Source: Cystobasidiopsis lactophilus (taxonomy: Eukaryota; Basidiomycota; Agaricostilbomycetes; Agaricostilbales; Chionosphaeraceae). From it: a stretch of DNA of 64,000 bases. Shown piece after piece: positions 1-64,000 of this stretch (the stretch's first letter is position 1; every line of letters starts with the position of its first letter). The stretch is from assembly GCA_001599975.1 (NCBI GenBank), contig BCIO01000006.1, forward strand, positions 1,111,587 to 1,175,586. Direction: 5' to 3'. Made by a program: the position numbers and the translations under genes. The notes beneath the pieces were generated by a model that searched no databases, was not told where the DNA came from, and saw nothing but the letters and a program-made list of their open reading frames with translations.

Positions 1-885
1 TCGATAGACGCAGCTTCCATGCGCCAGCACGATCAGCTGGTCGAAGAGGGCGAGAGTCTTGTACTCGGGCTGGTGGATGGTTACGACGACGGCCATCTCC
101 ATACTGACAGCAAGACGCTTGAGAGATTCGACGACTTTGTGGGCACTGGTGCTGTCCAAGCCGGAAGTGGGTTCGTCGCACAGCAAAATCCGGGGGTTGG
201 TGACGGTGGCAGCGCCGAGACTGACGCGCCGGGCCTGTCCGCCGGAGATGCCACGCTGGATAGCATTGCCAATGCGATTGTTCTGGACCTCAGTGAGCCC
301 GAGATCGGCGAGCGTCACGTCGAGTTGCTGTTTGATCGCTGGTGACTCTCGGAGCTTGGCTTGCTTCAGGCGAGCGGAGAAGCTGAGCGTTTCTCTGACG
401 GTCAATACGCCCAGTAGTGCATCTGTATCCTCGTGAACGGGTGTTCTCGACGGCCTCTGAACGTGAGACGTACCTTGCTGCTCAACAAAGCAGGTGTCGC
501 CACTTTGGACAGAGCCGCTGTAGTGCATTACGCCGCTTGACGCCTTTTGCCTATGCGCCAGGATCTCTAAAAAGGTCGATTTACCGGCTCCGCTGCAGGG
601 TTCATCGAAAGATTGTCAGCAGGGGGGACGAGCGGGCCAAAGTCGAGAGCCACGAACGATGGACCTGCGTGGCGTCGGGTCAGCTTTAAATGGGCTTCCG
701 TGCTAAGAAGGAGGGCCTACCAAGCACGGCGCATATCTTTCCAGCTTGGAGGTCGCCACTGACTGCATTCGCATCGTTGTCTGAGTCCACACTGACAAGA
801 CCCGCGGGCTGGGGCTTGATCCCTCACCACCATCGAGGATCGTTTTGTCGCCAACTCGGAAGCCGAGTTCTTGGAAAGAGAGCAT
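1..885 (-). CDS. ABCG-family half ABC transporter (partial, nucleotide-binding domain)
   Basis: Membrane ATP-driven efflux pump of the ABCG (White/ADP1) subfamily; only the N-terminal nucleotide-binding domain lies in the window and the membrane half runs off the left edge. Reading right to left: a start region 'MLSFQELGFRVGDKT' with 'ILDGVSGDLQAGKICAVLG' (split by an intron), Walker A 'SGAGKSTFLEILA' near 560-600, the ABCG-typical 'FVEQQDALLGVLTVRETL' (split by an intron near 441-485), signature 'SGGQARR' near 225-250, Walker B 'ILLCDEPTSGLDS' and the H-loop 'VVTIHQPEYKT'. At least three short introns are needed. The join just before Walker A could not be placed exactly. I chose the ATG at 885 because it directly precedes conserved sequence; an upstream exon is possible. 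It is divergent from the Zn2Cys6 factor, so the two may share a promoter. Family assignment is secure; substrate is unknown. Confidence 0.85.
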
Positions 886-1267
886 CTTTGAGGGTGTTTC
901 TGGTAACGAGCAAGTCCGAGGGGCGAGGAGCTTGCAGGCGGCGACACTTTGCGGCTTTGGGCTTTGAAAGACAGGAGCCAAGTGGCACCGTGGTGAGCGA
1001 GGTTCGCCGTCTCGAGGACGAATCACCTACTCAACAAGAGCCTTGCAGATTCGTCGGACAAGGAGACAATCAGCAACACGAACAGCATTCAGGAGGCGGA
1101 ATTTTTGGGCCGTGTGCAGAGGCGGACTCAAGTTTCCTGTGGAACGGTTGAAAAACTCCAGGTAGGGGCACGTCCAAACGAAAGGCACCACACTGTCCGC
1201 TTACTCGTGTGGCGTGGCAGGGCGCGGTCTCCACGGCGCCTCTGTCTGATCGACAGACCGCCCGAAA

Positions 1268-3160
1268 ATGGCTCCAGCAATCTGTGAGCTTCCCAACGCT
1301 CCAGGCCGCGGGTCGCATCTTAAAATTGACCGCGACCTAGGTCCGTCGTGTGCACGCTGCCGCAAACTGAAGGCAAAATGCGATCGTCAGAAGCAAGGCG
1401 GCGGGGCGTGCACGAACTGCACCAAAGGTGGCCACGAGTGCCTCACTGAAGAGAAACACTCTTTTCGAAAGCAGCAAGAGCAGCGCATAGAAGAGCTATC
1501 TGACCGGATTGCAGAGCTCGAAGAGGAATTGAAGAAAGCCAGCTCACCGGGCCCGACACCGCTGCACGCATCGGCCTTTGCGCCGCACTCATTATCTGGC
1601 TCATCTCTTAACACTCCGCCCCTTTCCGAGGCCTCGTACGGCTACAACCAGCCCTGGGTCTTGTCGGATGATCTCGCTACAGTGCTGTCGGCCACTTTTT
1701 TCCAGCTTTGCTTCAGGTGTCTCCCACTCTTCGCTGCCCCGATGAGCCTGCAAGAGATCAAGCAGCAGTCGACCCTGTTGCTGTATGCTGTCTGCTTGAT
1801 TGGCTCCCGCTATGTCGCCTTGACCGACCCCGGGATCGAGCACCACTTGTTGGAGCGCACGGTTCAGCTGTGCGGCAGCTTGGCCACAGCGGACGTTCTG
1901 ACAGGCCGGGAGCCCACGCTGGGTGACCTCAAAGCCCTGATGGTGCTGGCTGTGTGGCCTCCCAACCCAAGAGGGGCTGGCTTCTCCGACAGCCGAGCCC
2001 GTTGGTCTTGGCTCATGATCGGCCATGCCATCCGCTTGGGGCAATACTTGGACATTTTCGGACGCCAAGAGGAAGCCGACATGGATGTCGTTCGGTGTGC
2101 TGTCACTACTTTCATCATGGTAGGTGGCGTCTTCCTATCCGGCGTCGAGCCAAGGCTCATTGCCTGCACACAAGGACAAATGCCTGTCGTTCTCCCAAAA
2201 CCGTCCCGTCGCTCTGCCCGTCTCCAGCGGCCTTTGGATGCTTCGAGAACGTCTGGTCGGAAGCCCCTATGCCAGCGATGGGTTCATTTATGCCTTGTCC
2301 GGCCTGCAAGCCATCAACGCCCGCGCTGATGAAGCAACCCGGAGCATCGGCAAGGAGTCAGCTACGCCCACGGCCCTTGCAGCTTTGGTCAAGACTTTTG
2401 ATCAAGAGCTGACGGAGGCCTACACCAAGAATCTTGGGGCATGCAGTAGGTTTGAACTCTGAAGGAATTCGGTGGCCTGCTGCTGAACGCTGCTGAACTG
2501 CCTTTCACAGTGGACTTGCAGCCAATGTTGACGCTCCACTTCTCCCACATGCAAGCGTCCTTGAACGCCAAGCTGCTGCTTCCATATCAGCGCGGCAGCC
2601 ACGCAGATGCCGAAACCCGCAAGATGGTGGAGGACGCAGTCAGGCGTTGCGTTGCTTCTTGCGTTGGCGTTCAGAACTTGTTGGCTGCCTACCCGGCCCA
2701 GATGACGGAAATCTTGCGCACTGCCCATGATTTGCCGTACATCATGGCGTGCTACTCCATCTTGCTTCTGGTAAGCACCCTTGTCCGCGGCACTTCCTTG
2801 CATTCCTCACACAAGGCTCGACAGCTGCTTATCCATTCCGACCCCGCTTTGAGATCGTTTGTCAGAGACGTGCCGGTCCATGTCATGGCATTTGGCTTCT
2901 CTCAACTCCTGGAAGGGGCGTCTACGCGGCCCAACGATACGGCCTCCACACTTGCCGGGGTGGTGCAGCGCGCCATTTCGCGGACTTCTGATGGCCTCGC
3001 CTCTCTCAACCAGCTCACAAGTGCGCTCATGATTCAAGAAGCGCAGGCCCATCAAGCTCGTCTCCCTGGCTTGATGGAGCTCCAGCTGTCGTCCACCGGC
3101 TACTTCGACGAGGCGCTTCTCTGGAACGACTGGTCCTCTCTCATCACTTTCGAAACCTGA
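1268..3160 (+). CDS. Zn2Cys6 fungal transcription factor
   Basis: Nuclear DNA-binding regulator of the GAL4 type. The N-terminus carries the binuclear cluster with cysteines at residues 28, 31, 38, 48, 51 and 58 (C-x2-C-x6-C-x9-C-x2-C-x6-C). The loop has three glycines where many members have a proline. A charged coiled coil follows (about residues 66-92), a likely dimerisation helix. The rest matches the fungal-specific middle homology region, including 'DKCLSFSQNRPVALP'. Introns are inferred at about 2119-2173, 2443-2510 and 2771-2815; the last is 45 nt and therefore also readable in frame. The mature protein is about 575 residues, normal for the family. It lies tail to tail with an amino-acid permease and head to head with an ABC transporter, so these and the Rieske gene are natural candidate targets. 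Target and inducer are unknown. Confidence 0.9.
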
Positions 3161-3206
3161 ACGTCTTGGCAGTCAAGGTTGTAACTCCGCTTTGCAATTG
3201 TATCAA

Positions 3207-5618
3207 TTAGGGTTTTTGGTCTATCGCTCGGTCCTCGCCCCTGAGATGCTCTGTGCTCTCGCTCTCCACGTTGTTCACAGGACCGTGATAAAAGTTGCGC
3301 GCATAAACAAGATACCACAAAAGGGCGACGATCATCACGCCCAGCGTGATTGGGCCCGCTGTGGCTTATTGTGAGCTTCCTCCGGTCGCCGATTAGATAA
3401 GGCCACACACCATAGTTCATGTTATCGGCTGTCACTGGGTAGACCTCCGGCATGCTCAAGATGACGCATTCGAACACGATCCAAATGACTGCAATCCAGT
3501 TGACCGCTCTGCCAAACCACCCATCTCCCATGAAGAAGGGTCTTTTCTCTTTATCGGATCATGTTCAAAGTATAACGAAATGGACGACCGACCCAGGCTG
3601 AAACTCGACGCCAGGCTGGCCAGCGAAAAGCAAGCGAAAGAAAATTGGGAGTCTTCATCCCAACGTTGAGCTCTGCGATCGACCGTGACCAAAATGTGCC
3701 AGACAACCTACCCATAACTGAGATCCAAAGCGACAGTCGCCAAGCTGAAGATGGCTTCGGCAGCCACGTAGCTAAGGGACACTTGGGCACACTTGCTCTC
3801 CGGGAAGGTGCATCTGTGAACTCACGAAGCAAAATCCAAGCAGCCCAGGCCAATTGATACTAAGACGACGAGCCAAACACACGTTAGAGGCGTCTTGGTG
3901 ATAGGATTGATCTTGGCGAAGAAGCCCCAGTCTGGCATTCCGTGATCACGCGACAAAGCAAAGACGGCTCTTGCATTGGCTTGAAGTCCGGCTTGAAGGG
4001 TGAAGACGGCAACAAGGCAAATGAAGGCCCAAAGGACCAGAGCGCCCACGGTTCCAAGTCGCAAAACCAAGATGGCCAGGAAGAGATTATCCGAAATGTC
4101 GTAAAGCGCATCGATATCAGTGCCAGATGTCAAAACCATGGCAATGTTGAGGATCCAACCAAAAAGGCCCGTGGAGATCACGGCCCAGAAAAGCGCGACG
4201 GGAGCTGCGATGCTGGCCCGGTGGACCTCTTCGCTGATGTGACCGACAGCATCGTAACCTGAGCTCCTGAATTATCGCTGGATATCTCTATATGCCAGTC
4301 TAACGTACCCGTCATTGTCCTGCCGGGAAGAAGGGGTCAGCACTGAGACTGCTCAGTGATATTGACAGCGCTTACCATTGGACTGATAGCAACCCCAGCA
4401 GGAAGGCGAACCCCGAACTACCCCATCCACTCTCATTGTTGATTGTACCAAAGGTATACTTGGCCGTGTTCATCTCGCTGTGAGGCGTCTTGACCAAGAC
4501 AGCGATAATTATCGCCCACGTCACGCCCAAGTTGACTGTGAGGAGAGTTGGCCTGGGTTTCAGGGAAACGACTAAACCACTTACTGAACACGAAAAATTG
4601 GGTTGCGAATGCCAACTGCTTCGTCTTCATCGAGTTCAATAGACCATGCATGCACAACAGTCCAGCAAAGAGGCCGACAGTCTGACCGGGAGATGCTTCG
4701 AAGCCATTGCCTTTCCCGACTGCTACACCAGCCCAAATGATCTGAGCTAGTCCAAACTGGTGGCAAGTCAAGCTGAGTTAGCGCGAAGTACACGCCGACG
4801 TCCGAAATGACCTCACCTCGGTGCTCGCCGCGCCTGCAATGTTGCCAAGAACGTTCATCCAGCCGATAATAAAACCGACCAGCGCCCTATCACACGATGA
4901 GTGAATTCAAGGAGGAATACAATTGGTAGCGAACCGGTGCTTGGGTGGAACGAGTTTGGCAGAGGCCGTGTACAGTGCGCCTGGCCTTGAAACGTCAGCA
5001 CCTTTCTGTTGAATAGAGCTCGATGCTCACCAGAAGTAGGGTAGGCACTGATAAGTTCAGCGATGGAGGCTGCGAGCGTGAGAGCCATTATTGAACCGAT
5101 TGCCCAACACCATCTAATTGGATCCTTCAGTGGCAAATCTCGGGCCTCATGGAGACCTAGACACTCACACAACCGAAGCTGGACCTCCCAATCCCAGTGG
5201 CGTTGAGAAGGTAACGGCGACGGACGCCGCTAGGCCCATCTGGTGGTCTCGTTAGCCAAACTCCGCACTTCGAGGTCGAATTGTCGGAAGTAACACACAA
5301 TAGACTGAACGCACAAATCGAGCCTTGGGTCAAAAGACCAGCGCCTTAAATAGTGACCATCGACTCACAAATGCAAACGAAAACGTCGAGAGGTTGCCAA
5401 ACTCTCTCTGCACTTCGACCGTCAGTGAACTGGCTTCAGTGACACTCTTTAAGGACCACCCACCAAAAACTCTTGCTTGTAGCCTTGTCGGTTGAGCTGC
5501 TCTGGTCCGGATCAGTTTCCTGATTTTTGCTTCCTCATGATGAATCTGTCCTTACCTCGGCCGTGTCATTGGTGTCTCTGCTCGAAACCGGCTCAACTGC
5601 AGCGAAGAACTTGTCCAT
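3207..5618 (-). CDS. APC-superfamily amino-acid/GABA permease
   Basis: Twelve-helix plasma-membrane permease of the fungal GABA/choline/amino-acid transporter group (UGA4/HNM1-like). It is split into about ten short exons. The start at 5618 gives 'MDKFFAAVEPVSSRD', then after introns 'LNRQGYKQEF', 'QREFGNLSTFSFAF', 'MGLAASVAVTFSTPLGLGG' and 'WCWAIGSIMALTLAASIAE', the canonical first two helices. Later exons hold the family landmark 'ARAVFALSRDHGMPDWGFF' and the final helix pair ending at 3207. Length (about 540 residues) and helix order fit the family. It is divergent from the Rieske-type oxygenase gene across a 343-bp gap and convergent with the Zn2Cys6 factor. That arrangement suggests uptake of a quaternary amine or amino acid linked to catabolism, but substrate cannot be read from sequence. 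Assignment to the permease family is strong. Confidence 0.88.
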
Positions 5619-5961
5619 GACGGGTTTTCTACAGCTGTGAACAAAGCTGGGGATCCTTGGAGGATGCTGTCCAAATATAGCACCCTCCAAAGCGCAGGCA
5701 GAACCTCGTTCCGGCGGGAGCCGGCGAGACGGTGGCGAGGGTCCCTTCTGGGTCCATGGCCATCAATGACCAAAGCGAATGACTTGCCAGGTGTCTTGCC
5801 GTGCTATCAAGGCTGTCTATCGCTAAATTGAGGCTTCCACGCGTCCTTCATTTGGCTGCGCGCTTGCCGCTGAACAGACATGCTGCATAGCTTGGCGCTT
5901 GGCTAGCTTTAACTGTATCTTTGGATGTTTCTCTTGCTTTCTCTCTTGAGCAACGACAGAC
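5619..5961. promoter_or_regulatory. Divergent promoter between permease and Rieske-type gene
   Basis: The 343 bp between the two divergent start codons (5618 minus, 5962 plus) contain no supported coding sequence. It is the only candidate promoter for both genes. I see no convincing TATA box and could not assign a Zn2Cys6 site by eye. Confidence 0.45.
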
Positions 5962-7097
5962 ATGGCCCCGATTAGCAGCGGCGAATCGTTCAGAACCGGA
6001 TTGGATCAGAGCTTGCCCGCCCGCGCGTTTGTGGACCCTGCTCACTATGAGCTCGAGAAGCGCGCCGTATTCTCCAAGGTTTGGCACTTGGTTACCCACA
6101 AGAGTCGCTTCACAAAAACGGGAGAATACATCGCTTTCGAGGTTGGGCGGATCCAGCGATCGACACCGAGAAGTGCGTTCTGACCCATTCTTGTGGGCGT
6201 CGGCTCAATCTGCGCCAGGTATCTGGTGGAGAACTTTGACCATTGGGCAAGACACACGGCTCGTATGTCCTCTGCTTCTTCGCATGCGGTGCACCTCGGC
6301 GAGCTTTCTTCATCCAGCGGATTACGTCGGGCCTGGCGCCAAACGGGCCGAAGGCGAAAGAGAGTCAGCAGGGTCAGTTTGACTCTCCTCCATTGTGTAG
6401 AGATGCTGATCGAAGCGCCAGGCCGCCGTTCTTCACCTATGTCTTCCCGTGCACTGGAGTGGTCAAGGCCGACGCCCTTTGGTGTGAGCCTGGCCTTGTT
6501 TCTTTCGTTTCTCCTTGCTCACATGTGTCATTCTGGCGCAACCAGACATCATGAGAGTCACGCCAATCAGCGCTAGTGCGGCCTTCTCCCCTCGCAAAGA
6601 GTGCTCGCGGACTAATGCGCCTCACACAGCCCAAACTCGCACCGAGTGGGACTTTTTTGGTCGCAAAGGCGTGCCTCTAGAAGACATCAAGCGCTTCAAT
6701 GAGTTTTACAAAGTGCGTTTTTTGGCCAACCCAATTCGTTCGACCCTTCGGACCTGACCTTGCCTTCTAGCAAGTGCAAGAGGAAGACATCGAGTTTTGC
6801 AAGCAAGTTCAAACCAACCTGAACAACGGCATCTACTCCAGAGGTGTCTTGCACCCAGAGCGCGAGAACGGCGTGGTGTACTGTCCGTTGCCCCTCTTGG
6901 CCTCTCTTTGATTCGCATGCTGACGATGCAGAGACAATACAGACCAACAGAAGGTCAACGAATACTGCTTAGTTCACTCAAAGTTGGAAGCCTCCAAGGG
7001 CGGAAAGGTCATCCGCCCAGCCGTGCCCATGAGCCAGCGAGAGGACGACGGCTGCGACGGATCTAGCTGTGCGTCCACGCCAGAGCTAGCTTGGTAG
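5962..7097 (+). CDS. Rieske-type ring-hydroxylating/choline monooxygenase-like protein lacking its metal-binding middle
   Basis: Resembles the alpha subunit of Rieske non-haem iron oxygenases (aromatic-ring, choline or carnitine type). The N-terminus (5962-6143: 'LPARAFVDPAHYELEKRAVF' and 'KTGEYIAFEV') matches the segment just before the Rieske domain. The C-terminal catalytic half is recognisable from about 6413: 'PFFTYVFPCTGVVKADALW', then 'RTEWDFF', 'QVQEEDIEFCKQVQTNLNNG' and 'GVLHPERENGVVYY', ending at 7097. Between them only about 270 bp remain where the family has about 150-170 residues. I find no C-x-H...C-x2-H Rieske motif and no mononuclear-iron H/H/D region in any frame. Either an internal deletion has removed both metal sites (decayed gene), or the centre has been replaced. 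Introns around 6490-6547, 6575-6629, 6715-6771 and 6886-6960 look normal. Function as an oxygenase is doubtful. Confidence 0.65.
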
Positions 7098-7170
7098 TAG
7101 TCAACGCGTCAGTCTGTTTTACATGCTTCTTCGGGATCACGAATTGTACAAGGGCGGCCGCATGAATTTT

Positions 7171-7704
7171 TCACAGGTGCAATCCGATTTCCTCTTCCTC
7201 GTTTTGCAATGTTTGTACATGGTTGACTGTTGGAGATGTGCCATTGGTCTGAGGTTGAGATGGTCGTGACGGCGCTGAAGAGGCGCCATAATGAGCTTGG
7301 GTTGACGTGGTCACTCCTTGGCGTCCCGTCAACTCGTCAATCGCGCGCCTCATCATCGCCACTCTCTCCTCTTGGTCACATCTAAGCACAATATGATGAA
7401 ATGTTAAGCATAACGCAGGAGGGCAGCCAGAAGATCACCCACATTGTCTGCTCGTTCTCGTCGATGGCCACCGTGAAGGCCTCGTCGGGCTCTTGAACGT
7501 TGAACTCGGCGAGCTCTACGTTAGATCGTCGTAGCATATCCAGGGACCTTTCCAAGCGAGCAATCTCTGAAGACGCCGGGATCGACAGAAGCGACAAAAT
7601 TTTCAGGGCCATAGAAAGCAAGGCCCGGGAAAGGAGAGGCTACCCGACGACAGATATTCAGGATCTAGGTCCAGCAGCGCTTCGTAAGTCACCAGCGGCG
7701 GCAT
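7171..7704 (-). CDS. Small coiled-coil protein of unknown function
   Basis: A three-exon gene encoding about 130 residues. The start at 7704 gives 'MPPLVTYEALLDLDPEYLSS', then after an intron (about 7565-7642) a heptad-like helix 'EIARLERSLDMLRRSNVELA', 'EPDEAFTVAIDENEQTM', and after a second 60-nt intron 'QEERVAMMRRAIDELTG' followed by a Ser/Pro/Gln-rich tail. Both introns preserve frame and have GT/AG ends, which supports reality. The composition suggests a soluble helical adaptor or small subunit. No catalytic motif is visible and I do not recognise the family. A start further upstream in the same frame (about 7788) is possible. Confidence 0.6.
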
Positions 7705-8158
7705 TGTGTTTGTGGGAACCAAGCGAAGGACTCTTAAGCGAGGTGCTCCTGAAGGGGCGTGAAGCCAAAAGTCCATTATAAAGCTCCTTCGTCGCTCTGC
7801 GGCCTTTCCCTCACCCTTTTTCAGGCCTCTCCTCAAGTGGTAAAGTCTTTGAAGAAAGTTGATCAAGGTTAAGCGAGGCAAAGCTGACCGTGGAGGTCAA
7901 AGCCGCCAAAAATTTGCCACGCAACCGCATTTATGGCCAAGTAGACATGTGGGTCCATGTCGGACTTTGTGTGGAGTTGAGACACGAGCTGGTGCAACAA
8001 TGGACTAGGTTAAGGGCATGGCAGGTGCACTTGGCCCGCGCAGCTGCTCCGTTGTCCCTTCCCTTCCCTAGTGAGCCGCGCTACCAGCAACCACAGCCGC
8101 CTGAAGACTGTTGTTAGACATAGCTCACTATACTCGCAGAATATAAGCATCCTCACTT
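7705..8158. other. Intergenic stretch, no supported gene
   Basis: 454 bp between the start of the coiled-coil gene and the stop of the F-box/LRR-like gene. Only short out-of-context reading frames occur; I see no RNA gene or repeat. Confidence 0.5.
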
Positions 8159-9240
8159 CTATAGAAGTTCGAGGGGCCAGACTGAACTGGCAAACGACAG
8201 CTTTATGCCGCGCGCGCAGCACGCCCGACCCAAAACCGTCGCCAAGCTCCCGTACGCCGCTTCATTCTCTTGAACAAGTCGTAGAATGAGGTGCTCGAGA
8301 GACGGAAGAAAGTATGGGTCGTTCAGACTGCGGGCGAAATGCGACCAGATCTCAATGGAGGTGCGGCGGATCGGCGCCGATACCTGGCTCGAGAGTTGAT
8401 CTCGGTCGGTCCCCTTCTCATCGATCCGCAAGGTCGTATAAAGGTCCCCTAGCTGCAAAGTCTGCAGCAGCTGAAACCTTGCCAACTTAGCAGAAAGCGA
8501 TTCGTCGGAAGAGAGGAGATCGTGACTAATGTCGAGTCTGATGTCCTGCGCCGTGGGTGGGAGACCGTCGAGAGAAAGGCTGCTGTCCAAAGGGATCCAT
8601 CCAATTGTCGAGGCCGCTAGACCTTCCCAAGAGTAGTATGCTCGGAGAATTTCGCGAGCCCTCTGCTTGGTTTCTTCAAAATGGATCCACGTGTGCACCT
8701 GGACGACCAAGAGGTCGCAAGATGGGCGATTGGAAAAATTTTCGAGAAGAGAGGTGAGGCCCGCTAGCGGATGGTGTGGGCCCAATGGATGACCCGACCC
8801 CCGAATGGCAAGAATGTGCAGCTCTTTCGTGCGCGCCATCAGCTCGACACCGATCGCGCTGCGAACATCGTGGGCCACGAGCTGTTTGGTGGAGATGAGA
8901 TCAAGTTTGACGACGTCGAGCTTGGCAAAGGTCGGGATGTCCATCGATCCCCAGCGATTCGTAGGCCACTCGTTGTCACAGCACTGCACGGTGAGGCGCA
9001 AGTTACTGGCCTCCCTTGATCGGTGCTCTTGCAACGCACACCATTGCCCTCGAATCGGCAAGAACACGCCCATGGTGCGGAAGATCAGTTTGAAGGCCAA
9101 AGGGTAGACGCGTTTGGAGAGGAGCAGCACGGCCAGGACATTGGACGCGTATGCCGCGTTCGGAGACGCTGAGGCCCAGTTTTCCACAGACTTGAGCACC
9201 AATTCCAGGACCTCGAGCGGTAAGGTCAGCAGGGTGGGCT
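8159..9240 (-). CDS. F-box/LRR-like protein, paralogue 1
   Basis: Encodes about 360 residues. Coding begins upstream of 9202 with 'LTLPLEVLELVLKSV', an F-box-like opening ('LPxEVLxLI'), and continues uninterrupted to the stop at 8159. The first exon could not be joined with certainty because an in-frame stop precedes about 9240; an ATG near 9298 (ATGTCCAAG followed by GT) is the likely first exon. The body has leucine-rich, irregularly spaced segments such as 'FQLLQTLQLGDLYTTLRID' and 'FLPSLEHLILRLV', ending with 'CCARGIKL'. It is clearly homologous to the protein at 29436-30506 over its whole length (shared 'VFRTMG', 'EIW', 'PSLEHL', 'ARGI'). By analogy it may be a substrate receptor of an SCF ubiquitin ligase; that is inference, since the F-box is weak. 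Confidence 0.7.
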
Positions 9241-9676
9241 GGGGCGCTCAAGGCCATCAGACTTCCTTTCTGGGCGGCTATTGCAGGCAGCACACCTTGG
9301 ACATCTTCGGCTTGCTCTCTAGCGTGCACACCGAAGGCGTGTGAGAACAGCTAAGTGATACGGACGAAAAGCGGGCAGCTGAGGCACTGCGGTGCGCCGG
9401 AGAACTTCAAGAAAGCTGCTCTTGAATTGAGCTCGAGTTTCTGGGCAGCTACGACAAGGATTGAAACTGACTACAGTAAGAGCAAAAGCGAACACAGAGG
9501 CTCTGATTCCACACCGGGTCCGGATCCACAGTTTGGCGGAAGCGGAGTGAGAAGCGATTCTGTTGCTTGGCGCCCAAGTGGCAAGAATGTGGAACTTGCA
9601 ATGAAAAGCAGAGAATGACTACAAAATGGTATGGGATGAAGGTATGTTGATTTGTACGGGAGTGAGTGAGTGAAGG
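9241..9676. other. Intergenic stretch, no supported gene
   Basis: About 435 bp holding the probable first exon and promoter of the minus-strand F-box/LRR-like gene and the 3' flank of the next minus-strand gene. An 87-residue plus-strand frame (9355-9618) shows no recognisable features. Confidence 0.4.
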
Positions 9677-10367
9677 CTAGGCCTTCGCCTTTCGCTTGCC
9701 CTTATTGGCCCCAAAGCCGCCACCGACGCCATGCAGTTGCTTTGTGCAAACCTTCTGAGTAGGACGAGTCGAAGGAGCCGTCGTCTGAGGAAGGCTTTCG
9801 AGAGCGAGGCACTGTTTAGCAAGGCGAGTTCAAACCTCTGGCACCGGCGACAGTCGGCCAAATCCAAGCCGGTTGCCTTGAGCTTCTTCAACGTCGTACG
9901 TCTGGGTTCCGCGTTGTCAAAGCCTTTTTGCGGATAGAGACAACCAGTAACGAACTGCAAACAACCGAACAAACTCCATGAAAGCATGCGGGATCAGGTG
10001 GCCGGCAATGTCATCATCCGTCAGGGGTAATGCGCGGATGTAAGCAAGATGAGGAGCCGTCAGGGTGTGATCGACAGCGCTTTCGGCCATGATGTGGAAG
10101 GTGTCCGCGTTCTGGAGCTGGACAGCATGCAAGAGAGGGGTGCTGGTTGAAACGCCAGTGAGAACTCTTGATGCTTCTGTGGCTCGAGAGCGCAACAGCT
10201 CACACGGCAGCATGATCGAGAAACAGCTCGGCGACAGCAATGCCCAACGGCGAGCTCTGGTTGAGGGGGCCGAGCAGAACTCCCATTGGGCCCATAATAG
10301 GAGCAGGACGGTTTGGGTCGCGAGGAGGCCTGTTAGGTGGAGGAGGCGGGGGAGGATTGGCAGCCAT
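9677..10367 (-). CDS. Uncharacterised protein with Pro-rich start and basic Gly-rich tail
   Basis: Multi-exon gene divergent from the MOB gene (start codons 60 bp apart). The start at 10367 gives 'MAANPPPPPPNRPPRDPNR', then 'MGPMGVLLGPLNQSSPLGIA', and after an intron (about 10124-10205) a helical region 'NADTFHIMAESAVDHTL' and 'AYIRALPLTDDDIAGHLIPH'. The last exon encodes 'GVGGGFGANKGKRKAKA' and stops at 9677. Two further introns (near 9905-9950 and 9755-9838) are needed; the frame of the small exon between them is ambiguous, reading either basic or acidic. The Lys/Gly/Arg tail suggests nucleic-acid or nuclear localisation. I do not recognise the family and claim no function. Confidence 0.5.
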
Positions 10368-10426
10368 CCTGATTGGCGGACCGGGAGAGAAAGGCAGAAG
10401 CTTCGACCTGGTCCACCGAGCAGATC

Positions 10427-11578
10427 ATGACGCGGCTTCGGAAGGGCATGAAGAACGCCGTGCGCGCTTGTCACTTTACGACTTGGCGCAAAGACTGACG
10501 CACACGCGAGCAGGAGCTGGAGGAGCAAGCTGAAGCGGCGGCGGCGGAGGCAGAGGCGCAGGAGGGCGACGGCGCCGAGGGGCAGTTCGCGGTCCAGTCC
10601 TTCCTCAAGCGCTTGATCGAGGCCAACCCACACGACTTGGAGGCCATCGTGCACCCGACCGCGTTCAAAGGCAAAGGCAAGGCCGCCGTCCAGGGCGGCG
10701 CCGAGCTGGACGTCAATGTTTGGGTCTTTGAAAACCTCAGGTTCGTCGGCGTCCCTTTTGCTCTATTGACTCTGGGGCAAGTTCTAGAGCGAGCAAACGA
10801 ACAGGCGACTATGCTTGGACCTGAACAGCCCGTGGATGACCTCGTTACAAGAGCACTGCACCCGCCAGACCTGCCCAGAGATGAAGGCCGGCGAGTGGCT
10901 CTACTTGTGCGCGGCCCATGCGTCCGCTTCAGAGGTGAGCCCTTGTCCCTGCACGCTGATCTTTAGGTTCTGATTTTTGGTTTGCCACGCCTCACAGACA
11001 GAGTGTTGCGCGGTAGGCGTCGGGTCTCCTATTTTCACTCTCGCCCAAAGTGGTGACATCTGTTCCTCCTACAGATCGACTACATAGAGCACACCCTAGA
11101 CGCCGCCTCTGCCTTACTAAACTCTTCAAGGTACTTCCCGTCCAGGCAAGGTGCTTTTAGACTTTCATCAGTCGTCACGAGCTGATGTTTTGGTGGCGCA
11201 TTGCAGGATAGCGATGAGCCCATCTTGCAGCAAGCACTTTGTCTCCATCTCCCGCCGCCTCTACCGACTCTTCTCACACGCCTACTACTCCCACTCGGAC
11301 CTCTTTCAGTCTTGCGAAGTTCGTGGTGCCCCTCCCCGAATCAATGCCCTGATTAATTCTGTGGTCGCAATGAACAGGCGGAAACCAGCCTCTACGCGCG
11401 CTTCAAGGCCCTAGCTCAGACCTACAACCTGGTCTCGGACGAAGTGCTGGTCATACCCACCTCCAACTCGGCAGGCTCTCAAGAGGGCGACGCGGAAGAG
11501 GAGGAGAAGGAAGTCGCTGTGCCCTCGTTGATCTCCCGAGTACTTTTGCCCAGCAACAGCACCAACGACTCCTCTTAA
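10427..11578 (+). CDS. MOB family protein (phocein/MOB3-like)
   Basis: Mob1/phocein adaptor. Such proteins activate NDR/LATS kinases or, for the phocein branch, belong to the STRIPAK complex. Start 'MTRLRKGMKNA' at 10427, then an Ala/Glu-rich exon, 'VNVWVFENLRRLCLDLNS', the zinc-site segment 'QTCPEMKAGEWLYLCAAHAS', 'IDYIEHTLDAASALLNSS', 'YFPSR', 'SISRRLYRLFSHAYYSHSD' and 'ETSLYARFKALAQTYNLV', ending in an acidic tail at 11578. All Mob1 landmarks are present and in order. One intron, following 'YFPSR' near 11143-11208, keeps frame only with a GC donor (GC-AG intron). The N-terminal 'HPTAFKGKGKA' insertion and the retained Arg/His pattern favour phocein/MOB3, but MOB1 cannot be excluded. It is convergent with the zeta-type kinase, with 36 bp between stop codons. 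Confidence 0.88.
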
Positions 11579-11614
11579 AGAAAAAGTGTACAATTAGAGA
11601 GAAAGGAGGTGCCT

Positions 11615-12800
11615 CTAAAATTTGGAACTTGTAGGAGCGGCAACGCCACCACCCATGAAGCTCTCTACGTCTATCCGCTTGCCCTGGTCGAACCCGGACG
11701 CCGGGTCCGTCGAGTCGTAGACCACTTTAGGAGGTGAAGAGTCGGACGAGTTGTCCACTAGCCGGACCCGGTCCACCAGGTGGCTTTGACCCAGGAAGGC
11801 GACCGATTTCGGCGTTTGCGCTCGAGATCTTAGGATCTGTTCTTCGCTTCATCTGGTATGCCATCAAATGCATAAAGTGAAAAGGGAGACGAACGTTGGA
11901 AGTGGTGGTCACCCGGCCAGTTTCCTTGGCCCGCCGCTCCGCCCGCGAGAGCATGGTCGCCTGATCCGCAAACACAAACAGGATCTCCAGGTTGTACTTC
12001 TTCGCCCGATACGAAGCCATGATTTTAGAGTACCACTGTGAAGTCTACTTCACTGAAAGTCCTTGGACGAAAGAGAGGAGAGACCCACGTTACAGTCGGC
12101 GAGCGAGCCGTCAATGACCAGGCTCCGCCGCTTTTCCTGCGCGTAGTGCGAAAGCAGCTCTTGTATATAAGCAGCTTCAGGGTGCAACAGGCCAGAAGCC
12201 GCTTCCGGGTTCGACGCCAGGTATTGAGGCCGCTCGGGCAACTTGCGAGCTAGCCGATCTGGATCCACCCTGTTCCCAACAAGAGCATGAAATCCCGAGT
12301 TTGGATTCAAGGAAGAAGTCAAGTACCATATGAAGTCTTCAGGCAAGCAAATGATGCCCGCATCGAGCATGTATCGAAGCGTGTGCGATTTGCCCTTTTT
12401 TTGCATTGCCCGATGTCACAGTTGGCCCATCTGATCCGGGCAAGGGACTCACAGCTCCCATGCCGCCCGCGGTGAAGATGACAGTAGGCCTAGATTCGTC
12501 CTCGACTTTGCACGTCTTGCACTTGTTGGGCACGTTAAGGGCGACGTGCATGATGGAGTCCTGGAGCTGCTGCCTCGATTGGGTGGGCAGGAAGTGGAAG
12601 GAGTAGTCCAGCTTGGCCCGCTCGCTCTTGTAAGGCCCAAAGTGGTTCGAAGGGTGGTTGAGGTCGGCAGGGTGAGGCGGCGAGAGCTCCGAGTAGAGCT
12701 CGGCGGTCGAAAGCGTCAATTGCGAGGGCGACAGCTTGGGCGCCGCATCCCGGAAGTTCTTGGGCGACTCGAGGCCCATCAGATGCTTGAAGGAGGACAC
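11615..12800 (-). CDS. Zeta-toxin-type P-loop kinase domain protein
   Basis: Predicted soluble P-loop phosphotransferase with a zeta-toxin fold, a family also found as chromosomal genes in fungi. The start at 12800 gives 'MSSFKHLMGLESPKNF'. A helical N-terminal region leads to the strand and Walker A 'VIFTAGGMGAGKSHTLRYML', which is split by an intron immediately after 'GGMGA' (near 12390-12452). Downstream are 'LPEDFIWYL', 'DPDRLARKLPE', 'RRSLVIDGSLADCNWY' and 'MASYRAKKYNLEILFVFAD', typical of the zeta core, then the arginine-rich 'RAERRAKETGRV' that could hold the nucleotide. It ends 'MGGGVAAPTSSKF' at 11615. About 330 residues, looking whole. There is no antitoxin-like neighbour, so a housekeeping kinase role is more likely than a toxin-antitoxin pair; substrate unknown. 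Confidence 0.8.
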
Positions 12801-13074
12801 ACGCAGCCGACTGCTGCTCGCTACGGCGGAGGCAGCCAGGTTGCTTTGGGGTTGGGTGGAGGGTGAAGTGCAAGCGTGGACTTTCTCGCATGGGTGGCGA
12901 ATTTCTTTGTTTGCAGATTGGGCCCGCTAGACTTGTTGTGCAAGTTGGTATACAAGAAAGAAGTTGAGAAATGCAAGCAAGGGAGACAGTCTATGAAAGG
13001 ATCATCATGCTAGTTTACAACAATGAAATGATGAAGGCAAAGGCGGCGTCGCTTGGCCCTCCAAGGATGTAGAC

Positions 13075-14284
13075 CTAGAACCAGTCATGGGGAGCACCAT
13101 TGTATGGAAGAGCTTGAGACTGCGTGGAGGTCTCCGAAGTGAGCTGGATGGCCTTCGAGTGCGGAATGACCGTCCTGAGCTGAATGTCCTTCGAGATCTC
13201 GTCGTAGGTTGCCTTTGCTTTGGCGTGCAGCTCCTTGATCAACCTGTGGCCATCAGGTGCTCGAAGATCTACGTCACCACAAGTTTAAATTGAAGGGGAC
13301 TGGTACGATTTAGACGACCGCTTACTTTCCCAGTCAACTGGCTTCGCCTTCTCCGGAAGCTTGTTGATTTCTTCGATAAGAAGCTCGATACTCAAGCATT
13401 TGGCCTGTTTCAACACTTATCATCGCTTTACGCAATAAAAGGAAGATGAACTCCGTGCCTCAAGGCTTGCGAATACCGACATCTGATCGTGCAGAGTTGT
13501 TGTAGCAAAACTTTGAAGCATCTGTGGCCCTCCTTCGATGTCGCCTATGAGGTCGTGGCCTTGCATGATGGCTAGAAACACACTGGTTCAGAGAATTTCT
13601 GAGCTAAGGTTGTGAAGGGCTTCACTTCGGTTCGTATCCATACGCCAGGCAAGAAAGGTTCGATCAACGACATCTGGAGTTGCAGTCAAGAATATTGACT
13701 GTGATTACAAACATTGTATGATGTTTGGCTCACCGAGATCCCTCAACAGCGAGGCTTTGTAAGCTCCAGAAAGCTGCAATACGAAGTCTCAAGAGCGCAA
13801 CGTTGAGCTGTGAACGCTGGTGGTGCCAGAAAGACGGAAGGGTACCTTTAAAGCTCTCTTGTTTCTTCTCGAAACTGCTTGCAGGGTCTTCGCACTGCGT
13901 CAACAGCTTGACCGCCGATTCTTCCACCTCGCTCAAGCCTTTGAGGATGATTTTGCACCCTTCAATGACTGCACACCGATCATGAGCTCACGTTATCCTT
14001 TGAAAGGATCACTTGCAGGGATGGTACTTCGTCTTCAAGGTAGAGAGCTCATGCATTATGCGGATGACCTTGGCTTTGTCGGGGATGAACCGAGAGGTCG
14101 CTTGATGGGCGCGGCTGTTGATGAAATAGCCGGCTCTATCGAGGCCTGCCTTGATGAGACCTCCGGCCAAGTCTCCGACTGCCGCGAAAGCTTGCACTCT
14201 AGCCATCTTTCTGATATGACCCGCTAGCTTCATTTTCAAGGCGGTAATTGGCTCTCTGGCTGCTCCAGACACGACATCACTCAT
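13075..14284 (-). CDS. Uncharacterised helical protein
   Basis: Multi-exon gene with start at 14284 ('MSDVVSGAAREPITALKMKL') and stop at 13075 ('ALPYNGAPHDWF' region). Exons include 'KMARVQAFAAVGDLAGGLIK', 'KVIRIMHELSTLKTK', 'GLSEVEESAVKLLTQCEDPA', 'AFWSLQSLAVEGSRDVVDRT' and a last exon with 'HRLIKELHAKAKATYDEIS' and 'QLRTVIPHSKAIQLTSE'. The protein is rich in amphipathic helices with no signal peptide and no convincing membrane span. Introns near 13841-13790 and 13735-13680 have clean GT/AG ends; the join near 14000 is uncertain. I do not recognise the family. Confidence 0.6.
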
Positions 14285-14716
14285 GTTGTGTTGAAATCGT
14301 AGTCGGTCAGGAGTTAGACTATGCGTCGGAAGTGGCGGCAAACAAAGGACCGAGGAATTTGGTTTGCTTGTCGGGCAGATGAGCTGGGCAAGTTGGCGCA
14401 GACAGGAAACTGCAGGTCTGATGGGAGGTAGATCAGGTCGAAGGGGGAAAGAAGGAGGAGAATCGGCCCTTCCGTGATAGACAAAGGGACCCGAAGTCAT
14501 TCGAGTGCCAAAAGTTCGGCAATCCACTGTCTACCAACCTCACGCCTCGTTTTGAATGTAAGAGACTGTGGCTTTCACCCTTAGGATAGGAAAGATTGGA
14601 GAGCGAAAGAAAAGAAAAAGTCTGCGAGGGACAAATTCTGGCGAAGGAAAGGACGTCCTTGATTCGGTAAGACGCCTTCTCATTCCGGAACCGTGGCAGA
14701 CTCTCGGCCATTCCAC
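14285..14716. other. Intergenic stretch, no supported gene
   Basis: About 430 bp upstream of the helical-protein gene. It contains pyrimidine/purine-skewed sequence and only short frames; I see no RNA gene. Confidence 0.4.
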
Positions 14717-15696
14717 TCATCTGGGCGTCCGATACAAACAGGGGAAAGTGAGAGGACTCGTTGTGTTTTGTGCGATGTAGAAACCTATGTGTTTTGGCAG
14801 TGGCGTTGGCGAGGCTAGCAAAAAATCGACCTGTTTAGGTCGATCTGCTCGCTTGTCTGGCGAGGCAGCACTTCCGCATTCGATGGAGATCATTGGAGAA
14901 AAGAAAGGAACGGCGATAAAGGCTACGCGGACACGCAAAGACTTGCTACATGTTGGAAGTCTGCCACCGAACTCGTTGTCAGGACCAGAGAAAGTGACTT
15001 TGAAACGAGACTCACAAGAATGAGACTCCTGCCGCACCTCTGCCAGCCTGGTCAAGCCCCGCCGCAACTGGTCCGCATTGACAGGAACAAGGACCAGGGT
15101 CTGCCGGAAAGCAAAGACCTCGATGAAGCAGGCAGCTTCACAAAGCAGAACGCAAAGGAGGGCGAAAACAGCGACGAAGAGTAGAACGCGAAGTAATCTA
15201 GTCTTGGTTCTGAGAAGTCGCTCCTCCCACTGTCCCTCAAGGTCGACAAAGCCAACCTCCTTTGCAAGAGTTGACATGACGAGGGACACACAGAAAGAAG
15301 GAAGGAGAGAGGCGAGGAAAGGGCAGGATTGAGCAGGGACAAGACAGACGTCGGGAAAACAAGCGCGCAGCAGAGAATCGCAAAGCCAACACGATAGTCG
15401 TAAACTAGCGGGAAGACGACCCAGATCAGGTTACAGAGAAGTTGCAGGTCAAAGTGCAGCCTGGCTGAGAGCAGAAAGACGTTTCGAGTCGAGTCTCGGT
15501 TGCGATAAAGAACAAAGGGGCACCTTCCAAGGCATGTTAAGTACAGCGTCAAGCGATGAAACGACGTCAATACTCCACAGATGGTAGCCGTGCATCGTGG
15601 AGCTTGAAAGATTGTGCACAGAAAGTGCCAGGGGAGAAAGGGCATTGCGCCCACGACGTTCTCGTTGCAGGTACAGGCGACGCAGACAAACAACAC
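14717..15696 (-). CDS. Candidate small membrane protein (weak)
   Basis: A minus-strand frame from about 15289 to 14717 encodes 'EGQWEERLLRTKTRLLRVL', a strong hydrophobic helix of about 25 residues (LLFVAVFALLCVLLC...), then 'LVLVPVNADQLRRGLTRLAE'. The order of charged N-terminus, helix and basic segment loosely recalls Spo7/NEP1-R1-type phosphatase regulators, but I cannot confirm it. Upstream to 15696 a second hydrophobic frame exists that may be 5' exons or only 3' flank of the next gene. A possible acceptor just before 'EVGFVDLEG' would make the nearby ATG intronic. Exon structure, start and even reality are uncertain. Confidence 0.3.
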
Positions 15697-18416
15697 TACG
15701 ACGCAAGGGTCGCAATACGCTTGTCCAACATTCGGGCGATGGAAGCAAGCTGCCTCTGGCGTACGCCAACTGGAGAGGCCAAGCTCAGCCTTGGCTGGGC
15801 GTTCCCCCCAGGAAAGAGGAGCAGCCCACCTTCTCCAGCCGGACCAGTCTTCTCGAAGTCGTTCAGCAGCTCGGAGTAGATGGCACGCTTGGCCTGATAG
15901 GACGCCACGAGAGGGTTCACCACAGCCGCTCTCGCCTTTGAAGACCTTGAAGCGGGAGGTGTAGGAGGTTCCGATCCATGGGACGGCGAAGGCGCGGCTT
16001 GCGCTGTAGAGCCAAAGTCAACCCAGCTCAAAGACAGCAACAACGTATTCACCCTGGTCGTCGTCGGGGCTGCCGCCCAATGAGAGCTTGCCGAAGAAGG
16101 AAGAGAGCCTCTCTTTCGTCTTCTTCTTTGGCTGGCTGTCCGACCAATCGGGAAACGCGTTTGGCATTCTGAAGGCGATGCCACGAGCGCTGCGCTTTGG
16201 CTGACTCCGCACCCTCCTCCCGTCGTCTTCGAGGGCTGGAGGCCACTCTTCTTCGGCTGCTGGAGGCGACGAGGGCACTGGCGCACCACGGGATGCTGGA
16301 GCTGACGGCGATGGTGACCGAACATCCTCCAGAGGTTCTGTGGCTGCAAAGGAAGGGTAAGCGGAAGTAGGCGGCGCGCTGGAGTAGCTTGGCGACGGCG
16401 GGCTGGCCGCTTGCATTCGGCGTGCAGCCGGCGCAGGCGGAGCCGCTCGAGGCAATGGTGGAGCTGTTGCCATCTGCTGAGAGGTACTCGGACGGTCGTG
16501 AGCCGGCGCGCGAGATCGATAGCGGGCTTCGCTCCAGCCTTCATCCGCAGCTGGAGAGGATGAGGGCATAAGGCCTCCACGAGAACTCGATGCTTGTTGA
16601 ATTGAAGCGTCATAGTCTGTTGGGGGCGCCACTGCGGCGAAAGAAGAGAGGTAAGCAGAGGCAGGCGAGGCGCTGGCATAGCTGGTCGTCGACGGCATGG
16701 CCGAACGCATCGGGTGCGCGGCTTGATCTTGCCGTGACGGAGGTGATCCAGGCATTGGTCGGGTGCCGCGCATTGAGCGAACGGGCCCGAGAAAAGCAGG
16801 CGGCTCGGAGGTTGGCGGAGGAGGTGGATATGCCTGTGCAGAAAAGGTTGGCGGACCCCTTGCGTCTTCGAAGAGAGGAGGTGCTGCTTGAGGATAAGCG
16901 GACGAAGATGATGATACAGGTGAGATGGGGGGCGCAGCGGCAAAGGAGAAGGCAGCCGGGCCGCCGGTCGACGCATCCGCCATCCAGGTCGGCGCCGCGT
17001 AAGATCCATAATCTGCTGCTGTTGTCAACTCTGGACCGGATTGAAGCGCGTTGGCGGCACCGAAAGAAGGTTGCGAAAAGGCGGAAGCCGAAGCGCCGTA
17101 GGAAGGCGCAATTGATTGGGCGAATGCTCCGTCTGTCTGCTCCGCCTGAGATCCAGGGAAGAATTCGGAGCTGTAGATATTGAGCTGCGGCAAGGGCGAC
17201 GACACGCTGCCGAACATCGCCGGTGGAGATGGAGCGGCGGGAGCCAGGCTTGGGGGCGGTGCTCCTCTCGTTCGTTCCAAAAAGGGAGGAGGAGAGGACG
17301 GTTGCATGAGGAAAGGCGGCGATTTTGAAGATGATGGCGTTGAAGAAGAGCTAGGGTAGGAGAAGGCGTAAGGCTGCGCTGGGGCCTGAGGCGCGCTGTC
17401 AGCATCTGCCTGCGGCTGCTCCACGGCATCCTCGTCGAAGAGGAACATGTTCTGCCACTCGTCGTAAGCTGCGACGGCCTTCCAGTCAGAGTCCGTAAAG
17501 GCCCAAGGAGGCGTCTGCTCTGATGGGGGAGGAGGAGCTTGTTGTGGCAGCGCATCGAAGAGATCGGGCTGCGGCGGGAGGTTTTGGATCCACTGGTCCA
17601 GGAAGCTCGTGTCGTTGAGGTCGAACAAGGGCTGTTGGTTGTTCAGATTCGGGCTGGTGTACGTCAGCGAGGGCGTGGATGGGCTCTGCTCGTTGGACGA
17701 CGAGTTGCTGAACGGGTTGGGAGGTAAGGAGGCGATGGAGGAAAGCCAGTCCGAGGGCACGACCACTCCGTTCGAGTTTTGATATAAGTCGAAAGGGGGC
17801 ACGGGGTACTGCTCCAAAGGGTAGGAGGGCTGAGGGGAGAGCTCGGAGCTGGGGCCGAAGTTGGAGCTCGGGCCACTCAACGGCTGGTCGAACGTCCGCA
17901 CCTGCGAAAGCGCAGATTTGAGCTCGCTCATAGTAGCAGATGATACTAGAGATGCATACCCGCTTGTCGTCAGGCTGAGGAGGGTCGCTTGAGGTGAACG
18001 AGGGTCGCTTCCTCTTCACGGCCTTCGTCGCCGCAGCGTCAACCACGGTCACGAAAACCGCCAGGACTTGCTCCACCGTTTTCTGTTTGAGATTGAATCA
18101 ACATTGTGGCGTCCTGTGGCCTTGAAAGTGGGAAGGGGCGGTCACTTACGTCGGTTTCGCCGGCGGCTTGGAGGGTGGCCGTTATCTCTTCGACAGTGCG
18201 CCCTGCGGCCGCCATGTCCCTGGCAAAGTGCTCGCGCAACGACTGGGCCCTGCCGACCTTCTCAGCCTTGCAGTAGCCGCAGGCGTACAGCCGGTCTTGG
18301 GCGTGCAGCTCCTCGAGGGGGACACCTTGGTCGAGCTTTTTCTGGCCACTCTTGGACACCTTGCTCGTAATGTACCAGAATGGCGGGTTTCTGAAGCCTG
18401 CCAAAGGAGTTGGCAT
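15696..18416 (-). CDS. Long disordered protein with N-terminal Cys/His finger
   Basis: About 770 residues. The start at 18416 gives 'MPTPLAGFRNPPFWYITSKV'. Near residue 45 is 'YACGYC' followed about 14 residues later by 'LREHFARD', a C-x2-C...H arrangement reminiscent of a BED or degenerate C2H2 finger. After introns near 18080-18150 and 17927-17958 come a basic 'KRKRPSFTSS' (possible nuclear signal) and about 600 residues of Pro/Ser/Ala/Gln-rich sequence with many SPP, PPPP and acidic patches. The final exon (joined by a GTGAAT...CTACAG intron near 15996-16048) encodes the more ordered 'LVASYQAKRAIYSELLNDFE' and ends at 15696. The composition suits a transcriptional co-regulator. Start codons of this gene and COQ8 are 92 bp apart and divergent. 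No precise family recognised. Confidence 0.7.
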
Positions 18417-18507
18417 GCTGGGCGACTTTTTGGGAGGTCGCCGGACTCGCTGCTCGGGACCAAGAGGCGAGGAGTCACTTTGGGAAGCGGTTGGCCGCGA
18501 TCGACGA

Positions 18508-20164
18508 ATGCTGAAACGTGGCGCAAGCCCTCAGGCCCTTTCACGAAGAGCTTTCACATCTCTGAAGCCACTGCGGAAAGAGCAGGATGACGAGGAGCGG
18601 TGGCAATCCTCCCAAGTGCCGTCAACGCGAATCGCCCGCCTTATGCACTATGGAGGTCCGTACTTTTGACACTCGTCATGGTGTCTCAGTGTGAAAGTTT
18701 AAAGTGTTGTTGTGAATTAGGGCTCTTCGCGGGACTCGGTGTAGGGGCTGCCTCGGAAGCGATGCGGCGAGCTGGAGGGTCCGACTCGAGCTCAATATGG
18801 ATGAGCGAAAGCAACATGCGCCGTTTGGTCGACAAGCTGTCAAGTATGAGAGGCGCTGCTTTGAAGCTGGGCCAGTTCTTGGCCATCCAGGGTGCGCTCT
18901 CTCGTCTGGCTTCGATGCGACTTCCCTCATGCTCGAAGCAGACGCCAAAATCCTGCCGCCTCAAATAGAGAAACTGTTTCTGCGACTTCAAAACAGGGCT
19001 GATTTCATGCCCGACTGGCAGCTGAAGTCAGTTCTGACATCCTCGCTGGGCGCGGATTGGGCCAGCAAATTTCAATATTGGTCCAACCGGCCGGTAGCGG
19101 CTGCCTCGATCGGCCAAGTGCACAAGGCCCAGCTCCACGATGGCCGATGGGTCGCTGTGAAGATTCAGTTCCCTGGCATCAAGGACTCGATCAACAGCGA
19201 TCTTTCGAACTTGAAGATGCTCATCCGGGCGTCGGCCATGCTGCCCAAAGGCCTCTATCTGGAGAACACCATCAAAGTGCTTCAGAGGGAGCTGGTGGAA
19301 GAGTGCGATTATGCCCGAGAAGCGGACTGTGGGCGGCGAATGAAGCAGTTTTTGGTGGACGACGACCACTTCACCGTTCCTGCCATCATCGACGACCTCA
19401 CAACGGGCAACATCTTGACTGCAGAGTGGATGGAAGGCGTTGGATTAGGCCGCGTGAAGGACCCTGCGCAAGAGTGGCGAAACGAGGTGCTTCATTTTCT
19501 TCGCGTTGGTGGCGCCGGGCTGACTTTGGCTGCATCCCAGGTCGGACGCAAGATCTTACGACTCTGCTTGAGAGAGCTATTCGAGTTCCGGTTAATGCAA
19601 ACCGACCCGAATTGGTCGAACTTTCTATGGAATGAACGGACGAAAAGGGTGTGTCCTTTTTCCACGCTCGCCCAGTGACAGACTCTCACGTGGAAGGGTA
19701 GGTTGAATTGATTGATTTTGGAGCGACTCGAGACTACACCGAATCTTTTGCCAAGAACTTCCGGCAGCTGCTGGACGGCGCCGTCAAGCAGGACAAGGCG
19801 AAGTGCGCCGCTATCTCGAGGGAGATCGGCTATCTCACTGGAGATGAAGAAGAGGTGAGCTTTTAATTCCATTTTGCGCAGCTTTATCTTAGCAATGTGC
19901 GCACAGGGGATGGTGGAAGCGCATGTGCAGTCGATGCTGGCCATCGCCGAGCCGTTTCGCTCGAACCAGTACGACTTTCGCGGTCAAACAGTCACCGACC
20001 GCGTCAAGGCTCAGATCCCTTACATGCTCCAACATCGCCTCACGCCGCCGCCGAACGAGACCTACTCTCTCAACCGCAAGCTGTCCGGCGCCTTCCTCCT
20101 TTGTTCCCGGCTGGGCTCTACGATAGACTGCAAGGACATGTTGGAGGAGATTTCTCCACTATGA
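18508..20164 (+). CDS. COQ8: ABC1/COQ8 atypical kinase (ubiquinone biosynthesis)
   Basis: Mitochondrial UbiB-family ATPase/kinase needed for coenzyme Q synthesis (yeast COQ8, human COQ8A/ADCK3). The start at 18508 gives an Arg-rich, acid-free presequence '[19 protein letters not shown]'. UbiB landmarks follow in order: the KxGQ motif '[11 protein letters not shown]', the Ala-rich loop '[13 protein letters not shown]', the ATP-binding lysine 'VAVKIQFPG', '[13 protein letters not shown]', the catalytic region '[11 protein letters not shown]' and metal-binding '[10 protein letters not shown]'. Introns lie near 18658-18720, 18891-18940, 19490-19545, 19650-19705 and 19855-19908. It ends '[11 protein letters not shown]' at 20164, about 465 residues. 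The family is secure; COQ8 rather than another UbiB paralogue is supported by KxGQ context and targeting but not proven. Confidence 0.9.
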
Positions 20165-20258
20165 AGTTGAAAAAGAGCTCATAAAAGTCCACGTTCTACG
20201 CCCCGTCTAAAGTCTGAAACAAGACCACTCAGTCGGTAAATCGGGTCGAACAGCAAGC

Positions 20259-21203
20259 CTACTTCAGAGACAGCTTGGCCAACTTGGCCGCATCCCTCCT
20301 CTCGCCCTGAGCCTTGACACACGCTGCCATGTCGTCGCCCAGCTTGGTGCCCAAAGCTTGGAAGCCATCGATCACTCCCTGGTGGTCGCCGCCCTTCATT
20401 TCCTGGGACATCTTGAAGCGCCCTTCCAGCCTGTCCACCTTGATCTCGATGCCTATAATGGCTTTGCGGAGAATCGCGATGTCTACCAGAGGCTCATCAG
20501 CAAAGGCAAGCCCTTGAGAATAAAGGAGAATGCGATACAATTGGGAGGCGCATCAGAGACATGCCACGGCTCAGGAGCGCCGTCCTTGCCAGTGTACCCT
20601 CGGATGTTGATCTCAGCAGAAGTAGATAGTTCTGCGTATGTCGAAAGCATAAGAAAAGGCCAGAACGAGAGGAAGCTGTGCGGCCTGCCTTCTGTCTGTT
20701 TGGCGAGGAAAGCGCCAGTCCGCTCGGGAGTCGCAGAAGAGTAGATGTAGGTGGCCTTGCCGTATGCCTGAACAGCCTGGTAGTCCCAAGTGCCGACGAC
20801 TTTGCCGGAGTCCGGCTTTGTCTGCTTGTAAAACTTCGGCGTCACGTAGGAATGGGCGGGCCCGTTGAAGAGGACGGTGACGTCCATCACTGGCGCTTCG
20901 GGGTCTGCAGCTACATGTTGGATCAACGCTTTTGCTTGAGGGTTGGCCAGGGCCATGTGGCCACGGAGGGTGCCGGCCTTCATTCTCTCCGTCAGTGCTG
21001 TCCTCCTGGCCTATCCAATGTCATTGGCTCACCCCATCTTCTGCGCTCTTTGGCTCGTCAAAGATCCATGGGACGTGGGACAACTGGATGAGGGGAAAGT
21101 TGGAGGAGGGCAGAGCGGTGGCGATAATGCCGAGCGGGTTGTCCTTGATGAACTTGTGCAACGTGTCCGGGTCCTTCTCGACGTGGTCTAGGTTCAAATA
21201 CAT
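20259..21203 (-). CDS. PaiB-like FMN-binding split-barrel protein
   Basis: Belongs to the PaiB / 'negative transcriptional regulator' FMN-binding family, widespread in bacteria and scattered in fungi. The start at 21203 gives 'MYLNLDHVEKDPDTLHKFIK' and 'NPLGIIATALPSSNFPLIQLS', the first strands of the split barrel. After an intron: 'RGHMALANPQAKALI', 'VTVLFNGPAHSYVTPKFY', 'VGTWDYQAVQAYGKA', all diagnostic for PaiB. The last exon has 'KAIIGIEIKVDRLEGRFKMS' and ends at 20259. About 235 residues, a normal length. Introns near 20983-21040, 20600-20715 and 20500-20560. It faces COQ8 tail to tail. The fungal role is unknown; FMN-dependent chemistry or stress control are possibilities rather than evidence-based claims. 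Confidence 0.88.
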
Positions 21204-22102
21204 GCTGAGGCTGGTTGTAAATGGCCAAAGGAGAACTACTGAGTCACGACAAATGCTGGCGCTCTGATTCGCCCTCGAGTCGCTTGCTCGAGATCCGATT
21301 TTAGAGAACTGGCGGCAAGCGCGGTTGAGGCGACTTGGCGATCAGCGACGAAGAGCAGTCTAAACAGACCCAAAGCGCAGAGGCAAGAAGACGTCCAAAC
21401 AGAAGCCGGCGAACGAGGGCTGAGGGAGCCTCTGCCTCGGTGAAACTTTCTGCCGTCGCCACCGCATTTCTCAATGAGCCTTCTTTTACCCTTCGTCCAC
21501 TTTCCCTCTGGTTGCTGCGCTCCATGATAGCGAGAGATCACTGGAAAAGTTTTACAGCCATGGGCGCCCCTCCTCCTTGGAAGAATTTACTGGCTGCCAG
21601 GCGTCGAGCGCGAAGACTTTCTCGGCGCGGCTTCGATTTTCGTCTGTTCTGCAGAAGAGTGGACCTGCACTCCATTCTGGTTCTGTCATGGGCGCTCCTC
21701 CACTGCAAGAGGACGGATGGCGCCGCCTCCGAATGCCCTTCCGTTTTCCCATCCTTGTCTCGGCGTCGATGAAGCTTGGGCTAGGAGCGGTCTATGAATG
21801 AAGAAAGTGTTAATTCTGATCTCTGCTGTCAACATGCCGAGCAATCAAGTCTCAGCATGCCCATGGCTCCTTTGCGAAAACCCAAGATCTCACTTTCGAC
21901 AGAGGTACGGATTCTTCTTCTGTGCCGGCGCGAGCACAACATGAAGGTGGCAGTGAATGTGTCCGAGTCGATGCACCGCCTGAACTGCACTATAAAAGGC
22001 GGGCGGTCTGGGTTGCTCTGCCTTACCACGCTGCCGTGCCACGTCTCACTACTGCCTCTCCAACCCGTAGGGGTCATACAGCACACCTTTCCAAAGTGAA
22101 CG
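21204..22102. other. Intergenic region with a TATA box
   Basis: About 900 bp. Two related short segments occur near 21558 and 21688 on the plus strand (both beginning CATGGGCGC and each followed by CTCC), but no gene is supported. The right end carries the promoter of the three-module gene. Confidence 0.45.
21991..21997 (+). promoter_or_regulatory. TATA box of the three-module gene
   Basis: TATAAAA, 112 bp upstream of the ATG at 22103, a plausible core-promoter position leaving roughly 80 nt of 5' leader. Clear TATA boxes are uncommon upstream of the other genes here. Confidence 0.5.
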
Positions 22103-23102
22103 ATGAATCACAACGGTCTCATTGACGGCTGCCAATGGCTCATCAATGAACAATACCACTGCTACTTTGCGCGCGTCAATACCGGCATCATATGCATCGA
22201 GCCTAGCGACTTTCCCTTTGGGACTGGGAACCATATTACCGAGCAGGAAATGGTGGCTCGGCGGAAGTTAGGAATTTGCTATTTCCTAGCAAGAGTTGCA
22301 AACTAAGTCTGGCGTGGCAGCCATCAACGCACACAGTACCCAGCTACTGCGACAGTCGAGAGGCTTACATGGGCGTGGGATCCTGAACATCGGTGCTACC
22401 GTGCCACTGCGAGTCTGTGTTGCGAGCCTGATCACCTTCACAACGCCGGAAACAATTGGATGCTGGAAGCTAGCATGATCGCAAGGCGACAGTGAGGATC
22501 ACTTCTGTTTACTATTTCACATTACTGAATGAAAGATTCAGGTATGAGCGTCAACAGTATGGATTGTTTCCGTTGTCTCAGTCATTCGCTGAAGAATATT
22601 GGAGCAGGCTGGCCACACACCGTCCATCCAGGAAAATTGGCCAATCAACTTGGCGGTGGAACCGCGAGTTGATGTGCTACACCATTGACTCAAATCAAGG
22701 AGTTATATGTAGCGAGGCCAGTGACATTCTCTCTGACGTCGACCATCGCTGGGTGTCCCTCGCCGACATGCAAACGAAGCGAAGGTAAGAGACTCGATCC
22801 TCCCCCACTTGCGCAAGCACTAAAGATGCACAGGCTTGAAGCTGGGATCCCAGGCCCAGCTTACAAGCTGCCGTCTGCAGAGGCTTCAGACGAGGAGGAG
22901 ACCGAGGAAGCCTCCGGCCACAATTCACCCGTCATGTCACCAGCCGGCCCGTCTGCTTGGAGAAGGCCACACAACCGTGCTTCTGACTTGTCCGAGTACT
23001 CTTTTCTCAAAGCTGGCAAGAAGTGCTCATTGAAAAAACAGTGAGATCTGCCATCACTGTCATGATTCTCCCGAGGGCTGCAAAAAGTGCTTCAAGTTCT
23101 GA
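22103..23102 (+). CDS. Novel five-exon protein: three exon-encoded W/CY/C modules plus CxxC-CxxC tail
   Basis: Proposed exons 22103-22266, 22321-22491, 22542-22784, 22834-22995 and 23042-23102 (introns 54, 50, 49 and 46 nt) give 266 residues; all joins are phase 2. Exons 1-3 each end in a homologous module: 'WLINEQYHCYFARVNTGIIC', 'WAWDPEHRCYRATASLCC' and 'WRWNRELMCYTIDSNQGVIC', each followed by E and about 22-24 residues to a basic end (ARR, ARR, TKR) just before the donor. Shared positions: W, N/D two to three residues on, C-Y, then C-x-E. Exon 4 is acidic and Pro/Ser-rich. Exon 5 encodes 'CHHCHDSPEGCKKC', a possible zinc knuckle. If the last intron is retained, the protein ends at 23044 instead. 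No signal peptide is visible. I do not recognise the module. Base composition looks lower in G+C than neighbouring genes. Confidence 0.7.
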
Positions 23103-23758
23103 AGCCTATTACCGACAAGTCAAGGGCAGCCTATACCCTCAGTATACCTTCAGCGTATTTCATGTCGTCTTTACTTCGATTTCGGCGTGATGGCCCTCTT
23201 TCTCTTTTCTGTATGGACTTTTGATATATGGCATCGAACTGTATCGCGACGTGATTCTTTCTTGTTATTTACTCTTGAGGAGACACTTAAGTAGTTGTCT
23301 TGTGCATTTGCCACCGTATCTACTTCAATTTTACCGTGGGTTGAAACCATTGAAGCGTCCAGTCGTTTCCAAAGCATTTAAAAATGGTCCTTGCATCTCG
23401 CCACAGTGATGCGCTTTGGTCCTGAGATGAAGACCATCATTGAAGACGCGAAATCTGCTCCGAAGATTGTTGGTGTTTAATATTTATTTCTGGTTGTTTG
23501 TCAACAGCCTTCGATGGACGTCGATGGACCTTTGCGCTTTTGTTCACGTGTCTTTCCTCTTTCAAACACCTAGATGTGTATCCTGGAGCTATCATACTAC
23601 TACTACTAGTGCACACCTCGCGGTCCAGGTCCACGAAAAGGCCAAGCGACTGCGCGCCGGATCGTCTGTAGAGTTGACGCCCATCTCGGGGATACAGTAA
23701 ATGAAGATGGCGCCTTGTTGATGTCTCTCTTCTGCATTCGACCAACCAGAAACGACAC
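23103..23758. other. Intergenic, relatively AT-rich stretch
   Basis: About 655 bp with visibly more A/T than the flanking genes and only short frames. It presumably holds the 3' flank of the three-module gene and the promoter of the secreted-protein gene. No RNA gene or repeat seen. Confidence 0.4.
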
Positions 23759-24917
23759 ATGCTCCTCAACTTTGCATTTGGCGTTGCCTTGGCGCTTTCC
23801 TCGAGCTTTGTTGTTGCCTCGCCGTGCGTTCGTAGTTTGTTGCGGGTCTGGCGCGTCTGAAGCTGCGGAGCTTCATAGAGAGCCTATTGATGTTGCAGAA
23901 GGACAATGGTGAGTGGTGGAAGGGAATTCGAGAGAGGAATTGAGCCGAGCCACCACCAGGCTTCAAATTCGCGACGACATGGAATCCAATCTAGAAAGGC
24001 GCGCCAGCGCAAGCACAGTGTCATTACTGTAAGACTTTTCCACAGGACGCTACCACCACATGACTCAGATAGCTCAATAGCGAAAACAACTTGATCAAGC
24101 AAGTCACGCGCATGCAAGGCCAAATCACCCAGGGCATCAGCCGCCTTCAGACGATTGAGGCGAAGATGGCACCAATCGGCAGCAAGGCATGGGCTTTGTA
24201 CTCCAACCACGGAAAGCCGTCAGCCAGCGAGCAGCAAGGTGGGCTTGCTGCGCCTCAGGCAGACGATCACTGAGCACGAGGGCTCGAGAGCAGCCGTGGC
24301 CGACTTGAACGCAGTGGCTAGTCGCTTTGCTACGGATGCCACAGCACTTTTCAAAAGGATGGAGGCCAACATCGCTACCCAATTCAAGCAGATGGCCGTC
24401 CTGGAGTCCTCGCTCTCAGGCTCCTTTAAGCCGTGAGTCACTTTGCCCCACTTCTGGAGCATCATTAAACTGTCAAAACTTCCTGTAGTACACGGACAAT
24501 TCTTAGCAAGCGAAGCGAACCCACACCGGTATTGGTCAAGCGCAAGAAGCTGTCCTCCTCCAACTTGTTAATGGCGTAGGCTTTCATCGCTTAAGATCAA
24601 CTTACCTGCCATTCATACGTGGCCGCAGAGAGTACGACGTCTACAAGGTCTGCACTTCCGTCACCGCTGAGATCAACAAATTGATCGTCATCCTCAACAA
24701 CGTCAACGCCAATTTGGGCAAGATCGTGGCTCAAGTCACCACTTTGCAGGCCAATAACAAAGCACCTTTGGCCACTCAGCAGCAAATCCTGGCCGACCTA
24801 ACCCAGTTGACCAAGTCGCTCAACACCCGGGCGACGGCGGCCATGGGCACTTTCGCCTTTCACGTCGGCCAAGCCACCCAGAATCTTGCCGCATGGCACA
24901 TTCTCTTGGGCATCTGA
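23759..24917 (+). CDS. Predicted secreted helical protein
   Basis: Start at 23759 gives a classic signal peptide 'MLLNFAFGVALALSSSFVVA' with cleavage likely after 'VVA' or 'ASP'. Phase-consistent short introns then join 'EPIDVAEGQWLQIRDDMES', 'LIKQVTRMQGQITQGISRLQ', 'AVASRFATDATALFKRMEAN' and a last exon 'VTAEINKLIVILNNVNANLG', 'VTTLQANNKAPLATQQQILA' to the stop at 24917. The mature protein is almost wholly amphipathic helix with Gln/Asn/Thr/Ala-rich heptads and few cysteines. The helical, Ala/Thr-rich secreted design recalls hydrophobic-surface-binding (HsbA-like) proteins, but no motif proves it. The exon between about 24488 and 24640 is the least certain. Confidence 0.65.
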
Positions 24918-25174
24918 GGCCGCCTTACTCAATGAGAAACTCTTCTACTTTCGTGTTTCTGGTTGTGCACTTGTACGGTGTGGCCTTGCCTTCTGCACGC
25001 GTCACTCTGTTGATCGTCCTGTATCTCAATTCTTAAACCGCTCTGGATCTTTGATCGCACGCCCTTGTAGCGAGGCCAACCAGAACTCCACCGCGAGGAA
25101 GTCGCCACCCAAGTTTGGGCTGGAGCGGCTTTTGAGCCCTCGCGTCCACCTATCCACTAATTGACTCAAGCAAG

Positions 25175-26884
25175 CATGGGCAAGACTGGGAAAGCACTCA
25201 AGAAGCGAAAGCTAGCCCACGCGTTCGCCCACCCCGTGCTGCCCGCGGCGGGAGATGAGGAGGAGGAAAAAATCGATTTGGCGTTTCTGGGCGGCCTGGT
25301 CTCGCCTTCTGCCCTGGGAGTCACCTGTGCCACCCTGAAAACGCTCTCGGACCATCCTGGTATCATCAAAGAATCCAAAGGCGACCTCAAAGTGTTGAAG
25401 GCTGCAGTTTTCGACTTTCATCGAGTGAACGCTTCCACCTCTGGAACGGGTGGGTGGTGTCTTTCTAAGTCTGTTCAAACGTCCAAGTAAGAAAAGAATG
25501 ACCTACAGGCACGTCTCTCGCCTCTCGCATCTCCGCTGCCCTGGCTGACCGCCGCCATGTCGATGCTCTGGTCCTGCTGTCCGAGCTTCGGATCCGCGGC
25601 GTTTCCCCAAAGCTTGGTGCTCTACAGCGATGGACCCGAGAGTGCGACGCGGCTTCCCGCTCCGATGGGAGCTTTGGCGACGCGCAAGTGTTGACAGTTC
25701 TGGATGCCATCTTGCGCTGCACGGAGGAGAGCTCTGCGTCCGACCAGCCAATGGCGGGACCGGGCGCTGGGCCTGTTCGGAAAATGGCCGAATGGAAACT
25801 GCGACCAGCCAGCGGGAGACAAATCTATGCCGATGTCGTCGCCGGAACATTGCCAGGTCGGTGAAGCAGAGCACTAAATTTTTGGCATCATGCTCAACAA
25901 ATTGCTGCCAGACCCGCTACACCGAACGCAACTAGCCGCTTTGTTCTACTTGCTTCTCAACACACCCGGCCCTGAACGGCTTCCTCCCAATCATCACCCG
26001 GCTCTATTGTTCGCTTCCTTACCGTCCGCCATCCCGCTTGCTTCTTCCTTGCCTACCAAAGTAGTTCGACACGCGCATCCCAATGTTCCACATGCGTTCA
26101 TGCTTGCGGATGTGCTGTCACCCGACGAGTGCCGGGCCATTGTCGCTTCTGCCGAAGCGGTCGGTTTTGCGCCCGACCAGCCAGTGGGAGAAGAGGGGGC
26201 CAGCGTCTTGGCGCACAACCTGTACTGGCTGGCAGACGACGACTTTCAAGAGACGTTCTGGTCTCGCATCCGGGATTTGCTACCGCAGGAGGTCGCTGGC
26301 GGATGCGTCCGAGGGCTGAACGCTCGCTTTCGAGGTGTGTCCTCTGGAACTTTGAGCGTTTTGATCTGTCTCACATACTCTTTCGAAGTGTACCGCTACG
26401 TGCCTGGAGCCATCTACCGCCCGCACATTGACGGCGCCTGGCCTCCTTCCGGTGTCGATTCGGTCACTGTAAGTGTTTTGTGATACTCAATTGTCCTTCC
26501 TGACTCTAAAAGATCACAGGAAGAGTATGTCTACAACTGCTCCCCGCCCGATGCTCCGCAGTGGTCTCGTTTGACTTTCTTGGTCCGTTGCACACTCCTT
26601 ATTCTCTAATGATGTCACTCTAACCTGGCGCACAGCTCTACCTCAACGACGACTTCGACAACGGTTGCACGACCTTCTTCCTGCCCTCTTCAACGGACGG
26701 CGTAATGAATGCCTATCCCGTCAAACCCTCCGCGGGCTGCGCCATGGTTTTCCCGCACGGTAGCACCAAAGGCAGTTTGCTCCACGAAGGCAGTCCGGTA
26801 GGACCTGGAGGTGCCAAGTATGTCATTCGCACGGAGGTGCTGTACGATCAGGTCGGGCAAGAAGTCGGGGCCGAGGCCGTCTAG
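25175..26884 (+). CDS. 2-oxoglutarate/Fe(II)-dependent oxygenase (prolyl 4-hydroxylase-like)
   Basis: Non-haem iron dioxygenase of the P4H superfamily. The N-terminal half ('MGKTGKALKKRKLAHAF' start, then helical 'ASRISAALADRRHVDALVLL') is a basic extension, likely nuclear or cytosolic. The catalytic half begins near 26050: 'HAFMLADVLSPDECRAIVAS', 'NLYWLADDDFQETFWSRIRD', then the iron facial triad 'PHIDG' (H-x-D), 'LYLNDDFDNGCTTFF', the distal His in 'KGSLLHEGSPV' and the 2OG-binding arginine in 'KYVIRTEVLY'. All four ligands are present, so it should be active. Introns near 25450-25508, 25858-25888, 26334-26386, 26468-26519 and 26583-26637. It ends at 26884, convergent with MRD1. Substrate unknown. 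Confidence 0.88.
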
Positions 26885-26980
26885 TCTTTCTCTCTTCGTA
26901 CATTTTTCGTTCTAGCATTCTGTGATGTCGTTTGAAATGAGAGTTTCATGGCATTTTACAACTGTATTACAAGGCGAAAA

Positions 26981-29076
26981 TTACGAAGCCGCGAGCAAGT
27001 CATCCATCGCATCCTGCTTCGTGAACTCGAATACCAAATGCCTGCCCAACAAATGCGTGTCCTTGAGCGTCTTCATCGCAAACTCGCAGTCCTTCTTGGT
27101 GTTGAACTCTACGAACGCGAAGCCCCTCGACCTCCGGTCCGCGCGCTTGGGCAGTCGCAAGGATTTGATCGATCCATAAGCGGAGAACAAGGCGCGCAGG
27201 TCTTTGAGGGTGGCTTCGAAGGGAACGTTCTTGACCAGCATCTTGTTGCTGGCCTTCTTGCTTGTCGAACCCTTGACGTCGTCCACCTCGGCCTCCTCCG
27301 GATCCGCGGTAGGCTTGGCGAAGAGGACCTCCATCGCTCTGCCATCCAGCAAGTACCCCCGCATCTTGGCCTGGGCTGAAACAGCGAGGTCGACCGAGTT
27401 GAAGCCCACGAAGCCGTAGCCCTTGCTCTTGGCCGTGCTCGACTTGGCCTCGGTGGGAGCGGGGGGAGGGACGAGCTTGGCGAACGCGAACCCAGGCAAC
27501 GACTTGAAGCACCTGGCGAACTGGTCCTGGGCGACGGTGAAGGAGATGTTCTGGACGAAGAGCGTGTTGGTCGGCTTGTCCCCGCCGACCCCGGCCTCCT
27601 TCTCTGCTTTGGCCGAGGGCGCGTCCTTGTCGTCCAACAAAGGAACCGGCTCGACCCAGAACTCGACCGGCACGCGGCGGGCGTAGATGACGGAATTGCC
27701 GAGCTTTTGGTACGCCAGCTCCTTGATCACTTTGGTCGAGTCTGGCGCATTGAGCATTTCCACCACTGCCAATGTGCCAGTGGAAGGCATGAGCAGCTTC
27801 TTCACCGGTCCGAAACGGGAAACGAGGGATCGGATAGTGGGCTCGATGGTGTTTTGCGGGAGGTTGGAAAGCAAGACGGTGGTTGTTGATTTTTCGGACG
27901 TTTTGGACGAGGAGGAAGAGAGGGAGCGGAGGTCGGCGCCTTGGGAGAGGAAGTAGTTGATCGTCGAGGAGATCAACGAGGTCTCAGCCTGGGCCAGCTT
28001 GACGGCGGCGGAAGAGGAGGTGTGGTCGATCACGTCGGACTTGGCAAGCCCCAAGACGGAGGCGATGGAGGACACCACCGCGTCGCTCTGTGCCGTACAA
28101 AATCAATTAAGCAAAGTGTGAGATTGCTAAGAGTGGGGAGGTAAACGCACATTGAGGACCAAAGTCGACTTGTCGCCCCGACTCTCGTCATGCCGCTGCA
28201 AATTCTTGTCAAACTCCTTGACCGCCTTGCCGCCCAACTGCACTTCCTGCTCCACGCCCGCCTTCAGTTTCTGAGCGGTGAAAGACTGCTTATCGACCGC
28301 AGGCAGAATATGGAGTAGGCGGCCCATTAAAGGTTTGCCATCCAGCGCGGCGTGGGCGAGGGAGGCAGCTGAAGGGTCGGCGAATGAGACGTAGCCTATT
28401 CCAGTTCCTTTGCCATTAGTCGAAGTAGGAAGCTTGATTTCCGAGAGGCTGCCAAACGACGCGAAGTGGGCTTCGATGTTGGCAGAAGTGACGGAGAAGG
28501 GCAAGTTGCGGAGGAAGAGGCGGCCGTTCGCGAATGGATCCACTGGCTCTGCCTCGACTTCGGCTACTGGTTCTTCTGGTACTGTTGGTTCCAAGGTGGC
28601 GCCTAGAGTGCGCTTGCGGCGGCGGGCGAGGTACTCGGCGTCGGTGAGCTCCTCGTCCTTGGACTCTTCCTCTGGCTCCTCCTCTGGCTCTTCTGGCTCG
28701 GCGTGCGTTGGCTGCACAGGGATTGAAGGCACGTTCAACTTGCGCTTCTTGATCGGCCGGTCGAACACCTCCTTCTCAGCCTGTGCTTCCGCATATTGAA
28801 CAGGAATTCTGCATTGAATCTTGGAGTGAGCAGACGCACCTCCTTGGCGAGTTCCACCATCAGCCTGCCGCCTTGCACCCACGTCCTGTTCATCCTCTCG
28901 GCTGCCCTCTCCGCCTCAGCCTGGGAAGTCAAGCCGACGAAGCCCATGCGCCGGGAAGTGCCATTTTGCTTGTACAGCACTTTGGCGTCCGTCACTTCGA
29001 AGCCTTCTTTGGCGAACGCCGCGCGCAGCTCTTGGGACGTGAAGTCACCAGGCAGGTCCTTCACTATCAACCGCAT
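26981..29076 (-). CDS. MRD1: MRD1/RBM19 pre-rRNA processing factor (five RRMs)
   Basis: Nucleolar multi-RRM protein acting with the U3 snoRNP/SSU processome in 18S maturation. Start at 29076: 'MRLIVKDLPGDFTSQELR' opens RRM1, with RNP1 'RRMGFVGL'. A Glu-rich linker ('EEPEEEPEEE') leads to RRM2 'GRLFLRNLPFSVTSANIE', then the long spacer with 'STINYFLSQGADLRSL', RRM3 'TTTVLLSNLPQNTIEPTI' with degenerate RNP1, RRM4 'NTLFVQNISFTVAQDQF' with 'KGYGFVGF', and RRM5 'MLVKNVPFEATLKDL' with 'RGFAFVEF'. It ends 'DDLLAAS' at 26981. Two introns (about 28793-28840 and 28090-28150). About 660 residues, shorter than the roughly 890-residue yeast protein, mainly through spacers. RRM order and spacing support orthology to MRD1/RBM19 rather than a generic RRM protein. 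Confidence 0.9.
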
Positions 29077-29435
29077 CGTTGGGCAAAGGCAACGAGGGGA
29101 GAACAGATTTTTTGTGAGCGGCAGCCGATCGGCAGCGGCAGATTGGCGCGTGAAATTGGGTGGTGGCAAATGTGCCCTGGCTGGCAGTGCATCACGATGG
29201 AAGCTGCTTTATGGAAAGAAGAAGACAGCGTCTGCAGACTGTGGCAGAAAGGGTCCCATTTCGCACCCGCGCCTGTCGCGAACCCGTCACCATGTGGCCT
29301 GAGTGCCCATGAAGTGTTCGCCGTACCATCGCTCTGTAAAGGATGAGCTTGAGATACGGTTTGATCAACGGCAGGGGCAGCATGAGCGGGAAGCAAAACT
29401 GACCTCCATCCCGCACGGCCATGCGAAACACAAGG
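29077..29435. other. Short intergenic stretch
   Basis: About 360 bp between the MRD1 start and the stop of the minus-strand F-box/LRR-like gene. It probably holds the MRD1 promoter. No supported gene. Confidence 0.4.
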
Positions 29436-30506
29436 CTAGCATTCGAGACTGATCCCGCGCGCGTCGCACTCCCGGCGCAAAATGGCCACGATTCCATTTT
29501 TCCAGAGTGAAGTCTCCGATGCCGGGTCATCCGACGAGGAGGGTAAGGTGATGGACAAGTGGGCGAGAGAAGGGAAAGACGAGTGGGACAAGGCCGCCGC
29601 CACCGCGAGCCAAATTTCGACCGGGAAGCCAGCCGCGGTCCGTGAGATCTGGAGGTGGTCGCCTCTTTCTGACAAGGGCGTGGTGAGAGTGAGATCCACG
29701 AAGGATAGAGCTTTGAGCTGCTTGAAGGCCACCAGTTGGACCGCCAAATCCTCCATTTCTAGCACCGTCGACTCGCTAAGATGGACTCTGAGAGTGCTTG
29801 CTGCGGTAGGGATGTGGCAGAGAGAGCGTCTGGTGCAGGGCTGATTTTTCGCTCCGCACGCTTGGTCCCAGGTATAGGTAGCCTCGACGACTTGGCGTAG
29901 CTCCACCGTTGAATCCCTCAAAACATATGAGGACACTCGAAAATGGAGCTGTGGTTTCTTCGAAAAGAGGGGCATCCAATGGGCAACCTCTGAGAAGATG
30001 TGCTGGTGCGAGGTGGGATAATCGGTGGCGTATGCCGTGACGCTGCGGATTCGGTCCAGCAGAAAGGGCGGAAAGACGTCGGAAACGCTTCGTTTGGTGA
30101 TTGGGCCGCTGTCACTGTACAGGCGGACATCGACGGCCCGCAGATCGGGGAAAGTTTCTATTGTCGGTAGCAAGTTGCCCCAGACCGTCGCATTCCAGCC
30201 AGTTAGCAGCACTTCGACCTTCAAGACTTTCGCTTCGGCAGCTCGTCGCCTGTCCGAGGGCTTCCTGTATTGCCCAAACGCCAAAACGAGGCCCATGGTG
30301 CGGAACACCGTGCTGTGCGCGATGGGGTAGGAGATCCGGGATATCAAGAGGACCGCTCGCAGCTGATCTTCATACGCAGAAGTGACATCGGCGGTGCTCC
30401 AGTCGAACACAGAGTCGATGATGAGCTCCAGAACCTCGGGAGGAAGCGTCAAGAATGTCGGCTGCCATCTCGCGCTCAGCCCTCGACCTGCGCATCCTGA
30501 TTGCAC
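29436..30506 (-). CDS. F-box/LRR-like protein, paralogue 2
   Basis: About 355 residues in one uninterrupted frame to 29436. Near the start is 'FLTLPPEVLELIIDSVFDW', a convincing F-box opening, followed by 'LRAVLLISRISYPIAHSTVF' and 'RTMGLVLAFGQY'. Leucine-rich stretches include 'FKQLKALSFVDLTLTTPLS' and 'FPSLAHLSITLPS'; the end is 'RRECDARGISLEC'. It aligns throughout with the protein at 8159-9240, so the two are paralogues about 20 kb apart. An alternative first exon ATGTCTAAG/GT lies at about 30522 and mirrors the same arrangement in paralogue 1. Likely role as substrate adaptor in SCF ubiquitination is inference from the F-box. Confidence 0.72.
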   Translation of the reverse strand: MQSGCAGRGLSARWQPTFLTLPPEVLELIIDSVFDWSTADVTSAYEDQLRAVLLISRISYPIAHSTVFRTMGLVLAFGQYRKPSDRRRAAEAKVLKVEVLLTGWNATVWGNLLPTIETFPDLRAVDVRLYSDSGPITKRSVSDVFPPFLLDRIRSVTAYATDYPTSHQHIFSEVAHWMPLFSKKPQLHFRVSSYVLRDSTVELRQVVEATYTWDQACGAKNQPCTRRSLCHIPTAASTLRVHLSESTVLEMEDLAVQLVAFKQLKALSFVDLTLTTPLSERGDHLQISRTAAGFPVEIWLAVAAALSHSSFPSLAHLSITLPSSSDDPASETSLWKNGIVAILRRECDARGISLEC

Positions 30507-30714
30507 CTACCTTAGACATGGCCAGGTCTATTCAGCCGTAATGATGCTAGTCCGGGAGCAAGGTTCATTCTGAGATGGCCAGACCTGTCGATCACTTCGA
30601 TCGCTGGCTTCGCGCTGCCCAGAGCTGAGGCTTGCTCTGGTTCGAACATCCTTGCAGCTTCGATACCCACTTCAAAACCGTCTCTGAGCCTCACAAGACG
30701 CAGATTGGCGAGCC

Positions 30715-32275
30715 ATGAAGTTGTGCGTCGCTCTCCGGGGCTTGGTTGACGTCTTGTTTTGATTCGAGCTTTGCGGCTTTAGGGACGGCCAGTGCCCAAT
30801 CTGCTCTGGGGTGAGCTGCCTCCACTTCTTGGCCAGCTATTAGGGCTCAAACAGAATGTGTCACAGTCCAAGAGGGCGCCGGAGGACTACCTGGAGGACT
30901 CGCAAGCCTCGCAAAGCTCTCGCTTGAAATGGTCTGTGGGCACCTGCGGCCATCTTTATCACGAGTGAGTTCCTGGCCTCCCTAATAGCCCCCCTAGTTG
31001 TAGCTGAAGTACACCTCGGCGACACAGGCTCTGCATCCAGAAATTCGGGGACACCAAGGACAGCAAAGGCCGGCATGCCAACAAGCAAGCCTGGAGCTAC
31101 ACCGACCCTCTGGAGCGCGAGCGCGGCCATGGCAATCAAAGGCAGACGACGGTGGAGAAGCGGACGAACAAGGTGGACGTCATCAAGTGCCCGACCTGCC
31201 GGTGTTGGACTCGGTGGCACCGGCTCATCCTGGACGAAGACTCCGTCACGACCACCTCTTCCCCTCAACGCCGCTACACTTCCCCAGCGCTGGAAGAGAT
31301 CGAAGAGGTCGACGATGAAGCGACGGAGGACGAAGAAGAGGACGAGGAGCAGGAGCATTTGACGCTGGAGGAGTCCCAGCGCCGCGTGATTGGCGACTTG
31401 CGAGTGTCACTCAAAAAGCTCAGGGCGGAGTGCGACTCTGCCCAGTCTGATGCTGCCAGACACGCCCTCTCGCACGAAATGGTCACGGAAGAGCGGGACA
31501 GCTTGGATCAACAAGTCACTGCGCTCCAGGACCGGCTGCGCACCCAGGCCGATCAGTACAAGCAGCGCGAAGGGGAGCACGAAGGCGTCAAGATTTCTTA
31601 CAAGAAAGTCAAGGAGAGCAACCGCAGCCTCAAGGTCCAGGTTGAGAGCTCGGCGCAAAAGCTCAAGGACAAGGACAAGCTGCTCAACCAGCTGCGGAAC
31701 GACTTGGTGGTGGCCAATGGGTGGGTCTTCCCTTTCTTCCTTTCTTCTCGAGGATGTCTTTTTTAGGTGGAGACCACAGGAAGAAGGATCTGGCGGAACA
31801 AAAGACAGACGCCCAAGCAGCCCAACACGCCCGCCAGCTGGCCGAAATGCAGGGCGACTTGGAGCGCAAGGTCGAGGAGTACAACAAGCTTGGTGCCACG
31901 AACCGCCAGCTGCAGCGCAACTCGGAGCTATACAAGGATCGGTACAACCACTACAAGGCCGAGTACAAGAAGTTGGCCGCGCAAACCCCTTCCAACCCTC
32001 CAGCACCGCCACCAGCCGCGGCAGCAGAGCCATTACCAAAAAAGCGACCCCGTCCTCCTCCCGTTGTCCCGGAAGCTTCGCAAAAGGCCACCATCGTCGA
32101 GATTTCTTCCAACGACGACGGCGACGAGTACGACCTGTTGCCCGTCGAGCCCAAGCGGTCCAAAGTGCTCGACCGCACCAACCAGTCCAAGAAGTCCTCC
32201 TCCTCTTTCGTGCTCGACCCCAAAAAGTGCGTCGCCGCCGGGCCCAAGTACAAGCACAAGCTCCCCCGCCATTGA
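30715..32275 (+). CDS. TRAIP-like RING finger coiled-coil protein (E3 ubiquitin ligase)
   Basis: Start ATG at 30715; after a 5' intron at codon 3 the protein begins 'MKLDGQCPICSG'. With the exons at about 30844-30963 and from about 31030 on, the RING residues are CPIC ... 'TCGHLYHELCIQKF' ... 'VIKCPTC', a C3HC4-type finger with a long acidic-basic insertion (about 60 residues) between the third and fourth metal pairs. A second part of about 250 residues is a strong coiled coil ('RVIGDLRVSLKKLRAECDSA', 'LDQQVTALQDRLRTQADQYK'). An intron near 31718-31767 separates it from the second coil. The C-terminus is basic and Pro-rich with an acidic 'IVEISSNDDGDEYDLL', which resembles a SUMO-interaction motif. 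N-terminal RING plus long coil matches TRAIP, a genome-stability E3. Stop at 32275. Confidence 0.78.
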
Positions 32276-32281
32276 TCACCC

Positions 32282-34172
32282 TCACCGGCGCTGGCTGAAG
32301 GCCGAGATCCCTTTTCGGCTCTTTAAAGACCCAAAGGTGGATTTGGCCAGCGACGCTTGGGCGGACGAGGCGGGCGTGCTGAATTCGCCCAGCTTGCGCT
32401 TCTTGGCTGTCGGAGGGGTCGAGGCGTCGAAGCCGAGCAGATCGGTGGCTCGGAAACCGCTGTTGCTCGACTGTCTGGAAAGCATACCACCCGGCTTGGC
32501 CTGCCGCACCTCGGCGTCCTTGGTCGCGGCGGACATTTTGACGGCCACAAAGTCGCTGCCGTCCCCCTTGTGCTGCGCCAGGAAGCCGGTCCGCGCCAGG
32601 ACATGCTTGTGGCTGCCGCTTTGGCCGGGCTTGAACCACTCGGGGAAGGGCAGGACGCGCAGGAAGGTCAAGGGCTGATAAGGTGGGCAGACCTCTGCAT
32701 CGGTGCTCGTTGTCGTGGTGGGCGCGTCGGGAACGCCAGCGTAGTAGCGCTGGACCAGCTCCGAAAGCACCGGCTTGGCTGGACCATTTGTAAAGAGAGG
32801 TCGGTTCACCCGCCCGCCTGCGATGTCGCCACCCCATCCCGTGCGGAACGCGGCGCCCTTTGAGATCTCCTCCGCCGACGCCTCCATCAAGCTATCCCGG
32901 TCCAGATCCACCGTCCCGTATACCGTTCCTAGCACCGCGGAGGAGATGTGGCTGCTCGTGTTCTTGAGCTTGGGCGGGAAGGCCGACTTGCTATCTAAGG
33001 TGATGCTCCGAGACATGCTTGAGATGGATACCTGGCACGGCATCCCTTGTGTTGTCGTGCGCGCCTTCTTGGCCTGTAAAGCATGGAGCTGGTCCAGGAC
33101 AGACTGAATAGTTGCCTGGGGCTTGAATAAGACGCGGTGGGTGGGGTCTTTTGCTTCGAAGAACAGCGGGCGGCCATTGGGCCCAAGTTGCGCAAAGTGG
33201 GACTGCAAGGCTGGATGAGAGCACCTTGTCTTCCTAAGATCTGCCGGCGAGAGGGTCAGCGGACGACTCTTGGAGCATCTTTCGTAACGCCTCACCAACA
33301 ACGCAAAGGGCAGGCAAGGCTACCAGATCCTCGACAAAATCGGACGTCACGTTTGCAGACCCGTACAACCGAAGCACTTGAAGCCTAGAGAAGTGCTCGC
33401 CACCGAGCGCGAGCATCACTCTCAACCCGTCGTCGGTGATGTTGTAGCTCGACAAGGACAGGCCGGCCAACGACTTCGAAAGAGCCGACCGAATTGAGAG
33501 TAGATCCTTGTCGTCCAGAGTGTTGCTGCTGATGTCCAGCAGAGTGCAAAAGCTGAAGGAAGGGTCGGAGACGCGTGTAGAGTGAAGCAGGTCTAGTTCC
33601 CGAACGTCCTTGAAGGACAAGCCGGTATAGCAACGGTACTTCGCTGGTAGGCTGTCGAAAGCATGGTACACCAAAGACTGCCAAAGTCGAAAGGGCAAGG
33701 CAGGATCCGAGGAACTTAGGCGCGGCCAGAGGATCGAGATCTTGTCCAGAAGCAATTCCAGCAGAGTGTACGGCAGGAGAGCGAACGACTCCAATTGACT
33801 CTCGTTGAATTGCTGCTCGTGGACGAGGCCATTGACGATGGTGTCGACAAGGGAGGATGAGCCGGGCGCCTTGACCATGCAATGTTGTTTCTTGAGGATG
33901 GCGAGCTCGGCGTCCAAGCGCGTCCGTGAGACGTGGGTGCCGCTTTCAATGACTTGGTCGTGCGTAGCCACGGAGCCATTGACCTCCCACTGCGGCATCC
34001 TCGCTCTCCTCGTTGCTGCAGAGCGAGTGTCCTGCGTTTGACGCGTTTTCATTTCGGACGGCCAACGCGAGGTGCCAGCAACTTGCTGGCAACGCCTTCG
34101 CTGCATCCATCTCTTGAAGAGCAAACGTGCTGGACCGCGAACCAAAGCGGCGATCAGCTCGAAAGGCTTCAA
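32282..34172 (-). CDS. LRR protein with long novel C-terminal region (single gene across one intron)
   Basis: The upstream part (34172-33290) encodes 'LLPYTLLELLLDKISILWPR', an F-box-like helix region, then leucine-rich repeats: 'LSFKDVRELDLLHST', 'CTLLDISSNTLDDKDLLSIR', 'LAGLSLSSYNITDDGLR', 'LQVLRLYGSANVTSDFVE'. The repeat 'LPALCVVDLRKTRCSH' is completed only by removing a 53-54 nt intron (about 33232-33285) with GTGAGG donor and CTGAC branch. That restores frame into 'FAQLGPNGRPLFFEAKD' and about 300 more residues to 32282, ending in Ser/Lys-rich sequence ('KKRKLGEFS'). Without the intron the LRR part would stop at 33234. The start could be 34172 or an internal ATG near 34000. The C-terminal region is unlike anything I recognise. 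Stop codons of this gene and the RING gene are 6 bp apart. Confidence 0.7.
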
Positions 34173-34220
34173 GAGGCCCCCTCACTCCCTCCCTGCAAGA
34201 CTCGATTGGATCTCAACACA

Positions 34221-34804
34221 ATGCTCGGAATTGACCTGCCCTGGTTCGTTCTGGCTCATGCTTTGGGGATGTGTCTGCTCGGCATCAAGTTGTCGTTTGG
34301 TCGTGACACTGAGGCCTCAGCGTTGGGCATTGCGACTCTGGCCATTGGACTGTGCTGTGAAGAACGTCTTTGCCTGCCCCGCCCGCTGAGTCTCATTTCG
34401 AATGCTATTTAGACCTGACTACTGCACATGTTCCGCAAGAGCAGAACCTCTTCCTGTACGCCTCCGCGCCCGTGCGACTCCTCCTTTCTGGCATCGCTGC
34501 CCTCCGGGTGCTGCAGATCCGCCGGACAGGTCTTGCCGCTCGACAAAGCACCTTGAACTCACTCTGTGGGATAGCACTCTATGACGGATTGGGGGGCCTG
34601 CTGGTGGGATGGTGGCTAGGGACGTTTTCAGGACGGCCACCGGTGGCGCAGTGTGCGTTTCTCTTGTCTCCTTACTGGCGGTCGTGTCCTTCATCCCAAG
34701 TGCTATTACAGGAGCAAAGAAGTCAGGGTGCAGGTCGGGCCAATGAGAAGATCGGGCAAGGTGTCTCACCAGACGCTAGAACCAACAGGGGGAGGGTCTG
34801 CTAA
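34221..34804 (+). CDS. Small integral membrane protein, uncharacterised
   Basis: Start at 34221: 'MLGIDLPWFVLAHALGMCLL' begins a hydrophobic helix, followed by 'EASALGIATLAIGLC' (second helix). After an intron ending near 34440, 'NLFLYASAPVRLLLSGIAAL' and 'LYDGLGGLLVGWWLGTFSGR' give two more helices. A 69-nt intron (34639-34707) and a short polar tail finish at 34804. About 145 residues with four predicted spans and a Gly-rich 'DGLGGLLVGWWLG' signature that I recall from uncharacterised small basidiomycete membrane proteins; this recollection is weak. Start codons of this gene and the LRR gene are within about 50-220 bp and divergent. Function unknown. Confidence 0.6.
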
Positions 34805-35480
34805 AAGCGGGCGATCTGTATGGGGCCCGAGTACGAAGAGAGCATGAGCAAGCATGACCGTAGGAACACGAGCCTAGAATGCGGCACCTTACCAGTCTTG
34901 GCAGCGGGAGTGGCGGCGGAGAAGCCTGAAGGTTCACCGTGGACCTCGATTCCTCTTTGACCCCATGCGGCCATCTGAGCGCTGTGGCTTCGCTGCTGTC
35001 TGCCCTTGCATCCTGTAGTTGCTCGACCACTTGTCAGTCGAACCTTCACAGCGGTGCAACGCCGCCAAAACGCGGCTCTCCCAAGCTTGAAGTTTCTGTC
35101 ACACTTCACTCGGTTGGCCTCTTCGGTCTTCGGTACGAGGCGGCTCGCATGCTATCGAGTTAGATTATTTGGTACACATGTGGAGAAAGTTTGGAGCCCC
35201 GCTCGATTTCGCTGCTGCGATGATCCTCTTTGGCCCTGCGTCTGGCGCTAGCCGAGAAGTGCGAAATTAACCAGCGCACCATGGCACATCTGCTCTCGCA
35301 AGTTTGTTCTCGGCCACTACTCCTCCTGACAAAGAGATTGTTCTTCTCCGCACTCGAACGGGCCCGGCGCATTTTCACCACTGTTTGGGGGAGGGGTTTT
35401 CGAAGCTGCTTTTTTCTGGGTTGATCCTGTTCACATCTCGTCGTCTCCTCAATCTCAAATCCGACAAGTGCTCAAAAACG
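34805..35480. other. Intergenic region, no supported gene
   Basis: About 675 bp upstream of the TRI12-like transporter; presumably its promoter. Short minus-strand frames (for example 34801-35109) have no recognisable content. Confidence 0.4.
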
Positions 35481-38357
35481 ATGTCTGCTCCAGCAGACGC
35501 TACCACCACGCGCGACTCTGCCAGCGAGAAGGCCGAGGGCGAGGGCGCTTACCACGACCACTCTCGCCGTGTTCGCCACCTGCCTACGGTATGCAGCAGT
35601 CGCAAGCGCCTGACGATCTAGCTGACCAGATGCCCAGATCACTGACGACAATGAGCTGGAGTACCGCAAGGAAGACGCCATTCGCGCAGAGGCAAGCTCG
35701 CGTTCCCTCTTTTACCTGCTAATGCCTAACCATACTCGCCCACTAGGCCATTGCTCATGAAAAGATTGATGGTTATGCCACCTCTTGGCAGATGTGGGGT
35801 TCGTCGTTCGCGGTGACGATGGCTGTTATTGCCACTGTGCGTGGCCCTGTTCTGTTTGCGCTCCTCTATTGTCGTCTGACCCGCCTCCAGTACTGGAACT
35901 TCGTGATTCGAAAGTTTTCCGTGTTCATGTTGAAGCGACGAGACTGACAGCTACCTACAGCTGCCAACAGCCAGCCGTTCTTCATCGCCGACCTTGGAAC
36001 TAGCGACAACACCAGCTTGTTCAGCATTATCTGGTCTCTGTCCATCACCGTCGGCCTCATCATGTACGGCCGCCTGTCAGATCAGTTCGGCAGAAAGCCC
36101 TTCGTCATTGGCGGCCTGATTCTGCAGCTGTTGGGCTCCATCGTGGCCAGCACCGCGCACTCGATCAACACTTTGGTCGGCGCCAACGTCTTGTTGGGTC
36201 TTGGGTGAGATCGGTCTTCTCTCTGCTGAGCTGCTTTTGTGATGACACGGGATATCAGTGCCTGTCCATACGTATCCTACTGCCTTTTTGCCGAGGCTGC
36301 CCCGGCGAAGTACAAATACGTGTAGGTTTAACGCTCCTGTCGCAATCGCGTTTGTCACTAACGCGCTCTGCAGGTACACTTTGCCCATCTGGTGTGGCAG
36401 TATTGTGGCCACCGGCTCTGGCGCTGTTATTGCTGGGGCTCTTGATCGCACTGCCATTGGGTGCGTTTTGCTTCTTCCGACTTCCCGACTCCTTCTCGCA
36501 GCTGATGACCCGGATGCAGCTGGAGACTCTGCTACTACATCGCCATCCCGCTGAACGTCGTCGCTCTGGTTATGATGCAGTTCTGCTACTACCCCAGCAC
36601 TTTCCGCCAAATCCACGGCGCTCACCGCACTGTGGCTCAGGAGCTCAAGCGCGTCGACTTCATTGGCCTGGCTTTGCTCGTGTCTGGCTCTACCATGTTC
36701 ATTCTGGGCATCTCCTGGGGCGGCTCGGTCAGTTGTCCGCTTTTGCCGAGCCAGCGAGTCCCAACTGACCTCCCGAGTGCAGCCTGCGCCTTGGACATCT
36801 GCCAAGATTCTTTCCCTTATCATTGTCGGTGCTGTTCTCATGATCGCTTGCATTCTCTGGGGTGAGCACAGATTTCCCTGCACGGGGCGTAGCTGAGACC
36901 GTTTGCTTTTCGCAGAGGTCTTCGGCAACCCCCGCTTGCCCCTGCTGCCCGCTCGCATCTTCCGGGAGACCAAAGGTGCGCCCGCCACGACCTACCCCCA
37001 CGCTGGACTCTCCTCAATTTCAAGCAGGTATCTGGAGCTTGTTGGCCATCGGCAGCATTGGGCGCATTGTCTACACGAGCAGCAACATTATCGTAGGCGG
37101 AGGAGCTTTTGGGGCACAGCAGTGCTTTGGCTGACCATTTCAACAGTGGCCCGGTGAAGTCGCGTCCATCTTTTACTCGAAGGAACTCGCGGCTGGCGAC
37201 TGGGTGTGTATTTGATCATCCGCCGGTTTGGTCCTCTGCTCACCTTCAGATGATTTCCAGGAGGGAGCCGCGTGGACCACCTCCTTGATCGGCTGGGGTA
37301 TTCTCTGCGCCATCTTGATCGTGCGTGTCGCTTGCGATTCTGCATTTGGCTCCGCCCGCTCACCGCAACTGTCTGCAGATTCCCTTCATGCAATACCTCA
37401 AGTCGACGCGGGCGCTCATCATTGGATGTGCCGTCTGGTCCATCGCTTTCTACGGCGGCATGCTGTGCATCACCCCCGACAAGCTGAAGGAGGGCCAAGC
37501 CTTCGCTTTCCTCTCCCTCATGCCTTCGGGCATCCAGCAGGACTTCGTCGTCCTTTACGCCCAATACGTCTGCCGCGAGCAAGAAATTGGCTTTGTCACA
37601 TGTGAGCTGGCCTCCTTCGCATGTCTTTGGAAAAAGTCTGACCCATAGCGCGCAGGTCTCATTATTTTCATTCAATCTTTCTGGGCATCCGTCTTCACCG
37701 CCATTTTCACCGCTATCCTCCAAAACAAACTTCCCACCGAAGTCAGCAAATACGCTAATGCAGCGGCCGTCACTGCCGGCTTTCCGGCCTCTAGCCTCCC
37801 CGAGCTCGACACTGCGCTGCTCACCGCCCCCGCCACTCTGGCCAACGTCACTGGCATGACCCCTTCTGTGTTGACCGCTGTGACGAATGCTGTCCCTTAT
37901 GGTACGGCAAAGGCCTATCAATATGGTAAGTTTCTTTGTGGATCGGCTTGAGGGTGGCGCTAACTTTGCACCAGTCACGGCCGCCGGCTTCGCTTGCTGT
38001 AAGTTCCCTTGGTGTATGCCTGGCTCAGCACATTCCTGACTTGCCGCTTCCAGGTGCTGTCGGTCTGATCGCTGTAAGTCACTGGCGTTATGTCCTCTTG
38101 TAAGATCATACTAATCTAGAATAGGCCTTTTGCATGCCATCGTACGATGTGAGTCCTACCGTCCAGCGAGACCGCATTTCTTTGGCAGATACTGACTTGA
38201 GTGACCATAGGAATACTTCACCAACCGAGTCAGTCGCCCCCAGTACAGCCGCGCCGCCGACGCCAAGCGCGACATTGCCGAGGAGGGCGACGTCCTCTCC
38301 AAGGATGGAGCCGAAATTCATCACCTCGAGAAGGGCACTGCTGCTCCCGCTGTCTAG
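35481..38357 (+). CDS. MFS transporter, TRI12/siderophore-exporter type
   Basis: Fourteen-helix major-facilitator protein resembling fungal TRI12 (trichothecene efflux) and siderophore transporters. Start 'MSAPADATTTRDSASEKA' at 35481; more than ten short exons follow: 'YATSWQMWGSSFAVTMAVIA', 'SLFSIIWSLSITVGLIMYGR' with the MFS loop 'GRLSDQFGRKPFVIGG', 'PYVSYCLFAEAAPAKYK', 'RVDFIGLALLVSGSTMFILG' followed by the TRI12-type 'ISWGGS', 'VIWSIAFYGGMLC'-like helices near 37430-37470, and 'FQSFWASVFTAIFTAIL'. Two very small exons lie near 37970-38120. The C-terminal exon encodes 'NRVSRPQYSRAADAKRDIAE' and stops at 38357. The cytosolic tail is acidic and ends 'KGTAAPAV'. Substrate (toxin, drug or iron chelate) cannot be told. 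Strong family call. Confidence 0.85.
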
Positions 38358-38471
38358 TCGGGTGTGCATCTTCCGTCAAGTGCGTTGGTGGTCTTTGGGT
38401 GGGAAGTTTCTACATAGTAAGGTTGCATTCTCATATGGAGCGTGATACATGAAGTATATATAAAGGCGGAG

Positions 38472-40244
38472 TCAAGCCCTCTGTGCTCCGATGGCCCCTT
38501 GTTGTTGAGGCGCAGAGGGTGAAGGTCGAAAGACATTCGCCACCTCCTGGATGAAAGTCAAGCGAGGGTCGCGGCGTGGCATATTGGTATGCTCTATAAT
38601 AAAGCCATCTGATACCATCAGAAACTTCAGAGCAAGTCCCAGAATCGAGTGACGAAGCGTGCCGGACGAAGCAAATTGCCAAGCTTGCCAACCCCAGACC
38701 GCGTTGCGATGGATGTATTGCTCTTGCATTTCGAAAAGGGATGCAGAGGATGTTCGTCTTTGGGCTGAAATATCTCGGTAGAATTGCTGAAACGGGCAAC
38801 CCATTTGGTCGAGGCTGTCCATCCGGTAAGTTGGGCAAATCCGTCGGTGAGCACTAGCTGCCTACAGGAACATGGCAAACAAATGCCAATCTATCTTAGC
38901 GTCTGAAAAATGAGTCTCCAACACGCAGGCTGGAAGAAATCCAAGCAGCTCGGTGAAGGGTTTCTGCTCTGTTCCGTAATTGGCTGCTGCACCAAAGTCG
39001 CCTATTTTCAAGTACGTGAGGGTTTTTGTGGGCATTTTCTTTTGGAAAACCATGATGTTGGCGCTTCTGAAATCGCGGTGAAGACATCCTAGTTCATGTA
39101 GGTCCTGCAGGCCGGTCGCCAGAAGCAGCGCAAAGTGTTGCAGAATGCGGAGGGGCTTGATGCCAGGGTTCTTTTTGCGGAAAGTTGTCAGGTCTTGGCC
39201 GCTGGCAGCTTCAAAGCCCATAACACAGAAGACTTGAGATCCGGCCTTGAAGCGGAAGGCGAAGTCAAAATCTACGATCATGTGAAGGCGGCTGTCGTAG
39301 TGCTTGCTCCTGGGATCCCAAGCGCCGAATTTGGACGGTTCATCGAGCAACCCAAAGACTGTAGCATTGGCATGGACCTCCGCCAAGAAGTGAGGGTTGT
39401 CTGAGATGGATTCGACCACAATCTTCAGAGCTCCGCTGCGACGAGCAAGACTTCCGAACTGCTTTTCCTCGATCGCTTGATTGTGAGCCATCAGTGGAAT
39501 CTCGTTGTCATACGTGGGTGGTATCGCTTCAGTCAGACCGTATGTCTCTCGTCAAAACCATGTTTCTGATGAAGGCAGCCGTAAGAGATTGCGCATACCG
39601 AAGATAGGCAACTCGTGAACGACAACCGTTCCAAAAGTCCCATTCATGTCGCCCCTGTCGCGGTTGAAATGTGTCTCGTTCAGGAGCTCGTTCTTCAAGA
39701 CTTCTTCAACTTCTACAAAGCCCAGCAACAGGGCTTGCAGTTGAAGGAACTGTTGGATGCGCAAGTTCTTGTCGCTGGACTTGCGCTCTAGATGGTCGCG
39801 AAACATAATAGCTCGAAAGTAGCAAGTGGCGCGGGGGTCAACGTGGCGGGGGAAGGTCGCATGCGGATTTTCGGCCATAAATTTGCCACCTGCACGTAGC
39901 CTCTCCTCGTACAACGCTTGACAGAGAAAGCGAGCATATTGCAAGAGGGTTGAATTTGCGTCCGTGCTGGTGTTGAGTTCTTTCCACAGCGCTCGAGAAA
40001 GGTCGGAGTCGTTGTGAGGCTTTGACACCGCCCGGTGGGCGTCCGGTCGCTCGCTATCGCCATCCGAGCGGTGCTTCGCCAAAAGCTCTGCTTTGCGGTC
40101 GCCCTGTCGAATCCAATCAGTCCACAGCCAGCTGCGACTGATCTTGAGGTGCTCCTCCAGAACCTGGACCGCCTTCTCTGCAAAGCAACGTCCGCAAAGC
40201 ATGAGCCGCTTCTGGAGGTTCTGCAATCTCAACAGAAACAACAC
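38472..40244 (-). CDS. Divergent protein kinase (HRDFR catalytic loop)
   Basis: About 550 residues. The N-terminal half from 40244 is helical ('LQNLQKRLMLCGRCFAEKAV', 'QQFLQLQALLLGFVEVEEVL') and unlike known domains. The kinase fold starts near 39640 with a glycine loop 'GDMNGTFGTVVVHEL', then the ATP lysine in 'SGALKIVVESIS', a hinge region 'FCVMGFEAA', the catalytic loop 'LHRDFRSANIMVF' (39074-39110) and metal loop 'KIGDFGAAAN'. All core catalytic residues (K, D, N, D) are present, so activity is plausible; Arg replaces the usual Ser/Thr-kinase Lys at HRDxK, as in tyrosine kinases. The last exons ('QMGCPFQQFYRDISAQ', 'DPRLTFIQEVANVFRPS') form the C-lobe end at 38472, where introns near 38840-38885 remain approximate. 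It is convergent with the MFS gene. Pathway unknown. Confidence 0.75.
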
Positions 40245-40841
40245 GGCTTACGGCGTTCTAAGAGGCGGTTGTTCTGCTTGTTCATCCTTGCCTGGCGTGA
40301 GCGGTGGTCTGAAGGCAAGAGACGTCAAGGGTAACCGTCATGGGTAGGGAGGCAGTGCTACGTTCTGAAACGCAATGCCATGTCGTCCCAGACAACTGAG
40401 GGAGCAGTCATGTATCCAGCATTGGCCTAGTGAGGGGCGCGGGACAGTGGATAGCCATGTATGTCAGCGCGAGGGAGGGCAGGCCGACAAAACATAATTT
40501 CCAGACCCTCTCGGTGGCTGCATAGAAAGAAGTCACTAAAAACGCTAGGCTAAACATTTTGAGCGTGCAGGGCGGCAAATCTAGAAGGATGCTAAGGCGT
40601 CGAAGCAACCATTAATTTTAAAGAAGGCTCGAGCCTCGAGCCAGCACAGTAATCGCAAGCGAGACTCAAGCACAGCCACATCTGACCTGGCACCAAGGTT
40701 CTGAGCGAGAGGATTTGGCAGGCAAAAGAGATAGAGAGCAAGCAAAGGTCATCGCCGGCTCCAAAAGTGGCACCACAACTCGGCTTTTTTGGAGAGAGAA
40801 GGGGAGGAGGAGCTCGACGGCCGCTTGAGGCGGCACCAGCA
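40245..40841. other. Divergent intergenic region between kinase and ATP4
   Basis: About 600 bp with no supported coding sequence. It should contain promoters of both the kinase (minus) and ATP4 (plus). Confidence 0.45.
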
Positions 40842-41854
40842 ATGTCTCTTAGCAAAGTGGCCCGTTTGCGGCTGCCATCGGTCGCAGCATCGCAGGCGGC
40901 GCTGTCCAGGTCGGTCGCTTTGGCAGCCGAGGCGCCCCCCAAAAGCCGGAGTCGCTGAAATTTGTTGCTCGCTCCCTCCCTTCGCAGCCACGCCCGCTTT
41001 GCGTCGACCGCCGTCGAGCCCAAGTCCAAGGCGGAGTCGCTGATCAACGCCCTCCCAGGCAACTCGCTCCTCACCAAGTAAGCGCGGCACTTGGGACCAG
41101 GCGAGCGGCCCAACTCATGATTTCGGCTTAGAACGGGGACCGCCTTCTTCGGCGCCGCCGTCACTGGCCTCGCCATCTCCAGCGAGATCTACGTCGTCAA
41201 CGAGGAGACCATCATCCTGGGCTCGTTCGCCTTGCTGGCCACCTATATCGCCTCGGCTCTGCGGGCCCCTTACCGCGAATGGGCGGATGGCCAAATCAGC
41301 GTTCGTTTGGCTCCCTTGTGCGGGCTTTCTGGCACCCCCTGACGCACCAGAAATGCTTTACAGAAAGTCTCTGGCATCCTCAACGCCGCCCGGTCCGAGC
41401 ACACCTCTGCCGTCCAGTCTCGCATCACCTCGGTCGAGGAGATGAAGGGCGTCGTCGGCATCACCAAGGACCTCTTCGCCCTCTCCAAGGTGCGTGGTTT
41501 GCTGTGTATGAACTAGGACTGTTGCTCACCCGCGAGTTTGACGCTCAGGAAACCGCGGAGAAGGAGCATGAGGCTTTCGTCCTCCGCCAAAAGGTCGCCC
41601 TGGCCTCTGAGGTCAAGGCCACCTTGGACTCTTGGGTGCGCTACGAGGCCCAGGCCCGCGAGGCCGAGCAGAAGGAGCTCGTCGACACCGTCATCGAGAA
41701 GGTCCTCGCCGGCTTGAAGGACTCCAAGGCCCAAAAAGACATTTTGACCTCAGCCGTCGCTGAGATCGAGAGTACGTTTTTCCGTCTCCCTCGCCTAGCC
41801 CACTGACATGTGCTCAATCGGTGTACAGCCCTGGTCAAGGACAAGAAGATCTAA
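40842..41854 (+). CDS. ATP4: Mitochondrial F1Fo ATP synthase subunit b
   Basis: Peripheral-stalk subunit of the mitochondrial ATP synthase, in the inner membrane. Start at 40842 gives the targeting presequence 'MSLSKVARLRLPSVAASQAA' continuing to an 'ARFAST' matrix-protease-like site in exon 2. Then 'ESLINALPGNSLLTK', the membrane segment 'GTAFFGAAVTGLAISSEIYV' with 'VNEETIILGSFALLATY', 'YREWADGQI', and the soluble helical stalk 'KVSGILNAARSEHTSAVQSR', 'KVALASEVKATLDSWVRYEA' to 'LVKDKKI' at 41854. Introns near 40949-40986, 41079-41133, 41300-41365, 41490-41549 and 41774-41828. About 240 residues, normal. Every segment aligns with fungal Atp4 by memory of the family. Confidence 0.95.
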
Positions 41855-42151
41855 AAGGGGCAAGCGGCCAGCTTGCGGGAATCCAAGCGCACAAAAAGTA
41901 AACCCTCTTAGAAAGCTTCATCGCTCGTGTCCATTCCACAAAATTTGATATTTTCGCCTTCATTCTTTCCGAAAGCAATCGTGCGTTGCAAAACCGGGAA
42001 TCATGAGAGCGAAGGAACGCCATTCCTGCTGGCGCCCCTTGTTTTGTGGAGAGGCTATTACAATGAGTTGGTCGTGTCCATGGTTGCTTCATCAACAGAT
42101 CTTCATGCGACCGGCGCCAAACATAGGGTGGTGGTACATGAGAGAAAGGGC

Positions 42152-43437
42152 TCAATACAGCATTCTAGGTCGGGGCGCGTTCGGGGCGTTTCCGAACCAG
42201 CGACCTGAGCCGCCACAATTCGGGCACGTCGTCTCGTCCCTGTGAGTTACCTGTGAGATGGCAGATCTTAAGGTCTAAAAGAGAGGGGACTCACAGGAAA
42301 AGGAAGCCGGAAGCGATCAGGCCGTAGCCATTACATGTCAAGCAGAGCTCGCCGCCTAGATTTTGACGGTTAACAAGGCAACTGCGACAGATAGAGCGCG
42401 GACGAACCTAGTCGAGGATCACCAGGGCGAACGACCATTGGCCGCTGTGGCCCTTGTGGCGCGAGCGACTGCCTCGGCGGCGTGCCGTAACCGTACACCT
42501 CTTGCTGCGGGGGCACGCGGTAGTGGGCGGGCATGGTGAAAGTCTGGCCGGTGGCGCCCGTTATCGGCTTTGGCATCGGCAAGGGCCTTTGGGAGTTGGG
42601 CGGGGTCGAGTGGCCGTTCTCAGCAGAGGCGGACGTCAAGGCGACCTTCAAAGCGCCGGCGAAAGGCTTCCCAAACTTGTCCCAGCACTTGCGGCAGGGC
42701 GAGGACGGGTCGAAGGCCTTGTAGCCTGTGTCCTTGCATTTCGAGCACACTGAATGGCCGGTGGCCGGGAAGACGAGGATCTTGCCCTGGCGGAGCAAGA
42801 CCTGGCCCGGCTTGGCCGACGTTGTCGGCTCCCATTTTGGTGCTGGCGGAGCGCTCGGTGGAGGTGCAAAACCGCTGTTCCGTTGCGGTAGCGGTGGAGG
42901 GACGCTGCTGGGAGGCGGGGCGGCGCCAGGGAAGGAGTTGGAGACGAAAGGATTGGGCCCGGGGGCAGAGGTGGAAGGCCAGGAATTCGGGTAGGGCTGG
43001 TACTCCCATTCGAGGGCAGGCCGTGTCTGAGATGGAAGGGGGTCCAAAGGTTGGAAGGGCGAGTAAACCCCGGTATTGGTAGATGGGTTGCCCGGCTGAT
43101 GAGAAGTCGGCGGAAGGTGCTGGCGGACTGGAGGCGGCTGGATGACAGCCTCTTGGAATGGCCTCGTAGGTCCATACTCGACGGGCTGCTCGTCCAATCC
43201 GGGCGCGGCTTCATCTGGGGGAAAGGGGAAGCCGCCGCCAGGGGCGTCATTTGAGCTTTCACTTGGCATTTGTCGACTCGCAAAGCGCTACTCACAAGGC
43301 GGTGGCGGCTCCTCGTTCAGGTCCTCCTCCGTGAGTCTTTGGGCATCAGAACCAGAGGCAGAAGGGGCAGAAGCCGCGGACGAATTCGAAGCATTGCCAT
43401 TGTTTCTCGGAGGGAGAGCTGGCGGAGTTTGGGGCAT
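42152..43437 (-). CDS. HUA1: HUA1-like proline-rich zinc-ribbon protein
   Basis: Cytoplasmic adaptor linked in yeast to endocytosis and actin patches. The start at 43437 gives 'MPQTPPALPPRNNGNASNSS', then a long Pro/Ser-rich linker with PxxP-type motifs. The hallmark HUA1 module follows: 'GQVLLRQGKILVFPATGHSV' with 'CSKCKDTGYK' and 'PCRKCWDKFGKPF', then after an intron 'GGELCLTCNGYGLIASGFLF' and 'TTCPNCGGSGRWFGNAP', giving four CxxC pairs like a DnaJ-type zinc ribbon. Stop at 42152. Introns near 42242-42292, 42372-42410 and 43260-43305; the first join, at the 'EEPPPP' end, could not be phased exactly. About 390 residues, longer than yeast Hua1 through its linker. CxxC arrangement makes the assignment firm. 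Confidence 0.87.
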
Positions 43438-43636
43438 TGGCGGCTTCCTCGCAGCCCTCGGATTTGGCCTGCAATCACTTGCAGTTGCTGGCTGAGAAAA
43501 GCGTGGCACTCAGAAAATCAAAACCGCAGCCGGCGAGTTGGTCGGTCAGGAGTGGCGGTGTGCGCTTCTCGACTGCTCTTCCTGCCGCGGCCAGCAGCGA
43601 CTTGTGCTATTGCATTTAAATCGGGGAATAGATCCA

Positions 43637-44000
43637 ATGTCGTTCGCCGCAAAGTCGACGCTGGCAGCTGCAGTGGCGGCCTCGACGTTTGTCGTTTGGG
43701 GCGTCCACCATTTGCAGGTCCAAGAGCGAGCGGTTCGTCCTGTTTGGCGTGGCGCGGAGAGCGTGGCTCATTCCCTCCGGCTGGTGGCAGACTATGTATC
43801 AAGGCGTCGTGCGGGACGAGCAGAGGATGGCCGCCAAGAGGGCGCAGAGGCAGGCCGAGTTTGAGGAGCAAGCAGTGCGCCGGGCCGTGCTCGAGTCCAA
43901 GCAGGCCGTCAGCAACCCGGCCTACACCCCGCCCGCCGTCGACCTGTCCACCGTGGACACATCCAAAGTCAAGTTCGACAACTGCAAGACGTGCGCTTGA
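43637..44000 (+). CDS. PET117: PET117-like cytochrome c oxidase assembly protein
   Basis: Small mitochondrial inner-membrane protein required for cytochrome oxidase assembly (haem-a step with Cox15). Start at 43637: 'MSFAAKSTLAAAVAASTFVV' is a single N-terminal membrane anchor, followed by 'WGVHHLQVQERA'. A 58-nt intron (43731-43788) joins to 'TMYQGVVRDEQRMAAKRAQR', matching the PET117 pattern (anchor, GVHxxQ, MxxGxxRDxxR). The last part is a charged helix and a Pro-rich tail ending 'NCKTCA', giving a CxxC not present in yeast Pet117. About 102 residues, slightly longer than yeast. It is divergent from HUA1 with a 199-bp gap. Confidence 0.87.
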
Positions 44001-45119
44001 TGCGCAGCGGGCTCCAGTCAGCGTCATGCAAAAAAATCCTTGCCTTGAGCTCGGGACTAGGGTGTGTTGCCCCTTGTGCTTCGCTTGATCCCTTGAGCAT
44101 CTGCTCATTTACACATGGCAGATCTTTCCGATGCTGGGCACTGCCAGCTCGGCTTCTCAAACGAGTGCCAACTTTGACTGTAAGTCGCGCTGCCATGCCT
44201 CCCACTCGGTCTTCGATCTTAGTGTCGCCCTTTCTACAAGAACAGGCGGAAGCTCTCATGTCAGCTGTAGCCATGTCCCCCTGGACTAGGACGAGTCCCT
44301 GGCCGAGGGCTTGGCCAAATGGCTTCAGCCCACCGCTGCACGGCGACCGAATGTCGAACAATTCAGTAAGAGTTGCCCCCTTCTTGACCCATAATAGGAT
44401 CTGAATCCCTGCTCTTACAGCGTCGCCACGGCTGTTCGTGCTTCGACGAAAGGAGGGTGCCGCCACCAACCAGATGCAGACTTAGTTTTGTCCGCTGTCC
44501 CCGATCGCCCCACAATGGCACAGCTACGGCTCGCCCGTGTGTTCTGAACGTGTGAAGCGAAGAGTTTGATTTGCGAAGGATGCGGGCGCCCAAGGTCGCC
44601 TGGGAAGACAGCTCCTGCGGTGGCCAAGGACTGAGGCTGCCTGCTTTTGCAATTTCTGGCTCTTGGTTGCTCTCTCTGCTGTTTTGTCTCTCTAACAGAC
44701 CATCACCTCCGAATCTTGCGAAGGAAGGCACTTTTGAGGCTGTGCTTGAAGGCTTACCTGCGATCATTTCTGGCCATTGCCCACCTGCAGGTCGAGGCTG
44801 TAGAACATCTATTCACTTTCATTGCGGAAAGTGTCCCAATATGCCCGATAAGAGCAGACTGGACGCCCTCGCATCTTTCACTGCCCGCTCCGACCTGATG
44901 GGTGGCCTTCTCGAGCACCAGGATTGCGCTAGGCGTCCCGCGGCTTGTCTCCTCGGCTATTGCCCGCTCATCTTGTCCCCTCCAATGCCAAAAGATGTCT
45001 CCGACGTCCGTTTCCCTTTGTGGCCGTTTGTTGCCCTGCCTACGGAAGGTATCTCCAGGGCCTTCGAATGACTCGGCACCCTTCTCAATCCCTTCCGACC
45101 TCTCCCGCCACCTCATACG
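44001..45119. other. Unresolved region of about 1.1 kb
   Basis: Contains plus-strand frames (for example 44571-45071, 166 codons, with 'IHFHCGKCPN') and overlapping minus-strand frames, none with clear homology or coherent splicing. GT and AG signals are present near 44163-44246, so a fast-evolving gene or 5' exons of the next gene are possible. I cannot support a call. Confidence 0.35.
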
Positions 45120-47530
45120 ATGGTAGATCAGCTCGATAAACTCAGAGCGGCAATCAAAGAGTTCTGGGGGCCGAAGGAGCAGAAGGGAGAGGGAAGGAAG
45201 AAAAAGCCAAAAGAACGCCCTGTGGGAGTCGATGCAGGGCGCGAGGCTTTCCGCGGCGCCGTCTCATCAGACGGCAATTTCATGCTGTATGACGAAAGCG
45301 CCAGCAAGTGGTGGGCAGAGAAGATTACAGAGTGGGCTTCGAAGGATGAGCCCGGCGCAGCCGTCTCCCCAGAAGAGGTTCCGCCAGCGTTCTTTCACAA
45401 GCTGCTCGCCTGCCTCCTTCGTTTTTGCGACTCAGAAGTTATCAACTTGAAGGCCCTCACTCTGAAGGACGCCCCTCCAGTCGGCATGATACCAGAAACT
45501 ACAATGATCGGTGGGCAACAGATACCCAGCCGCCTTGTGGCTTTTCTTCGACGTGACATCTTTCGATGTATAGTGTCCTTGCAGACCGACTCGGATGACG
45601 ACGACACCAGCAAAGCATCGGCGTTGGTTGGTTTCGAGGGTCAATTGGGTTGCTCCCTCCCGGACGTGGCTGTGCAAACCGCCGTTGAGTTCGCACGCTG
45701 GGGTCTTCATTCGCTGGAACATTTCGAAGGGGTCAAGCTTGATGGATCATTCCAGCTGCAAGTGCGTGGCCAGCACAAGCTATACAAGAAATCGTACGAC
45801 TTGGGCAAGTATGGGGTGCCGACTCGTGACCCTGCCAACCATGAAAAGTCGGTTGCACAAGCCAAGGAGGCCATTCTGAAGGATCTGACGCACGATCAGG
45901 ATCGTCGAGGGATGGAGCAAATAGACGCTCGCCCCCTCAAACACCAGCCAGCTCCTGGTAATCCTTATTTCTTTCCTCCGCAGCCTCAAAACCAACCACA
46001 AGCACGCAAGCTTCCTCGCTTCATACCACTGTGCCGTGCTCATAACCAACTTTTACAACCAGTGCCGCCCGCGTGTCCCAACGTCGTGCACGCCAACCAG
46101 CTTCCGCTCGCCGGGGCTTGTTTGTACAACGTCGGTAAGATCATATTAAAAATCTCAACTGCTTCCGCTAATCTCAAGACAGAGGGGTGCCCTGGGCCGC
46201 AGCCCGCTCAAGGACGACGGCAATGTGCAGATCACATACGGTGCGACTTGGGCGCTAGTAAGGTGATCGTTTTGCCACATTATTGGTCTGACCCAGCGAA
46301 CAGGGTTCTGTTTCGGTCCACATGCCGCTGCTGATCAGTACCGATGCGTCACCCATACCCCACGCCAGGCTCCTAACAGAGCTCCCGCTGCCGCACTGCG
46401 GTGTGAGTACGGTGTCGGTACGTTTCACTCTGCTCGTGTCGTACAGCAAATATGGTCTCAAGTATGGGCAGAACGTTGCGGTGGACATTTGGCATCACCT
46501 GACCAGCATCAGTGTCAAGGGCATGCGCCCCGTCCTCCAGCTGTGAATCGGTGTCAATTTGGATGTGAGCTATCCGCTTCGTTTTCTCTGCCCATGGCGC
46601 TCAGACATCTTGTTCAGTTCCTTGCAATGGGCCATACGCCCCAGCGCACGAGCAGTGCTTCCAACACGCCAACCCCGAGGGTGCCTTTGGAAGGGCTTCG
46701 CCTCCCATTGCGCTTGCTCGATTTGCTGCTCCGCTTCCCACTCGACAGGGTGACCCTGATGGCCGTCGACCTCGCCGCAAGTGCAGCTTTGACGGGCGTA
46801 AGCTGCTTTAATCAATACTGGCCTGTTGGCTTATCTCATAAACGTCTTTGCAGGAGGCTGTCGGGGCTATGGAGATTGGCATCCCAAACAATGTGAGGGG
46901 CATCAGCTGGGGCTTGGGGACGATTAGCTTCTTTCGCTTGCGGCTGCTTTGCATTTCCATTCCTTTCTTTTTGTCATCCACAGTGTTTCGAGGCAAGTAG
47001 CGTGGGCCCCGTTCCCAAGGGACGCCACCAACCGCAAGTACTCCAGCGCTGGCGTCCGCCTTGGGCCCAACGGCAGCAGCCAGCAACCTTTCAGCCCCAC
47101 GATTCGCACTCTGATATCATTTGTTGACCACAGACCCAGACCTTTGACATGCCGCAGTCGTTTTGTCCATTCGAGAAGCGGCACCCGCTTCCTCGAGCCT
47201 GCGTGATGTCTATTTCGCCATGCGCCCTTCTTTCCGCCTTCTTTCTTTCAGAGAGACGATGCTCACACAGACCGTTCGGCTTTCCTTGTGTATGACTGCC
47301 ATGTCTCTGCCGAGAGGTTCCCTTTGTGCTTTCTGAAACTTTGGACGAGTTTACGCTCTCTGTCTGTCAACGGCCAGCCCATTGCAGACATGCCTTCCCT
47401 TTACCCCCCTGCAGCCCCGAAAGCGACTGACGCTCGTGTGCCTACCGAGCCCGAGTATGCGAATCAGGGCAAAAAGAGAACGGCTGTTCGCCAATGCAAC
47501 CGAGGAGTCGGTCAGGGCGTCCCTATCTGA
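45120..47530 (+). CDS. Uncharacterised multi-exon protein
   Basis: A long first exon from the ATG at 45120 ('MVDQLDKLRAAIKEFWGPKE') to about 46136 encodes some 340 residues, including 'ASKWWAEKITEWASKDEPG', 'EEVPPAFFHKLLACLLRFCD' and 'SLPDVAVQTAVEFARWGLHS'. Clean introns (about 46134-46183, 46261-46304 and 46401-46444) join 'ALGRSPLKDDGNVQITYGA' to 'GSVSVHMPLLISTDASPIPH' and then to a His/Gln/Pro-rich exon. Later exons ('AVGAMEIGIPNNVRGISWG', 'FPLCFLKLWTSLRSLSVNG') are less certain, and they may belong to a second gene ending at about 47530. The first exon is strongly codon-like and almost certainly real. No domain recognised; the middle has a beta-rich look. Confidence 0.5.
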
Positions 47531-48110
47531 AAAGCAATGGTCGCCAGCACTTACAAAGTAGACAGATTACTGTCCTGGCCTAGATGGACGGCTCGGAGAT
47601 ACAAGATGTCGGTATCATCACGACGAGTTTAGATGGCTTGCCGAGCAGGCGCAACTATGACAGGCGCAACTAACTGCTGCCGCTGCCGAGCGGGCGCGAC
47701 TTGCTGAACAGCGAGCTTATTTTCAACCAGCTCAACCTGTTCTCTTCAGGTATGCTTGCTGCGATGGGGACCCGAGTGGGTGGCGCTTAGCAAGCAGCCC
47801 CGACCATTCGGCTGATCAGTCTTGCAGGACACTGTGAGAACCCGAACGGTCATGGGTGGCACCATGACGACTGCCGGCCACTGCCAAGTCCACGTCCACG
47901 TCGACGACCACGTCGACGACCCCCCGCCCAACAGGTCCCAATGACCGAAGCCGACGGTCGCAACCTTGGAGTGAACGGAAGAAGGTATTGAGCAGGAGCG
48001 AATGACACCGAACTACCTGCATTGCAATCATGACCGAATCAGAGTTTCCGTCTAGCTGCCATAGAGACTTCGCCACAAACCGCAAGTCGAACAGCCAAAG
48101 GAGCGACAGG

Positions 48111-48146
48111 CCGGGGAGGCGCCCGGAGGCGCCTCAGGCCCCGGCG
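48111..48146. repeat. GC-rich inverted repeat (hairpin)
   Basis: GCCGGGG and AGGCGCC are separated by a CGGA loop from GGCGCCT and CCCCGGC, with a four-base CAGG interruption on the right arm. This gives a nearly perfect 14-bp stem with a 4-nt loop. It lies in a region without a supported gene. Confidence 0.75.
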
Positions 48147-48910
48147 CTGCTCGTGACCTTCCTCTTTCCTCTTTGCCGGCTTTGCCCTGATGCTAGACCG
48201 CTGTCATTGATCCCAGAGATAGCAATTAACTACACGGAATGAGGGGGAGACATTCCTCTTTGAAGCGTTCAAGGCTGCCCATTCCATCGCCGCTTCGCTC
48301 TGCATTCGCCGCATCCAGGCTGGCTAGCATTCCAGCCCTATCCACTTGCTCTTCTTCCTCCATGGTCATGTTGCTCCTCTTTCATCCGAGTGCTTCAGCG
48401 GTGGTCAAGGATAGCCTGTGCAGCATATTCGAACCATTGGGACGATTGCTGCGGCCAGGACCCTGGACTCGCGCTTACAGAAGGATGACCTCTTCTTCAT
48501 CTCCTTCATTTCCACTTGCCTAGAGCTTCTGTTCGGTATGCAAGTCTGGGTAGACGAGAAGGCGTCCTGCTGTCTCAACCGAACCAGCAAAGACACGAAG
48601 TTTGGCTTGCTGGCCTTCTTTTGGTCGGGGATCTGCTCATGTTGCAAAGCCACTTCCTAGGCCTTGTTAAATGAGCATCACTGCGCCGGCCTACCCAAAG
48701 CCTTCCGAGGGCCTTGAGCCTCCCCTTGTTCTTGGGCCTAACTGGCTCGAATTTTCGTCTGACTGATTCCTGGCTTAAAGACGTTGGTTCACGAAGCTCT
48801 CTTGTCTTCGCTCGATCAGTTTTCTCCCGCGCAGAATGCCTGAAGTCAGAAGAGAACACAACAAGGAGGATCTGCCACTGGTTGTCTGCTACCCTCATCG
48901 AGTTGGTTAG

Positions 48911-48955
48911 TCCCTCCCTCCCTCCCTCCCTTCCTTCCTTCCTTCCTTCCTTCCT
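48911..48955. repeat. Pyrimidine microsatellite (TCCC)n(TTCC)n
   Basis: Four to five CCCT-type units followed by six TTCC units, read directly from the sequence. It is a simple tetranucleotide repeat in noncoding DNA. Confidence 0.9.
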
Positions 48956-49609
48956 GTCTGCCTTCCGCTATCTCACGTCTGAGCTGTGCCAGTGGGCTGC
49001 CTGGGCCCCTTTTCTTCGGAATGGCCGAATGGAGTCTGCGCTCGGCACATTGCAGAGCGATATGACTTTCAAGACCAAGTGAACCAAATGGCGGGCAATG
49101 TTTTCAATCATCTGCCGGCAATTGCTCAGCAGCAGCAGCCGCCACCCGACCACCAAACTGGCGCCCTCGCCAAAGCCTCGCCTTGCCCGAAGAAAGTACA
49201 CGGTATGGACGCGGTGATTCTTGAGATTCCGCTTAAAGGACTATACAGGCTGCCCTGGTCCGGAAGCGGTGCCCGGCGAGAGCCCCTGCAAGGCTTGCAT
49301 TCCCCGTTGGTGGGACACCGCCGGTGAGCAAGATTCGCTGGACCTCTTTGTCTTCCCCGTGTGAACTTCCTTTAACGCAGTCGACCATACCACTTAGAGA
49401 CCCTTAGAGTAGTATCGTCTACTGACGCCAAACGCTTTTGGACGAACCTCCTCACCCTATGGGATCCCCTTTCCTCGACCTTTCCGATTCTTCTTTCTGC
49501 ACATTCATAGACCTCATGCTGCAATATTTGCAAACCTTCGATGCACAGACCAATAAAGTCGAGGTCTTCCGCACGCCACCAACGTTGAGGAGCGGAAGGG
49601 CCAGCGACG

Positions 49610-52455
49610 ATGAGCGCCGAGTTCCTGAGCGACATTGGGGCGTCGAGCCTGAGCCCTGAAGCACGGTACGAGCCAGTGATTGGGCGGCACCTGGCGCGCA
49701 TCCAAGAGGAGATCGCTGGCACCGAGGCGGAGCTGCACGAGCTGGTGTCGAGCAACTTCCCGGCCTTGCGCGAGCAATACTCGACCGCCCTCGCCTTGCA
49801 CCAGTCTTTGTCCCAGCTGTCCAGCTCGGTCAACGCGCTCGAATCCGAGCTCGAAACGGGCGTGCAGCCCGCTTTGCTCCAAGCCGCCCAGCGCTACTCC
49901 GAGTCCAACCTGCAATTCGCCCGCTTGTCCGCGTCCAAGCAAGCCTGGGATGCCTTCAAAGCGTCACAGCAAACGTTGGAAGCCGTCCAGACCTGCTTGA
50001 ACCAAGGCCAGCTCGTCCAAGCCGCAGCTGGTTTGGCCAGTCCCAGGCCAGAGCCGGCCAGCTGGATCAAGGCCACCAATTACTGGCTTCGGCTGGAGCG
50101 GTGGCGCGAAGAGCTGCACGCTTCGGTCAAAGACCAGGTCCAAACGGCGTTGGCCAAGTGCGTCAGCATCGAGCCAGGTCGCTGCTCCATCCTGCCCGCC
50201 TTCAAAGGTGCGCCTTGGATACCCTTCATTCGCGCTCCTTGAATGGTTGTTCATTCCACAAGCGTCACAGACACACCGTTGATGGAGCTCCTCGAGGCCA
50301 ACCGCTTCTTCGAGGCCAAACGGGACCCTTACGCTGGCCAACTCCTGACCAAGCTCCAGTCCCTGCTGCTCAAACCCTACTGCCAATCTCCCACCGCCCA
50401 CTTCAAAGTCGAAGGCGACGTTCTCGTCCTAGACCAAACTCCACCGAATGGGGACGGCGCCGAACGACTCGGCTCCTTGGCCACATGCATGACCTACCTC
50501 CAAGCCCGCCTTCCCATCCTCTATGAATCTGCCAAGCTACCACTCCTACAGCTCCTCATCAACGACATCCTGCTTCCCGCTTTGCAACCGACCACCTCCA
50601 CCTCTGACTTTCAAACCTTCTTGCACCTCCTCGACCAAGCCAAGCAGCTCGAGGCCGCCTGGCTCGCGCCCACCGCGGCCGACAAGCCCATCTCCACCTG
50701 GTCCGGCTCTCTGGCCTTGCACTGGATCCGAAAAGTGACGGAGGACTGCTACTCCAAGACGCGCGCCCAAGTCGTCGCCTGCAGCTCGTCCAAAGGGTGG
50801 GACAGCGTGCCGGTGGAGTGGACGCTGAACAGGCTACAAGAGTCGGCCACCTCTCTCTTTGCCCAGCCTTCCACTTTGACCGCCGCGAACGCAAAGGCGA
50901 AACCGGCCAGCAAGCAGGCTTCGCCCGCCAAAGTGGTGAACGATGACGGGTGGGGCTTTGACGAGGAGGCACCGGCGGAGGACGATCCGTGGGGCTTGGA
51001 TAGCTCTCCCGTCAAGCCGAGCGCATCGAGCTCGACCGAGGAGCCAATAGAGGATGCTTGGGGGTTCGACGACCCGCTACCCAAAAGCGCCTCTGCCAAC
51101 GACGACGGCTGGGGCTTCGATGACGACATGGCAGCACCAACAGAAGAGCAGGACGATTTTGGGAATGGCCACGCGACGAATGGCGACGATGACTTTGCGG
51201 CGTGGGACGACGAGCCCGCTGTCAAGCCAAAGGCGAAGCGGAAACTGGGCGCCGTGCCGCTGTCCCAAGTCAAGCAGCAACAGAAACAGCAAGCTACGCC
51301 ACCAAGCAAGACCAAGGCGCTGCCTCCGGCTGCTCCACAACGAGCACCGCCACCACCACCTCCGCCGATTGAGCACTTCAGCATCTCGGTTCACGTCAAT
51401 GGCATCTTACAACTCGCTAAAGAAGCCCTCGGCTCCGCACTGGCAATCAGGGCGCCGGAGTTTGCAGCGCTGGAGCCTCGAGCGGAATTGGCGCCGCGCC
51501 TGCAAAAGACGGCCCTCGGCATCTTCGCCCTCTACCGCGCCACCATGCCCGTCCAGCACTCGCAGCTGATTGAACAGGTGCCGGCCATTGGCATGCAGTT
51601 CTCCAACGACTTGGAGTACCTGGCGTGGAGCCTGGCGGAAATGGCCAAAGCGGATTCGGCCCAGCTGGATTGGGCGGCGCCGCTCCAGGCCGACGTCAAG
51701 GCTCAAATTTTCGCTTTTCAAGTGATGGCGCTGCGAGAGCGGTCGAAGCAGATTGTGAGACCGGCCCTCCTTGATGCCTCGTCGCTGCTTGACATTGCGA
51801 CTGTCTTCCGATCCACAGGAACTCCAACGGACGGCGCTCCAAGAAACACTAGAGAGCCTCCCCTTTTCTCAGCTGGCTTCTCCTCCAGTATTCGCCAATG
51901 CAGAGCGCACGGTGAAGCAAATCGTCCACACTTTAGTCCGCCTTGCCAACGTCTGGAAGCCCATCATGCTGCCTTCCACTTTCTACGCGACTCTGGGCCA
52001 ACTCACGACCGATGTTCTAGAACATGTGATGCGGGAGATCGAGGGCATGGCGGACATTGGCGAGGAGGACTCGAAGAGGTTGACCGCCATTTGCAGAGAC
52101 TTCAACGGGCTGGAGGAGTGCTTCCAAGGGGTGAGTGGAAGCTTTCTCACAATCAACACTGCCTGATTGCGGAGCGGATTCATCTCACAGACCCAAGTTG
52201 GGCTTTTTGTGCCCGTTTGGTTCAAGTTTGCCTACTTGGCGGAGATTCTGGAGGCTTCAATGGTGCGCATGTCATCTATGCACCCTTTAGTTCACAGCTC
52301 AATGATCCAAACAGATCGACATCATGTTCCTGGTGGAGTCAGGATCCTTGGTCGACTTCAAAGCGGAAGAGCTGGTCAGCTTGGTCCGAGCTTTGTTCGC
52401 CGACAGCCCGGCGAGGCAACAGAACATTGGCAAAATCAGGCAGTCTTTAACCTAG
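49610..52455 (+). CDS. Dsl1/ZW10-type tethering subunit with acidic tryptophan lasso
   Basis: ER-side vesicle tether subunit (yeast Dsl1, metazoan ZW10) that captures COPI vesicles. Start at 49610: 'MSAEFLSDIGASSLSPEARY', then a long coil ('LARIQEEIAGTEAELHELVS'). The middle is an acidic linker at about 50940-51210 with repeated tryptophan motifs: 'DDGWGFDEE', 'DDPWGLDSS', 'EDAWGFDDP', 'DDGWGFDDD' and 'FAAWDDE'. This is the hallmark of the Dsl1 lasso that binds coatomer. A Gln/Pro-rich spacer leads to the C-terminal helical fold ('HFSISVHVNGILQLAKEAL', 'FSNDLEYLAWSLAEMAKADS'). Introns near 50206-50266, 51755-51819, 52130-52191 and 52262-52313. The last exon, 'DIMFLVESGSLVDFKAEELV', ends at 52455. 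About 850 residues. The stop is 2 bp from that of the DNA ligase gene. Confidence 0.85.
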
Positions 52456-52457
52456 TG

Positions 52458-55400
52458 TTACATATTGTCCATCTGGGACATCAGCGCTTGGAAGCAGTCG
52501 GCCAGCCGGTCCTCCTCCTTTGACATGCTCTCCTTCCCTTCCCTCAGCAGCCTCGACACCCTGTACACCCGGACCCTCTTGCCTGATCGACGGGAGCTGA
52601 TCAAAGGGTTGCAGGCGGTGAGCTTCACTTGCCGCACCAGCTCCTTGAGCGCCAGCTGCTCTTCCTCGGGCGCGCAGTCTACGAAGATGGCGCCCTCGCG
52701 GCGCTCAGCCCCAGCAACAGGGGAGACGCGAGTGTCCAGTGGGACCCAACCGGCCATGAGAAGGACTTGAAGAGGGGACTCGGCTTGGTGCTGCAATTGA
52801 TCTGGTTGAAGCATCTCTGGGTCGACAAGCATTGGGTCGCTAGCGAAAACGAAGAGGGACCAGATCTTGAGAGTGCTAAGGGCACAAGGGAGGGAAGGCG
52901 CTCGGGTGAAACTGCCGGAGAGTTGTGTGACGGTCCTTGCCAGCGGGCCGTCTCGGATAGGCAGCGGTGGTACCAAGGTGTCTGTCGATGCGAACGATGC
53001 GGTCATCACCAATGTCGCCTCCGACAATTGAGACTTGAGCCGTTTGAGCTGACGACTAGCGCTGACCAGCACGTCTGGGTGGAGAGCTTCGTCGCTCTTG
53101 CGCTTGGGTCGCGAAGCGGATGCGGTCGTATCGGAGTCGCACACCATGGAGCGCTCTTGCACCTGCCGAAGAAGCGTCTGCGCATTGGGCACTGGCTGCA
53201 CGTCGATCACGATGGAATCCGAAGTCGAGTTCATGCTGGCATAGCTCGCCCATTGCTCGTCGATCTTCCTGATGTCGGTGGACTTTCCGTCGATGCCCTC
53301 CAATCCTGTCGCACTGATCCTCTGCAGACTTGTAAGAGCGAGTTGTTGACATTCTCGCCAAGTGACGGCTTCTTCGGGCAGACGTTCGTGGCGGTGGATG
53401 TTGGTGATGCGAGGGTGGCGAAGTTCGAACGCTTTGCCACCATCGAAATTGCGCGTCCATCCGGCCCCAACCCTGTAAATAATGAGTCCAAGGGACTTGG
53501 GAAACTAAGAGAGGTGCGGACATGTCCATGACCATCGGCGTCTCGAACAAAATGTCCGGACGATCAAAGAAGGACGACGCGAATCCGAGGTTGAATGGCC
53601 ATTGGGACTGATTGCGTTGGTATGAGAAGCGAATGAAGAAAATGAAACAAAGAGCTTGCAGATTTGTAGTCAGCAAAGGAACAGGTCGCGATTTGGTCGA
53701 TGTAGGCGTTGATGGCCGCCAGCTCTTCGCGGTTGGCAACGTAACTACTGGAAAAGGTCGCGATGTACTCGGGTTTCATAGTGGGCTGGAAGGTCAGAGT
53801 GTCAGCTTAGGGTCTTTGCGCAGCGCAAGAAGGGACATTACGTGGTCCTCTCTGTTGACTTGAAGCCCGACAAAGAAAGTGGTGAATGTGCTTCTGGCCA
53901 CTGCTCACAAAACAAGTGAGCACAACCTTAGGACAACAATGAAACTTGAACAAACCGCCTAAGGCCCTTCCGCGTTCTTGATTGTGACCTGCGCCAATGA
54001 TGGCAAATGATGCCGAATCCCCCAAGCCCGGGATGTAGTCTTTGTGCCACTATAAGCAAGGATGCCATCAAGATCAAACACAGAACTCACCGCGCTTGAG
54101 CTTCATCCAGCGGTTCTTGTTGTCAGGGCCATTATAGGTCGATTGGAGTGGCTTCAAAAAGAGACCCTCGTCCACGCGCAGGATTGCATCAGCGAAGAGC
54201 TGCGCCAGTTGGTCGATTGCCTTCTGCTTGTCTTGAAGAGCAATGACAGTCGAGTCCGCCAGTTTGCTCTTTCAAACACGCTTGAGTCTCCAAATGGTGG
54301 TGAGCAAAGAGAAAGGGGACCAACGAAGCCAGTGACCTTCCGCACCACTTGATCCAGCTGTCTTCGTCTCTCTTGTAGAGGTTCTGGTCGATACTTGGAT
54401 AAGAAAGAGTCGAGTCAAAGAAATCAAATTACTCACCGCGCCAGATGGACTGGCCGTTAACGGCCAAGAGGTCGAAGAACACAAGAGAATAGTGTCGTTT
54501 TTCCTTGTGCACGGTCGGAGGGTGTCTTGGCTTGTCAGGGGAGCCACCCGTTGTCTGGCTGCTCTCTTCGCCGCTGGCGCCTTGGGAGGAGTTGGTGAGC
54601 ACTTGGTTCTTGAGGTCGCTGATGAACCGAAACTCGTCGATTTTCCCGCTCTCCTCGTTGTAGGCAACCATCTCGGCCTCGATGATGCAGCTCTTGATGG
54701 ACTGCTGCTGCCTGGGAGCTTTGAGGGCTCGCTGCATCAAGAGGGGGTCGACTTCATCGCGTCGGATTGGCAAGCCGAGAGCAATTCGGATGGAGCTGGG
54801 AGTATTGGATGAGCTATAAGCGGCATTCAAACGAGGAAAGAGCTCAACTCGTGAGTTTGATGGCGGTCCCAAGTTGAATCCCGCTTTGACTTGGAGAAAA
54901 TCTTGATCTGGGCGTCGAAGGGCAAGGTAGTATCGACGTGGATCTGCATGCTATACAAAAGGTCGGGTAGTCAGTTTTGAAGCCGGCCGCAAAGGCTTTC
55001 ATAAGGTAAAGTCACGAACCGCTCGCCGTCGTACTTGGTCTCGACAGCCAATTCCTTGACGCCAGCCTTTCGATAGTACTCCACAGCACCTTTCACCCCT
55101 TGGAAGGCCTTCTCCGCTTTTGGAATGTCAACGCGAGCTCCGATCTTAGGGTGGTAGTGCGCCTTGGCGAGCATCCTGGCCTCTTCCGTCGGCGTTTCGG
55201 GGATGTTCTCGACCATAAGGCAGGCTTCATCCAAGGCTCTGACTTGAGAGAACGGCTTCAAAGCCCAATGCCAACAGTCCATGACATCGCGGACATCGAG
55301 GCGGTTGAACGACGAGATGGTGTAGTCTCGCAAGGCAACGTTGGCATTGGCGGTCGGAAGCGGATAGAGGAGAGGCGAGAGGTCTTTGAGGATGACTTGG

Positions 55401-56193
55401 CAAAGGATAGCGGTGTCTGATGGGGACAACCTAGAGAAGAGGTCGGCCAAGACGAGGTGGGAATCCCGGACCGGCACTCTTTTGGGAGAAAGACGATGGG
55501 CTGGTGGCACCCTTGTGGTTAGAAAGAGCGTATGGTTTTGATACGAACAAAAGAGGCTCACTTCCAATGTCGCCGAACGCAGACTGAGCTGCCAGCTCGT
55601 CCAGCAGCGAGTCGACGTCGTGCAAGGACAGCGCCGGGTCAGTCTTGTTGGCCGCCTCCTGCCTCCCATATGCGATGAGGATTAACTCTGGACAAGATAG
55701 CGAAGCCTCACCCTTTTAGAGCGAACCCTCTGGACTTCTTCTCCCAAACACGAAGCGGCCTGGCGGTCACCGGCTGAAAACTTCCATCCTGAGAGCCGGC
55801 GCTTGTCCATCGCGCCCAGATTCAAAGCTTGTGCTGAAAACCTGGCCAAATTGCCCTCCTTCATTGCTGCAATTCGGCATCTTCGTGTCAGTGTTGACCA
55901 GGTCACGTCCACAAAGGTTTGGTTTCCTCACAATATTTCCGGCGAAAGTCAAGCTCAGGGAAGAGCAAACGGAAGAATAGGGAGCCCGTCCCAGTCCTCA
56001 GCCCGTTTGGCAAGCTTTGGATGAAGGTGTCGACGATCTTGAGGACTTTGTTGTCGTCCGTCGCTTTGGCCGCCCCCTTCTTCTTGGGTCGGACGGCAGC
56101 GACGCGCGAGACGAGCTCGCAGAAGGCGGAGAAAGGGATCTCATTGATCTCTGGCGGGTCCAGGGTGCATTTGGAGGTCGAGGGCGTCGGCAT
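52458..56193 (-). CDS. ATP-dependent DNA ligase (LIG4-like core)
   Basis: Nuclear nick-sealing enzyme. Start at 56193 ('MPTPSTSKCTLDPPEINEIP') leads into the N-terminal DNA-binding domain 'PFSAFCELVSRVAAVRP' and 'LFFRLLFPELDFRRKYC'. Helical exons follow ('YTISSFNRLDVRDVMDCWHW'), then motif I 'VETKYDGERF' near 55020-55045 with the adenylated lysine, 'SCIIEAEMVAYNEESGKIDE' (motif III region) and 'YSLVFFDLLAVNGQSIWRGE'. The OB domain includes 'ASFAIIGAGHNQERGRALGG', 'TTFFVGLQVNREDH', then 'MKPEYIATFSSSYVANREEL' and 'GWTRNFDGGKAFELRHPRI'. The last 300 residues are Ser-rich with a weak BRCT-like stretch ('GAIFVDCAPEEEQLALKELV') and end at 52458. Many short introns. Ligase identity is certain; exact subgroup (LIG4 or a fungal-specific paralogue) is not. 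Confidence 0.85.
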
Positions 56194-56593
56194 GGCCCAG
56201 CATGCAGAACGACGCGCTTTTTGGAGGAACTGCAGAGCCAAAACAAAACAGAATAGTCCGCGGGGGCCGTTGGTGTCGCCGTAGATGAATACAAGCACGA
56301 GCAGAACGGAGCGGAGCCAAGCGAGTCGGTCGAGCTGGGAAGAAAGAGGGCAAACAAACCCAGGCACTCAGAATGCGACGCGACGGCACGCGCTCTCTGC
56401 TGTGGCCTCCAAGGCTGGCCTGGAGGACGAGGAGGCCTCCTTTTACAATTACGAGGGAGATACATCTGTTGGGAAGCGAGAGAAGACGAGCTGAGCCCCT
56501 CCCGCCAAAGCCTCTTGCCGAAGTCTATGTCTGGTCTTTTGAAGTACAAATGTTGTCGCAGGCGAAGTCCTGGATAGGATAGCTGCCAGGAGT

Positions 56594-58644
56594 CTAGAGA
56601 CTGGCCTTGCCGCGGGGCTCGTAAGGCAGAGCCAGAGTCGAGAACCCAGCAATGAGGAACAAGGCGCTGTTCAGAATATTCTCTTTAGATACCGCAAGTG
56701 CAAGTAGAGTAAGCAGCTCACCCAGCAACATAAATAGGCGCAGAAGTGGTCAGGTCGGCCTCTATGGCGATGACAGGCGCGAAGATGCCGGCAATTCGAT
56801 TCCAACTCGCTGTGAGGCCATTGCCAGTACCGCGAACGTTGGTCGGGAAAATCTCAGGCGTGATGGCGTCTGTTTCAGACGGAATGGAGGGTAAGACGTC
56901 GATTGGGAGGACAACACAAGGGAGGCCTTACAGAGCACAGCGTACATCTGTTGACCAAGGAAGGTCAGAAGACGTCCCTCAAAGCAGACAACAAGGCCAC
57001 AGGGATATACGCACGATGTTGGAGCAGAAGTTGTAGGCGATGTTCCAGCCAAGGAGTCCGTTACTCGATCTCGCCAGAGTCGAGAGCAAAATGAACACTC
57101 CGGTTGCTGCTGTAGACAGGGCCAGCGCTCCTCGACGGCCGAACTTGGGCAGCGTGACGAGAAGGCCTCCTAATAGGACGCCAGGGATGCCAACGATGGC
57201 AATGATCATCGTATTTCGGTAAGTGATGCTGGTCGAGTTGGACCCATCGGTGACCCGTGTCGCCAAGTAGTAGGGCACTGCACACACATAAGAAGCTGTG
57301 AGGTGATATGACGGATGTGTCAACTCACAGAATGAATTGTACAGGGGAAAGGCGAGCCCGATCAACAGCCAGATCCAGCACAACAACGCGGTCCCCAAGC
57401 CCTGCTTCTTGGTGCGGAAGAGAGCTTTCAAGTTGGAGACGTTGAACTTGCTCAAGGAGCGCTTGGCGGCTTCGGCCGTGCTGACTTCTTGCTTTCGGCC
57501 ATAGTGCTGGTTGACCGCTTCCAGGTGCTCCAGCCGCAAATTGCTCGTCTTGCGGTTAAAGGCGGCGATAAAATGTACAGTCTCGACGGCCTCTGCGTCA
57601 CGGCCTTTGCCCATGAGGAACTTGGGGCTCTCCTTGAGCGGGAAGAAGAAGCGAAGCGCCCAAACTGTCAACATGGGTGAGCTTGCAGAGAATTGGGTTG
57701 ATTATCGGTAAAACACACGGATGATGTAAATGCCACCGGTGATGAAGCACATAGCGCGCCAGCCATAGTTGTTGCTCTTGTTGCATTGCCCGGCCGCCGC
57801 TTGGTCAGCAGAGCAGCTCAGGTTTCCGAGGACGGCCCAAGCGATGGCGGTGATGACCACTTGCGCGAAAGACCACCAGATGGAGAGGATGGTGAGCAAA
57901 TATTGGTGGGATGCTGGCAAGAATTCGAGAAAGATCGCCGAATCCACAGGCAAGTTGCCGCCAACGCCCAGGGACCACAACGCGTCGAAGGCGACCACTC
58001 CAGCAAAGGTCGGCGACGAGCCAGCAAGCAAGCTGAACAGGCCAATGATGCCAAAGGTGATGTTGAAAGCCCAGCCTGTTATTGACATTAGCTCCTGATT
58101 TGGTCTGAACGGATTGGCACGCACGGCGACCAATGATGTCGGACCCAAAGCCCCAGAAGGCCGCGCCAACCAGCAATCCTAGATTCTGGCCCAATTGCAA
58201 GTAAGGGCCCTGGCTCGGGTTGAACTCGTTTTTGACGGGCGCGAAGATCAGCGAGGTGAGGATGGGCAGCCTGTCCCATAAGGGTTCCTCATCAGTACCC
58301 AGTCGATTTCTCGTGAAGGTGAACATACCAGTTGTCAGCTCCGAAGCCTGGGCAGGGAGCACAAACTCAGACATGCGCGGCGTACACCAAGCGATAGGCT
58401 CACCGAAACCGACGAGAACAAAGAGCGCCCATTGGTAGCGTCCCATTTGGATCTCTTGAATGGCATCGTTGAGGATCTTGGCTTTCGCAGCATACACCGG
58501 GTCAATCGCTCCCTCTTCCAGCAATTCCTCCGTGTCGGCGGCGATCACCTTCGCGGCGCCATCTTTCTCCAAGTCGCCATCGACTTTGCCACCCGTTTCC
58601 CGCTCGACTTTGGTCTCTGTGCTGGGCCTAAACGTTTCTGACAT
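56594..58644 (-). CDS. MFS transporter (sugar/organic-solute type)
   Basis: Twelve-helix transporter. Start at 58644: 'MSETFRPSTETKVERETGG', then 'MGRYQWALFVLVGFGEPIAW' (first helix), 'GPYLQLGQNLGLLVGAAFWG' with the loop 'GFGSDIIGRR', 'WAFNITFGIIGLFSLLAGSS', 'ALWSLGVGGNLPVDSAIFLE', 'LLTILSIWWSFAQVVITAIA', 'MCFITGGIYI', 'RFFFPLKESPKFLMGKGRD' (the PESPR-like loop), 'GTALLCWIWLLIGLAFPLYN' and the C-half with 'IPGVLLGGLLVTLPKFGRR'. Late exons (56594-56990) hold 'NVRGTGNGLTASWNRIAGI' and end 'YEPRGKASL'. Helix order and loops match the SP/SV2-like MFS group. About 530 residues. The 'NLPVDSAIFLEFLP' signature is typical of fungal SV2-like members. Substrate unknown. Confidence 0.85.
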
Positions 58645-59280
58645 GGTGGTTGAAGCTGTGCAAGTCGGCAAGAAAGGTTTGATTCAAGGAGCCAGAGCGT
58701 GATATGGCGAAATCTCTTTCAGGCGAATGATGACGTCCGACGCAGAAGGCAAGAACGGAGCCAAGAAGCCAGCTAGAGCCCAATCCAGCTATAGACAATG
58801 CAGAGCGAGAAACAGAATGGAGCCAAAGAGGTCGGTGGAGCTGGGAGGAGGGACGAACAACAAGCTCGAATGGAAATTTTGGCCACGCGACCGGGGATGA
58901 ATGGCATGTGAAAAGGTCTTAAATTGATGAGAGAGTTCCACTTTTACAAAAGGGTTGGGAGAGATACAATGGTGGTCGGAGAGGCGCTCGAGAGGAAAGC
59001 CAACGCCATTCCTGCTGCTTTTTGCCTTCTTGTCCCCCCGTCTTTTTCGTTGTTTCGTCTAAAGAGAAGAGAAAGCCTATGCCCTTGATGATGTTGTTTG
59101 GTAAAGAACGCCTGAGGGTGGGGGAATCAAAAAAATGCTGAGAAAAGAACTTTTGGTTGGCCATGAAGTCGGCGAAGAAGAGAACGACTCTTGGAAAAAA
59201 AGGTGTGGGGTGCATTTGCGTTCTGAGATTGCGTAGTGAGTGATTTTTTGCTGTTGTTAGATGGCATGATGGCGGATTTT
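58645..59280. other. Intergenic region including the CAF40 3' flank
   Basis: About 635 bp between the MFS start and the CAF40 stop. It has no supported gene and presumably holds the MFS promoter and CAF40 3' UTR. Confidence 0.45.
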
Positions 59281-60604
59281 TTAGTCGACTCGGTCGCTGA
59301 GGTTGAGGAGCAAGGAGGCGAGACAGCGCTTGGTGACGAGGTCGCCTTTGAGGACGGCGGAAAAGGTAGCGTCCCGCAGCGGGTCTGGTAGACACTGCCT
59401 GAGCGCTTCCCTGGCTCTGTTCGCGTGATGGAACATTAGAAAAGGAAATCTCTGAGGTAAGGCCGGCACGAACCTCATGTTGTCGGAGAGGCGGAGATAG
59501 CAGCGCACGACGTGCTTGAGGAGCCTGACGGCCTGGGTCTCGACGAGCTGGTTGACCATGTTGGAGAGGACGGTGCCGACGGCGTAGAAGCGCTCGTAGG
59601 TCTGGCAGATGTAGTTGAGGCCCATCTCGTCGAGGAGGATCTTCTGGACGATGAAGATGGCCACCGTCTTGGAGAGCTCCGAGCCGGTCTCCATGATGCG
59701 CAGGCACAAGGGGATGATCTCGGTGGAGAGCAGGAAGTTGATCACATCCGAGTTGTCGTTTTGCTTGACCAGGGCGCCGATGACGCCGAGCGAGGTGAGC
59801 CGGAGGTATTCGAACGGCCTGGTTTTCGGGGTCGTGTTGAGGAAGGGGTAGAGGAAGAGCGGGATGTGGGCGGAGAGGAAGAGCGAGCGGGTCTCGTTGT
59901 GGGAGGCAACGCATTGGAGCAAGGCAAGAGCATTGCAGACCCGGTTCGAGGCGGCGACGGTCAAGCCCGGTGGCGCCAACAGCGGGTAGACGGAGATGAT
60001 CTCTTGTAGCAGCGACGACATGACGCCTAGAGCTCAACGCCGGTCAGAACAGCCACCTATCTGCGCGCGCAAAATAGCAAATCGCCCGCTCACCGAAGGA
60101 ATGCCAGAGCACCAAGGCCAGGTCGTCCCACTGCTCCCGCTTCTTGCTGAGCTCCAAGAGAGCGCTCTCCCTCGTCGCCGGGTTGCACAGCTCCGTCACC
60201 AGAGCGAACACCTTTTGGTTCTCTGGGCTTTGATCCTTGGCTGACCCGTTGCTGCCGGCGAACAGCAGGCGGCCCTGGGAGGGCAGGCCGCCGTTGCTGC
60301 CCCCGTTGTTGCCACCACCGACGCTGTTGGCGATGGAGCCCAAGCTGTTGGCGTTGTTGGAGCCGGTCGAGTCGACGCCGGCGAATTCATGCGATTGGCC
60401 CTCCCCGTTGAGCGTCGACAGCAGGGACTTGCCCACGCCGAACTCGACGGGCGGCACCTGCTGCTGCTGTTGCTGGCTTCTTATCATCGTCCGGGACTCA
60501 TCTGGCGTTCCTGTCGCTCGTTCGCCGCCCAAAAGCTTGCGCCCAAAATTCTGGGGTGGCTCAGCCTGCGGAGCCTGCGATTGCTTGTGGTCTCGCCCGG
60601 CCAC
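59281..60604 (-). CDS. CAF40: CCR4-NOT subunit CAF40/CNOT9 (Rcd1 family)
   Basis: Armadillo-like subunit of the CCR4-NOT deadenylase. Start at 60604 gives a disordered extension ('[20 protein letters not shown]') with a polyglutamine run and Gly/Asn-rich stretch, then '[20 protein letters not shown]', '[20 protein letters not shown]', '[20 protein letters not shown]', '[20 protein letters not shown]', '[20 protein letters not shown]', '[20 protein letters not shown]' and '[20 protein letters not shown]'. These are the highly conserved Rcd1 repeats. A 57-nt intron near 59417-59475 joins 'SDNMR' to '[20 protein letters not shown]'. The end is '[13 protein letters not shown]' at 59281. About 400 residues. 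Conservation makes this one of the safest calls here. Confidence 0.96.
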
Positions 60605-60827
60605 CTTTGGACTGTTGCAACGGCTTCAGTAGCTGCAAAATACGAGTCAACAATGGTCCCATCTGAACCCTGATTGCCCACACGTTCTCCAGAGCTTCTT
60701 GGGTTGGTCCCAGCGGCTTGCCTGTTTACCTTTGCCTTGCCCCCTTTGCCCCGCCCTCGCATCATGGACCTTTGCCAATGTGACGCTGTCCTCTGCTCGT
60801 TCTTGAACGCTCGCTTGCGTGGACTGG

Positions 60828-61647
60828 ATGGGCGGCTGCTTCTCGCGCAAGGCCAACGCCGAGCAAACGCCGCTGCTCGCTTCACCTGAGACCGTCTCGA
60901 GAGAGCAAGTGCAAGAGTGGCTTGCCGCGTGGCGCAACGAGGCTTCGATCAGACGCGGATGGTTGTGGACCATCCGCCAGAGCCACGGCCAGTTTTCCCA
61001 CGCCTACATCGTCGCCGAAACCCGATACTTTGAAGTCAGTTCTCTCGCGCCAGTCTTTGCCGAAGGAAGGACTGAGTGCTTGCGTCAGACGGTTGAAGCT
61101 ACATGTCAGCTTATTCCCTTGGGAACGGAAGCGGCCGCTGAGGCCTCTGGGCAGCCACCCTGAACACGGCATTGAAGGCCTATCCGGTCCCACAACGGCC
61201 CTCCAGACCGCCTCTGATTCCCCTGTCGGTCCTGACGGTGAGATCGGCTTCGTTTGCCGATAATATCTGTGACTGAAGACTTAGTCAGGTCCCGCATGGT
61301 CCAGAGCAAGAAGTGAGCGTCAAGGTTCACGTCGAGAACTACGAGCGAGCGATCAGGTTTCGCAATGTAAGCCTTTGCGCTCTGCACATGGCCAGCAGGA
61401 TATCAATGTCTAGGTCCAGGGCGCTTATCGGCGAGCGCGAGAAGCAAGAGAGGCGAGAGAGCAAGAAGCACGAGAACGAGAAGCGAGGGAGGCTGAAGAG
61501 CGAGAAGCCAGAGAGCGGGCGGAAAGAGAACGCGAGGAGAGAGAGCGGGTGCCACCTCCGCCCTACGTCCACTGTACGTGCCAGTGCTGCTTGAGGCACC
61601 TTTGTGCGACAGCCAGGGAGTCGCGAGAGTGGCCATCGCGCGCATGA
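60828..61647 (+). CDS. Predicted N-myristoylated protein with Glu/Arg coil and Cys-rich tail
   Basis: Start at 60828: 'MGGCFSRKANAEQTPLLASP' fits an N-myristoylation site (Met-Gly, Cys at 4 for palmitoylation, basic patch), so membrane anchoring is expected. The next part is helical 'EQVQEWLAAWRNEASIRRGW' and 'FSHAYIVAETRYFE'. After introns comes a Pro-rich 'VPQRPSRPPLIPLSVLT', then 'EQEVSVKVHVENYERAIRF' and a run of about 35 residues of Ala/Arg/Glu repeats (charged single helix). It ends 'PPPYVHCTCQCCLRHLC' plus about 14 residues at 61647; this Cys-rich end may be intronic if a GT in it is used. About 190 residues. I do not recognise the family; gene reality is supported by the consistent phases. 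It is divergent from CAF40. Confidence 0.6.
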
Positions 61648-61961
61648 CCATTTTGTTCACTTGTCCGCGCCACTCCTTTGCTGGCGTGGGCTTTGTATTT
61701 CTATTCTAAACATCGTGCAGAGAAAACCGCCACTTTGAGAATTCAGTCCGCGCCGGGTGGACCTTCTTCGCGCAAGATTTCATGCCCTTGTTCGGCCGCC
61801 TTTGGACCTGGGAACTTGGCCATTGCGCTTGAACCCAACTTGCAACTGGTAGCTTTTCCAGCTAGGCCAAGCAAGGTACGGTCCCTAGCCCATCTGCGCA
61901 TCAAGATCGCCTTGTTTACGTCCGCACTGTCAAAAGCTTTCGCAGCCTGTCCTGTGCGCCG
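61648..61961. other. Short intergenic region
   Basis: About 314 bp before the acidic disordered gene. Short frames only; likely its promoter. Confidence 0.35.
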
Positions 61962-64000
61962 ATGGAGGAGGACACGCAGGCCAACTCCCCGTTGAATCAG
62001 AGTGCTGTAGCAGCTGTCTTGGGCTCGTTCGGCGTCCCCCCAGAGGAGCCCATCTCGCTGGACGACACCCCTTCTCTCGTTCGGCCTGAGCCTGGCCAAC
62101 CTGTCATGGCCGCTTCTTTCCCCTCGCCTCAGACCGCTATGCTCGACCAGTTCTACCCTGATCCGGCCAACGACTCGTTCTCAGACCTCGCCAAGGTGCC
62201 GCACTCGACCGCCCAAACTGCCGCTCACAATGGCGCCGACGGCGACGGAGGCTGGCCCCCGGAAGTGCTGAACGCTTCCATCCGGCGAATGGCGCACACC
62301 ATACCTCGAGCCAGGATCCCACCCGGCGGCAGGATCCCGGTGCCCTCGCCTTTAGGCTTCAACTCGCCAGTCAAGGCCACCCAGTCCGAGCCTCTCATCC
62401 AAGCTCCCCACGGCTTGCTGTGGAGAACCGGCTCCCAGACCGAATCTCAGCTTCTTCCGCCTTCCCCGCCCCAGGCTCCGCCAGGCCAAGCGCAGGAGGA
62501 CGAGGAGGAAAGCCAGTTCCCAAAGGAAGACGACATGATGATCCCTTCTTCCCCAGCGGCGATTGGCGTAGGCGGATCAAGCGACATGGATATTGTTGAA
62601 CCCACGCCTTTGCCACCTGGTCCTTTTACCACTCAGTCCGGTAGCGAAGAGGAGGCGTCGATGGCGATGGACGAGAGCCTCGAAGAGCCCACGCAGACAG
62701 TCGAGTCCAGCGAACTCCCACCTTTGCCAGACTTGCCAAGCCGAACCAGTCGACAGGGCACCGCTTTCTCAGGTGGGCCCCTGCGAAGTGAATCAGCCGC
62801 CAATGCTGATTTTTCTTCTGTCAATGTTTGCCTCATAGTTTCCGACAAAGGCTCTTCCTCCATGAGCAAACATCCTCTCCTCCAACACACCTTCGTAGCG
62901 CCTGCCCCCGAAGCTGCCGAAGAGCAAGAGGAAGAGTCGCAGGAAGCCGGCCAAAACCCCAATGTGTTCATGGACACTCAAGCCCACCTCTCCAACGCCT
63001 CCAAAGCAGCCCTGGCAGCGCAGGTCAACTTTGGCTCGGACGAAGTGCCCTCTTCATCTCCAAGCGTCCTCGCCGTCCCCACCCCTTCTCCCATCGGCTT
63101 GCAGGGCTTGCCCCCGTCGTCTCCTTCCCAGGCTCCGCCGCCACCCGGTTCGGCCAACAGCCACATTTCAGACAGTCAACCGCCACCTCCTGTCATCATA
63201 GTGCGACACGGAGCTACGTCTTCGCCCACTCGACCCCCCGCGCCGGCGCCAGACGACGACGAGACGATGGACCAGGAAAACGAGGAGCCGGCTTCGCAGG
63301 CAATTCCGATGGCCCAGGTGCCTCTCCCCGCTACCGCTGCCTCTCCTCCTTCGACCACCGTCAAGAGGAGTAAGGTGTTGCAGCCTCCTTCTCCCCCTTC
63401 CAACCCACCTTCTGTCCTTATCGTTCGCCAGAAAAGCCCCGCGGTAGAAGCTGCCGATAATGAAGAGGAAGGCGAATCGATGCCGATTGATGAAGAGATG
63501 GCGGAAGAGGAAGAAGACGTCGAGCCAGAGACGAACTACGACGAGCTGCCGGATTCAGCACCAGCACCAGCGCCCGCCACTTCCTCGAAGAAAAAAGGCA
63601 AGCTGCCCACCTTGGTCGTCGAAAAGGAGGAGCCGAAGCGCAAGCGATCCAACTTGGCTTCGAAGCAACCCCCAAAGGGAGGCGCTAAGCAAACCAAGCG
63701 CGTCTCCATCCAGACTCCGCCTCGGAGCAGCAACCCAGACAACAAGCGAGCATCCAGTCGAACGGCTAGTGTCAAGAGCCCCGGAGCGTACCGAAGGATG
63801 GACAATGGCCAGCAAACCAAGTCTTTCTATGGATCGACCTCCGCCAGCACCTCTACGGCTGCTGCCCCGCCAGCAAACGCCAAGAAACCCCCCGTCAATT
63901 ACAAAGAGGAGCCAACGTCTGACCTGACCCCGCCTTCAGATGAAGAGGAGTATCACGAAGAAGACGATGACGAAGAAGAGGTCCGCGCGCCCAAACGGGC
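61962..64000 (+). CDS. Long acidic, Pro/Ser-rich disordered protein (3' end beyond window)
   Basis: Start at 61962: 'MEEDTQANSPLNQSAVAAVL'. One intron (about 62771-62836, GTGGGC...CATAG) keeps frame into 'SDKGSSSMSKHPLLQHTF'. The reading frame then stays open to the window edge, so the gene is truncated here at more than 650 residues. Composition is very acidic and Pro/Ser/Ala-rich with many SP and PPxS sites, a basic patch ('EEPKRKRSNLASKQPPKGG') and repeated short hydrophobic-basic motifs: 'PPPVIIVRHG', 'PPSVLIVRQK' and 'LPTLVVEKEE'. The end in view is an acidic tract ('EEYHEEDDDEEE'). It looks like a nuclear scaffold or chromatin regulator N-terminus; the folded domain presumably lies beyond the window. 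Confidence 0.7.
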   Translation, partial: MEEDTQANSPLNQSAVAAVLGSFGVPPEEPISLDDTPSLVRPEPGQPVMAASFPSPQTAMLDQFYPDPANDSFSDLAKVPHSTAQTAAHNGADGDGGWPPEVLNASIRRMAHTIPRARIPPGGRIPVPSPLGFNSPVKATQSEPLIQAPHGLLWRTGSQTESQLLPPSPPQAPPGQAQEDEEESQFPKEDDMMIPSSPAAIGVGGSSDMDIVEPTPLPPGPFTTQSGSEEEASMAMDESLEEPTQTVESSELPPLPDLPSRTSRQGTAFSGGPLRSESAANADFSSVNVCLIVSDKGSSSMSKHPLLQHTFVAPAPEAAEEQEEESQEAGQNPNVFMDTQAHLSNASKAALAAQVNFGSDEVPSSSPSVLAVPTPSPIGLQGLPPSSPSQAPPPPGSANSHISDSQPPPPVIIVRHGATSSPTRPPAPAPDDDETMDQENEEPASQAIPMAQVPLPATAASPPSTTVKRSKVLQPPSPPSNPPSVLIVRQKSPAVEAADNEEEGESMPIDEEMAEEEEDVEPETNYDELPDSAPAPAPATSSKKKGKLPTLVVEKEEPKRKRSNLASKQPPKGGAKQTKRVSIQTPPRSSNPDNKRASSRTASVKSPGAYRRMDNGQQTKSFYGSTSASTSTAAAPPANAKKPPVNYKEEPTSDLTPPSDEEEYHEEDDDEEEVRAPKR

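Follow-up and report, generated by a model that had tools for sequence, protein, structure and literature searches.

A three-module gene of Cystobasidiopsis lactophilus best read as the product of an old exon duplication

How did a single gene of Cystobasidiopsis lactophilus come to carry three consecutive exons that each encode a similar cysteine-containing module, and what kind of domain would this module be? The gene lies in the window analysed here, a 64,000-nucleotide stretch of contig BCIO01000006.1, and was described in an initial annotation as three exon-encoded copies of an unrecognised module, joined through four introns and possibly representing an undescribed protein family. When the proposed exons are joined along 22103-23102 of the plus strand, they are separated by GT-AG introns of 54, 50, 49 and 46 nt, measure 164, 171, 243, 162 and 61 nt and form one open frame of 266 codons (266 aa), with phase 2 at all four introns; all exon and intron coordinates given in the annotation proved correct. 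The joined exons also verified the phase-2 donors at an equal position and the lengths of exons 2, 3 and 4, which are divisible by three and flanked by phase-2 introns on either side, such that the frame is kept if any of them is skipped. The ATG at 22103 is plausible as the start, given the in-frame TGA upstream of it at 22097-22099 and the TATAAAA at 21991-21997. By eye, introns 1-3 show G as base +5 of the donor, and a CTRA core precedes their acceptor. The gene model comprises the following features:

21991..21997, plus strand: TATA box-like TATAAAA, 105 nt 5' of the ATG, read in the sequence
22103..22266, plus strand: exon 1 with module 1 (22115-22264), open frame, GT donor, phase 2
22267..22320, plus strand: intron 1, phase 2, GTTAGG...CAG, 54 nt
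22321..22491, plus strand: exon 2 with module 2 (22352-22489), 171 nt, phase 2-2
22492..22541, plus strand: intron 2, phase 2, GTGAGG...CAG, 50 nt
22542..22784, plus strand: exon 3 with a 30-aa extension and module 3 (22633-22782), 243 nt, phase 2-2
22785..22833, plus strand: intron 3, phase 2, GTAAGA...CAG, 49 nt
22834..22995, plus strand: exon 4, acidic Ser/Pro-rich tail, without module, 162 nt, phase 2-2
22996..23041, plus strand: intron 4 (uncertain), phase 2, weak donor GTACTC, its splicing placing CxxC-x6-CxxC in frame
23042..23102, plus strand: exon 5 (uncertain), tail with CHHCHDSPEGCKKCFKF as its last residues; without splicing, a stop at 23044 would close the frame

Exons 1-3 contain one module of ~50 aa each, summarized as W-x2-[ND]-x4-CY-x(6/9)-C-x-E...M-x3-R, and seven columns of the module alignment (W, C, Y, C, E, M and R) are invariant in all three copies. 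With Smith-Waterman alignment, the module pairs score 65, 59 and 63, while shuffled sequences average 20.4, 19.7 and 21.5 (SD 3.9-4.2), which places the pairs 10-11 SD above the shuffles, a distance that the choice of module borders once the similarity was known would inflate slightly and hardly by as much as 10 SD. For each of the three pairs, none of 2000 shuffles reaches the observed score, which bears out the homology of the three exon-encoded copies. All three modules share an intron site, which splits the fifth codon past the conserved Met between its second and third bases. As the annotation had remarked, the copies are strongly diverged, with 25-29% identity to the first row of the alignment and about 70-75% of module positions differing. 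The reading as an exon duplication is well supported by the combination of homologous copies, a common intron site and phase, and symmetric exons 2-4, and at the level of sequence the three-module coding gene is best read as the result of an old exon duplication followed by long divergence. The closest known system is tandem exon duplication (reviewed in PMC9013439), with which the gene shares symmetric same-phase exons and homologous exon products adjacent in one gene; it differs in that each exon supplies one domain and a single product is predicted to contain every copy, and in that about 70-75% of module positions differ.

The end of the protein depends on intron 4. Its donor, GTACTC, is weak, as it has no G at +5, and retention of the intron would lead to a 262-aa protein with a different end. 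Among 30 possible introns listed around this place, two (donor 22995 or 22989, acceptor before 23042) give the tail ...CHHCHDSPEGCKKCFKF, while the arrangement CxxC-x(3-14)-CxxC occurs seven times, tail included, in the six-frame translation of the window (127,996 residues). Intron 4 is favored by the small number of candidate introns that yield the cysteine tail and by the rarity of this arrangement in the window. The CxxC-x6-CxxC end of the protein would perhaps constitute a putative zinc-binding tail.

Two lines of evidence bear on the coding status of the gene. Over the 141 aligned codon pairs of the three module pairs, identical bases number, as raw counts, 71 at position 2, 60 at position 1 and 52 at position 3; the order 2 > 1 > 3 is the one expected of coding copies, and indicates protein-level constraint on the diverging modules. 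The codon-usage score of exons 1-4 (-0.076) lies between coding and non-coding values: among 606 overlapping stretches that match it in length and are presumed non-coding (mean -0.170), it falls between the 90th (-0.085) and the 95th percentile (-0.057), and each of the 61 overlapping coding stretches scores higher (mean 0.171, minimum 0.032), these being the training genes themselves, taken from nine ranges of the window. With such an intermediate score, the gene would not be predicted from codon usage alone. Exon by exon, the frame used is the best of the forward frames in three out of four cases and the lowest of the three in exon 2. Scanning the window for Rfam families and tRNAs gave no hit.

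It was also proposed in the annotation that a single module be subjected to structure prediction. AlphaFold models were obtained with module 1 (pLDDT 80.4, pTM 0.59) and module 3 (pLDDT 60.3, pTM 0.44, core blocks 73-78) as queries, and both contain four strands and a C-terminal helix at equivalent places, although the two models are not independent, as they rest on the same three sequences. The predicted fold of the module is thus a beta-meander of four strands with a helix at its C-terminal end. Fold-library searches produced no convincing or significant match. Pfam yielded no family for the whole protein at E<=10, in a search in which HMMER's filters drop most weak matches, and a single irrelevant family for the modules, in one of the three copies and at E 0.12. 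No relative of the spliced protein was found among PDB sequences (best E 0.14), and a search of the literature, by words rather than by sequence, did not bring up the module. The statement that no recognised domain fits the module holds for Pfam, PDB sequences and fold libraries, none of which returned a convincing match.

In the genome of the host (22,136,282 bases, 22.1 Mb, in 8 contigs, with the gene on contig C6), a consensus query built from the copies recovered the three modules in six-frame translation with 72, 57 and 46% identity (E 1.6e-16, 3.5e-14 and 1.2e-7, respectively) and, with three candidates scored, nothing beyond them at E<=10. The pattern W-x2-[ND]-x4-CY occurs at 21 places, against 33 for the reversed-pattern control; three of these are the modules, and the other 18, translated and inspected by eye, do not continue into the remainder of the module. 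Similarly, W-x-W-[ND]-x4-C occurs at 43 places, against 18 for its reversed control, two being modules and none of the remaining 41 being seen, also by eye, to continue as one. In a profile run over L001-L061 (of the loci L001-L074) and the window, the best non-self match (E 0.018) was L019, which is preceded by a stop and has no C-x-E. A second candidate, L030 (43% over 28 aa, E 0.084), lies just past the end of an unrelated open frame and was attributed to chance, as was L006 (27%, E 2.17), which is no better. A DNA search of the genome returned the gene itself only. Genome searches with single modules are insensitive, since they did not recover the sister modules either, and modules interrupted by introns could be missed because all searches were six-frame without splicing. 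By such unspliced searches, the module is found in one gene only of its own genome.

Outside this genome, the spliced protein gave 103 candidates in the protein collection, none at E<=10, and the module alignment gave no candidate. As a control, a ZW10-like ORF of the window (50243-51781, about 27 kb from the gene; ZW10_C E 3.3e-4, below the family cut-off) was compared with the same collection, and two weak matches, 25% and 24% identical, were obtained among 7995 candidates scored. ZW10 is poorly conserved, which makes this a rough control; the collection seems to contain no close relative of the host fungus, and with such a control its empty results are hardly informative. The viral collection contributed 27 pattern stretches and the prokaryotic collection two, of which none was confirmed, and neither provided a relative. 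The proposal of an undescribed protein family is supported in one half: the module is undescribed in the libraries searched, whereas the family would still be hypothetical; the unspliced searches found no second gene in its own genome.

Several other explanations have to be weighed against these results. The region might not be a working gene, representing instead an old pseudogene or open stretches assembled by chance, with which the intermediate codon usage, the weak donor of intron 4 and the lack of relatives in the collections searched would agree; the consecutive open exons, the GT-AG introns of near-uniform length, the three homologous copies, the codon-position pattern and the common intron site all argue against it and make it quite improbable. 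If the gene is real, exons 2 and 3 could be alternatively used cassettes, giving rise to isoforms with one, two or three modules. Exons 2, 3 and 4 are multiples of three with phase-2 flanks, and skipping keeps the frame, as cassettes would demand; plain duplication, however, leaves equal symmetry, and this use of the exons is regarded as unlikely.

With respect to the module itself, a comparison with WW domains was made because the predicted sheet recalls them. The module could be a diverged WW-type three-stranded domain, with the Trp on strand 1 and the Tyr on strand 2, that binds proline-rich or similar peptides: its predicted core is a meander with the conserved Trp on one strand and the Tyr on the next, and WW domains (PF00397) are likewise small sheets whose adjacent strands carry an aromatic residue, a likeness that for the module comes from the model only. 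Unlike WW domains, the module contains the cysteines of CY and CxE and continues into a C-terminal helix, and the second Trp and the Pro, which are hallmarks of WW domains and are also seen in those compared here, have no equivalent places in it. Furthermore, PF00397 has no match in the protein at E<=10, the gene is not among the 15 WW matches of the genome (12 over the cut-off), and hhalign profile comparison with four WW domains aligned four columns at a probability of 0.3%. The WW-like match that the annotation had named as the opposing case was thus absent from all PF00397 profile tests, and there is very little likelihood of a diverged WW domain. Kinship with the kelch repeat (PF01344) was suggested by the profile of the modules, for which kelch proteins rank first (KLHL17, E 7.2e-5 over the whole chain), by the W-x5-M-x3-R that ends copies 2 and 3 with the kelch W...M...R spacing, and by the four-stranded meander of a beta-propeller blade. 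Nevertheless, that score sums many weak repeats, i-E 6.9 being the best value of any single kelch stretch; most stretches span only the last 12-19 profile positions, around W-x5-M-x3-R, the W/CY/CxE half is unexplained and most of the first half shows no similarity. In copy 1 the W of this motif is replaced by H, and M-x3-R only is preserved. The double glycine is a feature of the kelch motif; GG is absent from all three modules, and Pfam has no kelch match. In addition, AlphaFold models the W...M...R part as loop and helix, the fold matches do not rise above noise, and a usual propeller could not be closed with three blades; a degenerate blade is very improbable. Finally, the module may not be new, belonging to a family already present in fungal proteomes as 'hypothetical protein' and missing or unnamed in the libraries searched. 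The two matches of the ZW10-like control leave room for such a family by making the absence of relatives hardly informative, while the Pfam results, with nothing for the whole protein and one irrelevant family in a single copy, speak against it; we would give it slightly less than an even chance.

The explanation that we prefer, with a probability of about 0.6, is that of a real fungal coding gene that arose by tandem duplication of one phase-2 exon and encodes an intracellular protein with three ~50-aa domains, an acidic tail and perhaps a zinc-binding end. One phase-2 exon would have been tandemly duplicated to give three domains of this size in one 266-aa protein (262 if intron 4 is kept), and the acidic Ser/Pro-rich tail that follows the modules is probably disordered. 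By eye, the N-terminus has no hydrophobic stretch, i.e., no signal peptide, and the protein would therefore probably be cytosolic or nuclear. The three domains, the 30-residue extension before the third, the acidic tail and the possible zinc knuckle suggest a multivalent adaptor, in which each of three small domains in a row would recognise a short ligand. The conserved Cys pairs of the modules may serve in metal binding or in core packing only. The module domain has probably not been described before, and its distribution may be limited to this lineage. A more ambitious and rather doubtful version is that a new ~50-residue domain of four strands and a helix arose in one fungal lineage and that exon duplication made three copies of it, yielding an intracellular protein that binds in a multivalent manner and ends in a zinc-binding tail; the family, with a single gene in this genome, would be near its origin. 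If the domain were truly new and lineage-restricted, the gene would be a compact example of how a domain is born and then multiplied by exon duplication, and its one domain per exon and common intron site would allow the order of duplications to be reconstructed from relatives. Should relatives exist, the three copies would form the seed alignment of a new domain family. Orphan genes are a common class in fungi, and without a partner or a phenotype this gene remains one of them.

Nothing in the neighbouring genes points to a pathway in common with the studied gene. Its neighbours are the following:

20486-21338, minus strand: FMN_bind_2 (PF04299) gene in at least two pieces, immediately upstream and transcribed divergently
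23760-24914, plus strand: downstream gene for a probable secreted protein with a hydrophobic N-terminus, start about 23760

Three open stretches of the downstream gene have no Pfam match at E<=0.01, and its product recalls HsbA-like fungal proteins. Elsewhere in the window, 8162-9247 and 29439-30506, 20 kb apart and both on the minus strand, encode two paralogues that agree in 30% of 358 aligned columns and have an F-box-like N-terminus (LTLPxEVLEL); Pfam gives nothing for them at E<=0.01. An uninterrupted frame of 665 aa, rich in Ser, Pro and Ala, occupies 16021-18015 (minus strand). The short introns and the gene content, for example a fungal Zn2Cys6 domain, agree with a fungal genome. A proline-rich open frame at 42373-43287 (minus strand) contains a zinc-knuckle-like segment, CSKCKDTG...CRKC, that somewhat resembles the Cys tail of the studied gene.
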